This document shows positions 1 through 64,000 of a DNA stretch of 64,000 nucleotides, piece after piece. This DNA comes from Cyanobacterium sp. Dongsha4 (GTDB taxonomy: Bacteria > Cyanobacteriota > Cyanobacteriia > Cyanobacteriales > Cyanobacteriaceae). A program made the position numbers and the translations under genes. A model generated the notes under the pieces. That model had not been told where the DNA came from and ran no database searches. It saw only the letters and a list, made by a program, of their open reading frames with translations. Positions within the stretch are counted from its first letter, which is position 1. Each line of letters opens with the position of its first letter. The stretch is taken from the NCBI RefSeq assembly GCF_036345015.1, contig NZ_CP084098.1:1811326-1875325 (forward strand). Direction: 5' to 3'.

Positions 1-47
1 TTGCCATGGCGGATGTTTTCTATATCTAGGGTATATGACTTACTCAT
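1..47 (-). CDS. 5' end of a gene running off the window, possibly ferredoxin-like
   Basis: An ATG on the minus strand at 47 opens a frame that stays open to the window edge, giving about 15 residues beginning MSKSYTLDIEN. This resembles the N-terminus of cyanobacterial 2Fe-2S ferredoxin-like proteins (MSxTYTVEI...), but the stretch is far too short to prove it. It would be the last-listed gene of a minus-strand run with the two genes to its right. The family guess is inference. Confidence 0.3.
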   Translation of the reverse strand, partial: MSKSYTLDIENIRHG

Positions 48-89
48 TGTGGGCTAAATTTTGTATGGTCAACATCAGTCATAATATCG

Positions 90-722
90 TTAATTGTTCT
101 TTTTATGATTATTTTTTACTTCGGTTTCTGAATATTTTTTACATTTTTTAATATAGTTATCAATTTCTTTTTGAAGACAAAATTGGATAAAGTCGGTCAT
201 TTTTACTGTTTTTTCGATTCCTAATTTCATTTGCCACTGTCCTTGTATCTCAAGAGGCGATCGCCATAATTCTAAATGACTGACCATCGGTTGAGCATAA
301 AAACTATTTTCTTCACCCCCCAATAATGAAGAAGAAACATGGGTAAAATGATCATGACTGATACGATAGCAGGGAAAATCAGCTATTAAAGGCACACCCC
401 AACCGTCAAAAGCCAATAGACATAATATTTCACCATTCCATGCTTTCCAGAGTTTTCCTAAAATTATCGCTCCCACCACTCCAGCACTAAAACTAATTAT
501 AATAATTGGGCAAGGAAAACAAGATTGATTAACTAGATAATTAGATAAAAAATTATAGGCACTAAATCCATCTAATGGTTGTACTTTATTAGTGGGAATA
601 ATTATATATTTTAAGTCTTTAAGTGCTTTTATTTGAGAATATAAATAGTTAACAAAATTAATAGTTATTTCTGAACTATGAAAACCTCCTATAATAACAA
701 TTAATGGCTGTTGATTATTCAT
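90..722 (-). CDS. Conserved cyanobacterial protein, alpha/beta-hydrolase-like
   Basis: A 210-residue protein. It begins with a short beta-strand and glycine turn (LIVIIGGFHS), and around residue 80 has IIISFSAGVVGA, which looks like the nucleophile elbow of an alpha/beta hydrolase (SxSxG with the second Ser as candidate nucleophile). A His-rich stretch around residues 120-130 (RISHDHFTH) could supply the catalytic His, though this is not proven. The C-terminus is Lys/Asn-rich. No signal peptide is apparent. It lies 20 bases downstream of the histidine kinase gene on the same strand, so co-transcription is likely. The substrate is unknown; the hydrolase fold is inferred from the motif only. 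Confidence 0.7.
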   Translation of the reverse strand: MNNQQPLIVIIGGFHSSEITINFVNYLYSQIKALKDLKYIIIPTNKVQPLDGFSAYNFLSNYLVNQSCFPCPIIIISFSAGVVGAIILGKLWKAWNGEILCLLAFDGWGVPLIADFPCYRISHDHFTHVSSSLLGGEENSFYAQPMVSHLELWRSPLEIQGQWQMKLGIEKTVKMTDFIQFCLQKEIDNYIKKCKKYSETEVKNNHKKNN

Positions 723-742
723 GAAAATTTTTTCAATACAAA

Positions 743-2023
743 TTAGTTAGATTTTTGTTTTAAAGGGACTATAATTTTAAACCAAGCCCCCTTAGTTTCA
801 GGATGATTACTAGCTGCGATCGAGCCTTGATGAGCTTCAATAATTTGTTTAACAATACTTAATCCTAAACCACTTCCCCCCCTTGCGGTTCTCATCCTTG
901 ATTTATCCCCTCGATAAAGCCTTTCAAAGATGTGAGGTAAATCATTCGGGTTAAAACCACTACCGTTATCAATGACATGAATTTCGACAACTTCTTCCTC
1001 ATAAATATTTGTTTTTATTTGTGCTTTTACTAATATTGAACCACCTATAAAACAATGCTTTATACTATTATCAAAAAGATTGACAAAAACTTGTGTAAAA
1101 CGATTAAGATCCGCATCTATAAATATTTTATCTTCTCCTTCATATTGATAACTAATTTCTTTTTTTTCTGCCAAGATTGTCACTGATTGCCAAGCAGATA
1201 AAAGTAATTGTTGTAAATCTAAACTTTGAAATTTAAGAGTTTGATAAGGGTTTTGTTCTAATTGATAAATTTCTAACCAATTTTGTACTAAATCCACTAA
1301 ACGATTAATTTCCTTATGTAATTGTTCCAACCAAATTTTCCCTTTATCATTAGTAAATTTATGGAGAGTTTCCGATAATAATAATAGAGAAGTCAGAGGT
1401 GTTCTTAATTCATGACTTAAATCAGAATAGGCTTGTTCTTTTTTTTGGGTTAATTCTCTAATTAACTGCCTATTTTCAATAAAAATTCCTACTTGCCCTG
1501 CTGAAAGAGGATAACTATAGGCTTTTAAAAAGAGTGGTTGGTAACTATTTGTATCTAAACTTTCTTCTTCTTCTGCAATGTAATTGGCGGTGGGGAAAAA
1601 CTGCCATTCTATGGTTAATCTTGTTTGGGTTTTTCTCGTTTGTTGAATAAGTTGATCCAATTCATAAGAGCGAACTAACTCTAAAAATAGTCTTAAAATT
1701 TGAGGATTCCAGCGTTGAATATAAAGTATTTTTTTTGCTTCTTCATTACATTCAATTAAACAATTATTAGCATCAATTCTCAAATAGCCCAAAGGGTTTT
1801 TCCCAATTAATTCATGGTGTACATCTAACTCTAATTGAGTATAGTAAAATTTGTTATTTAAAAGATTAACCCCCCGCCTAACTTGAGCAATTTTAGAAAG
1901 AGACTTAACAGAATCAAATTCAGATAAAGAATATAATATTTCTTTTAGTTGACAATTTGCTCGGTAAGCATTCACAAAATAAATGATTAAACCAATTGCT
2001 AAACCCAGTATAAAATTTATCAT
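743..2023 (-). CDS. Membrane-anchored sensor histidine kinase (PAS, HisKA, HATPase)
   Basis: A 426-residue two-component kinase. Residues 1-20 form one membrane helix, residues about 70-140 look like a PAS domain (NPLGYLRIDANNCLIECNEEA), the H-box is SDLSHELRTPLTSLL near residue 205, and the N, G1 and G2 boxes (NLFDNSIKH, DNGSGF, GSGLGLSI) are intact. The layout and the RWNPQILRLFLELVRSY segment match the cyanobacterial SphS/PhoR-like phosphate-sensing kinases, but no sphR or pho genes are adjacent, so that signal is an inference. A TATAAT on the minus strand at 2075-2070, about 47 bases upstream of the ATG, is a plausible -10 box. Confidence 0.88.
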   Translation of the reverse strand: MINFILGLAIGLIIYFVNAYRANCQLKEILYSLSEFDSVKSLSKIAQVRRGVNLLNNKFYYTQLELDVHHELIGKNPLGYLRIDANNCLIECNEEAKKILYIQRWNPQILRLFLELVRSYELDQLIQQTRKTQTRLTIEWQFFPTANYIAEEEESLDTNSYQPLFLKAYSYPLSAGQVGIFIENRQLIRELTQKKEQAYSDLSHELRTPLTSLLLLSETLHKFTNDKGKIWLEQLHKEINRLVDLVQNWLEIYQLEQNPYQTLKFQSLDLQQLLLSAWQSVTILAEKKEISYQYEGEDKIFIDADLNRFTQVFVNLFDNSIKHCFIGGSILVKAQIKTNIYEEEVVEIHVIDNGSGFNPNDLPHIFERLYRGDKSRMRTARGGSGLGLSIVKQIIEAHQGSIAASNHPETKGAWFKIIVPLKQKSN

Positions 2024-2331
2024 TTAATAACAAAATATTTGGGAAAATCTCAACTAATAATTATTTCCCATTATAGGGTCTATTATTAACTAATCAGAAA
2101 TATTTTAACCATAGTTAATAACAATTAGCTATAAAATAAACAAAATATACAATTAACCAATCCTAGATAAAATAAATCTCCATCAATTTAATGTTTATCA
2201 GACAAATTCAATTTTATTTCTTGATCAATCAACATTGATAATTAATAATAGAGAATAGATATTTTATAGACAAAAAACTATAAAAGTAACGACAAGAACT
2301 AATCAAAAAATATTTAAACTGCCAACAAACT
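2024..2331. other. Intergenic spacer between divergent genes
   Basis: This very AT-rich gap of 308 bases separates the divergent histidine kinase and mrp genes. It contains a TATAAT on the minus strand near 2070-2075. I see no ORF, hairpin or RNA gene in it. Confidence 0.6.
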
Positions 2332-3393
2332 ATGTTAACCCCAGAATCAATATTAGAAATATTAAAACCCGTTCAAGATCCAGAATTACAAAAAAGTTTA
2401 GTCGAACTGAATATGATTCGCAATGTTTCTGTTGAAGACGGAAATGTTAGCTTTACTTTGGTTTTAACAACTCCTGCTTGTCCTTTAAGAGAATTTATAG
2501 TTGAAGATTGCGAGAAAGCAGTAAAAAAATTAGATGGCGTAAAATCAGTAACAGTAGATGTAACGGCAGAAACACCCCAACAAAAACCTCTTCCTGACAG
2601 ACAATCTGTTAATCAAGTGAAAAATATCATTGCCATTTCTAGTGGAAAAGGAGGAGTAGGCAAAAGTAGTGTTTCCGTTAATGTTGCGGTGGCTTTAGCT
2701 CAGAGTGGTGCAAAGGTGGGCTTATTAGATGCAGATATTTACGGACCTAACGCTCCGACAATGCTAGGCTTAAATGACGTTCCCATAAATGTAGAAAAAA
2801 CCCCTCAAGGGGACATTCTTCAACCTGCTTTCAATCATGGTATCAAAATGGTATCAATGGGATTTTTAATTGATCCTGATCAACCTGTGATGTGGCGTGG
2901 ACCTATGTTAAATGGTATTATCCGTCAATTTCTCTATCAGGTAAACTGGGGTGAGTTAGATTACTTAATTGTTGATATGCCTCCGGGTACAGGAGATGCT
3001 CAATTAACCCTTGCTCAATCTGTGCCTTTAGCTGGAGCGGTTATTGTTACCACTCCTCAAAATGTTTCTTTACAAGATGCTCGTAGGGGTTTAAAAATGT
3101 TTGAGCAGTTAGGTATTAATATTTTAGGTATTGTGGAAAATATGAGTTATTTTATTCCTCCCGATATGCCAGACAAGAGCTATGATTTATTTGGTTCTGG
3201 GGGTGGAGAAAAGGCTTCTAAAGAATTAAATGTTCCTTTGTTAGGTTGTATTCCTTTAGAAATTTCTTTAAGAGAAGGAGGCGATCGCGGCATTCCCATC
3301 GTAGCCCTTCAACCCCAGAGTGCTTCTGCTCAAGCCTTGAAAAAAATCGCCCAACAGATTGCAGGGAAAGTTTCTGTTATGGCTTTGAGATAA
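2332..3393 (+). CDS. apbC: Mrp/ApbC/NBP35-family iron-sulfur carrier P-loop ATPase
   Basis: A 353-residue soluble protein that carries Fe-S clusters in other bacteria. Residues 1-80 form a MIP18/DUF59 domain with the conserved TPACPLREF segment. The ATPase domain starts around residue 98 with the deviant Walker A SSGKGGVGKSS, followed by LLDADIYGPNAPTMLG and VDMPPGTGDAQL. The usual CxxC cluster-binding pair of Mrp/ApbC (after ENMSYF) is not there; the position reads IPPDMPDKSYDLFGSGGG. I recall the same loss in other cyanobacterial homologues. It is monocistronic, divergent from the histidine kinase. The family call is firm; the cluster-transfer role is inferred. Confidence 0.93.
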   Translation: MLTPESILEILKPVQDPELQKSLVELNMIRNVSVEDGNVSFTLVLTTPACPLREFIVEDCEKAVKKLDGVKSVTVDVTAETPQQKPLPDRQSVNQVKNIIAISSGKGGVGKSSVSVNVAVALAQSGAKVGLLDADIYGPNAPTMLGLNDVPINVEKTPQGDILQPAFNHGIKMVSMGFLIDPDQPVMWRGPMLNGIIRQFLYQVNWGELDYLIVDMPPGTGDAQLTLAQSVPLAGAVIVTTPQNVSLQDARRGLKMFEQLGINILGIVENMSYFIPPDMPDKSYDLFGSGGGEKASKELNVPLLGCIPLEISLREGGDRGIPIVALQPQSASAQALKKIAQQIAGKVSVMALR

Positions 3394-3426
3394 TTTAGGT
3401 TTGTATCTAAGTTGTCTGGTGAAGGT

Positions 3427-3451
3427 AGGGAACAGGGAACAGGGAACAGTT
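3427..3451. repeat. Heptanucleotide tandem repeat (GGGAACA)n
   Basis: About three head-to-tail copies of the heptamer GGGAACA lie in the mrp-purA gap. A second heptamer array, (CTCCGAA)n, sits at about 3548-3567. They belong to the same heptamer-repeat habit seen across the window. Confidence 0.8.
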
Positions 3452-3588
3452 AAAATATAGAATTGAGAATAAAGAATCAAGAAACCATTAATTTCTCCCC
3501 AACCCCCCAACACCCTAACTCCCTACTCGTTACTCATTACTCCAAAAAACTCCGAACTCCGAACTCAAAAACTTCCCTCTTGACATAG

Positions 3589-4977
<1,389 letters not shown>

Positions 4978-5120
4978 GTCGATATTATTAATCTCTAAAC
5001 AAAATACTATGATTCTCTAGCATACTTTCTTGATTTTGTCAAGAGTAGTTTCCAGAGAACTTTCAAATAGTTAATCGCATTACTTAACAGAAAAATTTAT
5101 AAGGAAATCAGTTAACTAAA

Positions 5121-5684
5121 ATGTCAATTACATTGGAATGTAAAACTAGAGCAGAAGGTGGTAATCCTCGTGCATTGCGTCGTGAAGGGTTTATTCCAGC
5201 TAACTTATACGGACATAAAGGGGCAGAATCTGTATCCTTAGTGTTAAGTCAAAAAGAGGCTTTAACTCTGCTCAAAAACGCATCTGTCAATAACACCCTC
5301 GTGGAGTTAAGCGTTCCCGAAATCAACTGGAATGGTCAAGTTTTAATTAGAGAAGTACAGACTCATCCTTGGAAACGCAATCTACATCATATTAGCTTCT
5401 TTTGTCCCTCTGGAGATAAAGATGTAATCGTAGTTGTACCTTTAAAAATTGTCGGTCATTCTATTGGGATGTCCAAAGGGGGTATTATGGAACAAATGGT
5501 AACAGAAGTAAAAGTTCGCTGTTTGCCTGATAAGATTCCTCAATTCTTAGAAATGGACATCAGCCATGTGGATATTGGCAAAACTTTCTCTGTGGGTAAT
5601 TTAGTTCTTCCTGAAGGTATTACTGTACTAGATGATCCTCATAAAAACATCATCGGTATTGTAGCACCTCGTAAAAAAGCCTAA
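5121..5684 (+). CDS. rplY: 50S ribosomal protein L25/general stress protein Ctc
   Basis: A 187-residue protein that binds 5S rRNA in the large subunit. The N-terminal L25 domain (TLECKTRAEGGNPRALRREGFIPANLYG) is followed by the C-terminal TL5/Ctc beta domain, giving the long form typical of cyanobacteria. The start ATG is preceded by AAGGAAA at a short distance. Its position directly after purA supports the call. Confidence 0.95.
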   Translation: MSITLECKTRAEGGNPRALRREGFIPANLYGHKGAESVSLVLSQKEALTLLKNASVNNTLVELSVPEINWNGQVLIREVQTHPWKRNLHHISFFCPSGDKDVIVVVPLKIVGHSIGMSKGGIMEQMVTEVKVRCLPDKIPQFLEMDISHVDIGKTFSVGNLVLPEGITVLDDPHKNIIGIVAPRKKA

Positions 5685-6065
5685 TAATATCCTAATTGGA
5701 AACAAAATTAATTGATTAGGTGTCAGGTGTCAGGTATCAGGTATCAGGTTAAATCATCAATAAAAGTAGCATTTTTTCCATGTGAAGATGCTTATTTATT
5801 AAAGTTTGTGGGGATTATATCTAGTAATTTATCACAACTACGGTACAAGAATTGAATTGTTGAAACGGGATCTCATTTTTCTTTAATTAATTAAAACTCT
5901 TTTTCTTTACTTTACCCTCACCTAAATATTTTTCAGCAACCCCTATTTGAGTCAAGTTATAATTGATATTTGTAGGGATTAGAGTCGGGGTAAAAGAGAA
6001 TCTTTCCTTTCTTAATTATTTTGATTGCTAGTTATTAACTGAAAATTCTTGTTATTTTGATTGTT
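5685..6065. other. Intergenic region with heptamer repeats
   Basis: This gap of about 380 bases has no ORF that I would call. It holds a heptamer array at 5718-5750 (AGGTGTC, AGGTGTC, AGGTATC, AGGTATC, AGGTT) and then plain AT-rich sequence. No RNA gene was recognised. Confidence 0.6.
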
Positions 6066-7121
6066 ATGGATAAGGTTTTAGTCGGATTATCTGGAGGAGT
6101 AGATAGTTCTGTTGCGGCGGCGAGTTTGCAAAAACAAGGTTATCATGTGGAGGGTGTCACTCTCTGGTTAATGAAAGGGAAAGGGCAATGTTGTTCTGAA
6201 GGAATGGTGGATGCGGCTCATATTTGCGAACAATTAGGTATTAATCATCATATTGTTGATATTAGGGATGTTTTCCAAGAGAATATTATTGATTATTTGG
6301 TAACAGGTTATGAAGGGGGAGTCACTCCTTTACCTTGTTCTCAATGTAATCGCACGGTTAAGTTTCCCCCTATGTTAGAATATGCTCAAAATACGTTGGG
6401 TATTGATAAAATCGCTACGGGGCATTATGCTAGGGTTGTTTATGATGAAAGATGCGATCGCTTCCAGTTATTAAAAGCTATTGACGACAATAAAGATCAA
6501 TCTTATTTTCTCTATGATTTACCCCAAGGAATTTTATCTCATCTAATTTTTCCTCTGGGAAATCAAACTAAAACCGAAACAAGGGCAATGGCGGAGGCTT
6601 TGAATTTAAAAACGGCAAAGAAACCAGAAAGTCAAGACTTATGCCTTATCGAAGCTCATGGTAATATGAAAGAGTTTTTAGATAAATACATAACTCCTAA
6701 GCAGGGGCAAATAGTTGATTTAGAAGGTAATATCTTAGGAGAACATGAAGGAATACATCACTATACCATCGGACAAAGACGGGGTTTAGGTATTGCTTAT
6801 TCTGAACCCTTGTATGTACTTAAATTAGATCCTGTTATGAATAGAGTGATAGTTGGTACAAGAAATCAGGGTGGTGAAACAGAATGTTATGTAAATCGTG
6901 TCAATTGGGTTTCGATCGCATCTCCTGAAGTACCATTAAAAGCAGAAGCTAAAGTGAGATACCGTGCCACCCCTCAACAAGTGAATATCATCCCATTAGA
7001 GAATAATCGAGTTAAATTAGTTTTTGATGAACCGCAATTTGGTATTACTCCCGGACAAGCGGCGGTATTCTATCATCAGGAAATATTATTAGGTGGCGGT
7101 ATTATTGAGAGAGAAAAATAA
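6066..7121 (+). CDS. mnmA: tRNA-specific 2-thiouridylase MnmA
   Basis: This enzyme inserts sulfur at C2 of U34 in tRNAs for Lys, Glu and Gln. The PP-loop ATP-pyrophosphatase motif [12 protein letters not shown] is at the N-terminus, the first catalytic Cys lies in [11 protein letters not shown], and the second in [10 protein letters not shown]. The [12 protein letters not shown] segment leads into the C-terminal beta-barrel domain. I start at the ATG at 6066 ([11 protein letters not shown]), giving 351 residues; a TTG at 6057 would add three. It ends 51 bases before the next gene. Confidence 0.96.
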
Positions 7122-7172
7122 AAGGTTTAGACATAAGCAAGAGAGAATATTATTCTATCAAATAAATATTAA

Positions 7173-8678
7173 ATGGATAAATTAGAAAAACTTAATTGGA
7201 ATCCAAAAATACCCGATCAAAGAGTAAGAAAAATAAGGGGAGGTTTATACGGAAAAACCATAGGAAAAGTTGAGTACATAGGTGGTTATGGTTTAACTGC
7301 TATCATTAAATTTGGAGAAAATAAAATTGTAAAAGTGCCTGTAGATGAGCTTAAATATTGTCCTGAAGAAGAAACCATAAAAGATATTATAAAAGAGAAA
7401 TTAGCCTTTAGTTCTCATCTTATTCTTAGACAAATTTTATCTTTTTACAAAATTAAATTATCACGGGAAAAATTATCTTTTCATTCTTCTATAAATTTTC
7501 ATCTTAATTCAAAAAAAAGGATACTAATTATTTATCAATCAGGCAAAGATATAAAACAAGAATTAATAAGTATTTTAATCCAAGAAAATCTTAAATATCA
7601 AGAATTATCTTTTAAAGAATTAGTTAATTTACCAATTAAAAATGATAACACATATACTAATACTAATAATAATATTTTTATTCTTTCTTTACAGTCAATA
7701 TTAAGCAGTAAAAATAAAGAAGAAAAATTAGATGTTTTCTTTAAAACTTATAACGACTATTTCCAAAATATAGTATTCTATGGAATCATTAATGCTATTA
7801 ATAATAAAGAAAGTAAAACTTATCAAATAGCAAACAAAATATGTAGTTATCAGCAAAATTTAATTATTTTTCATCAACATATTAACAACGAAATATTAAC
7901 TCTCTTGGGAAAGGTAGAACAAAATGATAATTTTATTAATTTTTTAACTGAACTAAAAAAAGAGGAAGATTCTAATTTATCACTAATTAAAACAATAGAA
8001 AAAGTTAGAATAAATAGTAAAGAGTTAATGACTTTTGTGATTGATAGCTTAGAATTACAGTATGATGGAACTATTGTTGAAAAAATAGAAGACGAAGATC
8101 AATTTAAAGACATTCTCAAAATTAAATTATTTGATTCTGCCCAAGCAGATTTAAAGGATTTTTGTGAGCAATTTCAACCAAGATTAAGAACATTTTTAAC
8201 CGATCATGAATGCAAGTGTATCTTTAATTTTACTCAAAAACCTATTAAAATTCCTCCCTGTGTTGAATTTATTAATTTAGAACATCCCTTAATCAAATGG
8301 TTAAATCGTATAGAATTAAAACATTTATCCTTTGTGCCAGTATGTGCGATAAATTTGGAACTAGAAGATGTGAAAAAATCTAAAAATTTATCAACTTTAA
8401 CCAAAGGAAATTATTTTTATAGTGTATATTATCTTATTCAAAATGAGATTAATTATCTAGTATATTTTGTGATTAATTTGGAAGATAACAAATTATTAGA
8501 TAGTATTATTGCTAAAGAATTAATTGAATTTGCTAGTCAAGCGGGGAAAAATCCGATGGATGCCATCTATCAAGTTAATCAAATACCTAATTATTATGAT
8601 GATTACTTAAGGTTGGAAGAAAAAATAACCGCTATTGGGGGAATGAATCTTAGTGCAGGTCTGATTTATGTAAAATAG
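7173..8678 (+). CDS. Unrecognised 501-residue protein upstream of an actin/Hsp70-like ATPase
   Basis: I do not recognise this family. Residues 1-75 are basic and beta-rich (GGLYGKTIGKVEYIGGYGLTAIIKFGE), followed by a long Asn/Lys/Ile-rich middle and a C-terminal part after about residue 345 (RTFLTDHECKCIFNF) ending near GGMNLSAGLIYVK. There is no signal peptide and no clear membrane helix. Residues about 110-200 alternate short hydrophobic strands and helices, like a Rossmann-type or PIN/TIR-like fold, but no catalytic motif is visible. Base composition is more AT-rich than the flanking mnmA, hinting at transfer or weak constraint. It is on the same strand as the ATPase gene and probably works with it. 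Confidence 0.75.
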   Translation: MDKLEKLNWNPKIPDQRVRKIRGGLYGKTIGKVEYIGGYGLTAIIKFGENKIVKVPVDELKYCPEEETIKDIIKEKLAFSSHLILRQILSFYKIKLSREKLSFHSSINFHLNSKKRILIIYQSGKDIKQELISILIQENLKYQELSFKELVNLPIKNDNTYTNTNNNIFILSLQSILSSKNKEEKLDVFFKTYNDYFQNIVFYGIINAINNKESKTYQIANKICSYQQNLIIFHQHINNEILTLLGKVEQNDNFINFLTELKKEEDSNLSLIKTIEKVRINSKELMTFVIDSLELQYDGTIVEKIEDEDQFKDILKIKLFDSAQADLKDFCEQFQPRLRTFLTDHECKCIFNFTQKPIKIPPCVEFINLEHPLIKWLNRIELKHLSFVPVCAINLELEDVKKSKNLSTLTKGNYFYSVYYLIQNEINYLVYFVINLEDNKLLDSIIAKELIEFASQAGKNPMDAIYQVNQIPNYYDDYLRLEEKITAIGGMNLSAGLIYVK

Positions 8679-8763
8679 ACTGTTTAAACTATAGCAATTT
8701 TTTGTTAAATAGAAGTACACCTCGAACCCCTAAATCCCTTGCGAATTCAGGGGACTTACAAAT

Positions 8764-8801
8764 CAAAAATGTATCTCATAAAAAAAATGTATCTCATAAA
8801 G
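8764..8801. repeat. Direct repeat, 18-bp period
   Basis: The word TGTATCTCATAAA occurs twice, at 8770 and 8788, each followed by an A-rich stretch. The repeat sits in the 193-base gap upstream of the ATPase gene. Just before it, at about 8733-8757, CCCCT and AGGGG flank a small possible hairpin. It may be an operator or only a slippage product. Confidence 0.55.
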
Positions 8802-8871
8802 ATGAGAAAGGCTATATAATATTATTTTGATAGTTAAATATATTTAGAAATCCACAGAGAATTAAATATTT

Positions 8872-10538
8872 ATGTCTTACAAAAAAAACTTGATGTAATC
8901 ATTGGGCTGGATTTTGGTACAAGTTATACAAAAGTGTGCGTAGGGGTGAGAAGTGTCGCAGAGAATGAATTACCTAGAACGGAAGTTGTAACATTTGGGA
9001 ATTCTGCAAAAGAAATCACAGAAAATTTTTTAATCAGTAAAGTGGGTATCGATAAAGATGGTACTTTATTTGGTGGCTTAACGGAATCGGAGTATGATAA
9101 AAGAAGCCAAAAAGACTCTTTAGAAGTTGACTTTCTGAAAATGCGTCTAGCGGAAATTGATTTAGATAAATATTTGTCTTTGACAAAAGAAGATGAAGAA
9201 AAGTTATCTCAGGGAAAAAAATTATTAGAAATAGTTGAATCTAAGTCAGGGTTAGATAAATTTGAAAAAAGTCAAGGGGATACAACTTTATTTTTTGGGC
9301 AACTTCCTCATTGGCAGAAAATAAATCTTAATGAAGTAGAATATATTGAAATTTTATCTGCTTATTTTCTTGCTAAAGTAATTGTGAGAACTAAGGATTG
9401 GTTTGTCAATAAATATCAAAGGGAATTAGATGTTGATAATTTGAATTGGTGTGTCAATTTAGGTGCGCCTGTACAGTATTTGGATTCTTTATCTAATGCC
9501 CGTTTTGAGAAAGTGTTATTATTGGCAAGATTGTTATGTGAAGATGAAAAACAGTTGGATTCTTTGAAATTACCTGATTTACAATCTCTTTGTCAAAAAT
9601 TAAAACCTCAATTAAAAGAGGATATTCAAAATCAAGATATTCGTTATAAGGTGACATCAGAAGTTGCTGCTGGTGCTTTTGCTTATGCTACTTCAATTTC
9701 GGCTCAAAATGGTTATCTTTTGTATGTGGATATTGGTGGAGGCACTACGGAATTTTGTTATTTTTATTATCAAAAACAGGGTAGCAATGTGCCTGAAATT
9801 AATTGTCAAAATGCTTTTGCTCCCATTTTAGGTATTGAGGCAATTATTCACGATGTTCAATTAGAGTCTAATTTAGATAAACAAACTATCAAAAAACAAC
9901 TAATTGATCCTGATACATCCATTGTAGAGGATTTAGATCGATTAATCATAAAAAGCCAAAAGCCTTTGAAACAAGGGGAAACTATTGCGGCAGTGGCAAA
10001 AAGACAACATCAAGCCGTGATGACTAATAATCATCAGAGTAATTCTTATTACTATATTACGAAAGAGGCGATCGAATCTGAATTAAAAACATCCCATACT
10101 TCTCAAGAAAAAATGCTTTATGAATTGATGCTTTGGGAAAGAGCAATACATCTTTATACGGCTTGTAAACCCCAAGAACAAATCCTTGTGGGGGGAGGAG
10201 GAAAAGATAGTGTCTTTTTCCGTCACTGTATTCAGTCAACCTATTCAGCTTTCAAACAGTTTAATAAACCTTCTACTTTCCAACCGAAACACTATGAAAT
10301 TAAAGAAGTTTCATCAGGAGTTAAAATAGATAAAAATAACTTTGATATGAATGGAGTTAATCCTAAACATTTTCATCGTTTTGCTATTGCTTTTGGTTTA
10401 TCAATTCCGAAGGAATTAACTTTGAGTTTCAAACTTCCTTCTCAAAATAGTATTCCTCCTATGCCTCCTATTGAAGAATCCAAAAAACCTGTATCTAAAG
10501 TAATTTTTGATGCTATTAGAGTAGTGACAGCTAAATAA
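8872..10538 (+). CDS. Actin/Hsp70-superfamily ATPase, start out of frame at an A8 tract
   Basis: Read from the ATG at 8872, the frame stops after eight codons (MSYKKNLM). In the next frame the sequence continues as LDVIIGLDFGTSYTKVCVG, a textbook phosphate-1 motif, and runs open to 10538. Adding one A to the A8 tract at 8881-8888 joins the two into a 555-residue protein beginning MSYKKKLDVIIGLDFG. Phosphate-2 (LYVDIGGGTTEFCY) and the adenosine motif (QILVGGGGKDSVFF) are present. Without the repair the first usable start is GTG 8934, which removes phosphate-1. The frameshift may be a sequencing error, a mutation or slippage. The function is unknown; pairing with the upstream gene suggests a two-component cassette. 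Confidence 0.8.
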
Positions 10539-10619
10539 ATTTTGTAAAGGTAATAGGTGAGTGAGTAAAAATGGTGGGCGGTGCATCGCCCTACAAACAA
10601 ATTTTCCCTGTTTGAATTT

Positions 10620-12263
10620 TTATTCCCATATCGGACAACTTAAGTCCCCTGACTTACGAGAAAAACGGATATTTTCACGATAATCTACAGGGCAGTCTAT
10701 CACCGCAGGAACATCGTCTTCAAGGGCAGTTTTAAGGGTAGGAATGAGGTCTTCGGAGGATTCCACACGATAGCCTTTTAAACCCATACTCTCGGCAAAT
10801 TTAACGAAGTCTGGATTACCAAAATCAACAAAACTTGTCGCACCAAATTGATTCATTTGTTTCCAGCCGATTAAGCCATATCCATTGTCGTTAAATATCA
10901 GTGTCACAAAGGGAGTTTTTGCCCTTAAGGCGGTTTCTAATTCTTGACAATTCATCATAAAACCTCCATCTCCGGTTACTGCCACGACTTTTTTATCAGG
11001 GTGAACTAACTTAGCTGCGATCGCACCGGGAATAGCGATCCCCATAGCGGCAAAACCGTTGGAAATAATACAAGTATTAGGGGCTTCACCGTGGTAGTGT
11101 CTTGCCATCCACATTTTATGAGCTCCCACGTCAGAAATAACTATATCTTCAGAACCCATTACCTGTCTTAAATCATAGATGATTTTTTGGGGTTTGATGG
11201 GAAATCCCTCATCATGGGCATATTGTTCGTAGTCTTCCCGAATTTCCTGTTTGAGAGTGGCCGCAAAAGGTAAAGGTTTAGAAGTGCGATCGCATCTTTT
11301 AATAATTTCATTTAAAGCATCGCTAATATCCCCAATTACTTCCACCGTAGGAATATAACTACTATCAATTTCAGCAGAAGTTTCAGCAATGTGAACAATG
11401 GGAATTGTGCCATCAGGATTCCAGCGTTTTGGAGAATATTCAATTAAATCATAACCAATCGCAATCACCAAATCACTTTTTTCAAAGGCACAGGTAATAA
11501 AATCTCTCTGTTGCAAACCTACAGTCCATAATGCCAGAGGATGAAGATAGGGAATAGTACCTTTACCCATAAAAGTATTCGCAACGGGAATATTTAATTC
11601 TGTGGCAAATTGGGTCAACGCATCCGCCGCTTTTGCTCGAATTGTGCCATTTCCTGCCAAAATTAACGGATTTTTGGCTTTTGCGATCGCCACTGCCGCA
11701 CTATTAACACTTTTAAAAGAGGCATAGATTTTTTCTCGACTGTCAATGCGTAAAGGAGAACCTTGAACTTCCATCGCCGCAATATTTTCAGGTAAATCAA
11801 TATGTACCGCTCCGGGTTTTTCCTTCTCTGCCACCTTAAAAGCCTTCCTTACCACTTCGGGAGTTATACCTGGTCGTACAATTTGTTTATTCCATTTAGT
11901 AACAGGAGCAAACATCGCCACAAGATCGAGGTATTGATGTGACTCGATGTGCATACGATCCGTCCCCACCTGCCCTGTAATTGCCACCAAAGGAGCTCCA
12001 TCTAAATTAGCATCAGCAACCCCCGTCATTAAATTTGTCGCCCCCGGCCCCAAAGTGGAAAGACAAACCCCCGCTTTGCCTGTCAAACGCCCATATACAT
12101 CAGCCATAAATGCCGCTCCCTGTTCGTGGCGAGTGGTGATAAACTGAATGGAAGATTCCTTTAAGGCTTCAAGAATATGTAAATTTTCCTCCCCCGGTAA
12201 GCCGAAAATATATTCAACTCCTTCATTTTCCAAACATTTAATTAATAGTTCTGCCGTGTTCAT
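10620..12263 (-). CDS. Thiamine-diphosphate enzyme, acetolactate synthase-like
   Basis: A 547-residue enzyme of the acetohydroxyacid synthase family, expected to condense pyruvate. The N-terminal pyrimidine-binding domain carries the catalytic Glu in FGLPGEENLHILEAL. The central domain is around residues 190-330, and the diphosphate-binding motif is GDGGFMMNCQELETA, ending with NDNGYGLI. It resembles the cyanobacterial IlvG/AlsS-like copy (Slr2088 type) rather than IlvB. No small regulatory subunit lies nearby, which fits a catabolic-type or stand-alone enzyme. It is convergent with the ATPase gene. Substrate choice cannot be fixed from sequence alone. Confidence 0.9.
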   Translation of the reverse strand: MNTAELLIKCLENEGVEYIFGLPGEENLHILEALKESSIQFITTRHEQGAAFMADVYGRLTGKAGVCLSTLGPGATNLMTGVADANLDGAPLVAITGQVGTDRMHIESHQYLDLVAMFAPVTKWNKQIVRPGITPEVVRKAFKVAEKEKPGAVHIDLPENIAAMEVQGSPLRIDSREKIYASFKSVNSAAVAIAKAKNPLILAGNGTIRAKAADALTQFATELNIPVANTFMGKGTIPYLHPLALWTVGLQQRDFITCAFEKSDLVIAIGYDLIEYSPKRWNPDGTIPIVHIAETSAEIDSSYIPTVEVIGDISDALNEIIKRCDRTSKPLPFAATLKQEIREDYEQYAHDEGFPIKPQKIIYDLRQVMGSEDIVISDVGAHKMWMARHYHGEAPNTCIISNGFAAMGIAIPGAIAAKLVHPDKKVVAVTGDGGFMMNCQELETALRAKTPFVTLIFNDNGYGLIGWKQMNQFGATSFVDFGNPDFVKFAESMGLKGYRVESSEDLIPTLKTALEDDVPAVIDCPVDYRENIRFSRKSGDLSCPIWE

Positions 12264-12424
12264 TTGCCCCCCACTTTGATTTATTATCTTTAATTGATGT
12301 TTAAATTGATTATGTTCAATCTAGTTGTTATATTCTAGGAAAAGGGTTTTTTACCGTTGCCAATAGAGGCGATTGATTTGATCCTACTAATTTCATCTTA
12401 ACTTTTTCATCTGATATAGAGAGT

Positions 12425-13030
12425 GTGAGCGTCATTAATTCTTCTGATTTTTCTGCTAATTCTAACCCCGATTCTACTTTTCTCCTAGATCATCCTGCTA
12501 TTGGTATTCCCGATCATCCCTTACAATATAGAGCAATAGGTGTCATTCAAGGAATATATGAACCTTCACAAAATGCTTTAACTAAAGGAATTATTACTAC
12601 TGCTGACAATCAAATTTTTCATACTGTACTATTGGGGAAAGCTATTGGTGCAGTTAAAAATCATGTGGATTTAGACCAAGTACAAAATTGGGTTGTCTAT
12701 CCTCATACTATTCCAGACACAGATAATATTCATTTTCAAATAGCAGGAATCTATCAACCTCAAACAAATATTCCAGACATTTTACCTGATAATTATTTTT
12801 CTATTAGAGGGGATATAGCTTATTCTTCTAAATATAAAGAAAAAGTTATTGTTAAAATAAATCAAGGTCAATCTCGCCAAAAACCCAATTATTTTAAACT
12901 AGAATTAAAAGGCAAAATTCCTAATAACCAAATTAGACATTTTTTTACTTTTAGTGTTTGTTTAGAGGGCAAAATTTTACGAATCAAAAAATATTTAGAT
13001 TTAGGTTTAATTGGTTTTAATTATCGATGA
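12425..13030 (+). CDS. Conserved cyanobacterial protein of unknown function
   Basis: This 201-residue protein starts at a GTG. It has a short low-complexity Ser/Asn N-terminus and then a compact beta-rich domain (YRAIGVIQGIYEPS, FHTVLLGKAIGAVKNHVDL, WVVYPHTIPDTDN) with no signal peptide or membrane helix. The C-terminal third is basic. I recognise the pattern as conserved in cyanobacteria but know no function. It is transcribed away from the acetolactate synthase-like gene. Confidence 0.7.
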   Translation: MSVINSSDFSANSNPDSTFLLDHPAIGIPDHPLQYRAIGVIQGIYEPSQNALTKGIITTADNQIFHTVLLGKAIGAVKNHVDLDQVQNWVVYPHTIPDTDNIHFQIAGIYQPQTNIPDILPDNYFSIRGDIAYSSKYKEKVIVKINQGQSRQKPNYFKLELKGKIPNNQIRHFFTFSVCLEGKILRIKKYLDLGLIGFNYR

Positions 13031-13074
13031 TAGTAGCTCTGTCACTTCTTGTCGTGTCAATTATTTCTCAGGAA

Positions 13075-13112
13075 AAGGTTTTCAGGTTTCAGGTTGCAGG
13101 TGTCAGGTGAAA
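13075..13112. repeat. Heptamer repeat array (CAGGTTT/CAGGTGT)
   Basis: Four to five degenerate copies of a CAGGTNT heptamer lie downstream of the preceding gene. They are the same family as the arrays at 5718, 30082 and 54975. Confidence 0.75.
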
Positions 13113-13197
13113 TAAAATACTTCCTAATACCTCAATCCCCTAAAACCCTAACTATCCGCACCAATCATCACTTATTTCTACTCAATATATTATTAAC

Positions 13198-13944
13198 ATG
13201 AATGATAAATTTGTGAACCAAGAAAAAAAAATTACTGCCGTTATTTTGGCGGGAGGATTTGGCACAAGGGTAAAACATTTATTACCAGATATACCTAAAC
13301 CGATGGCGAAGGTTTTAGATAAGCCTTTTCTTGAGTGGATTATTCGTTATTTACATCAACAAAATATCAATAATTTTCTTCTTTCTACAGGGTATTTATC
13401 AACGGTAATTGAAGATTATTTTCATCCACATCTATTTAATAATTTATCTATCAAATGCTACGAGGAATTAGAACCTTTAGGCACTGGAGGCGGCTTTATT
13501 AATGCAGTTAAACAAGATAAAAGTTATACAGATTATTGGTTAATAGCAAATGGAGATTCTCTTATTTTTAGCGATTTAAAACCTTTTTTTGAGTGTTTAA
13601 ATGATGAAACTGTAGAAGGAGCTATTTTAGGTTTGACGGTGGAAGATGCTTCTCGTTACGGTTCTTTAAAATTTGATGATGATTATAACTTAATTAGTTT
13701 TGCCGAAAAAAAAGAGGGTAAAGGTATTATTAATGGTGGAATATATCTTTTAAAAAATGATGTTTTAGCTAAGTTTCCTCAGAGTCAGAAATTAAGTTTT
13801 GAATATGATATTTTTCCTTATTTACTAAGTCAAGGTTGTAAAATAAAAGTCCATATTACTTCCGCTCCTTTTTTAGATATTGGCACACCTGAAACTTTAA
13901 TTCAAGCGGAAAAGTTTATTGCTGAAAATTGGCAATCTTTTTAA
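13198..13944 (+). CDS. Sugar-phosphate nucleotidylyltransferase (HddC-like)
   Basis: A 248-residue nucleotidyltransferase with the signature VILAGGFGTRVKHLLPDIPKPMAKV (NTP-binding loop and the PKPM turn), then NGDSLIF with the metal-binding Asp and FLDIGTPETL near the C-terminus. The length and the RVKHLLPDIPKPMA motif best fit the D-glycero-D-manno-heptose-1-phosphate guanylyltransferase (HddC) group or a related mannose/glucose-1-phosphate enzyme. No heptose kinase or isomerase is adjacent. It precedes a GT39-like glycosyltransferase gene, which suggests envelope glycan or glycolipid synthesis. The exact sugar is unknown. Confidence 0.85.
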   Translation: MNDKFVNQEKKITAVILAGGFGTRVKHLLPDIPKPMAKVLDKPFLEWIIRYLHQQNINNFLLSTGYLSTVIEDYFHPHLFNNLSIKCYEELEPLGTGGGFINAVKQDKSYTDYWLIANGDSLIFSDLKPFFECLNDETVEGAILGLTVEDASRYGSLKFDDDYNLISFAEKKEGKGIINGGIYLLKNDVLAKFPQSQKLSFEYDIFPYLLSQGCKIKVHITSAPFLDIGTPETLIQAEKFIAENWQSF

Positions 13945-14026
13945 CGGGGGAGAAAAATTAAGCGTTGGTGAATTAAGCTATGATTTTTAGTTTAAATGCA
14001 AATTAACTTACAAGGAGGATAAATCT

Positions 14027-15793
14027 TTGCAATTTCAGCAGTTATGGCATAAACAATCACAAAAATTATGGATAGTTTCTATTATCTGTATCGGTATTGT
14101 TTGTTGGTTAGCTTTTTTGATGGGTTTAGGAAATATTGGTTTAATCGACAAAACAGAGGCTTTATATGTAGAAGTTGCCCGTCAAATGGTGCTTACAGGT
14201 AATTGGATTAGCCCCCATTGGAATGGAGATTATTTTTATTCTTATCCTGCGGGGGGATATTGGTTTCTGGCATTAAGTTTTAAAATTTTTGGTATCAGTG
14301 AATGGGCGGCTAGATTCCCAGTGGCTTTAAGTGCGATCGCATCTGTGTTTGTGGTATTTTATACTTTACGTTATTTTGGCTTTATTGGTGAAAAACCAGA
14401 AATTAATTCGCCACAGTTATGGTTAACCGCTTGGATTGGTGCAGGTATTATGGCATTAAATCCCTATTGGATAGCTTGGGGCAGAGTGGCAGTGTCAGAT
14501 ATGTTACTATCTAGTTTTATTGGCTTGTCGATGCTATCTTTTTTTCTGGGTTATGCTCAACCTGAGAAACCAAAGCAACAAACGGTTTATTATTGTCTGT
14601 CTCCCATTTTAGCTGCGATCGCAGTTTTAATCAAAGGTCCTATTGGTATTATTTTACCAGTGTTAGGAATAGGTGCTTTTTTGATATATGTGGGCAAATT
14701 TTGGGAAATTTTTTGGGAAATGAAGCCTTTTCGTGCATTAGCTTTATTTTTGCTTGTTTCTCTCCCTTGGTATATCATGGCTACCATTTTTGACGGAGAA
14801 ATTTTTATCAATGAATTTATCCTAGAAAGTAACTTTCAACGCTTTACAGAAGTTGTTTTTAACCATCCAGGACCTTGGTACTATTATATTATTTGGGCTA
14901 CGGTATTAATGTTACCTTGGTCAATTTATTTCCCCATAGCCGTCATCCAATTATCTTGTTGGCGTATTCAAACTGTAAGACAATCTGCCCGTAATTCTCA
15001 CTTAGGAATATATGCTTTTGCGTGGTTTATTACCACTTTCGTTTTTTTCTCCTCCGCCGATACTAAATTACAGGGTTATACTCTTCCTATTACCCCCGCA
15101 GTAGTAATTATTTTAGCCTTATTTTGGGGCGAAAAACTGAGGGAAAATAACAACCATAAAAATAAAAATAATTGGCTATTTATAATTAGCAGTATTGTTA
15201 ATATTTTAATTCTTATTACACTTGCGATCGCATCTGGGATTAGCGGTAAATTAATAGGAGAAGATCCCACCGCTCCCACCTTAGCAGAGAATTTAGTAAC
15301 ATCAGGAATCCCCATTATGGCGGCAATTTCTTGGGGGACAGGTGCTATACTAGGCATTTATTTATTATCTAAAAAAAGGCTAAGAAAATGGCTTTGGAGT
15401 GCTAATTTTATCGCTTTTCTCAGTTTTGTTACCCTAACTTTTCCTCCATTAATTCCTCTTTTAGATCGAGAAAGACAATTAGATTTTAGAGAAATATCAA
15501 AACAAATTTCCCAAGTAATCAAACCAGAAGAAGAAGTATTTTTATTAGGTTTTACTCGCTATAGTACCGTTTATTATAGTAACCAAAACATTAATTTTAT
15601 TTATGACACATCAGAACTAAAAGAGTTTTTAAAAACTCACACAATACCTAGTGACACTATAATTATTCTGGGAGAATCTAACTACTTAAATAACAGTAAA
15701 ATTAATGATATAAGCTACGAAATTTTATCAGAAAAACAAGCCTACAAATTAATTAGAATTGATAAAAAATTGATAATGAGTAATGAGCATTAG
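14027..15793 (+). CDS. Polyprenyl-phosphate-dependent glycosyltransferase (GT39/ArnT-like)
   Basis: A 588-residue integral membrane enzyme with about a dozen hydrophobic segments. The first periplasmic loop carries the acidic residues typical of the GT-C fold (GLIDKTEALYVEVARQMV, where the D and E pair resembles ArnT DE). It would move a sugar from a polyprenyl-phosphate carrier to lipid or protein. The start is the TTG at 14027, chosen because a full AAGGAGG Shine-Dalgarno lies at 14012-14018, eight bases upstream. The gene follows the nucleotidyltransferase by 82 bases and may be co-expressed. The acceptor is unknown. Confidence 0.88.
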   Translation: MQFQQLWHKQSQKLWIVSIICIGIVCWLAFLMGLGNIGLIDKTEALYVEVARQMVLTGNWISPHWNGDYFYSYPAGGYWFLALSFKIFGISEWAARFPVALSAIASVFVVFYTLRYFGFIGEKPEINSPQLWLTAWIGAGIMALNPYWIAWGRVAVSDMLLSSFIGLSMLSFFLGYAQPEKPKQQTVYYCLSPILAAIAVLIKGPIGIILPVLGIGAFLIYVGKFWEIFWEMKPFRALALFLLVSLPWYIMATIFDGEIFINEFILESNFQRFTEVVFNHPGPWYYYIIWATVLMLPWSIYFPIAVIQLSCWRIQTVRQSARNSHLGIYAFAWFITTFVFFSSADTKLQGYTLPITPAVVIILALFWGEKLRENNNHKNKNNWLFIISSIVNILILITLAIASGISGKLIGEDPTAPTLAENLVTSGIPIMAAISWGTGAILGIYLLSKKRLRKWLWSANFIAFLSFVTLTFPPLIPLLDRERQLDFREISKQISQVIKPEEEVFLLGFTRYSTVYYSNQNINFIYDTSELKEFLKTHTIPSDTIIILGESNYLNNSKINDISYEILSEKQAYKLIRIDKKLIMSNEH

Positions 15794-15811
15794 AGCTAGG
15801 GGAGAAGGCAA

Positions 15812-15849
15812 AGAGCGCTCATGCACTCCCTTCAGTCGTGAACGGAGTT
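15812..15849 (-). repeat. Dispersed intergenic repeat, copy A (reverse orientation)
   Basis: The sequence ACTCCCTTCAGTCGTGAACG and its flanks match, in reverse complement, the element at 31664-31710, 48742-48789 and 55028-55078. The copy ends just before the RHH-like gene. Confidence 0.75.
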
Positions 15850-15860
15850 AGGAAAGAGGT

Positions 15861-16343
15861 TTAAGAAGTACCTTTAAGCGATTCTGAAGGAGTAATGTTA
15901 TCGGTGTTAGTATCGGTATAATTGTCGGTATTGTTATCAGTTATTCTTGCCAATGTTCCTTCAGACAACACTATGGACAAAGTATCGGTATTGCTATCGG
16001 TATAAATTAACCGATGAACCACCTCTGATAGCTCATCGAGCTTAGATTGAATGGGTATTAGCTCATCCTTAATTAATTGCTTTACCCCTTTCTCAGTTAT
16101 CGGTATGGTATCAGCATATTTATCGGTATCATACTTTTTTATCAGTTCATTTCCATCGAGAAAAGATTGTATCCCTAGCTCTAAAAGATAAAGTAGAGTC
16201 TGTGTTATTTCTGGTTTTCCACTGATGTGATGAATCCTTGCAGAAAAACTATTAGCCGCTATTTTTGATATTTGCTCATAAACATCAATGGGCAATTTAA
16301 TATCTAAACGATGAAAGTCATTATTAACTCTTTTAGCAGTCAT
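15861..16343 (-). CDS. Ribbon-helix-helix-like DNA-binding protein with NTDx tetrapeptide repeats
   Basis: A 160-residue protein. Residues about 10-65 (HRLDIKLPIDVYEQISKIA ... ITQTLLYLLELGIQSFL) have the strand-helix-helix pattern of CopG/Arc/ParG-type dimeric DNA binders. Residues about 85-115 form a likely coiled segment (VKQLIKDELIPIQSKLDELS). The tail is a four-residue periodic Thr-Asp-rich stretch (NTDN, YTDT, NTDN). That tail is the translation of a 12-bp DNA repeat that also lies in the promoter. The likely role is binding its own repeats, as an autorepressor or partition/segregation factor. No ParA partner is adjacent. Function is inferred. Confidence 0.7.
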   Translation of the reverse strand: MTAKRVNNDFHRLDIKLPIDVYEQISKIAANSFSARIHHISGKPEITQTLLYLLELGIQSFLDGNELIKKYDTDKYADTIPITEKGVKQLIKDELIPIQSKLDELSEVVHRLIYTDSNTDTLSIVLSEGTLARITDNNTDNYTDTNTDNITPSESLKGTS

Positions 16344-16494
16344 ATCGGTATATTAATCGGTATTTTTATCGGTTAGCTACTCCTATATTATCAGTAAATA
16401 GAGTTATGTTGGTACAGCAATCGGTTTAAAATTATTGTTTATCGATATAAGACACATTAATTATTGGTATAACTATCGGTATTGTTGTCGGCAT
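15899..16494. repeat. 12-bp-phased TATCGGTA repeat array spanning gene and promoter
   Basis: The core TCGGT starts at 15901, 15913, 15925, 15985, 15997, 16100, 16123, 16345, 16357, 16369, 16421 and 16476, with one-mismatch versions at 15937, 16111, 16391, 16409, 16464 and 16488. Within clusters the spacing is exactly 12 bases (15901/13/25/37; 15985/97; 16345/57/69; 16409/21; 16464/76/88), and 15937 to 15985 is 48, a multiple of 12. The consensus is roughly TATCGGTATTNT. The 16345-16373 cluster starts over the first codons and continues into the upstream region of the RHH-like gene; other clusters lie inside its 3' half and further upstream. It looks like an iteron or centromere-like operator. 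Confidence 0.85.
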
Positions 16495-16658
16495 AAATAA
16501 GCAATAATAAAAATATAGGTTTTAACTATTGTTATTGAATTACTCAAACTGAAGAAAGAGGGAATAGACTATTGCTGATTTACCTTTTCCTGAAGATGAA
16601 AAGTTAACAGCTTCTCAACATTTTAATTATCCTATTGCTATCTCATCCTGAAGGGGAT

Positions 16659-16682
16659 AATTACCTCTACTTTAATAGAGGT
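16659..16682. other. Short perfect hairpin
   Basis: ACCTCTA and TAGAGGT flank a six-base CTTTAA loop in the gap upstream of the propeller-protein gene. There is no T-run, so it is not a standard terminator. It might be an attenuator or the edge of the repeat-containing segment. The rest of this gap (16495-16768) shows no convincing gene. Confidence 0.5.
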
Positions 16683-16768
16683 TAAGGGATATTAAGAATA
16701 TCTTTGTTTATGGATAAAAATACTTAGAATGAGGTCAGTGTAAAACTAAAGACCAGTAATTTTTGATC

Positions 16769-19063
16769 ATGACGACACTTAATGGGCAAGTTATTGCCAA
16801 TGGACAGGGTATCAGATTTGGACAGGTATTGGTATATAAATCAGATTTAAAAGAGGCTAATCTTGTTGGACAAACCACCACTAATGCTAATGGTTCATTT
16901 GAATTTAATTTAGACAATTTTAGTGAAGATGATCTTTTTTATATTGTCGCTTCTGAAAGTAATGCCGAAGATAGTGAAGTTATCCTAATCAATGCTATTG
17001 GTAGTGTTAACCCTAATTCAGATAGTCAAAATGTAACCATCAATGAACGAACTACTATCGCCTCCACTTATGCTTTAGCACAGTTTATCGGCGATGATGG
17101 TACTATTTTTGGTCCTTCTCCGGGATTAGATAATGCTTTTTCCATTGTGCCTAACATTGCCAATATTGAAACAGGGGAAGCAGGAGTAATTATTGCCAAT
17201 GAAGATAATGAAGAAGCCCTGTTAATTTTTAATACTCTGGTTAATACTTTATCTGCTAGTATCGCCACTCAACAAAATCGCAATACTCTTTTTGATATAA
17301 CTACTTTACCAAACGGCGATCGCCCTGAAAGCACTTTTGAGGCATTATTTAATTTAGCAGAAGAATTAAACCAAACCCTGAGTGAAGCCAATGCCAGAAG
17401 TTTTTTCCGTTTAGCCGAATCAGCTTCTAATCCTTTACCAATGTTAGAGGAATTTCGCACCACTTTACCGATTCCTCTTCACTATACCGAGGGTGGAATG
17501 TATGCAGTCGGGAGAATGGCTTTTGATAGTCAGGGTAACGCTTGGATTGCTAATAATTGGGATTATCAGTCTTTTCTTAATGGAGAGGGCGATCGCATCC
17601 CCGCCAGTCAGATAACGGTTTTAAATCCAGCAGGAGAACCAATTTTAGGTAGTCCTATTGTTGATAGCCCCATTCCCGACACCAGTTTAGTTAATGGGGT
17701 AGGTTACGGAGTAGCGGTAGGAGTTGATGATAAAGCATGGTTTGCTAACTATGGTAACGGTTCTATTGTTCGCTTTACCCCTGACTTTGAAAATAACACG
17801 GCTAATTTAGACCTGTGGAGTAGTGTAGGTATCCAAGAAAATGATAACCCCCAAGGAATTGCGATTGATCAAGAAGGCAACCTTTGGATTCCCAATAGTG
17901 GGGGCTTTGCAGATTTGGATGATTTAGGCTCAGTCACCGTTTATCCTCAAGGTAATCCATCTCAGGCGGTTACTTTCACAGATAATGATGTCATTGGTAA
18001 ACCCTTTAACATTACCATTGATAACGAAGGATTGGCATGGGTAACAAATGATCAAGCAGGAAATAGCAGTGTTACTGTCCTCGACTATGAAGATGGAGAA
18101 ATCAAATTAATCGAGAATATTCCCACCAACGCACCTACCACATCTCCTCCTTTTCCTCACACCTTTGGCACCCCGAGAACCCTTGCTTTCGATACAGATG
18201 GCAACGCATGGGTTACAAATTGGACAACTTCGAGTCTAACTTTCATTGATAAAGAGACAAAAGAAACTCAAGAATTTCCCCTTGGTTTAGAAAATTTCGG
18301 CTTGTGGGGCTTATCTGTGGACTCAGGAAATCAAGTTTGGGCAGGAGGTTTTGATAATTTTAGTTTAGTACTCCTCAATCAAGAAAATTCCAGAAATTCC
18401 ACTGTTTTTGAAAGTGAAGCTCTACAACATATTACAGCCGTGCAAGTTGACCCTAGTGGCAATGTTTGGTTAGCTAACAACTGGACAAGAGAAAGTTCTG
18501 TATCAGATCCAGAAAATATAGTTGGTGGTGATGGGGTTGTACAATTTGTTGGTTTAGCAGATCCCGTTGAGCCTCCTTTAATTGGTACACCAATAGATCC
18601 AGCCGATAAGCCTGAAAACCTTTTAACCACTACCTTTAATCGTTTTCAAAATAGCGATCGCCCCGGCACTTATTTATATGCTAACGAAACAGAAAGCGAA
18701 GTTATCCGCCGAGACTTTACCAACTTTGTCGAAGAAGGATTTGCGTTTAAAGCCTCCAGTACAGAAAATGATACTTTAATTCGTTTAAATCGTTTTCAAA
18801 ATACGGATGTCCCCGGAACTTATCTTTATGCTAACGAAACAGAAAGCATCAGTATTCGGCAAAATAATCCTAACTTTGTGGAAGAGGGAATCGCTTTTTA
18901 TGCCTATGACGCAGATGCTGATATGGCTACAGACTTTTACCGTTTTCAAAATACCCAACAACCCGGTACATATCTCTATGTTACAGAGACAGAAAAAAAC
19001 AATATCTTGGAAAATTTCCCTCAATTCACCCTTGAAGGCGTAGCTTTTGAAGCGTTGACATAA
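16769..19063 (+). CDS. Beta-propeller (NHL/Vgb-like) protein with three C-terminal DUF5648-like repeats
   Basis: A large acidic protein of 764 residues from the ATG at 16769 (a TTG at 16763 is possible). Residues 1-80 look like a carboxypeptidase-regulatory/Ig-like domain (NGQVIANGQGIRFGQVLVY). Residues about 230-600 contain repeated blades of the form DxxGNAWIANN, DxxGNLWIPNS, DTDGNAWVTNW and DPSGNVWLANN, typical of virginiamycin-lyase-like propellers. Residues about 620-764 hold three repeats of roughly 45 residues, each with NRFQN...PGTYLYxxETE and FxxEGxAFxA, resembling DUF5648. No signal peptide is seen, so secretion would need another route such as type I. A surface or adhesive role is an inference. 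Confidence 0.85.
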   Translation: MTTLNGQVIANGQGIRFGQVLVYKSDLKEANLVGQTTTNANGSFEFNLDNFSEDDLFYIVASESNAEDSEVILINAIGSVNPNSDSQNVTINERTTIASTYALAQFIGDDGTIFGPSPGLDNAFSIVPNIANIETGEAGVIIANEDNEEALLIFNTLVNTLSASIATQQNRNTLFDITTLPNGDRPESTFEALFNLAEELNQTLSEANARSFFRLAESASNPLPMLEEFRTTLPIPLHYTEGGMYAVGRMAFDSQGNAWIANNWDYQSFLNGEGDRIPASQITVLNPAGEPILGSPIVDSPIPDTSLVNGVGYGVAVGVDDKAWFANYGNGSIVRFTPDFENNTANLDLWSSVGIQENDNPQGIAIDQEGNLWIPNSGGFADLDDLGSVTVYPQGNPSQAVTFTDNDVIGKPFNITIDNEGLAWVTNDQAGNSSVTVLDYEDGEIKLIENIPTNAPTTSPPFPHTFGTPRTLAFDTDGNAWVTNWTTSSLTFIDKETKETQEFPLGLENFGLWGLSVDSGNQVWAGGFDNFSLVLLNQENSRNSTVFESEALQHITAVQVDPSGNVWLANNWTRESSVSDPENIVGGDGVVQFVGLADPVEPPLIGTPIDPADKPENLLTTTFNRFQNSDRPGTYLYANETESEVIRRDFTNFVEEGFAFKASSTENDTLIRLNRFQNTDVPGTYLYANETESISIRQNNPNFVEEGIAFYAYDADADMATDFYRFQNTQQPGTYLYVTETEKNNILENFPQFTLEGVAFEALT

Positions 19064-19301
19064 ATTAACCTCAATTAAATAATTAGGGGTTAATGAAAAA
19101 GTGGTGTCAGAAGTGTGAACAAAAGAGAATAGGCAACATGAAAGAAGCAATTAACAATTAGTAATTAGCAATTGAAGAATAAGTTTTCCCCTAATCCCCT
19201 ATTCCTCAATCTCTCACTCTGAACCCAAGTTCACTAATTATCTGGAACGATGTCAGGTTATAATTACTACCATTGCTTAATATGATGATTTTTTTATAAG
19301 A

Positions 19302-19850
19302 ATGGATATTCATAATTTTTTAGATAAATTTGTTGGTGATTGGTTTTCTCAACGCACTACTTATCATCTTCCTCAAAATCAAGTAGATAATGCAAAAGCT
19401 AATGTTACTCTTACTCTTTTAACTGCTGATGATAGCAAAATAACTCAGTTAGCCAACCAATATCATTTGAATCTCGATTTGAGTTTAGGTGCGTTCGGGG
19501 TAGCCGCACCCTTGGTGCTCGCATCTAGTTGGGATAATTCACCTGATTGGGGAAAACCAAAACAAACGGGAGAAAGTTTAATGTTAATATTTCGTTCTGA
19601 AGATGATCTCAATAAAGGTAATATTGTCAGAATTACGAACTCATCGGAAGTAGTTAAGGGAGAATATGTTTTAGCAGAAGATGAATCATTAATTTTAAGA
19701 ATAACAAAAGATGATCAATACCTTGAGGAAAGAATTAATTTTGCCAGTGATAATTTACGTCTAAGAAATACTATTTTCAAACACAATAATCAAGTACGAC
19801 AAACTTGCTTTTATTCCGAAATCAAAAGAGTAGTTAAAAAAGAAGATTAG
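19302..19850 (+). CDS. cpcS: Phycobiliprotein chromophore lyase, CpcS/CpeS family
   Basis: A 182-residue lipocalin-fold lyase that attaches phycocyanobilin to a phycobiliprotein cysteine. Recognisable features are the N-terminal GDWFSQRTTYHL (the family W-x-S-x-R-x-T-x-H block), the central SLGAFGVAAPLVLASSWD, and the C-terminal EERINFASDNLRLRNT followed by QTCFYSEIKR. Length agrees with the CpcS family. It stands alone, with no cpc operon in the window. Which subunit and site it serves (CpcS-III or CpcU type) cannot be settled here. Confidence 0.93.
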   Translation: MDIHNFLDKFVGDWFSQRTTYHLPQNQVDNAKANVTLTLLTADDSKITQLANQYHLNLDLSLGAFGVAAPLVLASSWDNSPDWGKPKQTGESLMLIFRSEDDLNKGNIVRITNSSEVVKGEYVLAEDESLILRITKDDQYLEERINFASDNLRLRNTIFKHNNQVRQTCFYSEIKRVVKKED

Positions 19851-19918
19851 TTTAATAATTTTAATGATAAATAATTATCTATAATTTCATCAAAATAATA
19901 TTTGAAAACTAAATTTAT

Positions 19919-21466
19919 ATGTTTTTTAGACCCTTATATAAAGCCTTTATTTTCGGATTAATAATCTTTCTCGCTTGGACAAATAATTGTGAACTAGCTT
20001 TAGCTAAAACATCCTTAAATGAAAGCAGTCAATCCATAGAACCATATCTCAATCAAGTAAAAGAAAACATCACAGAATTTACCCTTAACAACGGTATTCA
20101 TTTTATCGTTTTAGAAAATCACCAAGCCCCCGTTATTTCTTTTAACACTTATGTGGATGTTGGTGGTGCTAATGAACCGGAAGGAAAAACAGGAGTTGCC
20201 CATTTTTTAGAACATTTAGCCTTTAAGGGGACCAAAGAAATTGGTACGATAGACTATGAAAAAGAAAAACAGATTTTAGAAGACTTAGATAAGACTTTTC
20301 AACAAATAAAAGAAGCTAAAAAGGAGAATAATCAAGAACAATTAACCGAATTAGAAAATAAATTTGAACAGTTAAATAATCAAGCCCATAATTTAGTTAA
20401 GCAAAATGAATTTGGACAAATAATAGAGTTAGAGGGGGGAGTTGGTTTAAATGCGGCGACTTCGGCAGATTCAACGGTTTACTTTTACAATTTTCCCTCT
20501 AATAAATTAGAATTATGGATGTATTTAGAATCCGATCGCTTCTTAAATCCAGTCTTTAGGGAATTTTATCAGGAAAAACAAGTAATTCTCGAAGAAAGAA
20601 AGTTGCGTACGGATAATTCTCCTGTAGGCAAAATGGTAGAAGCCTTTTTAGATACCGCTTTTACCACTCATCCTTACAAACGCCCTGTCATCGGTTATGA
20701 AGAAGACATCATTAACTTAACCAGAGAGGATGTACAAAATTTCTTTGATAGTTACTATGGGGGTAATAATATTACTATTGCCATTGTCGGAGATGTTAAT
20801 CCCAACGAAGTTAAGCAAATGGCTAATAAATACTTCGGGCGTTTTCCTTCTAGTGCTGAACCCGCTAAATTAAATATAATCGAACCAAAACAAACTAAAA
20901 CAAAAGAAGTTGCGATCGAATATCCTTCCCAACCTTGGTATTTAGAAGGCTACCACATCCCTAACATTAACGATCCTGATTATGTGGTTTATGATATTAT
21001 CAGTTCTATTTTGAGTAGCGGACGTACTTCCCGGTTGTATCAATCCTTAGTAGATGAACAGAAAATAGCTCTTTCGGCGGCAGGGTTTAACGGTTTCCCC
21101 GGAGATAAATACCCCAATTTAATGTTATTTTATGCCATGTTAGCTCCTGAAAGACAATTAGAAGATTTAGAAGTAGCTTTACACGAACAGATAGAAAAAT
21201 TAAAATTAGACTTAGTCACAGAAGAAGAATTGCAAAGGGTAAAAACTCAAGCTAGAGCTAGTTTACTACGCAGTCTTAACTCTAATGCAGGTATGGCGAA
21301 GTTATTAGCAGAATATCAAGCTAAAACAGGAGATTGGCGTAATTTGTTTTTAAGTTTAGACAAAATTTCTGCCGTTACTGCCCAAGATATTCAAAGGGTT
21401 GCTCAAAATACTTTTACATCTGATAATAAAACTGTGGGTAGATTGATAACAAAACCCATGAATTAG
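19919..21466 (+). CDS. Exported M16-family zinc protease
   Basis: A 515-residue processing-peptidase-like protein. Residues 1-30 form a signal sequence or membrane anchor (hydrophobic segment AFIFGLIIFLAWTN, then ELALAK). The inverted zinc motif HxxEH is in VAHFLEHLAFKGT, with a downstream Glu in the EERKLRTDN region and the R/Y-type substrate loop near the C-terminus (SSGRTSRLYQSLV). A charged coiled insert of about 50 residues separates the zinc motif from the next core segment (LNAATSADSTVYFYNFPSNK), as in other cyanobacterial M16 proteins. No paired inactive M16 subunit follows. The substrate is unknown. Confidence 0.92.
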   Translation: MFFRPLYKAFIFGLIIFLAWTNNCELALAKTSLNESSQSIEPYLNQVKENITEFTLNNGIHFIVLENHQAPVISFNTYVDVGGANEPEGKTGVAHFLEHLAFKGTKEIGTIDYEKEKQILEDLDKTFQQIKEAKKENNQEQLTELENKFEQLNNQAHNLVKQNEFGQIIELEGGVGLNAATSADSTVYFYNFPSNKLELWMYLESDRFLNPVFREFYQEKQVILEERKLRTDNSPVGKMVEAFLDTAFTTHPYKRPVIGYEEDIINLTREDVQNFFDSYYGGNNITIAIVGDVNPNEVKQMANKYFGRFPSSAEPAKLNIIEPKQTKTKEVAIEYPSQPWYLEGYHIPNINDPDYVVYDIISSILSSGRTSRLYQSLVDEQKIALSAAGFNGFPGDKYPNLMLFYAMLAPERQLEDLEVALHEQIEKLKLDLVTEEELQRVKTQARASLLRSLNSNAGMAKLLAEYQAKTGDWRNLFLSLDKISAVTAQDIQRVAQNTFTSDNKTVGRLITKPMN

Positions 21467-21544
21467 AAAGGTTAAGAGTTTACGGTGTTGGGGTATTGGA
21501 GTATTAAGGGATTAGGGTGTTAGGGGGAAATTTGTTTTTTATTT

Positions 21545-22499
21545 TTATCTTCCTGAGTATAATGCTATTTTAAGACCCGATCGCGGATGTAAAGATGGAA
21601 TACGATCTAAAGATAAGTCCTGATTTGGTTCTAGTTGCCAATGATAGTTTCTCAATAATAGACTAGCAAAAATTTTCATCTCTAGTTGGGCAAAAGCATA
21701 ACCGAGACAAAATCTTGCACCACCGCCAAAACCCACTAAGCTAAAGTCATTCTTTTTATGTTCCATTCTCTCATTATTGAATCTTTCAGGAGCGAATTTT
21801 TTCGGTTCAGTATAGATGTTAGGATCTGTATGAGTCCTTTCTATCCTATACAATACTTGCCACCCTTTCGGCACATAGTAGCCATTATAAACAAAAGGCT
21901 TAACTACTCCTCGAAAACCACCAGCAACGGGGGGATAGAATCTTTCTACTTCTTTTAATACTTGATCTAAATAAGTCATTTTTTTGATCTGTTCCATCGT
22001 AAAATCAGACTCATACATCAGGGTTTTTTGTTCTAAAATAGCCTTTTCTCGCACTTCGGGATTTTGTGCCAAAGCCATACAAAAAGAAGTTAACATGGAC
22101 GTTGTAGTTTCATGTCCTGCGAATAGCATTAATAAGGCTTGAACTTTGATTTGAGCTTCAGAAAAACGGTTGCCTTCTTCATCTTGGCTTTGAAGTAGTA
22201 GGCTGATGGTATCTTCTTTTAAGTTATTTTTCCGTTTCTCGATTTCTTTTTCTATATGTTGCAAAAGAAAATCCCTCGCTTTTAGAGCTTTGCCGTACTT
22301 AGTAAACGGTAGATTAAAGGGAAAAGCAAATAAGCCTTTAGTTAATTCGCCAAACTTTTTGGAAAGTAGCTTAATTTCTGCCTGATTGTCTATTTCACTG
22401 CCCAACAATAGCACACTAGCAATCTCAAAGGTCATTTCCTTCATTTCTGGAAACAGGGTCAATTTGCCCATTTCTGCCCATTTTCTCAAGGTGCGATCG
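21545..22499 (-). pseudogene. Cytochrome P450 remnant lacking its N-terminal region
   Basis: The heme loop FGGGARFCLGYAFA, the ExxR of KEVERFYP and the I-helix AGHETTTS are all intact, and the closest pattern I know is the CYP120 group of cyanobacteria. P450s run to about 440 residues; homology here begins only at RTLRKWAEMG, so about 110 N-terminal residues are missing. The break falls at a GCGATCGA site at 22493-22500, exactly where the start codon of an unrelated gene on the other strand begins. An ATG at 22552 gives a formal ORF, but its first residues are antisense to that gene. It is almost surely non-functional. Confidence 0.85.
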
Positions 22500-22916
22500 A
22501 TGAAAAATAAATATGATGAAATAACCAATTTAACAGATGATTTTTGTCGCAATTATCTTAATGACGAATATTTAGAATTTTCTCGAAAATTAACCGCAGT
22601 TTTATGCAACTATCAACCATCCCCATTAAGTAAAGGGAAGGCAAAATCTTGGGCTTGTGGTATTATTCATGCCTTAGGGATGATCAGCTTTTTAGCAGAT
22701 TCTTCTTTTGAACCTTACATGAAATCTTCAGAACTTTATCAACGTTTAGGGGTTTCAGAAAGTACAGGTTGCGGAAAATCAAAACAAATTCGTGATTTAC
22801 TGGAAATGAGCAGATTGGATCAAGAATGGATGATGCCTAGTGTTTCTGAAAGTCATCCAATGGCGGCAATTGCCAATATAGCAAGCACCTTGAAGCAAAT
22901 CTTGGATTGGAAATAG
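22500..22916 (+). CDS. DUF6398-domain protein
   Basis: A 138-residue protein from the ATG at 22500, which is the natural start (MKNKYDEITNLTDDFCRNYL). The pattern LTDxFCxxYLxxEY, then PSPLSKGKAKSWACGIIHALGMISFL and a helix-turn-helix-like YQRLGVSESTGCGKSKQIRDLL, matches DUF6398 proteins as I remember them. Function is unknown. It abuts the truncated P450 head to head, so it probably arrived with the rearrangement that removed the P450 N-terminus. Confidence 0.75.
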   Translation: MKNKYDEITNLTDDFCRNYLNDEYLEFSRKLTAVLCNYQPSPLSKGKAKSWACGIIHALGMISFLADSSFEPYMKSSELYQRLGVSESTGCGKSKQIRDLLEMSRLDQEWMMPSVSESHPMAAIANIASTLKQILDWK

Positions 22917-22933
22917 ATTTTTATTTTTTATTA

Positions 22934-23152
22934 CTAGATAAAATAAGAAATTAATATATCCGTTGCCCAGATAGCTATACCACATCGAAAAAAATCTTGA
23001 TCATGAGTTCAAATACTTGCAGATACAGACAAAGCTGAAGCGATAGTTTGCCAATCATGGGAAGTTCTGGGTATGCGATCGAGATTAATTTGTTTTGCCA
23101 CTTCTAAACTTTTTCTTGCTTTCTCGAAAAACTTTTGTCGAGTATTATTCAT
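22934..23152 (-). pseudogene. PIN-domain toxin remnant with internal TGA
   Basis: From the ATG at 23152 the frame reads RIPRTSHDWQTIASAL, then SASI, a TGA at 23011-23009, and THDQDFFRCGIAIWATDIL to a TAG at 22934. PIN proteins of this kind normally have IWTxDxDFxGCG at this place, so the TGA replaces the Trp codon. Only the C-terminal half of the domain is present. It is a decayed VapC-like fragment. Confidence 0.7.
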
Positions 23153-23415
23153 AGTTTAAGACCCTCTTTAATATAACCTGTTTTAAATTATTTTGATAAT
23201 TTGATTTTAAATAATCATATAATTGAGATAAAATTTGTTTAATTATCATATCTTTTTAGCAATGTTTTTTTAGTAAACTTGAAAAGTTTTTTTTATTTGT
23301 AATTGTAAGTTATAGTATCGATCCCTCCTCCTCCTCACAAAAAAATGCGATCGCACCTTATCAATTTTTGTCCATAGCTTTTTAGTCGCTAAAGTAAATT
23401 TTTATAAATACATAA

Positions 23416-23787
23416 CCTCAGTTTTGTCTAAGTACCGATATTAACGTTGCATTTGAAAAATGTTGTATTGGTAGGGGGTTATCGGCTGTTAAGAGTCAGA
23501 ATAAGTCTTACTGCTTATACAAACTCAAATCATATAGAAAAACCTTTGATACTTTTGAGACTGAAGGCACTGTTTTTGGTTCTCTTAATAAAGACAACTT
23601 TAATAATTTAGCCAGTATTATTCCTAGTAATACAATAATTTGTCGATTTGAAAGTATTATTTCTTCTTTAGATCAGAAATTTTTTTTGAACACAAAACAA
23701 ATTCAAACATTAACAAAAACTCGTGATGAATTACTACCTAAACTAATGAGTGGACAGATAAGAGTAAAAGATGAAATTACCAAATAA
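23416..23787 (+). pseudogene. hsdS: C-terminal remnant of type I restriction specificity subunit HsdS
   Basis: The frame opens after a stop at 23413 and has no start codon of its own. It reads FEKCCIGRGLSAVKS, FETEGTVFGSLNKDNFNNL and then the C-terminal coiled coil ending TRDELLPKLMSGQIRV, the classical end of the second target-recognition domain and conserved helix of HsdS. The first half of the protein is gone. Its last 17 bases overlap the start of the next gene. A broken hsdR lies 1.6 kb downstream, and hsdM is absent. Confidence 0.82.
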
Positions 23788-24109
23788 AGTCATCATTCCT
23801 GATAGTAAAATTAGCAATTATTTATTAATCCATCGGGAAGAAGACGATAAATCAAAATTTCTTGCTCAAGCAGGATTTACCCAAGCCAACCCAGAACAAT
23901 TAAAGATTGCTATTATTGAACTAATTACCAACTATGAAGCCATAGAAGACAGAAGTAATCAATACGGAATTTTCTATCAAGTCAAAGGAGAATTAAAAGG
24001 AGTAAATAATCACAATTTAGCCGTCATTACTGTTTGGTTAAAACGGAAAAATGACAATCAAATTCAATTTATCACCCTTAAACCTAACAAGGAGAAAAAA
24101 CAACCATGA
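23771..24109 (+). CDS. DUF6883-like protein
   Basis: A 112-residue protein with the pattern LPNKVIIPDSKISNYLL, FLAQAGFTQANPEQLK, YGIFYQVKGEL and AVITVWL, which matches DUF6883 as I recall it. It overlaps the following DUF4926 gene by four bases (ATGA), so the two are translationally coupled. Such pairs are frequent in cyanobacterial toxin-antitoxin-rich islands. The activity is unknown. Confidence 0.75.
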   Translation: MKLPNKVIIPDSKISNYLLIHREEDDKSKFLAQAGFTQANPEQLKIAIIELITNYEAIEDRSNQYGIFYQVKGELKGVNNHNLAVITVWLKRKNDNQIQFITLKPNKEKKQP

Positions 24110-24348
24110 TTGAACTATATCAAAGAGTTTCCCTTAATCAAAACTTCCCCGAATATAACTTGAGAAAAGGAGATATAGCCACCTTTATTGATACCGTGCC
24201 TCATCCTGAAGGCGGAGAAGAAGGCTATGTTTTAGAAATATTTAACGCCCTTGGAGAATCAATTAATGAAGTGATAGTGCCGAAAAGTGCCGTTAATCCC
24301 CTAGAAGAAAACCAAATTCTCACCGTGCGCTCTTTAATTGAAGTTTAA
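24106..24348 (+). CDS. DUF4926 protein
   Basis: An 80-residue, beta-rich acidic protein (KGDIATFIDTVPHPEGGEEGYVLEIFNALGES) typical of DUF4926. It is coupled to the DUF6883-like gene by an ATGA overlap. An antitoxin-like or immunity-like role for one member of the pair is a guess from context. Confidence 0.8.
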   Translation: MIELYQRVSLNQNFPEYNLRKGDIATFIDTVPHPEGGEEGYVLEIFNALGESINEVIVPKSAVNPLEENQILTVRSLIEV

Positions 24349-24400
24349 AATATTTGTTAATTAATGAAAAGAGAAATTAAAGTTAGAGATTAAAGATTAA

Positions 24401-24808
24401 TTATTGATAACTATTAATAAAAACATCAGGGTTGATAATGGGGATATTTTCAAAAGGATTTAAAACCAATAAGTCATTATCTCCAGTAATAATAAAGTCA
24501 GCGTTTCCATTAATAGCTAACTCTAAAAACTTATTATCCTTTTCATCACGACAAGCCGTTATTTTCCGATGAATAACCACATTTTCACCAGCAGTCATTA
24601 ACTTTAACAAAAAAGCCTCCCTTTCTTGTAATGTTACATATTTATCAAACTTTTTACGACTCAAAACTTGTTTTAACTCCCCTAAAGTAGCTTCAGAAAA
24701 TAAAATAATTCCCGTTTTTTCTGCTAACTTAACCACTTGAAAAGGTAGGGAATTTTCAAACAATAACGCACTAACAAATATATTAGTATCTATAACAACT
24801 CTAATCAT
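24401..24808 (-). CDS. PIN-family toxin of a type II toxin-antitoxin system
   Basis: A 135-residue PIN ribonuclease of the COG1569 type. The acidic metal-binding residues are visible: Asp in VVIDTNIFVSA, Glu in SEATLGELKQVL, Asp in ACRDEKDNKFLELA and Asp in ITGDNDLL. It overlaps the upstream antitoxin gene by eight bases, so translation is coupled. The toxin looks intact, unlike the PIN fragment at 22934. RNA target unknown. Confidence 0.9.
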   Translation of the reverse strand: MIRVVIDTNIFVSALLFENSLPFQVVKLAEKTGIILFSEATLGELKQVLSRKKFDKYVTLQEREAFLLKLMTAGENVVIHRKITACRDEKDNKFLELAINGNADFIITGDNDLLVLNPFENIPIINPDVFINSYQ

Positions 24809-25025
24809 TGTCTTCTGCTAAAATCTCCGCTAAAATTTCAGGAGTTAAACCCCTTGCCTGGGCATTTTTAGAAATTTCTGCCATGACATCAGTTAGACTT
24901 TTATCGGCTAAATTGTATTGAAAAAATAAGCTAATAATAGAACTTAATTGTTGCTGAGTTTCAGGTTTAGCAGATTCAAAAGCCTTTTTAACTTCTTCTG
25001 CTACAGGAATAGTAATTGTCGTCAT
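24801..25025 (-). CDS. Antitoxin partner of the PIN toxin
   Basis: A 74-residue helical acidic protein beginning MTTITIPVAEEVKKAFES. It is directly upstream of and overlapping the PIN toxin gene, the standard order. The N-terminal strand TTITIPV suggests a ribbon-helix-helix-type DNA-binding end that would autoregulate the pair. The pairing is by position; the fold is inferred. Confidence 0.8.
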   Translation of the reverse strand: MTTITIPVAEEVKKAFESAKPETQQQLSSIISLFFQYNLADKSLTDVMAEISKNAQARGLTPEILAEILAEDND

Positions 25026-25089
25026 AACTTTACCTTTTTAACAAGAGATATTAACAAAGTATTTTATAATGAACTAGTAAAAAAAATAA

Positions 25090-25371
25090 CTATGTATAAC
25101 TAATATCATCGTAAAACATAGCGTTAATTTCGGGAGACTCATCATCAAAATCATCTGCCATCCAAATTTGCCCTTCCCAACCACCAGCAATGCGAGGCTT
25201 TAATGACTTATTATCCCCAGTCACTTTTTCCTCATTAGATGGAAAAGGTAAAACTTTTGCTAAAGGTACACCATCACGGGTTAAAGTTACCTCTACCTGA
25301 TTTTGAATAGCTGACAATAACTCTGATAACCCCTCTTGTAATAAATTGACATCAAAGGTTTTTTTTAACAT
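25090..25371 (-). CDS. Phd/YefM-type antitoxin without an adjacent toxin
   Basis: A 93-residue protein from the ATG at 25371 (the TTG at 25377 is less likely). The N-terminal half (LQEGLSELLSAIQNQVEVTLTRDGVPLAKVLPF) is a Phd/YefM DNA-binding domain, and the tail PRIAGGWEGQIWMADDFDDESPEI resembles the toxin-binding tail of VapB-like antitoxins with PIN partners. No matching toxin follows; the next gene downstream is the other antitoxin. It may be an orphan left after toxin loss. Confidence 0.8.
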   Translation of the reverse strand: MLKKTFDVNLLQEGLSELLSAIQNQVEVTLTRDGVPLAKVLPFPSNEEKVTGDNKSLKPRIAGGWEGQIWMADDFDDESPEINAMFYDDISYT

Positions 25372-25423
25372 AGTCAAAATTGATTTATTGTTATAACTTG
25401 ATTATAGGGAAGAAAAATATGCT

Positions 25424-27905
25424 ATGAAATATACCACTGAAGACGACATCGAACTGTTTAACCTAGAAATCTTACAAAGCCTAGGTTATGACTGCCTCTG
25501 CGGTTATGACATCCAACCAGAAGCCATTAACCAAGAGCGAGAAAACTTCAGTGACGTAGTGCTACTTAACCGCCTAGAAAACGCCCTCAGTGGTATTAAC
25601 CCAGATATTCCCCCCCATTGCCGACAACAGGCAATTAGAGAATTACTCAATATCACCAGCCCAGACTTAATCAGTAACAACGAAAAGTTCCATCAATAGC
25701 TCACCGAAGGTATTACCGTTGAATATCAAAAACAAGGCGAAACCAGAGGCGAACAACTGTGGCTCATTGATTGGCAAAACCCAGACAATAAGGAGTTTTT
25801 AGCCGTTAACCAATTTACCATTATTGAAGATAACCATAACCGCCGCCCAGACATTATCCTGTTTATAAATGGCTTACCCTTAGTAGTCATTGAACTGAAA
25901 AACCCTGCCGATGCCAAAGCCGACACCTACAAAGCCTTTAACCAACTCCAAACCTATAAACGGGAAATGCCAAGCCTCTTTACCTATAACGCCCTCCTAG
26001 TCATCTCCGATGGTATTACCGCCAAAGCAGGTTCACTCTCAGCAGACTATAACCGCTTCATGGAATGGAAAACCAACAGCCGATACCTGAGCGAAGTCGA
26101 AGACACAGAGGCATTGAAGATGACGGAAAATTTACCCTTCCATAACTCCTCCCAGTGGGAAAATGTATCTCTCTATAACCCCTCCCCAACCGAGGGAGAT
26201 AAGATAATTAATCAATTACAAGTATTAACCGAGGGAATGCTTAATAAACATACCCTTTTAGACCTAATCCGTCACTTTACCGTCTTTGAAGCCACCCAAA
26301 ACCAAGATCCCAAAACCGATATAGTCACCATCAAGAAAACTAAGAAAATCGCCGCCTACCATCAATATTACGCCGTTAATAAAGCCTTAGACAGCATTAT
26401 TCGTGCCTCTGGTATGTTTCTCTCCTAATAACTCCCAGACAGGCAAAATAGCCTCTCCTAACCCCTCTAAAATAGATAATTTAACCACCCCCTCTCAAAT
26501 CAACAGAAATCTTGCCAGTGACAGAAAAAATGAAACAGAAAACATCACCTGTAATCAAGAAGGAGATAGAAGAGGGGGAGTTGTCTGGCATACCCAAGGA
26601 AGCGGAAAATCCCTGTCAATGGTATTTTTAGCAGGTAAATTAGTTCTTTGTGAAACCCTCAACAATCCTACCGTACTCATCCTGACTGACCGTAACGACT
26701 TAGATGACCAACTATTTGACACCTTCGCCAGTTGCCGTCAACTACTGCGCCAAAGCCCCCAACAAGCAGAAGATCGAGCTAAAGTGCAAGAACTATTACA
26801 AGTCGCCTCTGGGGGGATAGTATTTTCTACTATTCAAAAATTCGCCCCTACCGATGGTGAAAGCCTTTATCCTCAACTGTCAGACCGTAATAATATCATT
26901 GTCTTAGCCGATGAAGCCCACCGTAGCCAATACGGCTTTAAAGCCAAACAGGTTGATATTAAAGATGAGACAGGCAACGTAATTGACAAACAAACTAAAT
27001 ACGGCTTTGCCCGTTATATCCGAGATGCCTTACCCCATGCCACCTTTATTGGCTTTACTGGTACACCCATTGAACAAAGCGATAAAAATACTAAAGAAGT
27101 TTTCGGTAACTATATTGATATTTATGATATAGGCCAAGCAGTCAAAGACGGTGCTACTGTTCCCATTTACTATGAAAGTAGGCTAGTTCATTTAGAATTG
27201 GACGAATTAGGCAGACAACTGCTAGAAGAATTAGAAGATGATTTACAGTTTGAAGACTTAACCGCTACCCAAAAAGCCAAAGCCAAAGGCACTCAACTAG
27301 AGGCATTAGTAGGAGCAACAAAACGGGTGAGTGCGATCGCCCTCGACATAGTTAACCACTTTCAACAAAGACAAAAGGCTAATCGTGGTAAGGCAATGAT
27401 AGTCACCATGAGTCGCCGTATTGCCGTTAACCTCTACGCAGAAATAATTAAACTGCTTCCCCACTGGCATCACCCAGAATTAACCAAAGGCAAAATTAAA
27501 GTGGTGATGACGGCTAACGCCTCCGATGAGGAAAATCTAGTCCAACACCACACCAGTAAAAAAGACCGTCAAATCCTCGCCCAACGCCTCAAAGATGCCG
27601 AAGATGAACTAGAAATGGTCATTGTCTGTGATATGTGGTTAACAGGATTTGATGCCCCCTGTCTCCATACCATGTACATTGATAAACCCCTCAAAGCCCA
27701 TAACCTCATGCAAGCGATCGCCCGCATCAACCGAGTTTATTTTGAGAAGGAAGGGGGGTTAGTAGTAGATTACTTAGGGTTAGCCAGTGAACTAAAAAAA
27801 GCCCTGAGTTTTTACGCTGAAAGTGGCGGTAAAGGACAACCTACCTTAGATCGAGAAGTGGCTTTAGGCTTATTACTAACCAAATTGGAAGTAGCGGTAC
27901 TTTGA
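25424..27905 (+). pseudogene. hsdR: Broken type I restriction endonuclease subunit HsdR
   Basis: The frame starts with an N-terminal HsdR segment (TEDDIELFNLEILQSLGYD), hits an in-frame TAG at 25697-25699, continues through the nuclease region (RRPDIILFINGLPLVVIELKNP), then shifts frame near 26400 into the helicase part: Walker [31 protein letters not shown] and QAIARINRV. It ends at 27905 after [10 protein letters not shown], about 200 residues short of a normal HsdR C-terminus. There is one nonsense codon, one frameshift and one truncation. The methylase gene is missing and hsdS is a fragment, so the system is dead. Confidence 0.9.
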
Positions 27906-28005
27906 GAAATTTTTGTACAAAAATAGCCTAGAATACAGTCAGGGTAAAGTATTTAGGTAAACACGATAAAAATGGCTGAAACTCCTACTATCAAAGGAAA
28001 AGTTA
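27906..28005. other. Junction segment with a perfect palindrome and a short truncated ORF
   Basis: TTTTTGTACAAAAA is a 14-base perfect palindrome at about 27909. From 27973 a short ORF begins MAETPTIKGKVINRCKIFDS and stops. AAATCTTT and AAAGATTT flank a seven-base loop at about 28017-28040. This is the joint between the hsdR remnant and the TnsC fragment. I cannot assign the short ORF. Confidence 0.4.
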
Positions 28006-28350
28006 TCAATCGATGTAAAATCTTTGATTCATAAAGATTTGAGACTCATATTTTGATATTTTTAGTTTAAGTACCGGTAGGTGACCCGCTTCATTTAAAA
28101 TAATCATCTCCACACCGCATCTTTGCAATACTGTCATGGTTCTTTTTCTGATTTCTGACACCGTACCCTTCGTCATTTGATACTTCAAGTGTTCAATGAT
28201 TGCTTGAAACAAATCCCTTGCTCCACACTCTTGAGGTACTTGCACGTAAATCACAGGTACTTGAGGCGGTTTACCGTTCTCCTGTGTAGGCTTATGTCTC
28301 AAACGATAAGAATTACAGGCGATGGTTTTTCCCGTACGAGATTCTCCCAC
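28006..28350 (-). pseudogene. tnsC: Fragment of a Tn7-like/CAST-type TnsC (TniB) AAA+ ATPase
   Basis: The 114-residue fragment starts within Walker A (GESRTGKT) and continues with YRLRHKPTQENGKPPQVPV, IEHLKYQMTKGTVSEIRKR and CGVEMIILNEAGHLP, where intact proteins have IIDEADRL for Walker B. These strings match, as I remember them, the TnsC of cyanobacterial type V-K CRISPR-associated transposons and related TniB proteins. The N-terminus is missing and the C-terminal part after GHLP is unrelated sequence. In Walker B, the residue before Glu is Asn instead of Asp. No tnsB, tniQ or cas12k is present. Confidence 0.8.
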
Positions 28351-28360
28351 TGTACAGTAA
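28347..28360 (+). other. Transposon-end-like sequence TGTACAGTAACAAA
   Basis: This word is one base different from the terminal TGTACAGTGACAAA that I recall for ShCAST-like elements. It sits exactly at the truncated 5' end of the TnsC fragment. It might be the relic of an element end or chance. Confidence 0.35.
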
Positions 28361-28415
28361 CAAAACTCTTTAAGTGAACTAGGGTTAAATAGATGAGAGG
28401 TTTAATTATTAATAA

Positions 28416-29279
28416 TCAGAAATCCCAATCATCATCAAAATCATCAAAATCATCGTAATTTTCAGGAGTATTATTCGTTTGGGCGGGAGCAATAACACGA
28501 TAAGGTGCATCATAAACTCCTTTATAGGTTCTTTTTGCTTGGGGAGGGGATTTTTCTTCGCTTTGTGATGGAGTTTTTTTGATTTTTTTTGGGTTGATTT
28601 CTGTTTTTTCTCTTGATTGATAGGAGTATGGAGAAGCCTGACGAGGTTTGAGTAAATTTTCGGGCGGATAGTTTTCCTCTGAGGGTTTATTTATTTCTGG
28701 TATTGAAGTTTTGCTTTCTGCTTCAGCTTCAATGGGGGAGTTATCAATGGGTTTTTGTTCTTCAGATTTAATTTCTTCTTCTATTTTGTTGATATCCGCT
28801 TCTATATTCTCTTGCAATTCAAATTCTTGTTGTATTTGAGTATCGGGATAGGTTAGCTCATTTTTTGGAGGGTTATTGATGGGTAAGGAAGTATCGATAA
28901 TAGGAGTATCTGGTAAATCTTCAAAAACATCATCCTCTTCCCACTGATATTGGGGTTTTTTCATTTCTGTGGGGGGATTCTGGTTAGGGGAAATGGTAGG
29001 TTTTGCTTTTATTGGTTGGGGAGATGGTTGAGGGGGGGGAGAATAGGGGGAATTCAAAGATTGGTTTTTTCTAGTTTTTGGAATTGGGTTATTACTTAAA
29101 AGATTAATCAATAAACTAGAAATCATCCCGGCAAATAATGCTATAAGTATCCAAATAAAAAGGGGTAAGGCAGGGGAGTTAAAGCCGAAAAAGGTAAGAG
29201 CGATCGCACCTCTATTTTGTAATGCAAATATGATAAAAAATGCGATCGAACCTATTAAAACAAAACTTTTAAATCCCAT
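28416..29279 (-). CDS. LapA-domain membrane protein with long disordered tail
   Basis: A 287-residue protein. Residues 1-65 form two membrane helices separated by a short loop (VLIGSIAFFIIFALQNRGAI and LFIWILIALFAGMISSLLI), the LapA/DUF1049 arrangement. The rest is a Pro/Gln/Glu-rich cytosolic tail of low complexity, ending in a conserved-looking GVYDAPYRVIAP block and an acidic DDFDDFDDDWDF end. LapA proteins act in envelope assembly in other bacteria; here the role is unknown. It is likely intact, marking the end of the decayed island. Confidence 0.82.
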   Translation of the reverse strand: MGFKSFVLIGSIAFFIIFALQNRGAIALTFFGFNSPALPLFIWILIALFAGMISSLLINLLSNNPIPKTRKNQSLNSPYSPPPQPSPQPIKAKPTISPNQNPPTEMKKPQYQWEEDDVFEDLPDTPIIDTSLPINNPPKNELTYPDTQIQQEFELQENIEADINKIEEEIKSEEQKPIDNSPIEAEAESKTSIPEINKPSEENYPPENLLKPRQASPYSYQSREKTEINPKKIKKTPSQSEEKSPPQAKRTYKGVYDAPYRVIAPAQTNNTPENYDDFDDFDDDWDF

Positions 29280-29319
29280 TAGATCTTTGAATACTGGTAA
29301 TAATCATTTAAAAATAATA

Positions 29320-29748
29320 TCATTTTTGCTTATTTTTTTTGTGCTTAAGAGATTCGGAAATCCGTTTGAGATTGTCTTGATTATTAATTGGTTGACGAGG
29401 AGAGGGTAATTCATTGTTAGGCCAGTTATCCATATCATTACAAACACAACTGCTACTTTGCACACCCACATCAATCATTGGTACTGGCATATTGCAACGA
29501 GCGCATTCGGTAATATCCCATTTAGAAGACAGTAATTGTTGAATAGTTTGAGATGTACCTTCTAAATAACAATCTCCTATATTTTCGTTAGTGACTAATT
29601 GCCAACATTCTTCAAACTCACTAGCATAACCGTGACCATTTAAAATTTTAGAAGGTAATATGACTGTGTTTCGGCTAGGAATAATAATTTTTTTTCCCAA
29701 TTGAAACCAATAGGCGAGATATTTTTTTACTTTTGCTGACTCTGCCAT
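29320..29748 (-). CDS. Conserved cyanobacterial protein with a Cys-rich zinc-ribbon-like motif
   Basis: A 142-residue protein from the ATG at 29748 (an ATG at 29760 adds four residues). It begins AESAKVKKYLAYWFQLGKK, and the middle contains ECARCNMPVPMIDVGVQ followed by SSCVCND, giving two CxxC-like pairs that could bind zinc. The C-terminus is basic and Lys/Asn-rich. I recognise it as conserved among cyanobacteria but know no function. It ends 40 bases upstream of lapA-like on the same strand. Confidence 0.72.
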   Translation of the reverse strand: MAESAKVKKYLAYWFQLGKKIIIPSRNTVILPSKILNGHGYASEFEECWQLVTNENIGDCYLEGTSQTIQQLLSSKWDITECARCNMPVPMIDVGVQSSSCVCNDMDNWPNNELPSPRQPINNQDNLKRISESLKHKKNKQK

Positions 29749-29760
29749 AGAAATAATCAT

Positions 29761-30268
29761 AGATTACGATTTTACCTTCACTTCTATTCTATGGTAACGA
29801 TTGATTTACATTCTTTTAGTATTTTTAAGCTAATCTCCAGATTTGGGAATGGTATCAAAGAGAAACGAGTTAGGAGTTAGGAGTTAGGGGATTAGAAGAA
29901 ACTATCGTCATCAAGAAGCTGAAGTTACTAATTACTAATGGTTTATTACCTTTGCCCTTTTAACTTTGCCTTTTGCCCTCCCCCTCTCGAGGCAAGATAA
30001 AGGGGGGTTTCTTTTAAGGGGAGACACAGAGGGGTTTACCCCTTAATTACCTGAGTTCGATATAGAATTTTCGGTTTTGGAAAGGTGTCAGGTATCAGGT
30101 GTTAGGTATCGGGTTAAAGAATTGATAAAAAACACATCTTTATTGATTTTATTATTTTCAATCTTTAGATTAATTAAACAACTTGATTAGAAAATTAAAC
30201 CTAAAACCTGCAACCAGCAACCTGAAACCTAACCATAGCAACAACTTTTAAATCGAACTGAGGTTTAA
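29761..30268. other. 508-base intergenic region made mostly of short repeats
   Basis: It contains (GAGTTAG)n at 29867-29890, AGGTGTC-type heptamers at 30082-30115, their inverse (ACCTGCA, ACCTGAA) at about 30204-30230, and a 29-base element at 30016-30044 with an inverted copy at 59619. No gene is seen. Confidence 0.75.
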
Positions 30269-31618
30269 TTAATTCTTTTTCCGCCATCCTTTGATTACTT
30301 TTTGTTTCTCTCTGGCAATAGCAAGACTGTCGTCTGGTACATCGTGAGTAATAACTGAACCTGCCGCAATGGTTACATCTTCGCCTATATTAACAGGTGC
30401 GACAAAGACACTATTTGAACCAGTTTTGGTGCGATCGCCGATAATGGTAGGATGTTTATTTACACCGTCATAGTTAGCTGTAATAGTCCCTGCACCGATA
30501 TTGACTTGATTACCGAGAGTTGCGTCTCCAATGTAAGATAAATGAGCGATATTTGTTTTATGTCCAATATTACTTTTTTTGATTTCTACGAAATTGCCCA
30601 CTCGACAACTTTCACCTAAGACAACTCCTCCTCGTAAATGGGCATAGGGTCCTATTTTTGTATCATTTGCTACTTGAGCATCGCTGATGACCGAGTACAA
30701 TGCTCTTACGTTTTCTCCTAGTTGACTATTTTCGATGAGACAAGCAGGACCAATATGAGAACCGTTACCGATTATTGTGTTTCCCCTAATATGAGTCTGA
30801 GGCTCTATGATCACATCTATGCCTAGTTGAGCAGATTCTTCAACGGTGATGCTATCGGGATCAATCATAGTTACTCCTGCCATCATCCATGCTTCTTTGA
30901 TTCTGGCTTGTAATATGTCGTAAGCAACTGCTAACTGACAACGGTCATTAATACCACTTATTTCTAAATGATCATCTACATCTAAAGCCATGACTCGATC
31001 GAGATAGTCAAATACTTCTGTGAGGTAATATTCTTTTTGATCGTTATTAGTGCTTAATTTGGGTAAAACGGTTTTTAATTTTTGCCAATTGAAACAGTAA
31101 ACCCCAGCATTGATGCGATTATTTTGTTTTTGGGCTCTATTACAATCTCTATCTTCTACGATTTGGGTAACAATATTATTACTGTCGCAAAATACTCTTC
31201 CGTAACCTTTGGGATTGGGCATATTTGCTGTTAGGAGAGTGGCATCATTTTGGTTTTCCTGATGAGTTTTGACTAATTCTTCAATAGTTTGCGATCGCAA
31301 TAGGGGTACATCTCCATTTAAAACCAATAAATCCCCCTCAAAATCGTCTAAAGGAGGCATTAACTGCTGAATGGCGTGTCCTGTGCCTAATTGCTCTGTT
31401 TGTTCTACAAATTCGACTCCAGACAGATGATTAAGGGCAGATTTGACCTTGTCTCCCTGATAACCAATAATAACTAAACTGCGATCGGGTTTGATTAAAT
31501 CACAACTATTTAATGCTCTTTCGACTAAACTTTTGCTTCCTAACTTATGTAACACTTTAGGAAGTTGAGACTTCATTCTCGTTCCTTTTCCTGCGGCGAG
31601 GATTGCAACTGCTAACAT
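30269..31618 (-). CDS. glmU: Bifunctional N-acetylglucosamine-1-phosphate uridyltransferase/glucosamine-1-phosphate acetyltransferase
   Basis: This enzyme makes UDP-GlcNAc for peptidoglycan and glycans. The N-terminal pyrophosphorylase domain carries [20 protein letters not shown] and VLNGDVPLL. The C-terminal left-handed beta-helix has repeated hexapeptides ([27 protein letters not shown]) and the catalytic region around [19 protein letters not shown] start at the ATG at 31618 because the AGGA at the upstream ATG (31624) is too close to that codon but ideally spaced for this one. This gives 450 residues, the usual size. Confidence 0.96.
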
Positions 31619-31663
31619 TGTCATTTCCTACTCAATTTATTTTACCAATTCCCCATAACTCCG

Positions 31664-31710
31664 AACTCCGTTCACGACCAAAGGGAGTGTACGAGCGTAG
31701 CGAACTCCCC
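31664..31710 (+). repeat. Dispersed intergenic repeat, copy B
   Basis: The copy runs AACTCCGTTCACGACC, then AAAGGGAGTGTACGAGCG, then TAGCGAACTC. It sits between psbQ and glmU. Compare 15812, 48742 and 55028. Confidence 0.8.
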
Positions 31711-31719
31711 AAACTCAGC

Positions 31720-32172
31720 TTAACTGTTGCTAGGAACTAAGTTTAAGTAAGCATCAAAATCTTTGATGGCTTCTGAAAACTCATTTTTAGCACTAACGCT
31801 ATTTCTGTCTTTGGCGGCCGCATCAATTCTTTCAAAATGTCCGAATAAGTCTCTGGCAATTTGTTGGGCAGGTTTTTGATCTTTAGGTAACAATTTACGG
31901 GCTACAATCGCCATGTTTTGACGTAATTCCCCTAAAGGACCATGAATAAAGGTTCTGGTATCAACCCAATTTTCTGCGTCAATTAACTGTTGAAGGGTGG
32001 ACATTTGACCTCTTGCTTCAGCAATAGGGGTACGATATTCTTCTAATTGAGCAATTTTTTCAGGGGTGTAAACGGTGGGGATTTTCGCTTTGGTAGGTGA
32101 ACCACAGCTAACTAATAATGTTGTTGTAAAGACTAAAATTAAACACAAGAGAGGACGAAATAAATTTTTCAT
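31720..32172 (-). CDS. psbQ: Photosystem II lipoprotein PsbQ (CyanoQ)
   Basis: A 150-residue lumenal extrinsic protein that stabilises the water-oxidising side of PSII. The N-terminus is a lipoprotein signal peptide with the lipobox LLVSC (Cys at about residue 23). The mature part is a four-helix bundle with the PsbQ-typical TYTPEKI...LEEYRTPIAEARGQM and FIHGPLGELRQNMAIVARKLLP segments. It stands alone between glmU and an epimerase. This is one of the clearest cyanobacterial markers in the window. Confidence 0.95.
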   Translation of the reverse strand: MKNLFRPLLCLILVFTTTLLVSCGSPTKAKIPTVYTPEKIAQLEEYRTPIAEARGQMSTLQQLIDAENWVDTRTFIHGPLGELRQNMAIVARKLLPKDQKPAQQIARDLFGHFERIDAAAKDRNSVSAKNEFSEAIKDFDAYLNLVPSNS

Positions 32173-32395
32173 TTGCTCTTTAATAAATTTTTCTAATGGT
32201 TTGTATGTTTAATTTTCAACTCTCCATTGTCAACTGTCAATAGTAATTAATTCTTAGGCTAATATGGTTTTTCGTTTACTGATAATCCCAGTTGCTAGTT
32301 ATAAATTTTTACTCTGTTCTACAATCAATTGTGTGATGAAAATAGAGTTACTATATATCTTTAAACAGAACAGTCAATATACTTAGTTTCAGGTT

Positions 32396-33469
32396 GTGTC
32401 ACAAATTGTCTTAATTACGGGGTCAGCAGGGTTGATAGGTTCAGAATCTGTCAAATATTTTGTTGAGTTAGGTTTTGATGTGGTGGGTATTGATAATGAT
32501 ATGCGTCGAGTTTTCTTCGGGGAAGATGCCTCTACGGAATGGAACAAAAATCATCTGCTTGACACTTACAAAAAAAACTATACACATTTTGACGTAGATA
32601 TTCGAGATCAAGGTGCGATCGCATCTATCTTTGAGAAATATAACAGGGATATAAGCCTAATTATCCATACTGCGGCACAACCTTCCCACGATTGGGCAGT
32701 AAATGATCCCTATACTGATTTTACTATCAACGCTAATGGTACGCTAACCCTATTGGAAAGTACCCGTAAATATTGCCCCCAAGCGGTTTTTATCTTCTGC
32801 TCTACTAATAAAGTTTACGGAGATACACCGAATTTTTTACCCCTGCAAGAAGAAGAATTACGGTGGGAAATTGACTCAAATCATCCCTATTTTAAGGGCA
32901 TTGATGAAACTATGAGTATTGATCAAACGCAACATTCTCTCTTTGGTGCGTCTAAGGTGGCGGCAGATGTATTAGTACAAGAATATGGAAGGTATTTCGA
33001 GATGAAAACTGCTTGTTTTCGGGGGGGTTGCTTAACAGGTCCAAGTCACTCTGGTACTAAGTTGCACGGCTTTTTATCCTACCTGATGCGTTGTGCTATG
33101 ACTGGTAATCATTACGAGGTTTACGGTTACAAGGGTAAACAAGTTCGGGATAATATTCACAGTTATGACTTGGTTAATGCCTTTTATCATTTCTATCAAA
33201 ATCCTCGTGTAGCTGAGGTTTATAATATCGGTGGGAGTCGCTTTAGTAATTGTTCGATGTTAGAGGCGATCGCACTTTGTGAGGAGATTACAGGGAAAAA
33301 GATGAATTGGAGTTATAGCGAAACAAACCGTATTGGAGATCATATTTGGTGGATTAGCGATGTAAGTAAGTTTCAAAGTCACTATTCTGATTGGCATTTC
33401 CAATATACCATTAAGGATATTTTAACGGAAATTTACCATAATAATTGCGATCGATGGTTAGCCCTATAA
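32396..33469 (+). CDS. NAD-dependent sugar epimerase (CDP-paratose 2-epimerase-like), catalytic Tyr replaced by Phe
   Basis: An extended SDR of 357 residues starting at a GTG. The N-terminal NAD motif is TGSAGLIGS, the Ser-Thr segment is CSTNKVYGD, and the usual YxxxK is FGASK in [12 protein letters not shown], so the catalytic Tyr is Phe while the Lys remains. I remember the same FGASK in many homologues, so it may be a family trait. Downstream [17 protein letters not shown] and [11 protein letters not shown] fit RfbE-type epimerases. It opens a cluster with a GtrA-GT2 protein, a membrane protein and a second epimerase at 37059. Confidence 0.88.
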
Positions 33470-33537
33470 GGAGAAATAGTCGTAGGGGTTCAATAATACT
33501 CAACTCACATCTGTTGATCGCTCTTTTAAATTAGACT

Positions 33538-34854
33538 ATGAATAAAAGTATATTGTCAGGAAAAGTAGTTAAGTTTTTGTTAGGAGGCGGTGTGGCTACC
33601 GCTATCAATTTACTGCTGATTTTCCTCCTTATTGATAAATTGGGTTTTGATACGCCGTTTTTACGCAATCTTGCTAACCTAATCTCGATCGAACTTTCTC
33701 TGATTGCCAGTTTCTTTATTTATCGCATCTGGGTATGGCGTGGTGGTAGTTGGAATTGGTTTAACGTACTTTTCAAACAACTTCCTCTGTATCATGTTTC
33801 GGCTGGAACAGCGATTATAGTACGAGTTTTTTTTGTATTCCCTTTGTTAGACTGGTTAGGAGTTAGCTACAGCGTAAATACGATTTTCGGGGCTTTAATC
33901 AGTGCTTCCCTCAATTTTATCATTAGCGATCGCTTTGTCTTCACCAGTGGCAAAAATCAAGGCAAAGAAGCCTATTTTCCAGAAGCCTTAACCCCTGCCT
34001 TAGTCGAAGATAGCCCCCCTGCCCCCAAATTTGCGGGAGTAGAGAAAAAAGTCCCCAGTATTGGGGATTTAGGGGCAAATAGACATAAAATTAATTTACT
34101 TTCTCTGGTAATTCCAGCCCACAATGAGGAAGATTGCATCGTCAACACTATCCATAATATCAGTGAACATCTCGATCGCACCTCCATCAACTATGAAATT
34201 TTAGTGGTGAATGATAACAGTAAGGATAATACTGAAGCTATTTTACAAAAATTGCACGAAGATAATCTGAAAGTACGCTATATCAACAATTACTATCCCA
34301 ATGGTTTCGGCTTTGCTGTTCGCTGTGGTTTAGAAAACTTCAAAGGGGATGCAGTTGCTATTGTCATGGCGGATAATTCCGATAATCCTGAGAATATGAT
34401 TGATTACTATAATAAAATTCAGGAGGGATATGATTGCGTATTCGGTTCGAGATTTATCAAAGGAGGCAAGGTGATTGACTATCCTTTTTATAAGCTAATC
34501 ATTAACCGTTTCGCAAATCTGTTTATTCAAGTATTATTCGGGCTTCCTCTTAACGATACCACTAATGCCTTTAAAATGTATCGCCGAGAAGTGATTGAGG
34601 GTATATCTCCCCTTCTCTCCCATCATTTTAACCTTACCGTAGAACTACCCCTAAAAGCGATCGTGCGAGGTTATAGTTATGCCATTATACCTATTACATG
34701 GAAGAATCGATCGGCAGGAATATCAAAATTAAAACTAAAAGAAATGGGTAGTCGTTACCTTTTTATTGTGCTTTATACATGGTTAGAAAAGCATCTTTCG
34801 AGGGGTGATTATCGGCGAAAAGAAGTAGCAATTAAAGTTAAATCTTCTGATTAA
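33538..34854 (+). CDS. GtrA-GT2 fusion: membrane flippase-like domain plus dolichyl-phosphate-type glycosyltransferase
   Basis: A 438-residue protein. Residues 10-140 form the four-helix GtrA domain (VKFLLGGGVATAINLLLIF, NFIISDRFVF). After a Pro-rich linker, residues about 185-400 form a family 2 glycosyltransferase with LVIPAHNEEDCI, the metal-binding region VVNDNSKDNTE and VIMADNSDNPENM, like DPM1/GtrB. The common fusion is GT2 first and GtrA last, so the order here is reversed. It probably loads a sugar onto a polyprenyl phosphate and flips it. It follows the epimerase by 68 bases on the same strand. Confidence 0.9.
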   Translation: MNKSILSGKVVKFLLGGGVATAINLLLIFLLIDKLGFDTPFLRNLANLISIELSLIASFFIYRIWVWRGGSWNWFNVLFKQLPLYHVSAGTAIIVRVFFVFPLLDWLGVSYSVNTIFGALISASLNFIISDRFVFTSGKNQGKEAYFPEALTPALVEDSPPAPKFAGVEKKVPSIGDLGANRHKINLLSLVIPAHNEEDCIVNTIHNISEHLDRTSINYEILVVNDNSKDNTEAILQKLHEDNLKVRYINNYYPNGFGFAVRCGLENFKGDAVAIVMADNSDNPENMIDYYNKIQEGYDCVFGSRFIKGGKVIDYPFYKLIINRFANLFIQVLFGLPLNDTTNAFKMYRREVIEGISPLLSHHFNLTVELPLKAIVRGYSYAIIPITWKNRSAGISKLKLKEMGSRYLFIVLYTWLEKHLSRGDYRRKEVAIKVKSSD

Positions 34855-34900
34855 ACTGATAATTTTTATATAATAAAAAAGAAAATTAATTAAGGTAATT

Positions 34901-35200
34901 ATGAATATAAATATACCCAAAGAATCTATCTCCAATTTTTGTCAAAAACACCATATTCAAAAGCTATCTTTATTTGGTTCAGTGTTAAGATCAGATTTTA
35001 ATGAACAGAGTGATATAGATGTATTAGTTGAGTTCTTCCCCGAAAATATACCTGGTTTAATTACCCTTGCAAAAATGGAGTTAGAATTATCCTCAATATT
35101 TAAGCGTACCGTTGATTTGCGCACTCCTGAAGATTTGAGTCGCTATTTTCGACAACAGGTATTAGACGTGGCAGAGGTGCAATATGATACAAGACAGTGA
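34901..35200 (+). CDS. mntA: MntA-type antitoxin nucleotidyltransferase
   Basis: A 99-residue minimal nucleotidyltransferase with the GSx10DxD signature (GSV...SDIDVLVEF) and a third acidic strand (RTVDLRTPEDL). In the MntA/HepT system the enzyme AMPylates a Tyr of HepT and so silences it. The gene overlaps the HepT gene by 17 bases. It interrupts a polysaccharide-type cluster, consistent with horizontal insertion. Confidence 0.88.
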   Translation: MNINIPKESISNFCQKHHIQKLSLFGSVLRSDFNEQSDIDVLVEFFPENIPGLITLAKMELELSSIFKRTVDLRTPEDLSRYFRQQVLDVAEVQYDTRQ

Positions 35201-35528
35201 TTTGATTAGACTACACCATATGTTGGATGCTAGTCTTAAAGCGATGACTTTCATTGAGGGAAAAAATCAATCTGATTTAGATAATGATGATTTACTGGTT
35301 TTTGCTTTAGTTAAAGCTATTGAAATCGTAGGAGAAGCAGCAGGAAAGGTGTCAAAAGAATATCAGGCTCATCATCCAGAAATACATTGGTCAGCGATGA
35401 TTAGTATGCGAAATCGTTTAGTTCATGCCTATTTTGATATTAATAAAAAAATATTATAGCAAACCCTCAAAAAAGATTTACCTGAATTAATTATTATCTT
35501 GGATTCATTGCTACAAGTAAAAAAGTAA
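35184..35528 (+). pseudogene. hepT: HepT HEPN ribonuclease toxin with a premature amber codon
   Basis: The frame reads LIRLHHMLDASLKAMTFIEG, EIVGEAAGKVS and then the intact toxin motif RNRLVHAYF (RX4HXY, with the AMPylation Tyr). A TAG at 35457-35459 follows INKKIL; after it the frame continues QTLKKDLPELI...DSLLQVKK to a TAA at 35528, just the expected HepT C-terminal helix. Homologues have W at the TAG position, so this is a TGG-to-TAG type change. The 91-residue product keeps the catalytic motif but loses the last helix. It may be inactivated. Confidence 0.82.
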
Positions 35529-35700
35529 AAAATTGAAGTTAAAAAGCAATGATTTTTTTTCATTGGGAGATTAATTATTTCAATTACTAAACCACTTTGC
35601 AATATAATAAATTTTTGTATTCTTATTGATATACTTAAAATACTGATTCTCTAGTCAATGTTTGGCTCTCAAATATTCATTAAAGCAGTTAAATAAAATT

Positions 35701-37035
35701 ATGCTAAATAAAGTGAAATTAAATAATCTAACATTATTATTTTTTTACTCTATACCGATTATTACTGTTATATTTTTTATCTCTTTATTTGGTGTTGATA
35801 TACCTTTTTGGGATGAATGGGAATTAGTTACATTATTTGATAAAATTTTTTCAAATACACTATCTTTCCAAGATTTATTTATACAACATAACGAACATAG
35901 AATAATTATTCCCAAATTAATTTTTATAGCACTGATATTAATTAATGGATGGAATACAAAGCAATTAATGTTTATAAGTGTTTTATTAGTAATAACCTCA
36001 TTTATATTTTGTTGTAAAATTAACTATCTTGTATTTAATAATGAGAATAAAAAACAGCATCTTATTAATTTATTAATTGGGTTTTTAGTTTTTTCATTAG
36101 GTCAGTGGGAAAATTGGTTGTGGGGATTTCAAATAGCATGGTTTTTAATTAATTTATGTTTCATAATAAGTATTTATTTTTTGATAAAAGTTAACAAAGA
36201 AAATTTATATAGGTATCTTTTTTACTCAGCTTTTTTTTGTTTTATAGCCAGTTTTTCTTCTGCTCATGGATTACTTATTTGGTTGGCTGTTCTCCCTCTT
36301 ATACTAGGATTGAAAATAAATGTAAATAGCAAAATTAAAATCATTATTTTTTGGGTGTCATCTTTTTTAATATGTACTTCTATTTATTTAATTGATTATC
36401 ATAAACCTAGTCATCATCCGAATATATTATTTAATGCTGAAAATGCTTTTACAAGAATAAAATATTTTTTTGTTTTAATAGGTTCTTTTGCACCGACTAT
36501 AAAATCGAGGGCAATCATTGGTTTTTTTAGTTTTATAATATTAATTGCTTTTTACTTTTATTGTTATTTAAAAGGATTAACTAAGGTTAAAAAATATTAT
36601 TTATTACCATTATCTTTTAGCTTATATTCTGTTTTATTTGCCTTGATAACAACTCTAGGAAGAGCAGGTTTTGGAGTTGGTCAGGCAACATCTTCAAGAT
36701 ACTTAACTCCTATGATTTGGTTATATATTTCTCTTATTTATATAGGATATTTTTTATTAAATAAAAAAAGTGATTTAAAGAATAGTTATTTTAAAAAAAT
36801 TACGATCGCATTTTGTACAGTTTTTTGTATTATTTTTATAATAAATTCTACTGTTTCTATTAAATATGGCTATGAATCTTACCTTTCTAGGGAGAAAAGT
36901 AAAAGATGTTTAAACGATATTAACTACCCCATAGAATCAGAAATAAATAAACAATGTTTATCTTATTTATATCCTGATATAGAAATTATGGTTCAAAGAA
37001 ATGAAAAGTTAAAAAGTTTAAATATTAGAAAATAA
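35701..37035 (+). CDS. Multi-spanning membrane protein, probable glycosyltransferase of a GT-C type
   Basis: A 444-residue protein from the ATG at 35701 (an upstream TTG at 35662 would add 13 residues). It has about ten hydrophobic segments. The first loop reads IPFWDEWELVTLF and then QHNEHRIIIPKLI, an acidic and His-bearing loop after helix 1, as in GT-C enzymes. No known family name is assigned. Base composition is markedly more AT-rich than the epimerases on both sides, suggesting separate acquisition or low expression. It lies 23 bases before the next epimerase, so it is probably part of the same unit. Confidence 0.72.
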   Translation: MLNKVKLNNLTLLFFYSIPIITVIFFISLFGVDIPFWDEWELVTLFDKIFSNTLSFQDLFIQHNEHRIIIPKLIFIALILINGWNTKQLMFISVLLVITSFIFCCKINYLVFNNENKKQHLINLLIGFLVFSLGQWENWLWGFQIAWFLINLCFIISIYFLIKVNKENLYRYLFYSAFFCFIASFSSAHGLLIWLAVLPLILGLKINVNSKIKIIIFWVSSFLICTSIYLIDYHKPSHHPNILFNAENAFTRIKYFFVLIGSFAPTIKSRAIIGFFSFIILIAFYFYCYLKGLTKVKKYYLLPLSFSLYSVLFALITTLGRAGFGVGQATSSRYLTPMIWLYISLIYIGYFLLNKKSDLKNSYFKKITIAFCTVFCIIFIINSTVSIKYGYESYLSREKSKRCLNDINYPIESEINKQCLSYLYPDIEIMVQRNEKLKSLNIRK

Positions 37036-37058
37036 AAAAATAAATATATTAAATTGTT

Positions 37059-38126
37059 ATGAAAAAAAATGTATTAATTACAGGCGGTGCAGGATTCGTA
37101 GGAAGTGCCTTAGCTTTAGGTTTAGGTCAAAAATATCCTGATTGGCAAATTACAGCCCTAGATAACCTCAAAAGACGTGGCTCTGAGCTTAATTTACCTC
37201 GACTAGCAGAAGCTAATATTCACTTTATTCATGGCGATGTGCGTAATAGTGAAGATTTGGACGCTAGTTTATTACAGCCTGATTTGATTTTAGAGTGTTC
37301 TGCTGAACCTTCTGTATTGGCAGGGTACAATTCTCCTAAGTATTTGTTAGAAACCAATTTAGTCGGTACAATTAATTGTTTGGAGTTGGCAAGACAAACA
37401 ATGGCGGATTTTATCTTTCTCTCCACCAGTCGGGTTTATCCGATTAACTATCTTCGTGAATTAACTTATTCGGAAACGAATACTCGTTTTGAGCTTAATG
37501 TAACTCAAGAGATTATGGGAGCTTCTAGTTACGGTATCGCCGAGAATTTTCCTTTGGATCAAGTACGATCGCTCTATGGTACAACTAAGTTAGCATCGGA
37601 GTTATTAATTGCCGAATATGCCGATAGTTATGGTATTCGTACTTTAATTAACCGTTGTGGAGTGTTGACAGGTCCTTGGCAAATGGGTAAGGTGGATCAG
37701 GGTGTATTTGCTTTATGGATGGCGTTTCATTACTTTAATAAGCCTTTGAAATATATCGGTTATGGTGGCACGGGAAAACAAGTCAGGGATTTTCTGCATA
37801 TAGCGGATTTGTTGACTTTAATCGATATTCAAATTGAAAGACTGGAGGAATTAAAAGGAGAAACTTTTAACGTGGGTGGTGGAGTGGAAAATAGTTTATC
37901 TTTGCTAGAAACTACCCAACTTTGTCAGGAAATTACGGGAAATAAAATTGCGATCGCATCTGTGAGAGAAAATAGACAAGGAGATATACCTATCTTTATC
38001 ACAGATTCCCGTAAAGTCATAGAAAAAACAGGATGGCAACCCCAACGAGATGGGAAAAAAACTTTAACAGATATTTATCAATGGATTCAGAAAAATGAAT
38101 CTCAGCTAAAGTCCATCTTTACTTAG
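37059..38126 (+). CDS. NAD-dependent sugar epimerase (RfbE/CDP-paratose 2-epimerase-like)
   Basis: A 355-residue extended SDR. The NAD-binding TGGAGFVGS, the LSTSRVYP segment with the catalytic Ser/Thr, and SLYGTTKLASE with the full YxxxK are present, followed by NRCGVLTGPWQMGKVDQG and GKQVRDFLH. It is thus the catalytically complete counterpart of the FGASK-bearing homologue at 32396. The two flank the GtrA-GT2 and membrane-protein genes, making a likely glycan-modification cluster. The sugar is unknown. Confidence 0.92.
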   Translation: MKKNVLITGGAGFVGSALALGLGQKYPDWQITALDNLKRRGSELNLPRLAEANIHFIHGDVRNSEDLDASLLQPDLILECSAEPSVLAGYNSPKYLLETNLVGTINCLELARQTMADFIFLSTSRVYPINYLRELTYSETNTRFELNVTQEIMGASSYGIAENFPLDQVRSLYGTTKLASELLIAEYADSYGIRTLINRCGVLTGPWQMGKVDQGVFALWMAFHYFNKPLKYIGYGGTGKQVRDFLHIADLLTLIDIQIERLEELKGETFNVGGGVENSLSLLETTQLCQEITGNKIAIASVRENRQGDIPIFITDSRKVIEKTGWQPQRDGKKTLTDIYQWIQKNESQLKSIFT

Positions 38127-38129
38127 ATA

Positions 38130-39017
38130 TTACTCCTGATACAAATTTTCGATCGCACTAACTAAATTTTCCTGTCTCATTAAAGATTCTCCAATTAAAA
38201 CAGCATTTACCCCCGCAGACTGAACAAAATCAAGGTCTTTTTTCTCGTATAAACCTGATTCACTAACAACGGTTATTTGTTTCTCCTTAATAATGTCTTG
38301 ACGGGCTAATAAAATATTTTTTGTAGTGTTTAAATCTACTGAAAAATCTTGTAAATTGCGATTATTAATTCCCATTAATTTTACCCCTTCAATATTTAAA
38401 ATGCGATCGCACTCTTCTAGGGTATGAACCTCAATTAAGGCAGTCATTCCTAAACCATTAATAATCTTTAAAAAGTAATTAATATCAGCATCTTTAAGAA
38501 TAGCGGCAATAAGTAAAACTGCATCTGCTCCCCGTAAACGAGCTAAATAAATCTGATAGGGATAGATAATAAATTCCTTACACAAAAGGGGAATTTTAAC
38601 CGCATTTCTCACAATACTTAAATTATCAAAACTCCCCTGAAAAAACTCTTTATCCGTTAAAACAGACAAACAAGTCGCACCAGCTTTCTCATATTCTTTG
38701 GCAATAACTTCAGGATCAAAATTTTCCCTAATTAAACCCTTACTAGGAGAGGCTTTTTTCACTTCTGCAATTAAAGCAGGTTGACGAGATGAATTTTTTA
38801 AGGCACTAAGAAAATCAAGAGGTGCATCATTTAATTGACTAACCTGTTTACGCAACTCTAACAAAGATACCTTTTCTCGCATCCTTGCCACTTCTTCTTC
38901 TTTTTGCCAAACAATTTTCTCTAAAATATTTTGAGGCTCACTTTCAGGTAATTTAACTTGATAACGTAGAGTTTCTATAGCAACGGTAGGAGATGGTTGT
39001 TGACGACGAATTTTCAT
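38130..39017 (-). CDS. trpC: Indole-3-glycerol-phosphate synthase
   Basis: A 295-residue TIM-barrel enzyme of tryptophan biosynthesis. The signature [17 protein letters not shown] (catalytic Lys), [25 protein letters not shown] and [12 protein letters not shown] are intact. The N-terminal extension [21 protein letters not shown] is typical of cyanobacterial TrpC. It is convergent with the epimerase, with a gap of three bases. Confidence 0.96.
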
Positions 39018-39334
39018 TAATATTCAAAAAAAATTACTTATTTAAAGACAGTTTCACAATTATAACAGTCTTCAATATAACCTCTGTTCGGTATAAGATC
39101 TATAGGTTAGAAGAAGGTATTGGGGTATTAAGTTGTTTAGGGTTAGTGTTAATTAAAAACTATTGCCCATTGCAAGAGTGCCTATTCCCTGCCTTAACCA
39201 GAAAATTTTAGAGTGAAACAGCCCTGCCTCGACAGGGCGATAAAGAGGAGTTTGCATGAGTGCCCTTTCTTTGCCTTCGTCAAAATACGTTTTGTTTTCA
39301 GGTAATTCTACTAAAATACTATAAACTTACTCTT
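39018..39334. other. Intergenic region, no gene called
   Basis: It holds a small palindrome (CCCTGCCTCGACAGGG at about 39222-39237) and otherwise AT-rich sequence. ORFs crossing it are too weak to call. The next gene starts at the ATG at 39335. Confidence 0.55.
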
Positions 39335-39781
39335 ATGCTAAATTTTAAATATTCTAGTGTCATTAATGCCCCCATAGACAAAGTATGGCATTTTCACGAG
39401 CGAGAAGATATTTTGCAAATATTAACGCCCCCTTGGCAACCAGTAAAAGTTATTCGTAGGGAAGGGGGTTTAGAAGTGGGAGCAACATCAGAATTTGTCT
39501 TAATGTTTGGTTTTATTAATATTCCATGGATTGCTCGACATAGTCAATGCGAAAAATACAAACAATTTACTGATGAGCAAATTAAAGGTCCAATGGTATC
39601 TTGGACTCATTATCATCAATTTCAAACCGAAGGGGGCAATACTCGCCTTACCGATAAAATAGAGTATGAAATCCCGGGGGGATGGTTGAGCGAAATATGT
39701 TTAGGTTGGTGGGTGAATTCTCGTCTTCACGATATGTTTGCCTATCGTCATGAAGTTACTCAACAGCACTGTGAAACCTAA
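39335..39781 (+). CDS. SRPBCC (START-like) family protein
   Basis: A 148-residue protein. The start is at the ATG at 39335, giving MLNFKYSSVINAPIDKVWHFHER, the standard first strand and helix of the polyketide-cyclase/dehydrase (SRPBCC) fold; further upstream in-frame starts only add unrelated residues. ILTPPWQPVKVIRREGG and the C-terminal helix around SRLHDMFAYRHE complete the cavity. The ligand is unknown. The stop codon overlaps that of the convergent TPR gene by four bases. Confidence 0.83.
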   Translation: MLNFKYSSVINAPIDKVWHFHEREDILQILTPPWQPVKVIRREGGLEVGATSEFVLMFGFINIPWIARHSQCEKYKQFTDEQIKGPMVSWTHYHQFQTEGGNTRLTDKIEYEIPGGWLSEICLGWWVNSRLHDMFAYRHEVTQQHCET

Positions 39782-40626
39782 TTTTCTAACAAAGATGCGA
39801 TCGCACTATTGGCAAATAGTTTACGAGTATCTTCAATTAACTTTTCTCCCCAAAGATTTTCAATTAAAAAATCAATTTCACCATAATTATTATCTAAATT
39901 TAAAGCCTGTTGGGCTAGTTTTATCCCCTCTTGTTGTTTCCCTTGTGAATACATCGCAACTGCGATCGCTAAAATAGGTTCTGCTTGTTGAGAATCGATT
40001 TCTAAAGCCTTTCGCCAAGAAGCTATTGCCTCATTCGTTTTTCCTTGCTCATATTCCACTAAGCCAATATTATTAATGGCAGGCCAAAATTGTGACTCCA
40101 ACTTAATCGACTCCTGATAAGCTGTTATTGCCTCTCCATACTGATTCAATTTAAGATAAGCATTACCTAAATCAAAATAAGCCTGTGGAACTTCTTTACT
40201 AATTTTAAGACCTGCTTTTAACTCTTTGACAGCAGATTCATATTCAGCTAACTGAAAATAAGCATTACCCAAAGAAAATAAAACCTCTGACTCTTCAGGT
40301 GCTAGTTTTTTCGCTTCTAATAAAGCATTGACACCTTGGTCAATTTGCCCTGTCTGAATTTCTAATGTACCCAAAATAAACCATGTTTCATAATGATTCG
40401 GGGATAACTGCACTGCCAACCTTGCACGAGAAGAAGCTAAATCAAATTCCCGAAAACGAATTAACTGCACCGCATCTTGTATTAGTTGAAAACCATAATT
40501 ATCCAAGTATTCACTATTTAATTCAGGTGTGTAGGGTAACAAAGCCTGTGCTTTTACCATAGATGGACAAACAGAAACCACACCAAGACTTAAGAGAATG
40601 GAAAAAATTTTAGAACGAAACAACAC
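39778..40626 (-). CDS. Exported TPR-repeat protein
   Basis: A 282-residue protein. Residues 1-27 are a signal peptide (IFSILLSLGVVSVCPSMVKAQ). From residue about 60 there are about five TPR units with the A-G-Y-A pattern (YFDLGNAYLKLNQYGEAI, FSLGNAYFQLAEYESAV, NNIGLVEYEQGKTNEAI). The C-terminal helix SIASL ends the protein. It probably acts as a periplasmic protein-interaction scaffold. It follows the Crp/Fnr gene by 86 bases on the same strand, and could be read from its operon. Confidence 0.87.
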   Translation of the reverse strand: MLFRSKIFSILLSLGVVSVCPSMVKAQALLPYTPELNSEYLDNYGFQLIQDAVQLIRFREFDLASSRARLAVQLSPNHYETWFILGTLEIQTGQIDQGVNALLEAKKLAPEESEVLFSLGNAYFQLAEYESAVKELKAGLKISKEVPQAYFDLGNAYLKLNQYGEAITAYQESIKLESQFWPAINNIGLVEYEQGKTNEAIASWRKALEIDSQQAEPILAIAVAMYSQGKQQEGIKLAQQALNLDNNYGEIDFLIENLWGEKLIEDTRKLFANSAIASLLEN

Positions 40627-40712
40627 TATCTTAAAATATTAATAATTAAATGGATTATGTATTTTAATCTTAAGCTATTGACCTTCAATTTGTAGGAATG
40701 ATCATGAATTAG

Positions 40713-41420
40713 CTAGGAAAAATTTAATAATCGCTTAAATTCTGATTTAACAAATTTGTAACATTCACAGGCACTTAGTTCTAAAAAAAGACGATTCAAA
40801 ATCCGAATATGCCCTCTACTGTAATGAATAATTCCATTTTCCTGAAACTTTTGCGCCACTTGAGTAACTGTAGCACGACGCACCCCTAACATTTGTGCAA
40901 TAAATTGTTGCGTTAAGGCTAATTCATTGTTACCTACACAATCGTGAGCATGAAGTAACCAACAAGCAAATTGATTATCGATATGATGATGACATTTACA
41001 CACCACATTCTGAGAAATTTGAATGATTTTTGCCTGAGTATAGAGTAACAATATTTTTTGTAATGAACCACTACGCTGAGATTCTGACTGAAATATATTT
41101 GCATCCAGTCTCATGGCACTATCGGGAATTTGTACGATCGCATCATTACTAGCAATATTATTACCTAAAAACACAGATAAACCCACAATTCCCTCATTTC
41201 CGACTACATCTATCTCTGTTGTTTTGTAATTTGCAAGAGTATGAACCATAGAAATCAGTGAATGAAGGGGAAAATAAACATATTCAATTACTTCATGATG
41301 ACGGTAAATTATTTGTCCAGAGATTAAGGAAACACTTTCAAGGTGGGAAAAAAGTATGCCATATTCATCTTCAGATATTGAAGCTAATATTTGATTATCA
41401 GAAGTTGGGTTTTTGTTCAC
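40713..41420 (-). CDS. Crp/Fnr-family transcription regulator 1
   Basis: A 235-residue regulator. The N-terminal cyclic-nucleotide-binding fold runs from residue about 15 (FSHLESVSLISGQIIYRHHEVIEYVYFPL) to GNEGIVGLSVFLG, and the C-terminal winged helix contains QFIAQMLGVRRATVTQVAQKFQENGIIHYSRG. It is a paralogue of the regulator at 43343. It starts 47 bases downstream of the diguanylate cyclase, so the pair is likely co-transcribed. The effector is unknown; the usual cAMP-contact residues are not obvious. Confidence 0.88.
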   Translation of the reverse strand: MNKNPTSDNQILASISEDEYGILFSHLESVSLISGQIIYRHHEVIEYVYFPLHSLISMVHTLANYKTTEIDVVGNEGIVGLSVFLGNNIASNDAIVQIPDSAMRLDANIFQSESQRSGSLQKILLLYTQAKIIQISQNVVCKCHHHIDNQFACWLLHAHDCVGNNELALTQQFIAQMLGVRRATVTQVAQKFQENGIIHYSRGHIRILNRLFLELSACECYKFVKSEFKRLLNFS

Positions 41421-41467
41421 AAATTAGGTTGGTTTATTTTTGACATCAAACTCAAGTTATTACAAGT

Positions 41468-42955
41468 TTAACAGTGATAAATAGAAAAAAGTTGGTCACT
41501 AAATTTTGCCTTATACATAGCCATATCTGCACGAGATAATAAATCAGACACCTTAGAACTTTTTATATCTCCGATAACGATGCCAATACTAACCTTAACC
41601 TTAACTTTTACCTCATTAATCTTAAAACAAGTCGATAATACTTGTTGAATACGATTTGCACATTCGGTGGCTTCTTGGACAGAATGAATATGACTCAAAA
41701 CAATCATGAATTCATCTCCGCTAAGTCTGGCTACATGATCAAAATTTCTGACACAAGTTACCAATCTTTTAGCAAAAAAAACTAACACTTCATCTCCCAC
41801 TTGATGCCCAAAAGTATCATTAATTAACTTAAATTTATCTATGTCTAAATATAAAACTGCAAACTTATTACTATGATTTTTTTCTGCTTCCTTTAAAATA
41901 TTTTCTAAAAACTCCAATAAAGATAAACGATTGGGTAAATTTGTTAAACAATCATAACGAGATTGATAATACAAATAATCCATATTTTTCTGAACATCAG
42001 TTATATCATGAAAAGACAAATCCCAACCATCAATATGATTATCAGAATCTAGTATCTTAGATATATTTACACTGACATCGACAGATGATTGATTAAAAGA
42101 GGAGGATAATTTAAGTGAGAAAAAAGAATCTATTTGCTCTGTATTTTCTTCTCTTAATTTTTGAGTGAGAGTTAAAAACTTTTCCACATCATTAGGAACA
42201 ATCAAAGAAGTAAAATAGCTATTTTCTAACTTATCTAATGAAATATTAAACTTTTTTAAACCTCGATTATTAACTGCTTGAATTTGAAAATCATCATTTA
42301 AGATAAAGCGAATGTCAGGAGAGTTAAAAAATAAATTTTGATAATACTTATTTTCTATTTCTTTTTCCCATAATTCTTTAAACATAAACTCATTTTCTTT
42401 TTGTAAATCGTCAATATCGTTAATCATTGTTAAATTTTGAGGGTTAGTAAACTCAATGTCATAAGCAATTTCTTGGGCATTTTCATTAATTAAATTTTCA
42501 AGATAACCTTGGGAATTTTCCGCCGCCTCAGCAAAAGATTCAAAAGGTCCAAAATAATAAGTTGAAATAGGGTGCGTTGTTTCAAATCTCAGCCACCAAG
42601 ATAAGTTTTCTACTTTATCCTTTTTTTGTTCACCCATAAACTCACAAGGATCATTAATAAATTCATGATATTCTTTCATTATTTCTGGAAAATATTGCTT
42701 TATTTTTTCATTAATTAACTTTTTCTCTGTAGCTAACTCAATATAAAAAAAATCACTGTCAATAAATGGATGACATTGATCAATTAAAATGTGATTATTG
42801 GGAATAGAATTGAGTATTCTTGTAATAAGTTTTTGACGAAAATAAGGAGTTAATAAAGCCTTTTGACAAAGATGATTCAAAGGTAGCTTTCTCACAAAAC
42901 AATCTACTTCTGTCCTGACAATTGGTAAAGTAGAATTAAAGACATAATATGACAT
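41468..42955 (-). CDS. DUF1816-PAS-GGDEF diguanylate cyclase
   Basis: A 495-residue signalling protein. Residues about 118-165 (LSWWLRFETTHPISTYYFGPFESFAEAAEN) are a DUF1816 domain known from cyanobacteria. A PAS domain occupies about residues 210-320 (FNSPDIRFILNDDFQIQAVN). The GGDEF domain starts at YDCLTNLPNRLSLL and has the SGDEF active-site variant (ARLSGDEFMIV), which is compatible with synthesis of c-di-GMP. Its 5' leader carries a perfect NtcA promoter at 43099-43140. Co-transcribed with Crp/Fnr regulator 1. Confidence 0.88.
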   Translation of the reverse strand: MSYYVFNSTLPIVRTEVDCFVRKLPLNHLCQKALLTPYFRQKLITRILNSIPNNHILIDQCHPFIDSDFFYIELATEKKLINEKIKQYFPEIMKEYHEFINDPCEFMGEQKKDKVENLSWWLRFETTHPISTYYFGPFESFAEAAENSQGYLENLINENAQEIAYDIEFTNPQNLTMINDIDDLQKENEFMFKELWEKEIENKYYQNLFFNSPDIRFILNDDFQIQAVNNRGLKKFNISLDKLENSYFTSLIVPNDVEKFLTLTQKLREENTEQIDSFFSLKLSSSFNQSSVDVSVNISKILDSDNHIDGWDLSFHDITDVQKNMDYLYYQSRYDCLTNLPNRLSLLEFLENILKEAEKNHSNKFAVLYLDIDKFKLINDTFGHQVGDEVLVFFAKRLVTCVRNFDHVARLSGDEFMIVLSHIHSVQEATECANRIQQVLSTCFKINEVKVKVKVSIGIVIGDIKSSKVSDLLSRADMAMYKAKFSDQLFSIYHC

Positions 42956-43342
42956 TAGATCATTAACCCATTTTCAAATATATACAAAACAAAATTGACT
43001 AAATTAGCTTATGTTTGATCAATTCCTTTTAAGTTGTATGCAATTTTCCTGTATCAGTAATTTTACTTAAGTTTTTAAATTTATTTTTGTTCAAGTAGAT
43101 TCTAACTAAAACTTTCCTTCGTGTCCGTACCATATCGTACTTAAAAAATTAAATTAATCTACTTACAAATGAATACTGATAATATCCTGATAAATTCTTA
43201 TTAAAATAGGAGTAATTAGAAGAAATGCTCACAAAAGTTACTAAGTTTTAAAAGAAATATTATTTTTAGATAAAATTAGATGTAATTGTTTATTTTTCTG
43301 AATATTTAATTATTTCTAAATTTTAATTTTTGTGACCTATTA
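42956..43342. other. Intergenic region carrying the NtcA-type promoter of the diguanylate cyclase gene
   Basis: This 387-base gap lies between the stop codon of Crp/Fnr regulator 2 and the start of the cyclase gene. Apart from the promoter elements at 43099-43140 it is AT-rich with no ORF. Confidence 0.65.
43099..43140 (-). promoter_or_regulatory. NtcA-dependent promoter for the DUF1816-GGDEF/Crp operon
   Basis: GTACCATATCGTAC at 43127-43140 is a perfect GTA-N8-TAC. On the minus strand a TAGAAT (TAN3T) at 43104-43099 follows after 22 bases, the standard class II NtcA spacing. Transcription would start near 43,090 and leave a leader of about 135 bases before the ATG at 42955. Confidence 0.8.
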
Positions 43343-44059
43343 TTACTGTTTTGTAGAGTCAAGTAAGTTCATAAACTCATTTTGAATAGCTTGATGACAT
43401 TCACAGGATAATTGTTCTAGTTTTTGACGATCTAAAATAACGATTTTCCCTCGGTTATAGCGAATAATACCCGCTTCTTGTAAACCATGAGCCGCATTAG
43501 TTACTCCTGCACGACGAACTCCTAACATATGAGAAATAAACTCTTGAGTCAAATCAAATTCATCTTTTCGTACACAATCATACACAGATAATAACCATCT
43601 TGCCAATCTTGCTTCTATTTTATGGTGTCTGTTACAAGCGGCAGTTTGAGCAATTTGTCCTAGTCTTGCTTGAGTGTAAAGAAGTAAAAGTTTTTGAAGA
43701 GTTTGTCCTTTACTAAATTCTATTTTGAGAATGTCCGCTCTTAGCTTTAAACTTTCTCCCGATATTTGAACGACTATATTGTTAGTTGTATAATTTCCTC
43801 CTAAAATAATGGGCAAACCAATCATACCCTCATTTCCAATTAAACCAATTTCTGTGGTTGAACCATCTTCCATAATTTTCACTAAAGAAATCATTGCTGA
43901 TAAAGGAAAATAAGCATAGTGAATTACATCATAAGGGTTATATAAAATCACTCCCGATGTTAACTTTACTTGTTCTAAATGAGGCTCAAGTTTTTCATAT
44001 TCATGTGAGGGTAAGCCATCTAATAATTTATTTTTGTAATGAGTATTTTGTTTATTCAT
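43343..44059 (-). CDS. Crp/Fnr-family transcription regulator 2
   Basis: A 238-residue paralogue of the regulator at 40713. The cyclic-nucleotide-like domain (VILYNPYDVIHYAYFPLSAM, GNEGMIGLPIILGG) and the C-terminal winged helix (FISHMLGVRRAGVTNAAHGL) are both present. The gene begins 37 bases downstream of the -10 box of an NtcA promoter, so it should respond to nitrogen starvation. Gene order on this strand is regulator 2, cyclase, regulator 1, TPR protein. Confidence 0.89.
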   Translation of the reverse strand: MNKQNTHYKNKLLDGLPSHEYEKLEPHLEQVKLTSGVILYNPYDVIHYAYFPLSAMISLVKIMEDGSTTEIGLIGNEGMIGLPIILGGNYTTNNIVVQISGESLKLRADILKIEFSKGQTLQKLLLLYTQARLGQIAQTAACNRHHKIEARLARWLLSVYDCVRKDEFDLTQEFISHMLGVRRAGVTNAAHGLQEAGIIRYNRGKIVILDRQKLEQLSCECHQAIQNEFMNLLDSTKQ

Positions 44060-44095
44060 CTCTTTTTGTAATACAGTTTTTTTTTTTTTCTTACA

Positions 44096-44136
44096 ATCCT
44101 ATCAAAAATCATTTTTTCGTCTGTACGATGACGTAC
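44096..44136 (-). promoter_or_regulatory. NtcA-dependent promoter for Crp/Fnr regulator 2
   Basis: GTACGATGACGTAC at 44123-44136 is a perfect GTA-N8-TAC, followed on the minus strand by 21 bases and TAGGAT (TAN3T) at 44101-44096. Spacing fits NtcA-activated promoters. Confidence 0.8.
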
Positions 44137-44321
44137 ATTAATATATTTGAATTTTGCGTATATTCAAAAATCAAACCTAACACCTGCTACCTTTTACTTC
44201 GTTATTGTGTATTAATGCGAGAAGTGAGTTAAATAACAATTAATATCTAGTGAGTTAGACCTGCAAAATGTTAGGATTACATAGTGTATAGAGATAAAAG
44301 TGAAGTATAAGGAAATTTTGA

Positions 44322-46478
44322 ATGGAAGAATATAATAAATCAATTTCTTTTTTTGAAGGAAGAGATATAAAAATACAGGTAGGATTATTAGCTCCTCAAG
44401 CTGGTGGTGCGGTTTTAATTCAGGCTGGAGAAACAGCAGTATTCGTTACAGCAACTCGTAGTGCAGGAAGAGAAGGTATTGACTTTCTACCCTTAACTGT
44501 GGATTACGAAGAAAGATTATATGCGGCTGGAAGAATTCCGGGAGGATTTTTACGCAGAGAGGGCAAACCCCCTGAAAGAGCTATTTTAACAGGTCGTTTA
44601 ATCGATCGCCCTTTACGTCCTTTATTTCCTTCTTGGTTAAGGGATGACATTCAAATCGTGGCGACTACTTTATCGATGGATGAGGAAGTACCCCCCGATG
44701 TATTGGCGGTAACAGGGGCTTCAGTGGCGACTTTAGTGGCTCAAATTCCCTTCGCAGGACCGATGGCGGCGGTGCGTGTGGGTTTATTAAACGATGAATT
44801 TATCATTAATCCTACTTTCCGTGAAATCGAAAAAGGTGATTTAGATTTAGTGGTGGCGGGTACACCTGATGGAGTCGTGATGGTGGAAGCTGGTGCGAAT
44901 CAATTGCCTGAACAAGATGTCATCGAAGCGATCGAATTTGGCTATGAGGCAATCCAAGAGTTAATCAAAGCCCAACAAGACTTAATTCAAGAATTAGGTA
45001 TCAATATTGTTGTGGAGGAAAAAGAAGAGGAAAATCAAGAGGTATTAAATTTTATTAGTCAACAAGCGGCAGAGGAGATCAAAAAAGTTCTCTCTCAATT
45101 TGACTTAGATAAAAAGTTGCGAGATGAAGCGTTAGATAAAATCCAACAAGAAAAAGTAGATGAAGTAATCAACGCTTTAGAGGATGATAATGGGATTAAA
45201 GTGGCGGTGACAGAAAACTCTAAATTAATACCAAACCTCTTTAAGAAGTTGACCAAAAAATTAATGCGTCAACAAATTATTGAAGAAGGGGTAAGGGTTG
45301 ATGGACGAAAATTAGATCAAGTGCGCCCCATTTCCTCTCGTGTACGTTTGTTACCTCCCAGAGTTCACGGTAGTGCTTTATTCCAAAGAGGTTTAACCCA
45401 AGTGCTTTCCATTGCCACTTTAGGAACTTCTGGAGATGCTCAAGATTTAGCGGACGATTTACACCCCGATTTAGAAAAACGCTATTTACATCATTACAAC
45501 TTCCCCCCTTATTCTGTAGGTGAAACCAAGCCATTGCGATCGCCCGGAAGACGAGAAATCGGTCATGGTGCATTAGCAGAAAGAGCAATAACCCCTGTAT
45601 TACCTCCTCAACAAGAATTCCCCTATGTGATTCGGGTCGTATCTGAGGTGATGTCTTCCAACGGTTCAACCTCTATGGGTTCGGTGTGTGGTTCTACCCT
45701 TGCGTTAATGGATGCAGGTGTACCTATTACTAAGCCTGTAAGTGGAGCGGCTATGGGCTTGATTAAAGAAGGAGATGAAATTCGTATTCTCACTGATATT
45801 CAAGGTATTGAAGACTTTTTGGGGGATATGGATTTCAAAGTAGCAGGTACAGATGATGGTATTACTGCGTTGCAAATGGATATGAAAATTACTGGTTTAA
45901 GTATCGAAGTGATTGCCAAAGCCATTAATCAGGCAAAAGATGCCCGTTTGCATATCCTCGGAGAAATGTTAAAAACCATTAGCGAACCTCGCAAGGAATT
46001 GTCTTCCTATGCACCTCGTTTAATGACCATGAAAATCGATCCCGAAATGATTGGTTTAGTGATTGGCCCCGGTGGTAAAACCATTAAGGCAATTACCGAG
46101 CAAACTGGTTCTAAAATCGATATTAGCGATGATGGTACTGTTACTATCTGTGCAACCCAAGCAGAAAGGGCACAACAGGCGAAACGTATTATTCAAACCA
46201 TGACTCGCAAACTCAATGAAGGGGATGTCTATTTAGGACGTGTTACTCGCATCATTGACATCGGTGCTTTTGTGGAAGTGTTGCCGGGTAAAGAGGGCAT
46301 GATTCACATTTCTCAATTAGCGGAGCATCGTGTGGGTAAAGTGGAAGATGAAGTTGCTATCGGTGATGAAATAGTGGTGAAAATTCGTGGCTTTGATAAT
46401 AAAGGGCGTTTGAATTTAACACGTTTAGGTATTCATCCTGAACAAGCTGCGATCGCACGTCAAGAATCCCAAATCTAA
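44322..46478 (+). CDS. pnp: Polyribonucleotide nucleotidyltransferase (PNPase)
   Basis: A 718-residue phosphorolytic 3'-5' exonuclease. Two RNase PH domains ([36 protein letters not shown]-type core with [17 protein letters not shown]), a helical linker, a KH domain ([20 protein letters not shown]) and a C-terminal S1 domain ([20 protein letters not shown]) are in the standard order. Length is normal for cyanobacteria. It is monocistronic. Confidence 0.97.
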
Positions 46479-46615
46479 ATATTTCGTGATAGAGGTTGAG
46501 GGGTTAAGGTATTGGGATATTGGGGATAAGTTAATTAAACTCTTTTGTCCTCCCCCCTCGAGAGGGCAAGGGGGTTACCCTTTTGTCTTTTGCCTCTTAC
46601 CCTTTCTTTATAAAA

Positions 46616-48547
46616 TCAAGTATTTCTTTTGTTCACTGAAACTAAGTTTTGATTTTGATTATTTTGCAACTCTAAATAAATTAATAAAGCATTGACATCC
46701 GCAGGATTAACTCCCCCAATACGAGATGCTTGTCCCACAGTTAAAGGTTTAACTTTAGTTAGTTTTTCCCTTGCTTCCATTGATAAAGTTTCTATGGCCA
46801 TATAGTTCAAATTTTCATCTAATTTCTTATTACTATGACGGGCAATTTGTTCGATCTGATTTTGTTGTCTTTTTATATATCCTGAGTATTTAATTTCAAT
46901 TTCTGCCCCCTCTTTTTCTGCTTGATTTAACTCCTCATTATGCAAATTATATCGGCTTAAATCTTCATAGTGAAAACCGGGGCGACGCAGTAAATCTGCT
47001 AGGGTAATTGAGCCTTTTATCTTCTGTTGGGTATCCTCTACTATTTTAATGGCTACCTCGTCTCTCTCTTTGATTCTCGTTTCATAGAGTCTTTCTTGTT
47101 CAGCGATGATATTCGCTTGTTTACGTTGATATAATTCCCAACGGCGATCGCAGATTAAACCTATTTCTCGCCCTAAAGGTGTCAATCTTTGATCCGCATT
47201 ATCAGAGCGTAATGTGAGACGATATTCAGAACGAGATGTTAACATTCGATAGGGTTCACGCAATTCTTTAGTACAAAGGTCATCAATTAAAGTACCTAAG
47301 TAACTTTGTTCACGGGGAAAAACAATCATTTCCTTATGTTGGGCAAATCGAGCGGCGTTTATCCCTGCGACAATGCCTTGAGCTGCTGCTTCTTCATAAC
47401 CCGTTGTACCATTAATTTGCCCTGCGGAAAATAACCCCTCAATTTTTTTCGTCATCAGGGTAGGATAACATTGAGTAGCAGGTAAATAATCGTATTCCAC
47501 CGCATAGGCTGGACGCAACATAACGCAGTTTTCAAGCCCCGGAAGGGTGTGTAACATGGCTAATTGGATGTTTTCAGGTAAACCAGTGGAAAACCCTTGA
47601 ATATAAAGCTCTGGGATGTCTCTCCCTTCAGGTTCGATAAAGATTTGATGGCTTTCTTTGTCAGCAAAACGGACAATTTTATCCTCAATACTAGGGCAAT
47701 ATCTAGGTCCTTTAGAATCGATGAAACCACCGTAAATAGGTGATAAATGAAGATTATCTTTGATTAATTGATGAGTTTGAGCAGTGGTACGGGTCAAGTA
47801 ACAGTTCATCTGTTCTTTTTTAATCCATACTTCAGGATCAAAACTAAACCAACGTACTTCTTCATCGGGAGGTTGTACTTCCATTTTGCTATAGTCAACG
47901 GTGCGTTTGTCAACCCTTGCAGGTGTTCCTGTTTTTAGTCTGTCGGTTTCAAAACCTAAATCATTGAGGGTTTCTGTTAAGCCTACGGCGGCAAATTCTC
48001 CTGCCCTTCCTGCATCCATAGATTTACCGCCAATCCAGATTTTTCCCCCTAAAAATGTGCCTGTGGTAAGCACTACGGCTTTAGTTTTAAAGCAAGTACC
48101 GAAATAGGTTTGTACCCCGATTACTTCATCATTTTTGCCCAATACTAAATCTGTCACCATGCCTTCTCTTAAGGACAAATTTGGTTCATTTTCAACGATA
48201 TTTTTCATTACGGCGGCATATTCTCTTTTATCGGTTTGCGCCCGTAATGCCCATACCGCAGGACCTCTGGAATTATTTAAAACTCTTTTCTGTAAATAGG
48301 TGCGATCGGCCATTTTGCCAATTTCGCCTCCCAAAGCATCCACTTCATGGGTTAACTGAGATTTTGCAGGACCACCCACCGCAGGATTACAAGGTTGCCA
48401 AGCGATTTTATCGAGATTGAGGGTTAACATCATGGTGCGACATCCGAGTCTTGCACTTGCTAAGGCGGCTTCACAACCAGAATGTCCTCCACCAATTACG
48501 ATTACGTCAAATTCGTCTTGAAATTCTACGGGGGTTTTAATGGTCAT
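46616..48547 (-). CDS. mnmG: tRNA uridine-5-carboxymethylaminomethyl modification enzyme MnmG
   Basis: A 643-residue FAD protein that, with MnmE, modifies U34 of tRNAs. The dinucleotide-binding motif [17 protein letters not shown] is at the N-terminus, followed by [22 protein letters not shown] and [13 protein letters not shown]. The C-terminal helical part includes [17 protein letters not shown]. Length agrees with the family. mnmE is not in the window. Confidence 0.97.
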
Positions 48548-48929
48548 AATTTCTAGGAAATGTTTTTAATTCTGCAATATTTCAGACAAAGTATCTAAAT
48601 TTCTATGATAGCGATTCATTGGGGTAAAAGGTAATTAACCTAAGTTCGAGATAAATTTTCATCGATGAGTAATAGCAAAAAGGGCAATGGCAATTAATGA
48701 ATAGTGAATAGTTAGTTGATAATGTAAGAATTAAAAATCCCAAACTCCGTTCACGACTGAAAGGAGTGTACGAGCGGAGCGAACTCTCCTAAATCATTTC
48801 TCCCTCTCCCCTCATCACATCATCACCGTTTCTCTCTACTCATTGCCCCTTACTCGTTACTCATTATTTTCTACCAACACCCTGAAACCTGAAACCTGAA
48901 TCCTTTATCGACATTTGGGGTTAAAGTAT
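48548..48929. other. Intergenic region with repeat elements
   Basis: This region holds dispersed repeat copy C at 48742-48789 and a (CCTGAAA)n heptamer array at about 48882-48902. No gene was found in it. Confidence 0.7.
48742..48789 (+). repeat. Dispersed intergenic repeat, copy C
   Basis: The copy runs AAACTCCGTTCACGACTGAA, AGGAGTGTACGAGCGGAGCG, AACTCTCC. It is the fullest copy of the element found also at 15812, 31664 and 55028. ACTCC and GGAGT can pair within it. Confidence 0.8.
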
Positions 48930-50498
48930 CTAGGAATTGAGCACTACTTCGGGGACTAATTTTTTATTTTCTTCTCGTTGTTTAAACTCTTGAAGTTGAG
49001 CATCTATTTCCATGCGTACAATTTGACGATATTGGAGAAAATGCTCGTTATGGGCGCATACAGTTAGATAATGTTCCCAGACGGGGGGATTATTCTTGAT
49101 AATACTAAAGAGATGATGCCAGAATTTCCAGCGAGTATCCCTTTTTATTCCTTGTCGCCAAATTACTATGGCAAGGGCTTTTAAGTCTATTAATGAGGGT
49201 ATTTTAAAAGGAGGTTTAGCTTTCGGCTCACCCAGTTTTAAAAAACAACGATAGGTGCGATCGAGGAAGGTATGGGGATCATATAATTCCCAAAAGGCTT
49301 TAATATATTCTTGGGCAATTTCATCTATAGGGCGAGTGGGGACAAAATTCATCAAAGTGCTTTGGTTAATATCCTGTTTGCCGTCATGACGCAGTCTGCC
49401 TTCTTTTTCTAATCTTGTCCATAATGCGGTATTGGGTAAAGCCTGTAACATCCCAAACATAGCCGTAGGAATAGCCGCTCTTTCTACAAATTCAATGATG
49501 CGATCGCCCGATCCTCGTTTTTCACCATCAAAACCAATGATAAAACCTGCCATGGGTCTAATTCCTGCTCTAATAAGAGTATCAATGGTATCTTCAAGGG
49601 AATTTCGAGTATTTTGGAATTTTTTGGTTAATTTTAAACTTTCTTCATCAGGGGTTTCAATCCCTAAGAATACCGCATCAAAATAACAGTCAACCATTAA
49701 CTCCATTAACTCCTCATCTTGGGCTAAATCAACAGAAGCCTCTGTGTTAAAACGAAATGGATATTGATGTTGTTGTTGCCATACTTTTAATTCTTTGAGT
49801 AATAATTTGACGTTGCGCTTATTACCAATAAAATTATCATCCACCATAAAAATACCTCGGCGCCATCCTAACTCATAAAGATAATCTAATTCTTTGAGGA
49901 GTTGTTCGGGGGTTTTTGTGCGAGGTTTACGACCATAGAGAACGATAATATCACAAAACTCACATTGAAAAGGACAACCACGAGAAAATTGTACAGACAT
50001 GGAATCATAGGCATCTAATTCCAATAAATCATAACGGGGGATAGGAGTTTCGGTAACGCTTGGTTTTTCATCGGTGCGAAAAATCCCTTGAGTTTCTCCC
50101 CTTTCTAGGGCTTTAACAAATTCTGGTAGAGTAATTTCTCCTTCATCTAAAACAAGAAAATCTGCACCTTCTATTTCTTCTGGTACAGATGTGGCGTAAG
50201 GGCCTCCCACCGCTACTAATTTCCCTCTTTGTTTGGCTTCCGCTATTTGGGATAGTAAATCCGTCTTTTGTACAATCATCCCTGAAAAAAGAACTATATC
50301 CGCCCATGCCCATTCTTCCTCTGTGACAGCTCGAATATTGCGATCGACTAATTTCATTTCCCATGTTTGAGGTAGAATTGCCGCAACGGTGATTAAACCA
50401 AGAGGGGGGAGTAAAACTTTACGATTGACTAATTCCAGACTTTTATCATAAGACCAAAATGTAGGTGGAAAAACGGGATATACCAATAAAACGCGCAC
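48930..50498 (-). CDS. B12-binding-domain radical SAM protein (DUF4070 type)
   Basis: A 522-residue enzyme. The N-terminal Rossmann part (VLLVYPVFPPTFWSYDKSLE, PPLGLITVAAILP) is the cobalamin-binding-like domain. The radical SAM motif is CPFQCEFCDI (CxxxCxxC) at about residue 165. C-terminal residues carry DUF4070-type features (FVPTRPIDEIAQEYIKAFWELYDP). Many relatives are annotated only by domain; the substrate (possibly a lipid or peptide) is not known. No neighbour clarifies it. Confidence 0.87.
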   Translation of the reverse strand: MRVLLVYPVFPPTFWSYDKSLELVNRKVLLPPLGLITVAAILPQTWEMKLVDRNIRAVTEEEWAWADIVLFSGMIVQKTDLLSQIAEAKQRGKLVAVGGPYATSVPEEIEGADFLVLDEGEITLPEFVKALERGETQGIFRTDEKPSVTETPIPRYDLLELDAYDSMSVQFSRGCPFQCEFCDIIVLYGRKPRTKTPEQLLKELDYLYELGWRRGIFMVDDNFIGNKRNVKLLLKELKVWQQQHQYPFRFNTEASVDLAQDEELMELMVDCYFDAVFLGIETPDEESLKLTKKFQNTRNSLEDTIDTLIRAGIRPMAGFIIGFDGEKRGSGDRIIEFVERAAIPTAMFGMLQALPNTALWTRLEKEGRLRHDGKQDINQSTLMNFVPTRPIDEIAQEYIKAFWELYDPHTFLDRTYRCFLKLGEPKAKPPFKIPSLIDLKALAIVIWRQGIKRDTRWKFWHHLFSIIKNNPPVWEHYLTVCAHNEHFLQYRQIVRMEIDAQLQEFKQREENKKLVPEVVLNS

Positions 50499-50704
50499 AA
50501 TTTACTCCTTAAATTTTTTATATTATCTTGATTTCTCTTTCCCTCTGTTATAACTTACATCTGAGATTTTGTAGCTAGATGAATAAAAAGTGTAAAAGGT
50601 AAGGGGCAGAGGAAGAATGCAGAATAGAATTCTCTTGAATTTGGATATATTTTGAACAAGTTTGCTATATTCTCTGATAAAGAGAAAAAATTATTGTCAT
50701 ATCA

Positions 50705-53500
50705 ATGAATGATTTACAATGGGTGCTAATCTGTGCAGGATTAGTATTTTTAATGCAACCCGGGTTTATGTGTTTAGAGTCGGGTTTAACTAGAAGCAAA
50801 AATAATATTAATGTTGCGGTCAAAAATTTGGCTGATTTTGGCATCTCCGTAATGTTGTTTTGGATGTTTGGTTATGGGGTAATGTTTGGCTTAAGTCATG
50901 CTGGATTAATTGGTACTCAAGATTTTTTTCTCGATGTGGGGGATAATTTTAAATTAGGAGCTTTTTTTCTCTTTCAAGCAATGTTTTGCAGTACTGCTAC
51001 CACCATCGTTTCAGGGGCTGTGGCGGAAAGATTGCGCTTTAATTCTTATATTATGGTGGCGGCGTTGGTATCTGGGTTAGTTTATCCTGTGTTTGGGCAT
51101 TGGGCATGGAATGGCTTGAGTTATGATAGCAATGCTTTTACTGGTTGGTTAGGGCGTATGGGTTTTGTGGATTTTGCTGGATGCACTGTAGTTCACTGTA
51201 TCGGTGCTTGGGTTGCTTTTGCTCTACTGTTGGTAATCGGTTCAAGACAAGGACGATTTTTAGGGGGGAAGGTTAATAAAATTAATGGGTCAAATCTGCC
51301 TTTATCGGTATTGGGAGTGATGTTGTTGTGGATTGCTTGGTTTGGTTTTAATGGGGGAAGTACTCTTGCTTTTAACAATCAAGTGACAAGGATTTTGGTC
51401 AACACTTTGATGGCAGGGGTAGGGGGAATGATTAGCGGTTGTGCTTTTGGTTGGTATAAATATAAAATTCCTGAAGTTGAGTTTTTGATGAATGGAACGG
51501 TGGCAGGTTTAGTTTCTATTACGGCTTCTTGTCATGCGGTATCAACGGCGGAGGCAGTAATTATAGGTGCGATCGGATCTTTGTTGATGTTAAATATTAA
51601 GGCGAAGTTGGAACATTATCGTATAGATGATGCAGTAGATGCGGTGGCGGTGCATGGTGGCAGTGGTGTTTGGGGGGTGTTAGCTGTAGCTTTTTTTGGG
51701 CAATCGGAATTATTGGGTACGGGTTTAAGTCCTTTTCAACAATTTTGGGTGCAGTTATTGGGGGCGGTAGTTTGTTTTGTGTGGGCGTTTGGTATTAGTT
51801 TTTTGATTTTATGGAACTTGAATCGTATTTTTCCTTTACGAGTATCTTGGGAGGATGAGGAGTTAGGCTTAAATGTTTCGGAACATCGAGCGAAAACGGA
51901 AATTTATGAGTTATTAAATATAATGGATCTACAGGCGCAAACTCAGGATCTTAGTTTAAGAGTACCTGTTGAACCTTTTACAGAAGTGGGGCGCATTGCG
52001 ACTCTTTATAATCGAGTAATTTCTTCTTTGGAAAAATCTACCTTAAAGTTACGGGAGGGTAATCGGGAATTAGCAGAGGCAAAGCAGAAAGCAGAGATTG
52101 CGAACAAAACCAAGAGTATCTTTTTGGCTAATATGAGTCATGAGTTACGCACCCCCATGAATGCGATTCTGGGCTTTTCTCAAATTATGATGCGATCGCA
52201 AACTTTATCTCCTGAACACTTAGAAAATATTAGTATTATTCAGAGAAGTGGTAATTATTTGCTCAATTTAATTAATAATGTCCTTGATTTATCAAAGATT
52301 GAAGCAGGTAAAATGACTTTGAATGAAAAAAACTTCGATCTTCATGTTTTATTAGAAGAAATTGAGGATTTATTACAGCTTAAAGCAGAAGAAAAAGGTT
52401 TACAGTTAAATTTGGAAATTGATGCCTATGTCCCTCGCTTTGTTTGCACGGATGAGACAAAATTACGGCAGGTGCTAATTAATTTGGTCAATAATGGCAT
52501 TAAGTTTACAGAGGAAGGGGGAATTAATATTTTAGTTTCTCTTTCTAATCAAACTCTGGAAATGGAGAATCAAAGGTATATTAAATTTTCTGTGGAAGAT
52601 ACCGGAGCAGGAATAGCCCCAGAAGATTTATCAAAGGTATTCGAGGCTTTTACACAAACGGAAGTAGGTAGAAATGTTCAAGAGGGTACAGGTTTAGGAT
52701 TACCCATAAGTAGAAGGTTTGTGCAGTTGATGGGAGGAGAGATTGAGATTCAAAGCACTTTAGGAGAAGGCAGTATTTTTAGTTTTGAAATAGTTGTCAC
52801 TCTTGTCACAGAAAGAGATGTGCAAACTCATAATCCCCGTCAATCAAGACGAGTGATAGCCTTAAAGTCGGGGCAACCTCGTTATCGTATTTTAGTGGTG
52901 GACGATCGCCCCATTAATCGTTTACTATTAATTAAGCTCTTACAGCCCCTCGGATTTGAGTTACAAGAAGCCTGTAATGGACAAGAAGCGATCGCAATTT
53001 GGGAACAATGGAAACCCCATCTTATTTGGATGGATATGAGAATGCCTGTGATGGATGGTTATGAGGCAACCCAATATATTAAAGGAACATTAAAAGGTAA
53101 TGCCACAGCTATTATTGCTTTAACTGCCAGTGTTTTGGAAGAGGAAAAAGCCGTAATTTTATCTGCAGGGTGTGACGATTTTATCAGAAAACCCTTTCGA
53201 GAATCCGTTATCTTTGATGCTATAGGGAAGCATTTAGGTGTTGAGTATATTTACGAGGAAGAACCAGAGTCAAATGTTTTTGAACAGAAGCATCAATCTT
53301 TGACAAGACAGGATTTGCAAATAATGCCTTCTAACTGGCTCGACAAATTATATCAAGCGGCTAAGGAATTAGATGATGATTTAATATTGGAATTAATTAA
53401 GAAAATACCCCCCGAAAATAATATCCTTGCTGATAAATTAAAACATCTTGTGGATAACTTTCAACTTGCCAAAATTAGAAAATTAATTGAAGAAATATAG
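50705..53500 (+). CDS. Ammonium transporter fused to a hybrid histidine kinase (Amt-HisKA-HATPase-REC)
   Basis: A 931-residue fusion. Residues 1-400 are a full Amt transporter with the pore His residues in DFAGCTVVHCIGAW and AVAVHGGSGVWG. A linker of about 60 residues leads to HisKA with the phospho-acceptor His479 in ANMSHELRTPMNAIL, the HATPase N and G boxes (NLVNNGIKF, DTGAGI, GTGLGLPIS), and a REC domain with Asp777 in MDMRMPVMDG. It probably senses external ammonium through the transporter and signals inward. The REC-PAS-GGDEF gene begins 13 bases after it, so they form one operon. Confidence 0.92.
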   Translation: MNDLQWVLICAGLVFLMQPGFMCLESGLTRSKNNINVAVKNLADFGISVMLFWMFGYGVMFGLSHAGLIGTQDFFLDVGDNFKLGAFFLFQAMFCSTATTIVSGAVAERLRFNSYIMVAALVSGLVYPVFGHWAWNGLSYDSNAFTGWLGRMGFVDFAGCTVVHCIGAWVAFALLLVIGSRQGRFLGGKVNKINGSNLPLSVLGVMLLWIAWFGFNGGSTLAFNNQVTRILVNTLMAGVGGMISGCAFGWYKYKIPEVEFLMNGTVAGLVSITASCHAVSTAEAVIIGAIGSLLMLNIKAKLEHYRIDDAVDAVAVHGGSGVWGVLAVAFFGQSELLGTGLSPFQQFWVQLLGAVVCFVWAFGISFLILWNLNRIFPLRVSWEDEELGLNVSEHRAKTEIYELLNIMDLQAQTQDLSLRVPVEPFTEVGRIATLYNRVISSLEKSTLKLREGNRELAEAKQKAEIANKTKSIFLANMSHELRTPMNAILGFSQIMMRSQTLSPEHLENISIIQRSGNYLLNLINNVLDLSKIEAGKMTLNEKNFDLHVLLEEIEDLLQLKAEEKGLQLNLEIDAYVPRFVCTDETKLRQVLINLVNNGIKFTEEGGINILVSLSNQTLEMENQRYIKFSVEDTGAGIAPEDLSKVFEAFTQTEVGRNVQEGTGLGLPISRRFVQLMGGEIEIQSTLGEGSIFSFEIVVTLVTERDVQTHNPRQSRRVIALKSGQPRYRILVVDDRPINRLLLIKLLQPLGFELQEACNGQEAIAIWEQWKPHLIWMDMRMPVMDGYEATQYIKGTLKGNATAIIALTASVLEEEKAVILSAGCDDFIRKPFRESVIFDAIGKHLGVEYIYEEEPESNVFEQKHQSLTRQDLQIMPSNWLDKLYQAAKELDDDLILELIKKIPPENNILADKLKHLVDNFQLAKIRKLIEEI

Positions 53501-53513
53501 TAAACTACCTATT

Positions 53514-54947
53514 ATGAATCCTCTTGTTTCACTTATGAATGCTGTGGAAATATCTTCGGAAGAAAAATTGACAGAAAGTATCTTGATAGTTGATGATCAA
53601 CCTGCCAATTTAAGGGTATTATCGCAAATGTTACAGGTAAAAAACTATAAAGTAAAAAAGGCAGCAGATGGAGAAAGTGCGATTCTGGCGGCTAAATCTA
53701 GTCCCCCTGATTTAATTTTATTAGATATTTTAATGCCTGACCTCAACGGTTATGAAGTTTGTCAAAAGCTCAAAGCTGATAATCTTACTAAAGATATTCC
53801 CGTAATTTTTATTAGTGCTTTAAGTGATGTTTTTGATAAAGTTAAAGCCTTTGAAGTCGGTGGAATTGATTATATAACTAAACCATTTCAAGAAGAAGAA
53901 GTTTTAGCAAGAATAGGCAGTCAATTAACTATTCAAAAGCAAAAAAAGTTATTAGAAAAAGAACAAGAAAAACTAAAAAAAGAGCAAGAGCAATTAAAAA
54001 AAGAAATCAGACAGAGAAAAGAAGCCGAAGCCATTTTATATCAATCCCGTGCTATTATTTCTAGTATTCTTAACTCTTCTTTAGATGCGATCGCAGCTTT
54101 AGAAGCCGTAAGAGATCCAGTTTCAGGTAATATTTTAGACTTTCGTTGCTTAGTGGTTAATCCGATAACCGCCCAAATTTTTAATCGTCAACCAGAAGAT
54201 TTAACAGGAAAATTACTATTTAAAAAGTTTATTAAACAAATCAAACCAGAATTATTTGTTGAGTTTATAAAAGTAGTAGAAACAGGAAGAGCTTTAGATA
54301 AAGAAGTTGAATATAATTATAAAAAACAACATAAATGGTTTCATTGCATAGCCGTCAAATTAGGAGATGGATTTTCCGTCACTGTTAGAGATATTACCGA
54401 AAGAAAAAAACTAGAATTAAAGTTAAGTAAATTAGCGACCATAGATAGTTTAACAGGTGTTTATAATCGTCATTCCTTTGACAAAATCTTAAAACAAGAA
54501 TGGCAGAGATGCGGTAGAGGAAAACAACCCTTATCTTTGATTATTTGTGATATAGATTTTTTTAAACCCTATAACGATTTTTACGGACATCAAGCAGGAG
54601 ATAAATGTTTAATAGAAGTAGCAAAAACTATGAGTAATATTGTTAGAAGAACATCCGATTTTTTAGCTCGTTATGGTGGAGAAGAATTTGCAATTATTTT
54701 ACCCAATACACCCCAACAAGGAGCGTTTAATGTTGCCGAAAATATCCGCCAAGAAATCGAAGCCTTACAACTTCCCCATGAAAAATCCCAAATTAGTAAA
54801 TATATTACTTTAAGTTTAGGTGTCGCAACTATTATTCCCACTCAAGATGTCTCATTAGAATCTTTAATTAAAAGTGCCGATAATGCCTTATATTCTGCGA
54901 AAAAATCGGGTAAAAATCAAACTCAATTAGGAGAGTTATTATTATAA
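53514..54947 (+). CDS. REC-PAS-GGDEF diguanylate cyclase, partner of the Amt-kinase
   Basis: A 477-residue protein from the ATG at 53514; the in-frame TTG at 53487 would overlap the previous gene. REC domain: ILIVDDQPANLRVL, LILLDILMPDLNGYEV (Asp receiver). A coiled Lys/Glu-rich stretch (about 140-180) joins to a PAS domain, then GGDEF with the active-site motif RYGGEEFAIIL. It is likely phosphorylated by the upstream kinase and produces c-di-GMP. The pairing is inferred from operon context. Confidence 0.9.
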   Translation: MNPLVSLMNAVEISSEEKLTESILIVDDQPANLRVLSQMLQVKNYKVKKAADGESAILAAKSSPPDLILLDILMPDLNGYEVCQKLKADNLTKDIPVIFISALSDVFDKVKAFEVGGIDYITKPFQEEEVLARIGSQLTIQKQKKLLEKEQEKLKKEQEQLKKEIRQRKEAEAILYQSRAIISSILNSSLDAIAALEAVRDPVSGNILDFRCLVVNPITAQIFNRQPEDLTGKLLFKKFIKQIKPELFVEFIKVVETGRALDKEVEYNYKKQHKWFHCIAVKLGDGFSVTVRDITERKKLELKLSKLATIDSLTGVYNRHSFDKILKQEWQRCGRGKQPLSLIICDIDFFKPYNDFYGHQAGDKCLIEVAKTMSNIVRRTSDFLARYGGEEFAIILPNTPQQGAFNVAENIRQEIEALQLPHEKSQISKYITLSLGVATIIPTQDVSLESLIKSADNALYSAKKSGKNQTQLGELLL

Positions 54948-54974
54948 ACCTCAGTTTGGTTTAAGAATATAGAG

Positions 54975-55003
54975 TAGGTGTCAGGTGTCGGGTGTCAGGT
55001 TTT
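54975..55003. repeat. Heptamer repeat (AGGTGTC)n
   Basis: AGGTGTC, AGGTGTC, GGGTGTC and AGGTTTT are in tandem downstream of the cyclase gene. They are the same family as the arrays at 5718 and 30082. Confidence 0.8.
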
Positions 55004-55027
55004 AGAGAGAAATTTCTTTTTTATCTT

Positions 55028-55078
55028 AACTCCGTTCACGACTGAAAGGAGTGTAAGAGCCTTCGGTGCGAACTCTCC
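55028..55078 (+). repeat. Dispersed intergenic repeat, copy D
   Basis: The first half equals copy C (AACTCCGTTCACGACTGAAA, GGAGTGTA), while the middle differs: GAGCCTTCGGTGCGAACTC in place of GAGCGGAGCGAACTC. The variation is confined to what looks like a loop. Confidence 0.8.
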
Positions 55079-55165
55079 AAACTCAGATAAAGTGTTAGAG
55101 GATTAAAGAGCGACTAATTTTCAATTCATAATTAAGATATATATTTTGAACTTCCCAATAATGTA

Positions 55166-55807
55166 ATGGAATGGAACTTATTAACAGTACAAAACTTTTC
55201 TATAATTGATAGAGAAATCGATAAAAGTGTTTTTTCTCCTGCTGAATATGAAATTGTCAAAAGAGTGGTTTTCAGCACAGGAGATTTAGAATATGCTTCC
55301 GTTATTAATTTTGCTAATAATCCCTTATCCAATGGATTGGCCGCTTTAGAAGCAAGAGTACCAATTATGGTAGATACTCAAGTTATACAAGCAGGAATTC
55401 TTCCGTTTTTACAGCAAACATTTATGAATCCTGTTTATTGTTTAGAGGATTTTGCTTTATCCGCTTCTGTAACGGCAACAAAATCGAAAATATGGCAAAA
55501 ATTAGGCAAAAATTACCCTTCTGCTATTTATATAATCGGAGAAAATCCTGTTTCCCTCTTTTCCCTTTTAGATTTAGTCGAGTCAGTGCAACTAAAACCC
55601 AGTTTAATTATTGCAACCCCTTCTGGTTTCACTCGTAAAGAAATAATCAATAAAATGTTACAAAAATCGGGCGCTTCTCATATTCGTTTCGATAGTTGTA
55701 AAGGAGGAGTTACAGTTGCGATCGCAATTTTTCAGGGACTAATAGAATTAGGGTGGTTAGCCAAAAATTCCACTATGCCCATGAAAAATCCAAAAGTTGG
55801 GAACTAG
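55166..55807 (+). CDS. cobH: Precorrin-8X methylmutase-like protein, catalytic His replaced
   Basis: A 213-residue protein of the CobH/CbiC family, which moves the C-11 methyl group to C-12 to make hydrogenobyrinic or cobyrinic acid. The layout fits (SPAEYEIVKRVVFSTGDLEY, ARVPIMVDTQVIQAGI, YIIGENPVSLFSLLDLVE, FDSCKGGVTVAIAI). In the characterised enzymes the catalytic His stands in RxxHxxG; here it is Phe (RVVFSTG). I recall that cyanobacterial homologues differ at this site. The name is by similarity; whether it is active is open. Confidence 0.85.
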   Translation: MEWNLLTVQNFSIIDREIDKSVFSPAEYEIVKRVVFSTGDLEYASVINFANNPLSNGLAALEARVPIMVDTQVIQAGILPFLQQTFMNPVYCLEDFALSASVTATKSKIWQKLGKNYPSAIYIIGENPVSLFSLLDLVESVQLKPSLIIATPSGFTRKEIINKMLQKSGASHIRFDSCKGGVTVAIAIFQGLIELGWLAKNSTMPMKNPKVGN

Positions 55808-55869
55808 GGAGATTAAGGTATTAGAGTATTAGGGTATTGGGGGATTAGGGAGAAATTTCTTTTTTATCT

Positions 55870-55903
55870 TAACTCCTAACTCCTAACTCCTAACTCCTAA
55901 CTC
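55870..55903. repeat. Heptamer repeat (TAACTCC)4-5
   Basis: Four exact copies of TAACTCC followed by TAACTC sit between cobH and guaA. It is the longest perfect heptamer array in the window. Confidence 0.85.
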
Positions 55904-55931
55904 AAATGATTGCCCCTTGCCCCTTTGAAAT

Positions 55932-57560
55932 CTATTCCCACTCAATAGTTCCGGGGGGCTTAGATGTAATATCATACACCACTCTATTAACCCCTTTCAC
56001 CTCATTAACAATACGGGTGGACATTTGTTCTAATAAGTCATAGGGAGGTCTTGCCCAATCTGCAGTCATACCGTCTTCACTGGTGATTAAACGTAAAACA
56101 ACGGGGAAGGCATAGGTTCTTTTATCTCCCATTACACCAACACTACGCACAGGTAGTAAAACGGCAAATGCTTGCCAAAAATCATGGTACATATCCCATT
56201 TTTTGATCTCGTCTCTGACGATAAAATCAGCGTCTCTGAGGATATTTAATTTTTCGGCGCTGACTTCTCCTAAAATACGAATAGCTAAACCGGGGCCGGG
56301 GAAAGGATGACGGGAAACAATTTCTTCTGGTAAGCCGATGCTTCTACCGACTTTTCTCACTTCGTCTTTAAAAAGTTTGCGCAGGGGTTCAACTAATTTA
56401 AAGCGTAGATTTTTAGGTAATCCTCCCACGTTGTGATGACTCTTAATTTTAACTGCTACTCTTTCCCCTGTTTTGGGATCAACATTAGTATCCGCAGATT
56501 CGATTACATCAGGGTATAGTGTACCCTGTGCCAAGTAGTCAAAAGGTCCTAAACGGTTAGATTCTTCCTCAAATACTTGGATAAATTCATGACCGATAAT
56601 ACGGCGTTTTTCTTCTGGATCGGTTATTCCTTCTAGTTTTGTCAAGAAGCGATCGCGTGCGTTAACATACTCAACATTGATGTGGAATTGTTGATCAAAA
56701 ATCTCCATTAACCTTTCAGGTTCACCTTTACGCATGAAGCCTTGGTCAATAAACATACAAGTAAGTTGATCACCTATAGCCTCATGGAGTAGAAAAGCGA
56801 GGGTTGAGGAGTCCACCCCACCAGACAAAGCTAATAATACTCTCTTATCACCTACTTTTGCTCGAATTTCTCTGATGGATTCTTCCACGAAGGCTTCTGT
56901 TGTCCAAGTTGGTTCACAACCACAGATATGATAAACAAAATTGCGGATTAATGCCGTACCATATTGAGAATGGATTACTTCGGGATGAAATTGAACTCCA
57001 AATAACTTTTGCTTATGTTGTGCGATCGCAGCACAGGGAGTATTGTCTGTATGGGCAAGAATTTTGAAACCTTCGGGTAATTGAGTACAGGAATCCCCAT
57101 GACTCATCCACATGGTTGAACCTTCTTCCACATTAGTTAACAAATCTGTGGGATCATCAATAAGTAGAGAGGCTTTACCATATTCTCCACGAGTTGCTCG
57201 TTCTACTGTACCCCCTAACTGCTTAACCATTAACTGCATACCGTAACAAACCCCTAAAACGGGAATACCTAAATTCCAGATTTCAGGGTCACAAAGAGGC
57301 GCACCCTCATCATAAACGGAATTAGGACCACCTGAGAGGATAATACCGTGAGGATTGATTTGTCGTAATTGTTCTGCACTGGTACGATAAGATATAACCT
57401 CAGAATAAACCTCTGTTTCTCGAATACGACGAGCTATTAATTCTGAATATTGCGATCCAAAGTCAAGTATTACAATCATTTGTCGTTTCAGGTTGATGGT
57501 AGAATCAAGATTATGAGATTTACCTTCTTGTTTTGGGGTGATACTGTCTGCTATGGTCAC
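55932..57560 (-). CDS. guaA: GMP synthase (glutamine-hydrolysing)
   Basis: A 542-residue enzyme converting XMP to GMP. The class I glutamine amidotransferase domain has the nucleophile in GVCYGMQLM and the His/Glu in FHPEV. The PP-loop ATP-pyrophosphatase domain has [14 protein letters not shown], and the C-terminal dimerisation domain ends [15 protein letters not shown]. It is complete. Divergent from ureC. Confidence 0.97.
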
Positions 57561-57898
57561 TGGCTCTAACTATTTATGTATTGATTTTCTTACTTTTCTT
57601 GCTGACTAAAGATTATTTACCGACTTAAAAGCGGGTGACAATAGTTAATTTTTAGTTACAAGTATCACTTTATTTTATCATAAATAGGTAATGCAATTAG
57701 GAATGAGGAATTAATGAAATTTTGCTCTTATTACTTTTTTATGTTGATCATAATTTTGTAAGAAGTCTAATTTACCTATTCTTTGTTGTTTAACCTCTCC
57801 AGACACGACTTTTTCGTTAACCCCTAATTAAATCGTGTGACCAGAGAAAATTTATTATAGGATAAAAAAATGGCAGTCAATAAGGAGAAAGGATAGCT
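57561..57898. other. Intergenic region between guaA and ureC
   Basis: The 338-base divergent spacer is AT-rich. AAGGAGAAAGG immediately upstream of the ureC ATG is a good ribosome-binding site. No NtcA-type GTAN8TAC was found here, and no RNA gene. Confidence 0.6.
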
Positions 57899-59608
57899 AT
57901 GGGCTATTTTATGGATCGTAGGGCGTATGCAGAAACTTATGGTATTACTAAAGGCGATCGCATCCGTTTAGCAGATACAGAATTAATCATTGAGGTAGAG
58001 AGAGATTACACCACTTATGGGGATGAAGTCAAATTTGGTGGGGGTAAAGTAATTCGTGATGGTATGGGGCAATCAGGTATTTCAAGGGCAGAGGGTGCGG
58101 TAGATACCGTGATTACCAATGCTTTGATTGTGGATTGGTGGGGTATTGTGAAAGCTGATGTTGCACTCAAAGACGGGAAAATAGAAAAAATTGGCAAGGC
58201 GGGAAACCCTGAGACACAGCCCAACGTAGATATTATTATTGGGGCTGTTACAGAAGTCATTGCAGGAGAAGGTATGATTCTCACCGCAGGGGGTATTGAT
58301 ACTCATATTCATTTTATTTGTCCTCAACAAATCGAAACTGCGATCGCATCTGGTATTACTACGATGATTGGCGGTGGTACAGGACCTGCTACAGGCACAA
58401 AAGCCACCACTTGCACCCCCGGAGAATGGCATTTATCAAGGATGTTAGAATCGGCTGACGCTTTTCCTATGAATTTAGGTTTTTTAGGTAAAGGTAACAG
58501 CAGTCAAACAGAAGGTTTAATCGAACAAGTGAAGGCTGGGGCGATGGGTTTGAAACTTCATGAAGACTGGGGTACAACTCCTTGGAGTATCGATACCTGT
58601 TTAACCGTTGCCGACAAGTATGATATTCAGGTTGCGATTCATACCGATACTTTGAATGAAGCAGGATTTGTAGAAGATACCATTAACGCCTTTAAAAATA
58701 GAGTTATTCATACCTATCATACCGAAGGAGCAGGAGGAGGTCATGCCCCTGATATTATTAAAGTCTGTGGGGAAATGAATGTGTTACCCTCATCTACTAA
58801 TCCCACTCGCCCTTATACTGTCAATACCATGGAAGAACATTTAGATATGTTAATGGTATGTCATCACCTTGATAAAAAAATTCCCGAAGATGTGGCTTTT
58901 GCTGAATCCCGTATCCGCCGAGAAACCATTGCCGCCGAGGATATTTTGCATGATTTAGGTGCTTTTAGTATGATTGCTTCTGATTCTCAAGCTATGGGGA
59001 GGGTAGGAGAAACTATAATGCGTACATGGCAAACTGCCCATAAAATGAAAGTCCAAAGAGGTGTTTTAACTTCTCCCGATAATTTGTCTGATAATTTCCG
59101 TGTTAAACGCTACGTAGCAAAATACACTATTAATCCTGCTCTCACTCATGGTATCGCTGATTATGTGGGTTCGATCGAAGTTGGTAAGTTAGCCGATTTA
59201 GTTTTATGGAAACCTGCGTTTTTCGGAGTCAAACCCCAATTAGTTCTCAAGGGCGGTATGATTGCTTATAGTCAAATGGGAGACAGCAACGCTAGTATTC
59301 CCACTCCTCAACCTGTCCATTCTCAACCCATGTTTGCCAGTTATGGAGGTGCGATCGCATCTACTTCTTTAACCTTTATTTCTCAAGCGGCATTAGACTT
59401 AGACATAAAAGGAAAACTAGGGCTAAGAAAACCCACCATTGCCGTCAAAAATACCCGTAACTTGACCAAAAAAGATCTCAAACTTAATGACCATACCCCT
59501 AAAATGGAAGTAAATCCAGAGACCTATGAAGTAAGAGCAGACGGTGAATTACTAACTTGCGAACCAGCAGAAGTTTTACCAATGGCACAGCGCTATTTTT
59601 TGTTCTAA
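57899..59608 (+). CDS. ureC: Urease subunit alpha
   Basis: A 569-residue nickel amidohydrolase subunit. The metal ligands are visible: HIHFICPQQ, the carbamylated Lys in [10 protein letters not shown], His in [16 protein letters not shown], the flap His region MVCHHLD and Asp in [12 protein letters not shown]. The start is the ATG at 57899 with a strong Shine-Dalgarno. ureA, ureB and accessory genes are not adjacent; dispersed urease genes are usual in cyanobacteria. Confidence 0.97.
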
Positions 59609-59618
59609 CAATAATCGC

Positions 59619-59647
59619 AAGGGGCAAACCCCTCTGTGTCTCCCCTT
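59619..59647 (-). repeat. 29-base repeat, inverted copy of 30016-30044
   Basis: AAGGGG, then CAAACCCCTCTGTGTC, then TCCCCTT matches the reverse complement of 30016-30044 with one mismatch. It overlaps an internal palindrome (AAGGGG/CCCCTT). Confidence 0.75.
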
Positions 59648-59759
59648 TTAAGGGGAGAAGGGTAATAGGCAATGAGAATTAAAAATTAGCAATTAGCAAC
59701 TCCGAACTTCGAACTTCGAACTCTATCTGCTTATCCTACAGAATTTATTAGTTAAAATC

Positions 59760-60494
59760 ATGATTGCCATAACAGAAAATACTAATAACAACCCCGAAAA
59801 TTTAGAAAATAATAAAGTAGTTGAAATTAGAAATTTAGACTTTTATTTTGGTCATGGGAATATAAGAAAGCAAATATTATTTGATATTAATTTAACTCTA
59901 AAAAAAGGAGAAGTTGTTATCTTAAAAGGTCCTTCTGGTTCAGGCAAAACAACTCTATTAACTCTGATGGGGGCTTTACGCAGTGCTAATTATGGCTCTT
60001 TGAAAGTATTTAATCAAGAACTAATAAATGCCTCTGAAAAACTACTCATTAATATTAGAAAAAATATTGGTTATATCTTCCAAGCTCATAATTTATTAAA
60101 CTCTCTCACCGCTCGACAAAATGTACAAATGTCTTTAGAATTACATCCTCAATTTAGCCATGAGCAAGTAAAACAAAAATCTATTGAAATGTTGAATGCC
60201 GTTGGTTTAGCAGATCGTATTAACTATTATCCTGAAAATCTTTCTGGTGGTCAAAAACAAAGAGTTGCGATCGCACGTGCCTTAGTTTCTCATCCGAAAA
60301 TGGTACTAGCAGATGAACCCACTGCCGCTTTAGATAGTAAATCAGGGCGAGATGTGGTGGACATTATGCAAAAATTGGCTAGACAACAAGGCTGTACTAT
60401 TCTCATTGTTAGCCATGATGATCGCATTTTGGATGTAGCAGATCGTATTATTGAATTAGAAGACGGAAAACTATTGACAGAGTCCCAAGTGTAA
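59760..60494 (+). CDS. devA: DevA-type ABC exporter ATPase
   Basis: A 244-residue ATP-binding subunit. Walker A is GPSGSGKTTLL, the signature is LSGGQKQRVAIARALV, Walker B is VLADEPTAAL, and the switch His is in VSHD. The start NKVVEIRNLDFYFGHG and overall pattern fit the cyanobacterial DevA (heterocyst/exporter) group of MacB-like transporters. Its DevB membrane-fusion and DevC permease partners are not next to it. Substrate unknown. Confidence 0.88.
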   Translation: MIAITENTNNNPENLENNKVVEIRNLDFYFGHGNIRKQILFDINLTLKKGEVVILKGPSGSGKTTLLTLMGALRSANYGSLKVFNQELINASEKLLINIRKNIGYIFQAHNLLNSLTARQNVQMSLELHPQFSHEQVKQKSIEMLNAVGLADRINYYPENLSGGQKQRVAIARALVSHPKMVLADEPTAALDSKSGRDVVDIMQKLARQQGCTILIVSHDDRILDVADRIIELEDGKLLTESQV

Positions 60495-60540
60495 AGATTT
60501 GGACTACATTCCTGAAAAACCAAAACTTTCTGAAAAAGGG

Positions 60541-60562
60541 GACCCCCCCGGGAGGGGGGGGG
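60541..60562. other. Exceptional GC tract forming a hairpin
   Basis: A run of seven C (60543-60549), then GGGA, then nine G (60554-60562) gives a seven-pair all-GC stem in an otherwise AT-rich region. It lies between the convergent devA-like and pyrC-like genes, with no T-run. Confidence 0.7.
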
Positions 60563-60617
60563 AATTAGGAATTAGGAATATATATTATTATTAAACAAAA
60601 ATCTATCGTTGTCAATG

Positions 60618-61871
60618 TCAATAATGACAAAGGATTTTACCTTTTATTTCCTTTTCCAACCAGTAAGTATTATAAGAAAGAGATTTCAGTTGACTCGGAG
60701 TTATTTGCCATGGCTGTTGGGGGGCAAAAATGATAAACTCTGCCCTTTGTCCAACTTGTATTTTTAATGGTTCTTGGTATAGACATTTCAAGGCATTAAC
60801 ACTTAAGGCTTTCCATAATTGTAAAGCAGATAATTCACAAGTAATAACAAGATTTTGCCATAGTAAAGGTAGTGCTAATTCTAAACCGATTGAGCCTGAT
60901 GGAGCATCTGCAAAAGCAACAGTTTTTTCTTCATAAGTATAAGGTGTATGATTAATAGAAATAGCATCGATCGCACCTGTTTTTATCCCTTCTAATAAGC
61001 CTAAACGATCAATTTCAGTACCCAAAGGAGGTTCAAAACGTAAATGAGGATTATAACTGGCAATAGTTTCAATGTTGAGGATAAGATGATGCCAATTAAC
61101 ACTCGCAGTAATAGGTAATTGTTCTTCTTTTGCCCTTTTTATTAAATCCACGCCCCTAGCTGTCGAAATATTCATTAAGTGAATGGGGGTTTTTGTTAAT
61201 GCCACTATTTCCAACAAAGAAGCAATAGCAACCGTTTCCGCTATCTCTGGATTTCCGATTAAACCAAGACGAATGGAAGTGCGACACTCTCTAACTACCC
61301 CTTTTCCTTTTAGTTGTAGATTTGTAGGACAAAGGGCAATAGGTAAATGAAAAGGTTGAGCATATTCTAATAACTTACGCACTAATTGTAAATTACTATG
61401 GGGACGATTATCTGTAAAACCGATTACCCCTGATTCTGCTAAATCTGCTAACTCGGCAATGGTATTACCCTCTAAATTTTTGGTTAGACTACCCCAACAG
61501 TCAAAGTTTGTTTCTAAGGATTTAGTTTTATCTTGAATCCATGTCACTGTATTGGGATTATCTATGACTGGCAAGGTGTTGGGTAAAATCGCCACCCTTG
61601 ACACTCCCCCTGCTTTTGCTGAAGCATTAAGGGTTTGTAGAGTTTCTCTTTCTTCGTATCCGGGTTCACCACTATGACAAAATAAATCTACTAGGGCAGG
61701 GGCTAAAATTAAGCCATTACCATCAATTATTTTCGCTGAATCGTCTGTTAATTCAATCTTTGGGCTGATTTCTTGAATCTTATTATCATCAATTAAGATG
61801 TCAGTTACTTGGTCAAATCCAGATACAGGATCTAAAATTCTAATTTGTTGAAAAAGCAGTGTTTGATTCAC
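60618..61871 (-). CDS. pyrC: Dihydroorotase-like protein with degenerate metal site
   Basis: A 417-residue amidohydrolase-fold protein. The usual DxHxHxR motif reads DLFCHSGEPGYEER, so the first metal-binding His is Phe, and the catalytic Asp motif (TDHAPH in active enzymes) reads INHTPY. The remaining scaffold (RFEPPLGTEIDRLGLLEGI, GSIGLELALPLL) is family-typical. The same changes are seen, as I recall, in other cyanobacterial PyrC-annotated proteins (DLYSHSGEPG). It may be a non-catalytic partner of aspartate transcarbamoylase rather than an active dihydroorotase. Confidence 0.85.
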   Translation of the reverse strand: MNQTLLFQQIRILDPVSGFDQVTDILIDDNKIQEISPKIELTDDSAKIIDGNGLILAPALVDLFCHSGEPGYEERETLQTLNASAKAGGVSRVAILPNTLPVIDNPNTVTWIQDKTKSLETNFDCWGSLTKNLEGNTIAELADLAESGVIGFTDNRPHSNLQLVRKLLEYAQPFHLPIALCPTNLQLKGKGVVRECRTSIRLGLIGNPEIAETVAIASLLEIVALTKTPIHLMNISTARGVDLIKRAKEEQLPITASVNWHHLILNIETIASYNPHLRFEPPLGTEIDRLGLLEGIKTGAIDAISINHTPYTYEEKTVAFADAPSGSIGLELALPLLWQNLVITCELSALQLWKALSVNALKCLYQEPLKIQVGQRAEFIIFAPQQPWQITPSQLKSLSYNTYWLEKEIKGKILCHY

Positions 61872-61917
61872 CTTTGTTCCTATTTACAACTCAATAACGG
61901 TGAAAAAGTATCTACCT

Positions 61918-62154
61918 TTAATCGGCTAAACTTTTCCATGCCTGAGTTACTATTTTACTCAACCATCGTCTTTGTACTTGATCTAATATTTGATCTTCTG
62001 CCAATACTTCTTTGATTAGGTCTTCTAAAGATTTTCCTTCATAATGGGTTTTTTCCACCAAAGATGCGATTGCTTCTGCAACTATTTCGGCGGACACTTT
62101 TTCGCTACAAGGATAATCTAGCTGATTGGAGTCACAAGTCAAACAAGAAATCAT
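61918..62154 (-). CDS. Small conserved protein, function unknown
   Basis: A 78-residue helical protein with a Cys pair at the start (SCLTCDS) and a third Cys (YPCSEK), then VSAEIVAEAIASLVEKTHYEG and a C-terminal helix ending QRRWLSKIVTQAWKSL. The family appears in cyanobacteria. It precedes the pyrC-like gene on the same strand with a gap of 46 bases. Confidence 0.75.
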   Translation of the reverse strand: MISCLTCDSNQLDYPCSEKVSAEIVAEAIASLVEKTHYEGKSLEDLIKEVLAEDQILDQVQRRWLSKIVTQAWKSLAD

Positions 62155-62425
62155 ATTTTTACCCCCCTTCGACTTTTATTAACAATTGTAAATACTTTTT
62201 CAGTTTTTAGGATGTTCAGAAGTTTAACCCATTCAAAAACAAAAAGGGTGATAAATACTGTTTTTCTTAACATTTCACTTTACATAATATGGAAATCTTG
62301 ATTTTGCCAATTCACAAAACCCCATAAAAATTCTCAGGTAAATTTTTGTAAAAAGTTGCTTATTTTGTAAAATTTTATACAGAAATATGCTTAAATAGAG
62401 TTAAGAAAGTAAAGGAGAGAAGAAA

Positions 62426-62626
62426 ATGAGTGCAGAAAGTCAAGCCCGTAGTTTAATGATGCGTCATCATAAATTCATCAAAAATCGTCAACAGTCAATG
62501 TTAGGACGCACTGCATCAGAAATTGGTATGGAGATTAATGGTTCGGAATATTGGAATCCTGTTCAGGGAAAACCTAATTCTAGTTTTCGTGTTAGTTATG
62601 ATCGCTCCCATGCTTCTTTAAGTTAA
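62426..62626 (+). CDS. Small conserved cyanobacterial protein
   Basis: A 66-residue basic protein (SLMMRHHKFIKNRQQSMLGR, EYWNPVQGK, SSFRVSYDRSHASLS). It has a good ribosome-binding site (AAAGGAGAG nine bases before the ATG). The high conservation of the C-terminal motif, as I remember it from other cyanobacteria, supports a real gene. Function is unknown. Confidence 0.78.
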   Translation: MSAESQARSLMMRHHKFIKNRQQSMLGRTASEIGMEINGSEYWNPVQGKPNSSFRVSYDRSHASLS

Positions 62627-62763
62627 ATAGTAGGTTTTAGGTTTAATAAAAACAATTAAAGTAAAAGTTATTGTAATTTGACAGTGTGGCAATAATAGAT
62701 AAACTTAAGAGAAGATATAGTGGTCTAACTAATCGGTTTTTTATTTTTGAATAGTATAATTCC

Positions 62764-62788
62764 GACACCTGACACCCGATACCTTCCT
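62764..62788. repeat. Heptamer repeat, inverse (GACACCT)n
   Basis: GACACCT, GACACCC and GATACCT lie in tandem downstream of hfq on the plus strand. They are the reverse complement of the AGGTGTC family. Confidence 0.7.
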
Positions 62789-62822
62789 AAAATAATCGAT
62801 ATTTCATTGTGCGTAGCATAAA

Positions 62823-63032
62823 TTACCTATATCTGATATATGCGATCGCCTGAATCCAAACAAGGATTTTTTCTTGGCTGGTAGTTACTAAAGAAAGACA
62901 ATTTTGGTCTTGCCATTTTAGCACCCCTTCCAGAGTTTTATTGGTCATTAAGCCAATCTCGACAGGGGTTTTGTTTTTGATGAAAGATTGAATTTGACGA
63001 ACGCTAGGAAATCCTGTATCAAATGCGGTCAT
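62823..63032 (-). CDS. hfq: Cyanobacterial Hfq
   Basis: A 69-residue Sm-fold protein. Sm1 is FIKNKTPVEIGLMTNKTLEGVLKWQDQN and Sm2 includes KILVWIQAIAYIRY. It is shorter than enterobacterial Hfq and lacks the usual YKHA proximal motif, as in the Synechocystis protein that is known to work with the type IV pilus ATPase PilB1. It is divergent from dapF with 40 bases between start codons, an arrangement conserved among cyanobacteria. Confidence 0.93.
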   Translation of the reverse strand: MTAFDTGFPSVRQIQSFIKNKTPVEIGLMTNKTLEGVLKWQDQNCLSLVTTSQEKILVWIQAIAYIRYR

Positions 63033-63072
63033 AATTAATTATTGTTAACTAAAAATTGGGAATATTTAGACT

Positions 63073-63915
63073 ATGACACTGAAGTTTAGCAAATATCATG
63101 GACTCGGCAATGATTTTATTTTGATAGATAATCGTCACCAGTCTCAACCCCTCGTTTCTCAGGAAGAAGCGGTAAAAATGTGCGATCGCCATTTTGGCAT
63201 TGGAGCGGATGGAGTAATTTTTGTTTTAGCAGGAGAAGGAGATACTGACTATACCATGAGAATTTTTAACTCGGATGGCTCAGAACCAGAAATGTGTGGT
63301 AATGGCATTCGTTGCTTTGCTCAGTTTATCACTGAATTAGAAGGAAAAGAAGAAATCGGCAAAACCTATCGTATTCATACCCTCGCAGGTTTAATCTGCC
63401 CCACCATTATGGGTAATGGACAAGTTAAGGTGGATATGGGTGAACCTCAATTGGAAGCGGAGAAAATTCCTACTACCCTCGGCAAAACAGGGGAAAAAGT
63501 AGTCAATGAATCATTAACAGTAGGCGATCGCACTTATCATGTTAGTTGTGTGAGTATGGGTAATCCTCATTGTTTAGTTTTTGTCGAAAATATTGAGCAA
63601 ATCAATCTCAATGAAATTGGGTCAAAATTTGAAACTCATCCCGTGTTTCCCCAAAAAACCAATACAGAATTTATCCAAGTCATTAGTCATAATTATCTCA
63701 AAATGAAAGTTTGGGAAAGAGGTGCGGGAATTACCCTTGCTTGTGGTACGGGTGCTTGTGCTACTGTGGTGGCGGGTGTTTTAAATGAGAGATGCGATCG
63801 CATTTCTACCGTAGAATTACCCGGAGGATGTCTTGAAATAGAGTGGTCAGAAAAAGATAACCATGTTTACATGACTGGCCCTGCAACCAAAGTATTTTCA
63901 GGACAAATTGCTTGA
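63073..63915 (+). CDS. dapF: Diaminopimelate epimerase
   Basis: A 280-residue enzyme of lysine and peptidoglycan biosynthesis. Both catalytic cysteines are present, in EMCGNGIRC and LACGTGACA. It begins [18 protein letters not shown], the usual N-terminus. The gene is complete and divergent from hfq. Confidence 0.97.
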
Positions 63916-64000
63916 CCTAATCATTAAGTAAGTGTCAAAAAACTATCTCAATTTAAGTTGGAGGTTCAGAAAAAAGTTTCAGGTTTGAGGTGTTAAGGTA

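Follow-up and report, generated by a model that had tools for sequence, protein, structure and literature searches.

In this study we describe a family of small, largely plasmid-borne cyanobacterial genes of DNA-binding type in which a short repeat, found upstream of the gene and in part of the family also within its codons, is a feature of the DNA and co-varies with the gene. The TDNx, LSDx and LTDx peptides in the tails of the encoded proteins are mostly a by-product of the codons that spell the repeat. On balance, we favour the reading that these are replicon-specific origin-marking or copy-control proteins, which would also repress their own genes, and that the gene from which the analysis started is a chromosomal copy. 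An earlier note on this DNA had proposed selection on the DNA and a protein tail arising as a by-product; the first proposal is supported, chiefly by family-level evidence, and the second is largely borne out as well.

The window, that is, the whole stretch of 64,000 nucleotides of Cyanobacterium sp. Dongsha4 that was analysed (NZ_CP084098.1, positions 1,811,326 to 1,875,325), contains an RHH-like gene of 160 aa with an ATG start codon, located on the minus strand at 16343..15861. According to the ORF, the alignment and the profile, its N-terminal ~68 residues are conserved in the family and are followed by a repetitive tail. The N-terminal DNA-binding-type domain (16134..16343, minus strand), delimited by alignment and a low-confidence model, comprises the strand HRLDIKLP and two predicted helices. 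The predicted secondary structure was E11-15, H19-33 and H44-62, in a model with a pLDDT of 34 built from a three-row alignment. The Pfam search of the protein listed no family at E<=10, with filters that drop most weak matches, and the PHROG search gave no match, while the best PDB profile match was TraM (E 0.026). Membership of the window protein in the RHH class is thus unproven.

Within 15861-16510, the sequence TACCGATA (TATCGGTA on the plus strand) was present 14 times when one mismatch was allowed, always in the same orientation; in 2000 dinucleotide shuffles of this stretch the average was 0.88 copies and the highest count 6. Seven copies are placed at or before the start codon (16343 to 16481) and seven within the coding sequence, all on the minus strand. 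The upstream set consists of three copies with exact 12-bp spacing (16343..16374), of which the last (16343-16350) has the A of the start codon as its final base, one copy with one mismatch (16389..16396), the copy TATCGATA, also with one mismatch (16440..16447), and two copies 12 bp apart (16462..16481), next to a third, weaker unit reaching 16494. Inside the gene there are two copies forming the one adjacent pair 23 bp apart (16098..16128), two copies 12 bp apart (15983..16002) and three with exact 12-bp spacing (15899..15930), the last two groups in the Thr-Asp frame. A spacing of exactly 12 bp was found for six pairs, compared with 0.001 such pairs on average, and never more than 1, in the shuffles. 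The array of 12-bp units claimed in the earlier note is real, but its spacing is exact within clusters only: a single 12-bp register that spans both coding and non-coding DNA accommodates eight of the 14 units, three of them at the start codon and five towards the 3' end, and the other six fall outside it. The translation of the unit as Thr-Asp-x-Asn had to be qualified in a similar way, since Thr-Asp is encoded by six of the seven intragenic copies, including 16121-16128, but at 16098-16105 a different frame is used, giving Ile-Pro-Ile; this out-of-frame copy is also present in a second species of the genus (G001). A genome-wide search for the two-unit pattern, with a single mismatch allowed, gave eight places, seven of them at the window locus, and no second array elsewhere. 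Other repeats of the window were 7-bp tandem arrays at 55870-55903 (TAACTCC), 29867-29888 (GAGTTAG) and 3427-3449 (AGGGAAC), and an 18-bp unit, AAAAATGTATCTCATAAA, perfectly duplicated at 8765-8800.

With a protein profile of the N-terminal domain only, family members were found at 37 places in 31 of 388 genomes of the host order. In a sample across the phylum they were present in 9 of 386 genomes, all nine from the same order. Seven records matched in PLSDB, a collection of plasmids only, and all were cyanobacterial. Of two scans of genome contigs, the first gave nothing and the second two Microcystis loci. No relative was found among the 15 stretches matched in viral contigs, and tblastn against phages gave no match to the window protein. 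Contigs shorter than 20 kb, many of them draft contigs, account for no fewer than 18 of the 37 places. The idea of a chromosomal system was not supported: members are often carried by plasmids or small contigs, and with the k-mer detector there was no signal for four members from other genera whose setting is chromosomal, as judged by neighbouring genes (L160, L163, L164) or contig size (L168). In L163 the family domain shares its reading frame with a sequence that is, by eye, formylglycine-enzyme-like.

The repeat differs from member to member: TACCGATA in L001 and L002, TATCTGATA in L003, L008 and L067, TATCGGATA/TACCGGATA in L069, L072 and L076, TTAACTGATA in L009 and L010, and a TAACCGTATA-like unit in L012. 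The last upstream unit often touches the start codon, as in the window and several homologues. Two members, L065 and L040, have an array upstream and a gene free of copies, which may mean that the repeat resided upstream first and was extended into the coding sequence later. The reverse case is L006, with many copies in the coding sequence; the situation named in the earlier note as contrary to its proposal, the same tail with no repeat outside the gene, is approached by this member but not reached, as about one copy is kept upstream.

The co-variation of repeat and gene was evaluated in 25 members, after eight of 33 rows had been dropped (fragments, one fused frame and near duplicates). Upstream 8-mers were shared with the member's own tail in 4.96% of cases and with other tails in 2.35% (permutation p=5e-5). 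The N-terminal control showed a weaker excess (2.03% own vs 1.17% cross, p=0.0006), which means that part of the own-versus-cross effect is due to composition or to repeats extending into the N-terminal part. In total, upstream regions and tails shared 441 8-mers, compared with a mean of 314 and a maximum of 386 in 500 synonymous-codon permutations, and a mean of 167 and a maximum of 227 after dinucleotide shuffling. When the motif was derived from the 200 upstream bases alone, it was enriched in the coding sequence (p<=0.05) of 11 of the 25 members vs 8 of 226 control ORFs, with 200 shuffles and the whole coding sequence for members and 100 shuffles and at most 900 bases for controls; one of the eight positive controls (L166:5112-5861) is a family member missed by the exclusion. 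At p<=0.01 the counts were 7 of 25 and 3 of 226. The other 14 members failed the test, among them the Stanieria-type group (L004, L050, L057, L058 and L059) and, in chromosomal surroundings, L071 and L075. The co-variation put forward as a check in the earlier note was found in part of the family. In a separate run on 20 loci, some of which had been selected by eye or with the detector, the test was passed by 16 (p<=0.015) and failed by L041, L038, L039 and L040. The G001 orthologue of the window gene failed the upstream-motif test (p=0.46) because a different upstream 8-mer gets picked; its z with the k-mer detector was 10. Applied to 57 plasmid-type loci with 627 ORFs, this detector scored 15 ORFs above z=5, of which nine are genes of the present type and one is a parB; the other five include two tandem-paralogue cases. 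One ORF, L150:13461-13826, which starts with MPLAKPSESSPS and is unrelated to the family, shared upstream and coding k-mers with z=40.6 and is probably a repeat region.

Spacings were counted with hand-chosen motifs, and the counts stand without a shuffled null. Among 138 upstream neighbour spacings of up to 70 bp at 20 loci, 57 were of 10-12, 14 of 15-17, 21 of 20-22 and five of 25-27 bp, a preference for one or two helical turns. The 150 intragenic spacings had peaks at 12 (45) and 21 bp (16), which keep the frame and come close to one and two turns of the helix. The units of L131 recur every 10-11 bp and switch frame.

A Rep-type gene is convergent with the family gene, or with an analogous gene, in 11 of the 17 loci having both, by an eye count in which some pairs span the ends of circular records and some have genes between them. 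The convergent loci are L012 (CyRepA1), L013, L014 (DUF5906, with a P4-type match below the cut-off), L016, L153, L159 (DnaG-type), L161 (DUF927/DUF3854), L078, L037, L038 and L136. The Rep gene is in another arrangement in L040, L042, L131, L158, L165 and L168. L013 was treated as circular by its annotation, and L037 and L038 from Rep frames reaching the contig ends. The count excludes weak fragments in L079/L155, which are one contig, and a 1169-aa ORF of L043 whose Rep nature is not established; in the remaining loci no Rep was recognised with six queries. The Rep-type gene of L014 (12991-16767) also matched the intein N-terminal splicing model TIGR01445 (E 3.5e-5, 24.7 bits, cut-off 24.5). 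These neighbouring primase-helicases would be without an origin binder of their own.

Within the order, 219 of 291 genomes had a CyRepA1 match above the cut-off, and on pAL20118b it shares the replicon with a family member. The contig of the window had no CyRepA1 match above the cut-off. Among 20 CyRepA1 regions (L110-L129), hand-picked among the top matches listed and mostly small contigs, no family member was found; therefore the family protein is not a requirement for CyRepA1 as such. Twenty further Rep contigs (L130-L149) had no family member either, and two of them, L131 and L136, have an analogous gene. CyRepA1 as a fixed partner was rejected on the basis of these regions.

Some plasmid-type loci carry two genes of this design with different repeats. 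In Microcystis NIES-2549 p1 a family member has TATCTGATA in five copies upstream and one in the coding sequence, an unrelated gene, P0002, has TTAGATGAT in four copies upstream and seven in the coding sequence, and there was zero cross-occurrence between the two. The same two-gene pattern, again free of cross-occurrence, was found in L079, with 4 upstream/0 coding and 7 upstream/4 coding copies, and in L078, with 6/0 and 2/9 and one stray copy in each direction. The genome of the window has four small contigs, taken as plasmids, each with one DNA-binding-type gene. C5 (L037) has the motif TATAGACA and its protein matches BrnA_antitoxin above the cut-off. C4 (L038) has GTTAGCAA, with repeats that are clear, like those of C5, and C3 (L039) has GTTAGTAA, the weakest of the four. 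C2 (L040) carries a family member with repeats only upstream and, by profile match, a second member at 24114-24320. The genes of C4, C3 and C2 fail the upstream-motif test. In a matrix of motifs against genes, the chromosome, C4 and C5 each had their own motif both upstream and in the coding sequence, and the motifs of C3 and C4 were similar and cross-matching. A linker of the type APSE..LP....GDK.PEQ is common, by eye, to the proteins of C4, C5 and pAL20118b; the window protein ends in a similar short stretch (TPSESLKGTS), which suggests that its C-terminal part was lost. In pSTA7437.03 the parB gene (L014:5428-6369) contains a 24-bp palindrome, GTTACCAATAACGTTATTGGTAAC, inside its coding sequence, and the core and arms of this palindrome are also found upstream of parB, as a parS-like site within its own gene.

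We propose that the repeat is the predicted binding site of the family protein, and that one dimer would occupy each unit of roughly 11-12 bp, loading cooperatively. Many members have the array just upstream of the gene and, in about half of the members tested, it continues into the coding sequence behind the putative DNA-binding domain. Loading across the start codon would repress the gene itself. On plasmids, the loaded array would mark the replicon for the nearby primase-helicase Rep, or limit its use, and in this way the protein could serve in origin recognition and in the control of copy number and incompatibility. Since the array is upstream of the gene and often inside it as well, the protein and its probable site are inherited together. 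More tentatively, there may be a general design of cyanobacterial plasmids in which DNA-binding proteins of several unrelated N-terminal types, with a matching array upstream and within their codons, are joined to shared linker and C-terminal parts, so that the protein and its origin or centromere would travel as a unit whose swapping gives new compatibility groups, the window copy having been captured. A correspondence between a recognition residue and the motif centre (RCD strands with TATC-T/A-GATA, by eye) was also considered, and no claim is made from it, as the rows concerned are confined to one part of the tree.

The main rival reading, to which we give a minor but appreciable probability, is a partition module, in which the array would be the centromere and the protein its binding protein, with ParA encoded elsewhere or with none, as in StbA-like or pSK1-Par-like systems. 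The centromere-binding proteins ParR, Omega, ParG and TubR have arrays of short repeats before their genes, with a spacing near one helical turn, and in ParR- and TubR-type centromeres the units are of about 10-12 bp, so the arrays of ~10-12-bp units described here resemble the latter. At least three of the four small contigs in the genome of the window have such a gene with its own upstream motif, which is also in line with partition, as are the ParA genes near L047 and L157 and a ParA-like fragment, seen by eye, ~4 kb from the L152 member. However, ParR, Omega, ParG and TubR are encoded together with a motor ATPase or GTPase, and the window gene has no adjacent motor NTPase; we also know of no sites inside the genes of these four proteins. 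By eye, no ParA, ParM or TubZ was found beside the other members read, the ParA of L047 has its own small gene after it, and the parAB pair of pSTA7437.03 is located elsewhere on the plasmid. The earlier note had suggested looking for a distant ParA partner. Near the locus no partition-type ParA was found: the AAA_31 match of the window (2332-3393, 13 kb from the gene) is an Mrp/NUBPL protein, one of 13 AAA_31 places in G000 judged by position alone.

It is less probable still, and in our opinion unlikely, that these proteins are plain autorepressors or antitoxin-type regulators with a long operator and no role in replication or segregation. The units that touch the start codon would fit such an operator, and so would the confinement of the array to its own locus in the genome of the window. 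In the same sense, the analogous C5 protein matches, besides BrnA_antitoxin, RHH_1 below the cut-off and an antitoxin PHROG, and the divergent neighbour of the L043 member is, by eye, a HigB-like and antitoxin pair. Nevertheless, the window gene has no toxin gene adjacent to it, and an operator would not account for the 20 copies that L158 has within its coding sequence, counted with up to two of nine bases mismatched.

With regard to the copy in the window, the gene is flanked by a PMT-type transferase and a beta-propeller protein, and it occupies the same place in G001, with synteny on both sides. The block upstream of the gene (16344..16553) is alike in 194 of 210 bases in G001, and similarity is lost beyond ~16555. 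As other spacers of the syntenic block are 90-98% alike between the two species, this conservation is no sign of special constraint. Omega was 0.55 for the window gene (0.39 in the domain and 0.62 in the tail) vs 0.01-0.15 in seven neighbours, and was not clearly below 1 (p=0.07). The array is kept in both species, with 12 and 13 copies by a narrower counting rule; 6 of 103 repeat bases differ between them vs 43 of 389 other bases, a trend only (p=0.14). Neither a Rep nor a partition ATPase is adjacent to the gene and its constraint is relaxed, and therefore it is probably a stranded plasmid module, either still self-regulating or slowly decaying. That the locus has instead been domesticated, with a present function such as a decoy or incompatibility element hindering plasmids with the same repeat, appears very improbable. 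The open frame, the array and both flanks have been retained in two species, as would be expected of a domesticated locus, but the omega value speaks against it, the genome has no second array, and a DNA search of PLSDB yielded nothing beyond 28 matching bases in one unrelated plasmid.

For the window alone, the DNA-level signal is modest, and the answer on coding or DNA is suggestive. The exact 8-mer occurs five times in the coding sequence vs 1.03 in back-translations with the codon usage of the window (p=0.0018), while copies with one mismatch showed no excess over back-translation (7 vs 5.45, p=0.24). The window gene gave a z of 4.0, 3.6 and <3.3 in three runs of the k-mer detector, values that vary because the shuffles differed, and in the second run (3.6) it was the top of 51 window ORFs. 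The least credible of the alternatives, a repeat selected at the peptide level as a Thr/Ser-Asp low-complexity tail grown by slippage, with a secondary DNA likeness, could appeal to the sharing retained under synonymous permutation (314 of 441 in the family) and to the sharing between upstream region and tail in the window, which is not significantly above that permutation (22 vs 18.8, p=0.265), but it was rejected for the family by the same permutation test and by copies in several frames and orientations that give different peptides (IPI vs TDN in the window, LNRI vs NTDN in L012, frame switches in L131), and the same motif is held by non-coding upstream DNA.

Our favoured reading, origin marking or copy control, finds partial parallels in known systems. 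In phage lambda, O is an initiator with repeated binding sites in the middle of its own gene, and in a lambdoid O two extra iterons add 13 residues predicted to make no DNA contact (PMC7466680). The statement that no system of this kind had been described was consequently too strong, as intragenic iterons are present in the O gene of lambdoid phages (PMC7466680). The window gene is like lambda O in having repeated sites, in this case seven putative binding sites, inside the coding sequence; it differs in encoding another protein, with no O-like match in Pfam, PHROG or phage tblastn. For lambda O, iterons inside the gene are described in the available text, but the exchange of protein together with a matched repeat is not (PMC7466680). 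Phage lambda O may thus be regarded as a precedent for intragenic iterons. The PrpA antitoxin of pMBL6842 reduces the copy number of its plasmid by binding to iterons in the origin; it is, like the family proteins, a small plasmid-encoded regulator, but it belongs to a toxin-antitoxin pair and its sites are in the origin, upstream of repB, and not in its own gene (PMC7848731). In pRN1, the copy-control protein ORF56 is encoded with the replication protein ORF904, an association of small regulator and primase-type Rep that is also found in L040 and L042; unlike the family, this plasmid is crenarchaeal, its two genes form one transcript in which the smaller gene precedes the larger, and no intragenic repeat array is described in the text available (PMC4234260). 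PrpA, ORF56/ORF904 and lambda O would each be a precedent for single steps of the mechanism proposed.

Among cyanobacterial replicons, those of CyRepA1 and CyRepA2 are the closest in context, as several family members are found beside a Rep of such or a related type. In the available text of the papers on them, the word 'iteron' appears 0 times (PMC10079941, PMC10899382, PMC9978351), as do 'ribbon-helix-helix' in PMC10899382 and 'CopG' in PMC9978351. The origin of pSYSA is described as involving an antisense RNA together with an mRNA, the likely primer of replication. In the open-access literature covered, consisting of titles and the beginnings of abstracts, the design was not described. It looks like a new form of the intragenic-iteron systems, and one more general than the finding in the window.

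Cyanobacteria harbour several plasmids per cell and, to our knowledge, little is known about how each recognises its own origin and about their compatibility. If the proposal is true, a recognition array within the codons of its own protein would equip each plasmid with a portable marker of identity. In addition, the design, if true, would make origins or centromeres predictable from sequence and may help in the construction of compatible vectors. The family also illustrates clearly how a signal at the level of DNA can shape a coding sequence, the reading frame being tolerated rather than selected.

Follow-up and report, generated by a model that had tools for sequence, protein, structure and literature searches.

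A connection between an ammonium transporter (Amt) domain and c-di-GMP is already known in the form of a single chain. The protein in question, deposited as 'Receptor Sd-Amt1' (PDB 8qj3, 8qj4 and 8qpf) and representing the ammonium receptor of Shewanella denitrificans, is an Amt-GGDEF protein that has neither a kinase nor a receiver. In PleD-type cyclases, synthesis of c-di-GMP is controlled by phosphorylation of a receiver, and hybrid kinases often relay phosphate via a separate HPt protein. An Amt domain fused to a histidine kinase has been described in Kuenenia stuttgartiensis (Ks-Amt5, PDB 6eu6): the kinase responds to ammonium, with phosphorylation going up at low concentration, and ammonium is bound but not translocated (PMC5764959). 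Ks-Amt5 has neither a HAMP domain nor a receiver and was described with its response regulator yet to be identified (PMC5764959). Here, we analysed a stretch of 64,000 nucleotides from Cyanobacterium sp. Dongsha4 (contig NZ_CP084098.1, positions 1,811,326 to 1,875,325; 'the window', in whose numbering all coordinates are given), in which an Amt-kinase gene is followed by a diguanylate cyclase gene on the same, that is the forward, strand. This pair is a two-component variant of the Sd-Amt1 arrangement, in which the path from ammonium to c-di-GMP runs through a histidine kinase and a response-regulator cyclase on a chain of its own. A sequence-only reading of the locus had considered the pairing undescribed. 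This holds for the two-gene version, of which no description was found in the literature searched (weak evidence, given the limited coverage of the search), whereas the Amt-c-di-GMP link as such is not new.

The first gene (50705..53500, + strand) encodes an Amt-hybrid histidine kinase of 931 aa. In agreement with the sequence-only reading, which saw an ammonium transporter joined in one chain to a full hybrid kinase, this open reading frame matches the Pfam models for Amt, HisKA, HATPase and REC and has intact signature residues. The Amt domain (aa 6-397; 50720..51895) represents a full-length Amt/Mep/Rh fold (Pfam Ammonium_transp, PF00909, 386 bits; TIGR00836, 396 vs. a cut-off of 343). It is followed by a linker (about aa 398-450; 51896..52054), the HisKA dimerisation domain (aa 470-535; 52112..52309), the HATPase_c domain (aa 582-696; 52448..52792) and a receiver (REC, aa 729-840; 52889..53224). 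Residue inspection confirmed the phospho-acceptor His479 (52139-52141, in HisKA) and the receiver Asp777 (53033-53035) as originally assigned and found the N-, G1-, F- and G2-boxes of HATPase_c intact. With the H-box in HisKA, these four boxes and a C-terminal receiver with its Asp, the protein qualifies as a hybrid histidine kinase. The domains named earlier were all recovered, and two elements had to be added, namely the linker and a C-terminal helical segment (aa 860-931; 53282..53497) that is common to dCache kinases. We considered this segment as an HPt domain and rejected it, as its alignment lacks an invariant His and its fold has no significant match in the PDB. No HPt gene adjoins the Amt-kinase gene, and HPt domains are present elsewhere in the genome. 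Upstream of the Amt-kinase gene, no NtcA box (GTA-N8-TAC) was found in the window, and none is conserved in relatives.

The linker is highly conserved, with the consensus DlslRVPVEPFTEvG.IA.rYNqV across 84 proteins, and comprises two helices (399-413 and 427-450) plus a connector in the predicted model. Comparison with the HAMP domains of dCache kinases by hhalign revealed weak similarity (probability 61, pairwise E 8e-5, 40 columns). Since the Pfam HAMP model (PF00672) finds no match in the Amt-kinase protein, we name this linker HAMP-like only.

The second gene (53514..54947, + strand) encodes a protein of 477 aa when counted from ATG 53514. Its matches to REC, PAS_4 and GGDEF models, in an open reading frame ending at 54947, bear out the previous view of a response-regulator diguanylate cyclase. 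The start codon is ambiguous (TTG 53487, ATG 53514 or ATG 53535). The intergenic distance of 13 bases reported before is correct for ATG 53514, but several homologues start at the position of ATG 53535. The REC domain (53580..53915) with Asp71 (477-aa numbering; 53724-53726) is followed by a PAS-like domain (54036..54422) and a GGDEF domain (54435..54920), which carries the active site GGEEF (54675-54689) and an I-site, RTSD (54648-54659). Asp71, GGEEF and RTSD are intact upon residue inspection, and together with the substrate-binding Asn/Asp in DIDFFKPYND the active site identifies the protein as a diguanylate cyclase. Like PleD, it is a response regulator that combines a receiver with a GGDEF domain and carries GGEEF as well as an RxxD I-site, but it has one receiver and a PAS domain rather than two receivers, and it scores below the NCBIfam cut-off for PleD (NF007135; 290.5 vs. 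474 bits). Residues 461-630 of the Sd-Amt1 chain match this cyclase, that is, the two systems share a GGDEF output. The receiver Asp is kept in the paired cyclases and lost in four unpaired paralogues; this speaks for phosphorylation in the paired cyclases.

How may the Amt domain perceive ammonium? The best solved folds for its predicted model are Sd-Amt1, in the ON and OFF states, and the sensor Ks-Amt5, with a TM-score of 0.92 against PDB 8qj4. Amt domain and linker align with Sd-Amt1 over aa 6-439 (387 bits, 46% identity). In Ks-Amt5, two ammonium ions are bound at an intramembrane site formed by Q24, E31, N47, D50, T51, T109 and T112 (PMC5764959). According to the alignment, six of these seven positions are kept in the present protein (Q18, E25, N41, D44, T100 and S103), five of them identical and one with a conservative exchange of T to S (S103), and T51 is replaced by F (F45), as is the case in Sd-Amt1. 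Among linker-bearing Amts, the Gln is found in 83/83 and the Asp in 81/83 proteins, whereas both ordinary Amts encoded in this genome carry Asn and Val instead. As these 83 Amts were gathered by similarity to the present one (with a few genomes giving near-identical copies), descent and function are not separable in this conservation, and the signature may owe as much to ancestry as to function. An unfused Amt of Methylomonas (L084) shares the site signature.

The residues for transport are likewise all present, i.e. the Phe gate (F94/F215), the selectivity residues W135/S219, the twin His (H164/H317) and D156. Moreover, the pore-closing residues F27, Y30 and F34 of Ks-Amt5 correspond to F21, L24 and L28, which leaves two of the three unmatched. 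Sd-Amt1 has F, F and N at these positions, which makes the plug a trait specific to Ks-Amt5. Transport by the Amt domain is therefore conceivable, and the protein might act as a transceptor whose kinase reads transport activity or the cytoplasmic state rather than occupancy of a fixed site. We regard this alternative as possible, albeit rather unlikely: the Q/E/N/D of the two-ion site are kept as in Ks-Amt5, which binds ammonium without translocating it, and the two ordinary Amts encoded in the same genome serve uptake.

The origin of the gene pair can be traced through a second type of cassette, in which an extracellular dCache-type sensor takes the place of Amt in front of the same kinase-REC-C-terminus and the same cyclase. 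One such cassette (L189) is found in the same genome and consists of a dCache-HAMP-HisKA-HATPase-REC-C-terminus protein, its dCache domain being recognised by a Pfam match, followed by a REC-PAS-GGDEF protein. The kinase domain of the paralogous dCache kinase is 54% identical to that of the Amt-kinase. Outside the family to which the window belongs (f1), the closest relative of both the kinase part and the cyclase is a cassette of family f7 (L253), whose sensor was judged to be of the dCache type by matching layout and not by a Pfam scan. Identities to L253 amount to 63.5% for the kinase, 82% for REC, 57.5% for the C-terminus and 66% for the cyclase. In phylogenetic trees, the kinase-REC-C-terminus of family f1 groups with L253 (support 96/95), and so does the cyclase (100/99), whereas the Amt domain groups with those of other Amt-kinases (96, quick tree). 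Indeed, the data for the kinase part reject monophyly of all Amt-kinases (AU p=0.0064) and also a clade joining the Amt-kinases of f1 with the Amt-kinase L101 (p=0.00018). These p-values are somewhat optimistic, as the clades to be tested were chosen with the first trees already in view, and the outgroup is one locus, L253. An earlier tree, built with less data and without L253, did not resolve the relationships of the Amt-kinases. Because the histories of the domains conflict, the Amt domain together with its linker most likely took the place of the dCache sensor in a pre-existing cassette that included the cyclase.

The sequence-only reading had proposed conservation of the gene pair as a check. 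Indeed, wherever family f1 has an intact Amt-kinase gene (11/11 genomes: the window and L091-L100), a REC-PAS-GGDEF gene follows on the same strand, with spacings ranging from -13 to about 300 bases. The flanking genes mostly differ, apart from two downstream genes common to the genus of the window. A CcdA-like gene lies near the pair in six relatives; judging from its sequence it looks like a housekeeping gene, and it stands on either side, and was therefore not counted as a part of the system. Neither the Amt-kinase nor a closely related cyclase occurs in genus g4 (G083 and G196). Both genes are decayed in G147, the Amt-kinase being broken and the cyclase lacking its receiver. Loss of the kinase or the cyclase alone was not observed among the 15 family genomes searched. 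Considering that the genome has about 28 matches to the GGDEF domain, and that the pairing recurs in all 11 genomes whose Amt-kinase is intact while most neighbours differ, this adjacency is not a matter of chance. Beyond family f1, a sample of 386 genomes spread over the phylum yielded no additional Amt-kinase close to the present one.

The numerous GGDEF domains and the many receivers encoded in the genome also make cross-talk possible. The kinase could signal mainly to its own receiver, or via an HPt protein to another regulator, and other kinases could drive the cyclase. The receiver of the hybrid kinase, the HPt domains encoded elsewhere and the existence of the paralogous dCache kinase are compatible with such a scenario. 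We nevertheless consider it improbable, as the nearest relative is the same for kinase and cyclase, and the two were not separated when their neighbourhoods were rearranged. In addition, a REC-containing protein, in this case a REC-histidine kinase, again adjoins an Amt-kinase-REC protein at five loci in other families (L101, L108, L110, L112 and L115). That the adjacency is an inherited neighbourhood devoid of a functional link, or that the Amt domain has lost its sensing role altogether, is very unlikely: although family f1 shares one ancestor and its 11 genomes are thus not independent, the pair stays joined while its surroundings change, loss or decay affects the two genes jointly, and the ammonium-site and catalytic residues are maintained in relatives at 64-97% identity.

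Taken together, a route from external ammonium via the kinase to the c-di-GMP cyclase appears to be the best reading of these sequences, and it is strengthened by the conservation of the pair, the shared loss of both genes, the Ks-Amt5-type site and the dCache parent cassette. We assign a probability of roughly 0.74 to the view that the pair constitutes a two-gene ammonium-to-c-di-GMP two-component system that arose by sensor exchange, for which we infer ammonium binding, phosphotransfer and an effect on behaviour. In this system, external ammonium would enter the Amt domain at its vestibule and, judging from the conserved residues, fill the internal two-ion site. By analogy to Ks-Amt5, the resulting change in the Amt domain would be relayed through the HAMP-like linker to the kinase and alter phosphorylation of His479. 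The phosphate may then pass directly to the receiver of the adjoining REC-PAS-GGDEF protein and/or to Asp777 in the kinase's own receiver. As in PleD-type cyclases, phosphorylation of the cyclase receiver would switch synthesis of c-di-GMP, and the RxxD I-site may provide product inhibition.

The Amt domain with its linker is joined to other outputs as well. In further bacteria, Amt-linker modules are fused to GGDEF-EAL domains, class III cyclases and SpoIIE-type phosphatases, and a planctomycete Amt-kinase-REC protein has a REC-HD-GYP protein as neighbour, which is likely a c-di-GMP phosphodiesterase. We are therefore inclined, with some reservation, to see in Amt plus HAMP-like linker a general and transferable ammonium receptor module that is plugged into many outputs. 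In the present case, a swap of sensors onto a kinase/diguanylate-cyclase cassette would have created an ammonium-controlled c-di-GMP pathway. Like Ks-Amt5, the protein studied here has an Amt domain fused to HisKA-HATPase, but it differs by its HAMP-like linker, its receiver and the adjoining cyclase gene. The partner missing from the description of Ks-Amt5 is here the product of the adjacent gene, and its output can be measured. The corresponding dCache cassette, in which only the sensor is different, can serve as a natural control. In cyanobacteria, c-di-GMP acts in aggregation, light-dependent motility and cell differentiation (PMC10117731), and the gene pair represents a testable link between external ammonium and this second messenger in these organisms.

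The Amt domain and the HAMP-like linker that follows it form a module that is found, in cyanobacteria, Desulfobacterota and other hosts, joined to several very unlike signalling outputs, that is class III cyclases (loci L121 and L125), SpoIIE (L116, L123 and L062), GGDEF-EAL (L054 and L056) and HisKA_2 (L057). The window's genome, G000, encodes a second receptor-like Amt (L003:1492-3189 = G000:C1:1917684-1919400), in which Amt and a linker as in the window's Amt-kinase are followed by ~110 more residues with a partial HAMP match. The sequence of this Amt retains the ammonium-site signature, the domain layout of the protein includes no kinase, and signalling may occur via a partner protein.

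The same genome also carries a cassette paralogous to the pair, composed of a dCache hybrid kinase and a REC-PAS-GGDEF protein (L189:4025-8325 = G000:C1:2884024-2888324) and preceded by a GGDEF-EAL gene. Four REC-PAS-GGDEF paralogues (L232, L233, L234 and L235) adjoin no hybrid kinase of the pair's type, and their receivers are degenerate, the phospho-acceptor Asp being lost. Among relatives, genome G147 has neither the kinase gene nor the cyclase gene intact (L197:194-2524): a frameshift splits Amt, and the stretch from the HATPase through the cyclase receiver is absent. The cyclase of genome G205 (L100:7825-9144) reads GGEKF instead of GGEEF, with a short insertion ahead of this motif; the enzyme may be inactive, or else the assembly may be faulty at that spot.

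In Planctomycetales bacterium ZRK34, an Amt-kinase gene is followed, 19 bases on, by a REC-HD-GYP gene (L043:9935-13303). Since this neighbour likely encodes a c-di-GMP phosphodiesterase, ammonium may lower c-di-GMP in this organism.
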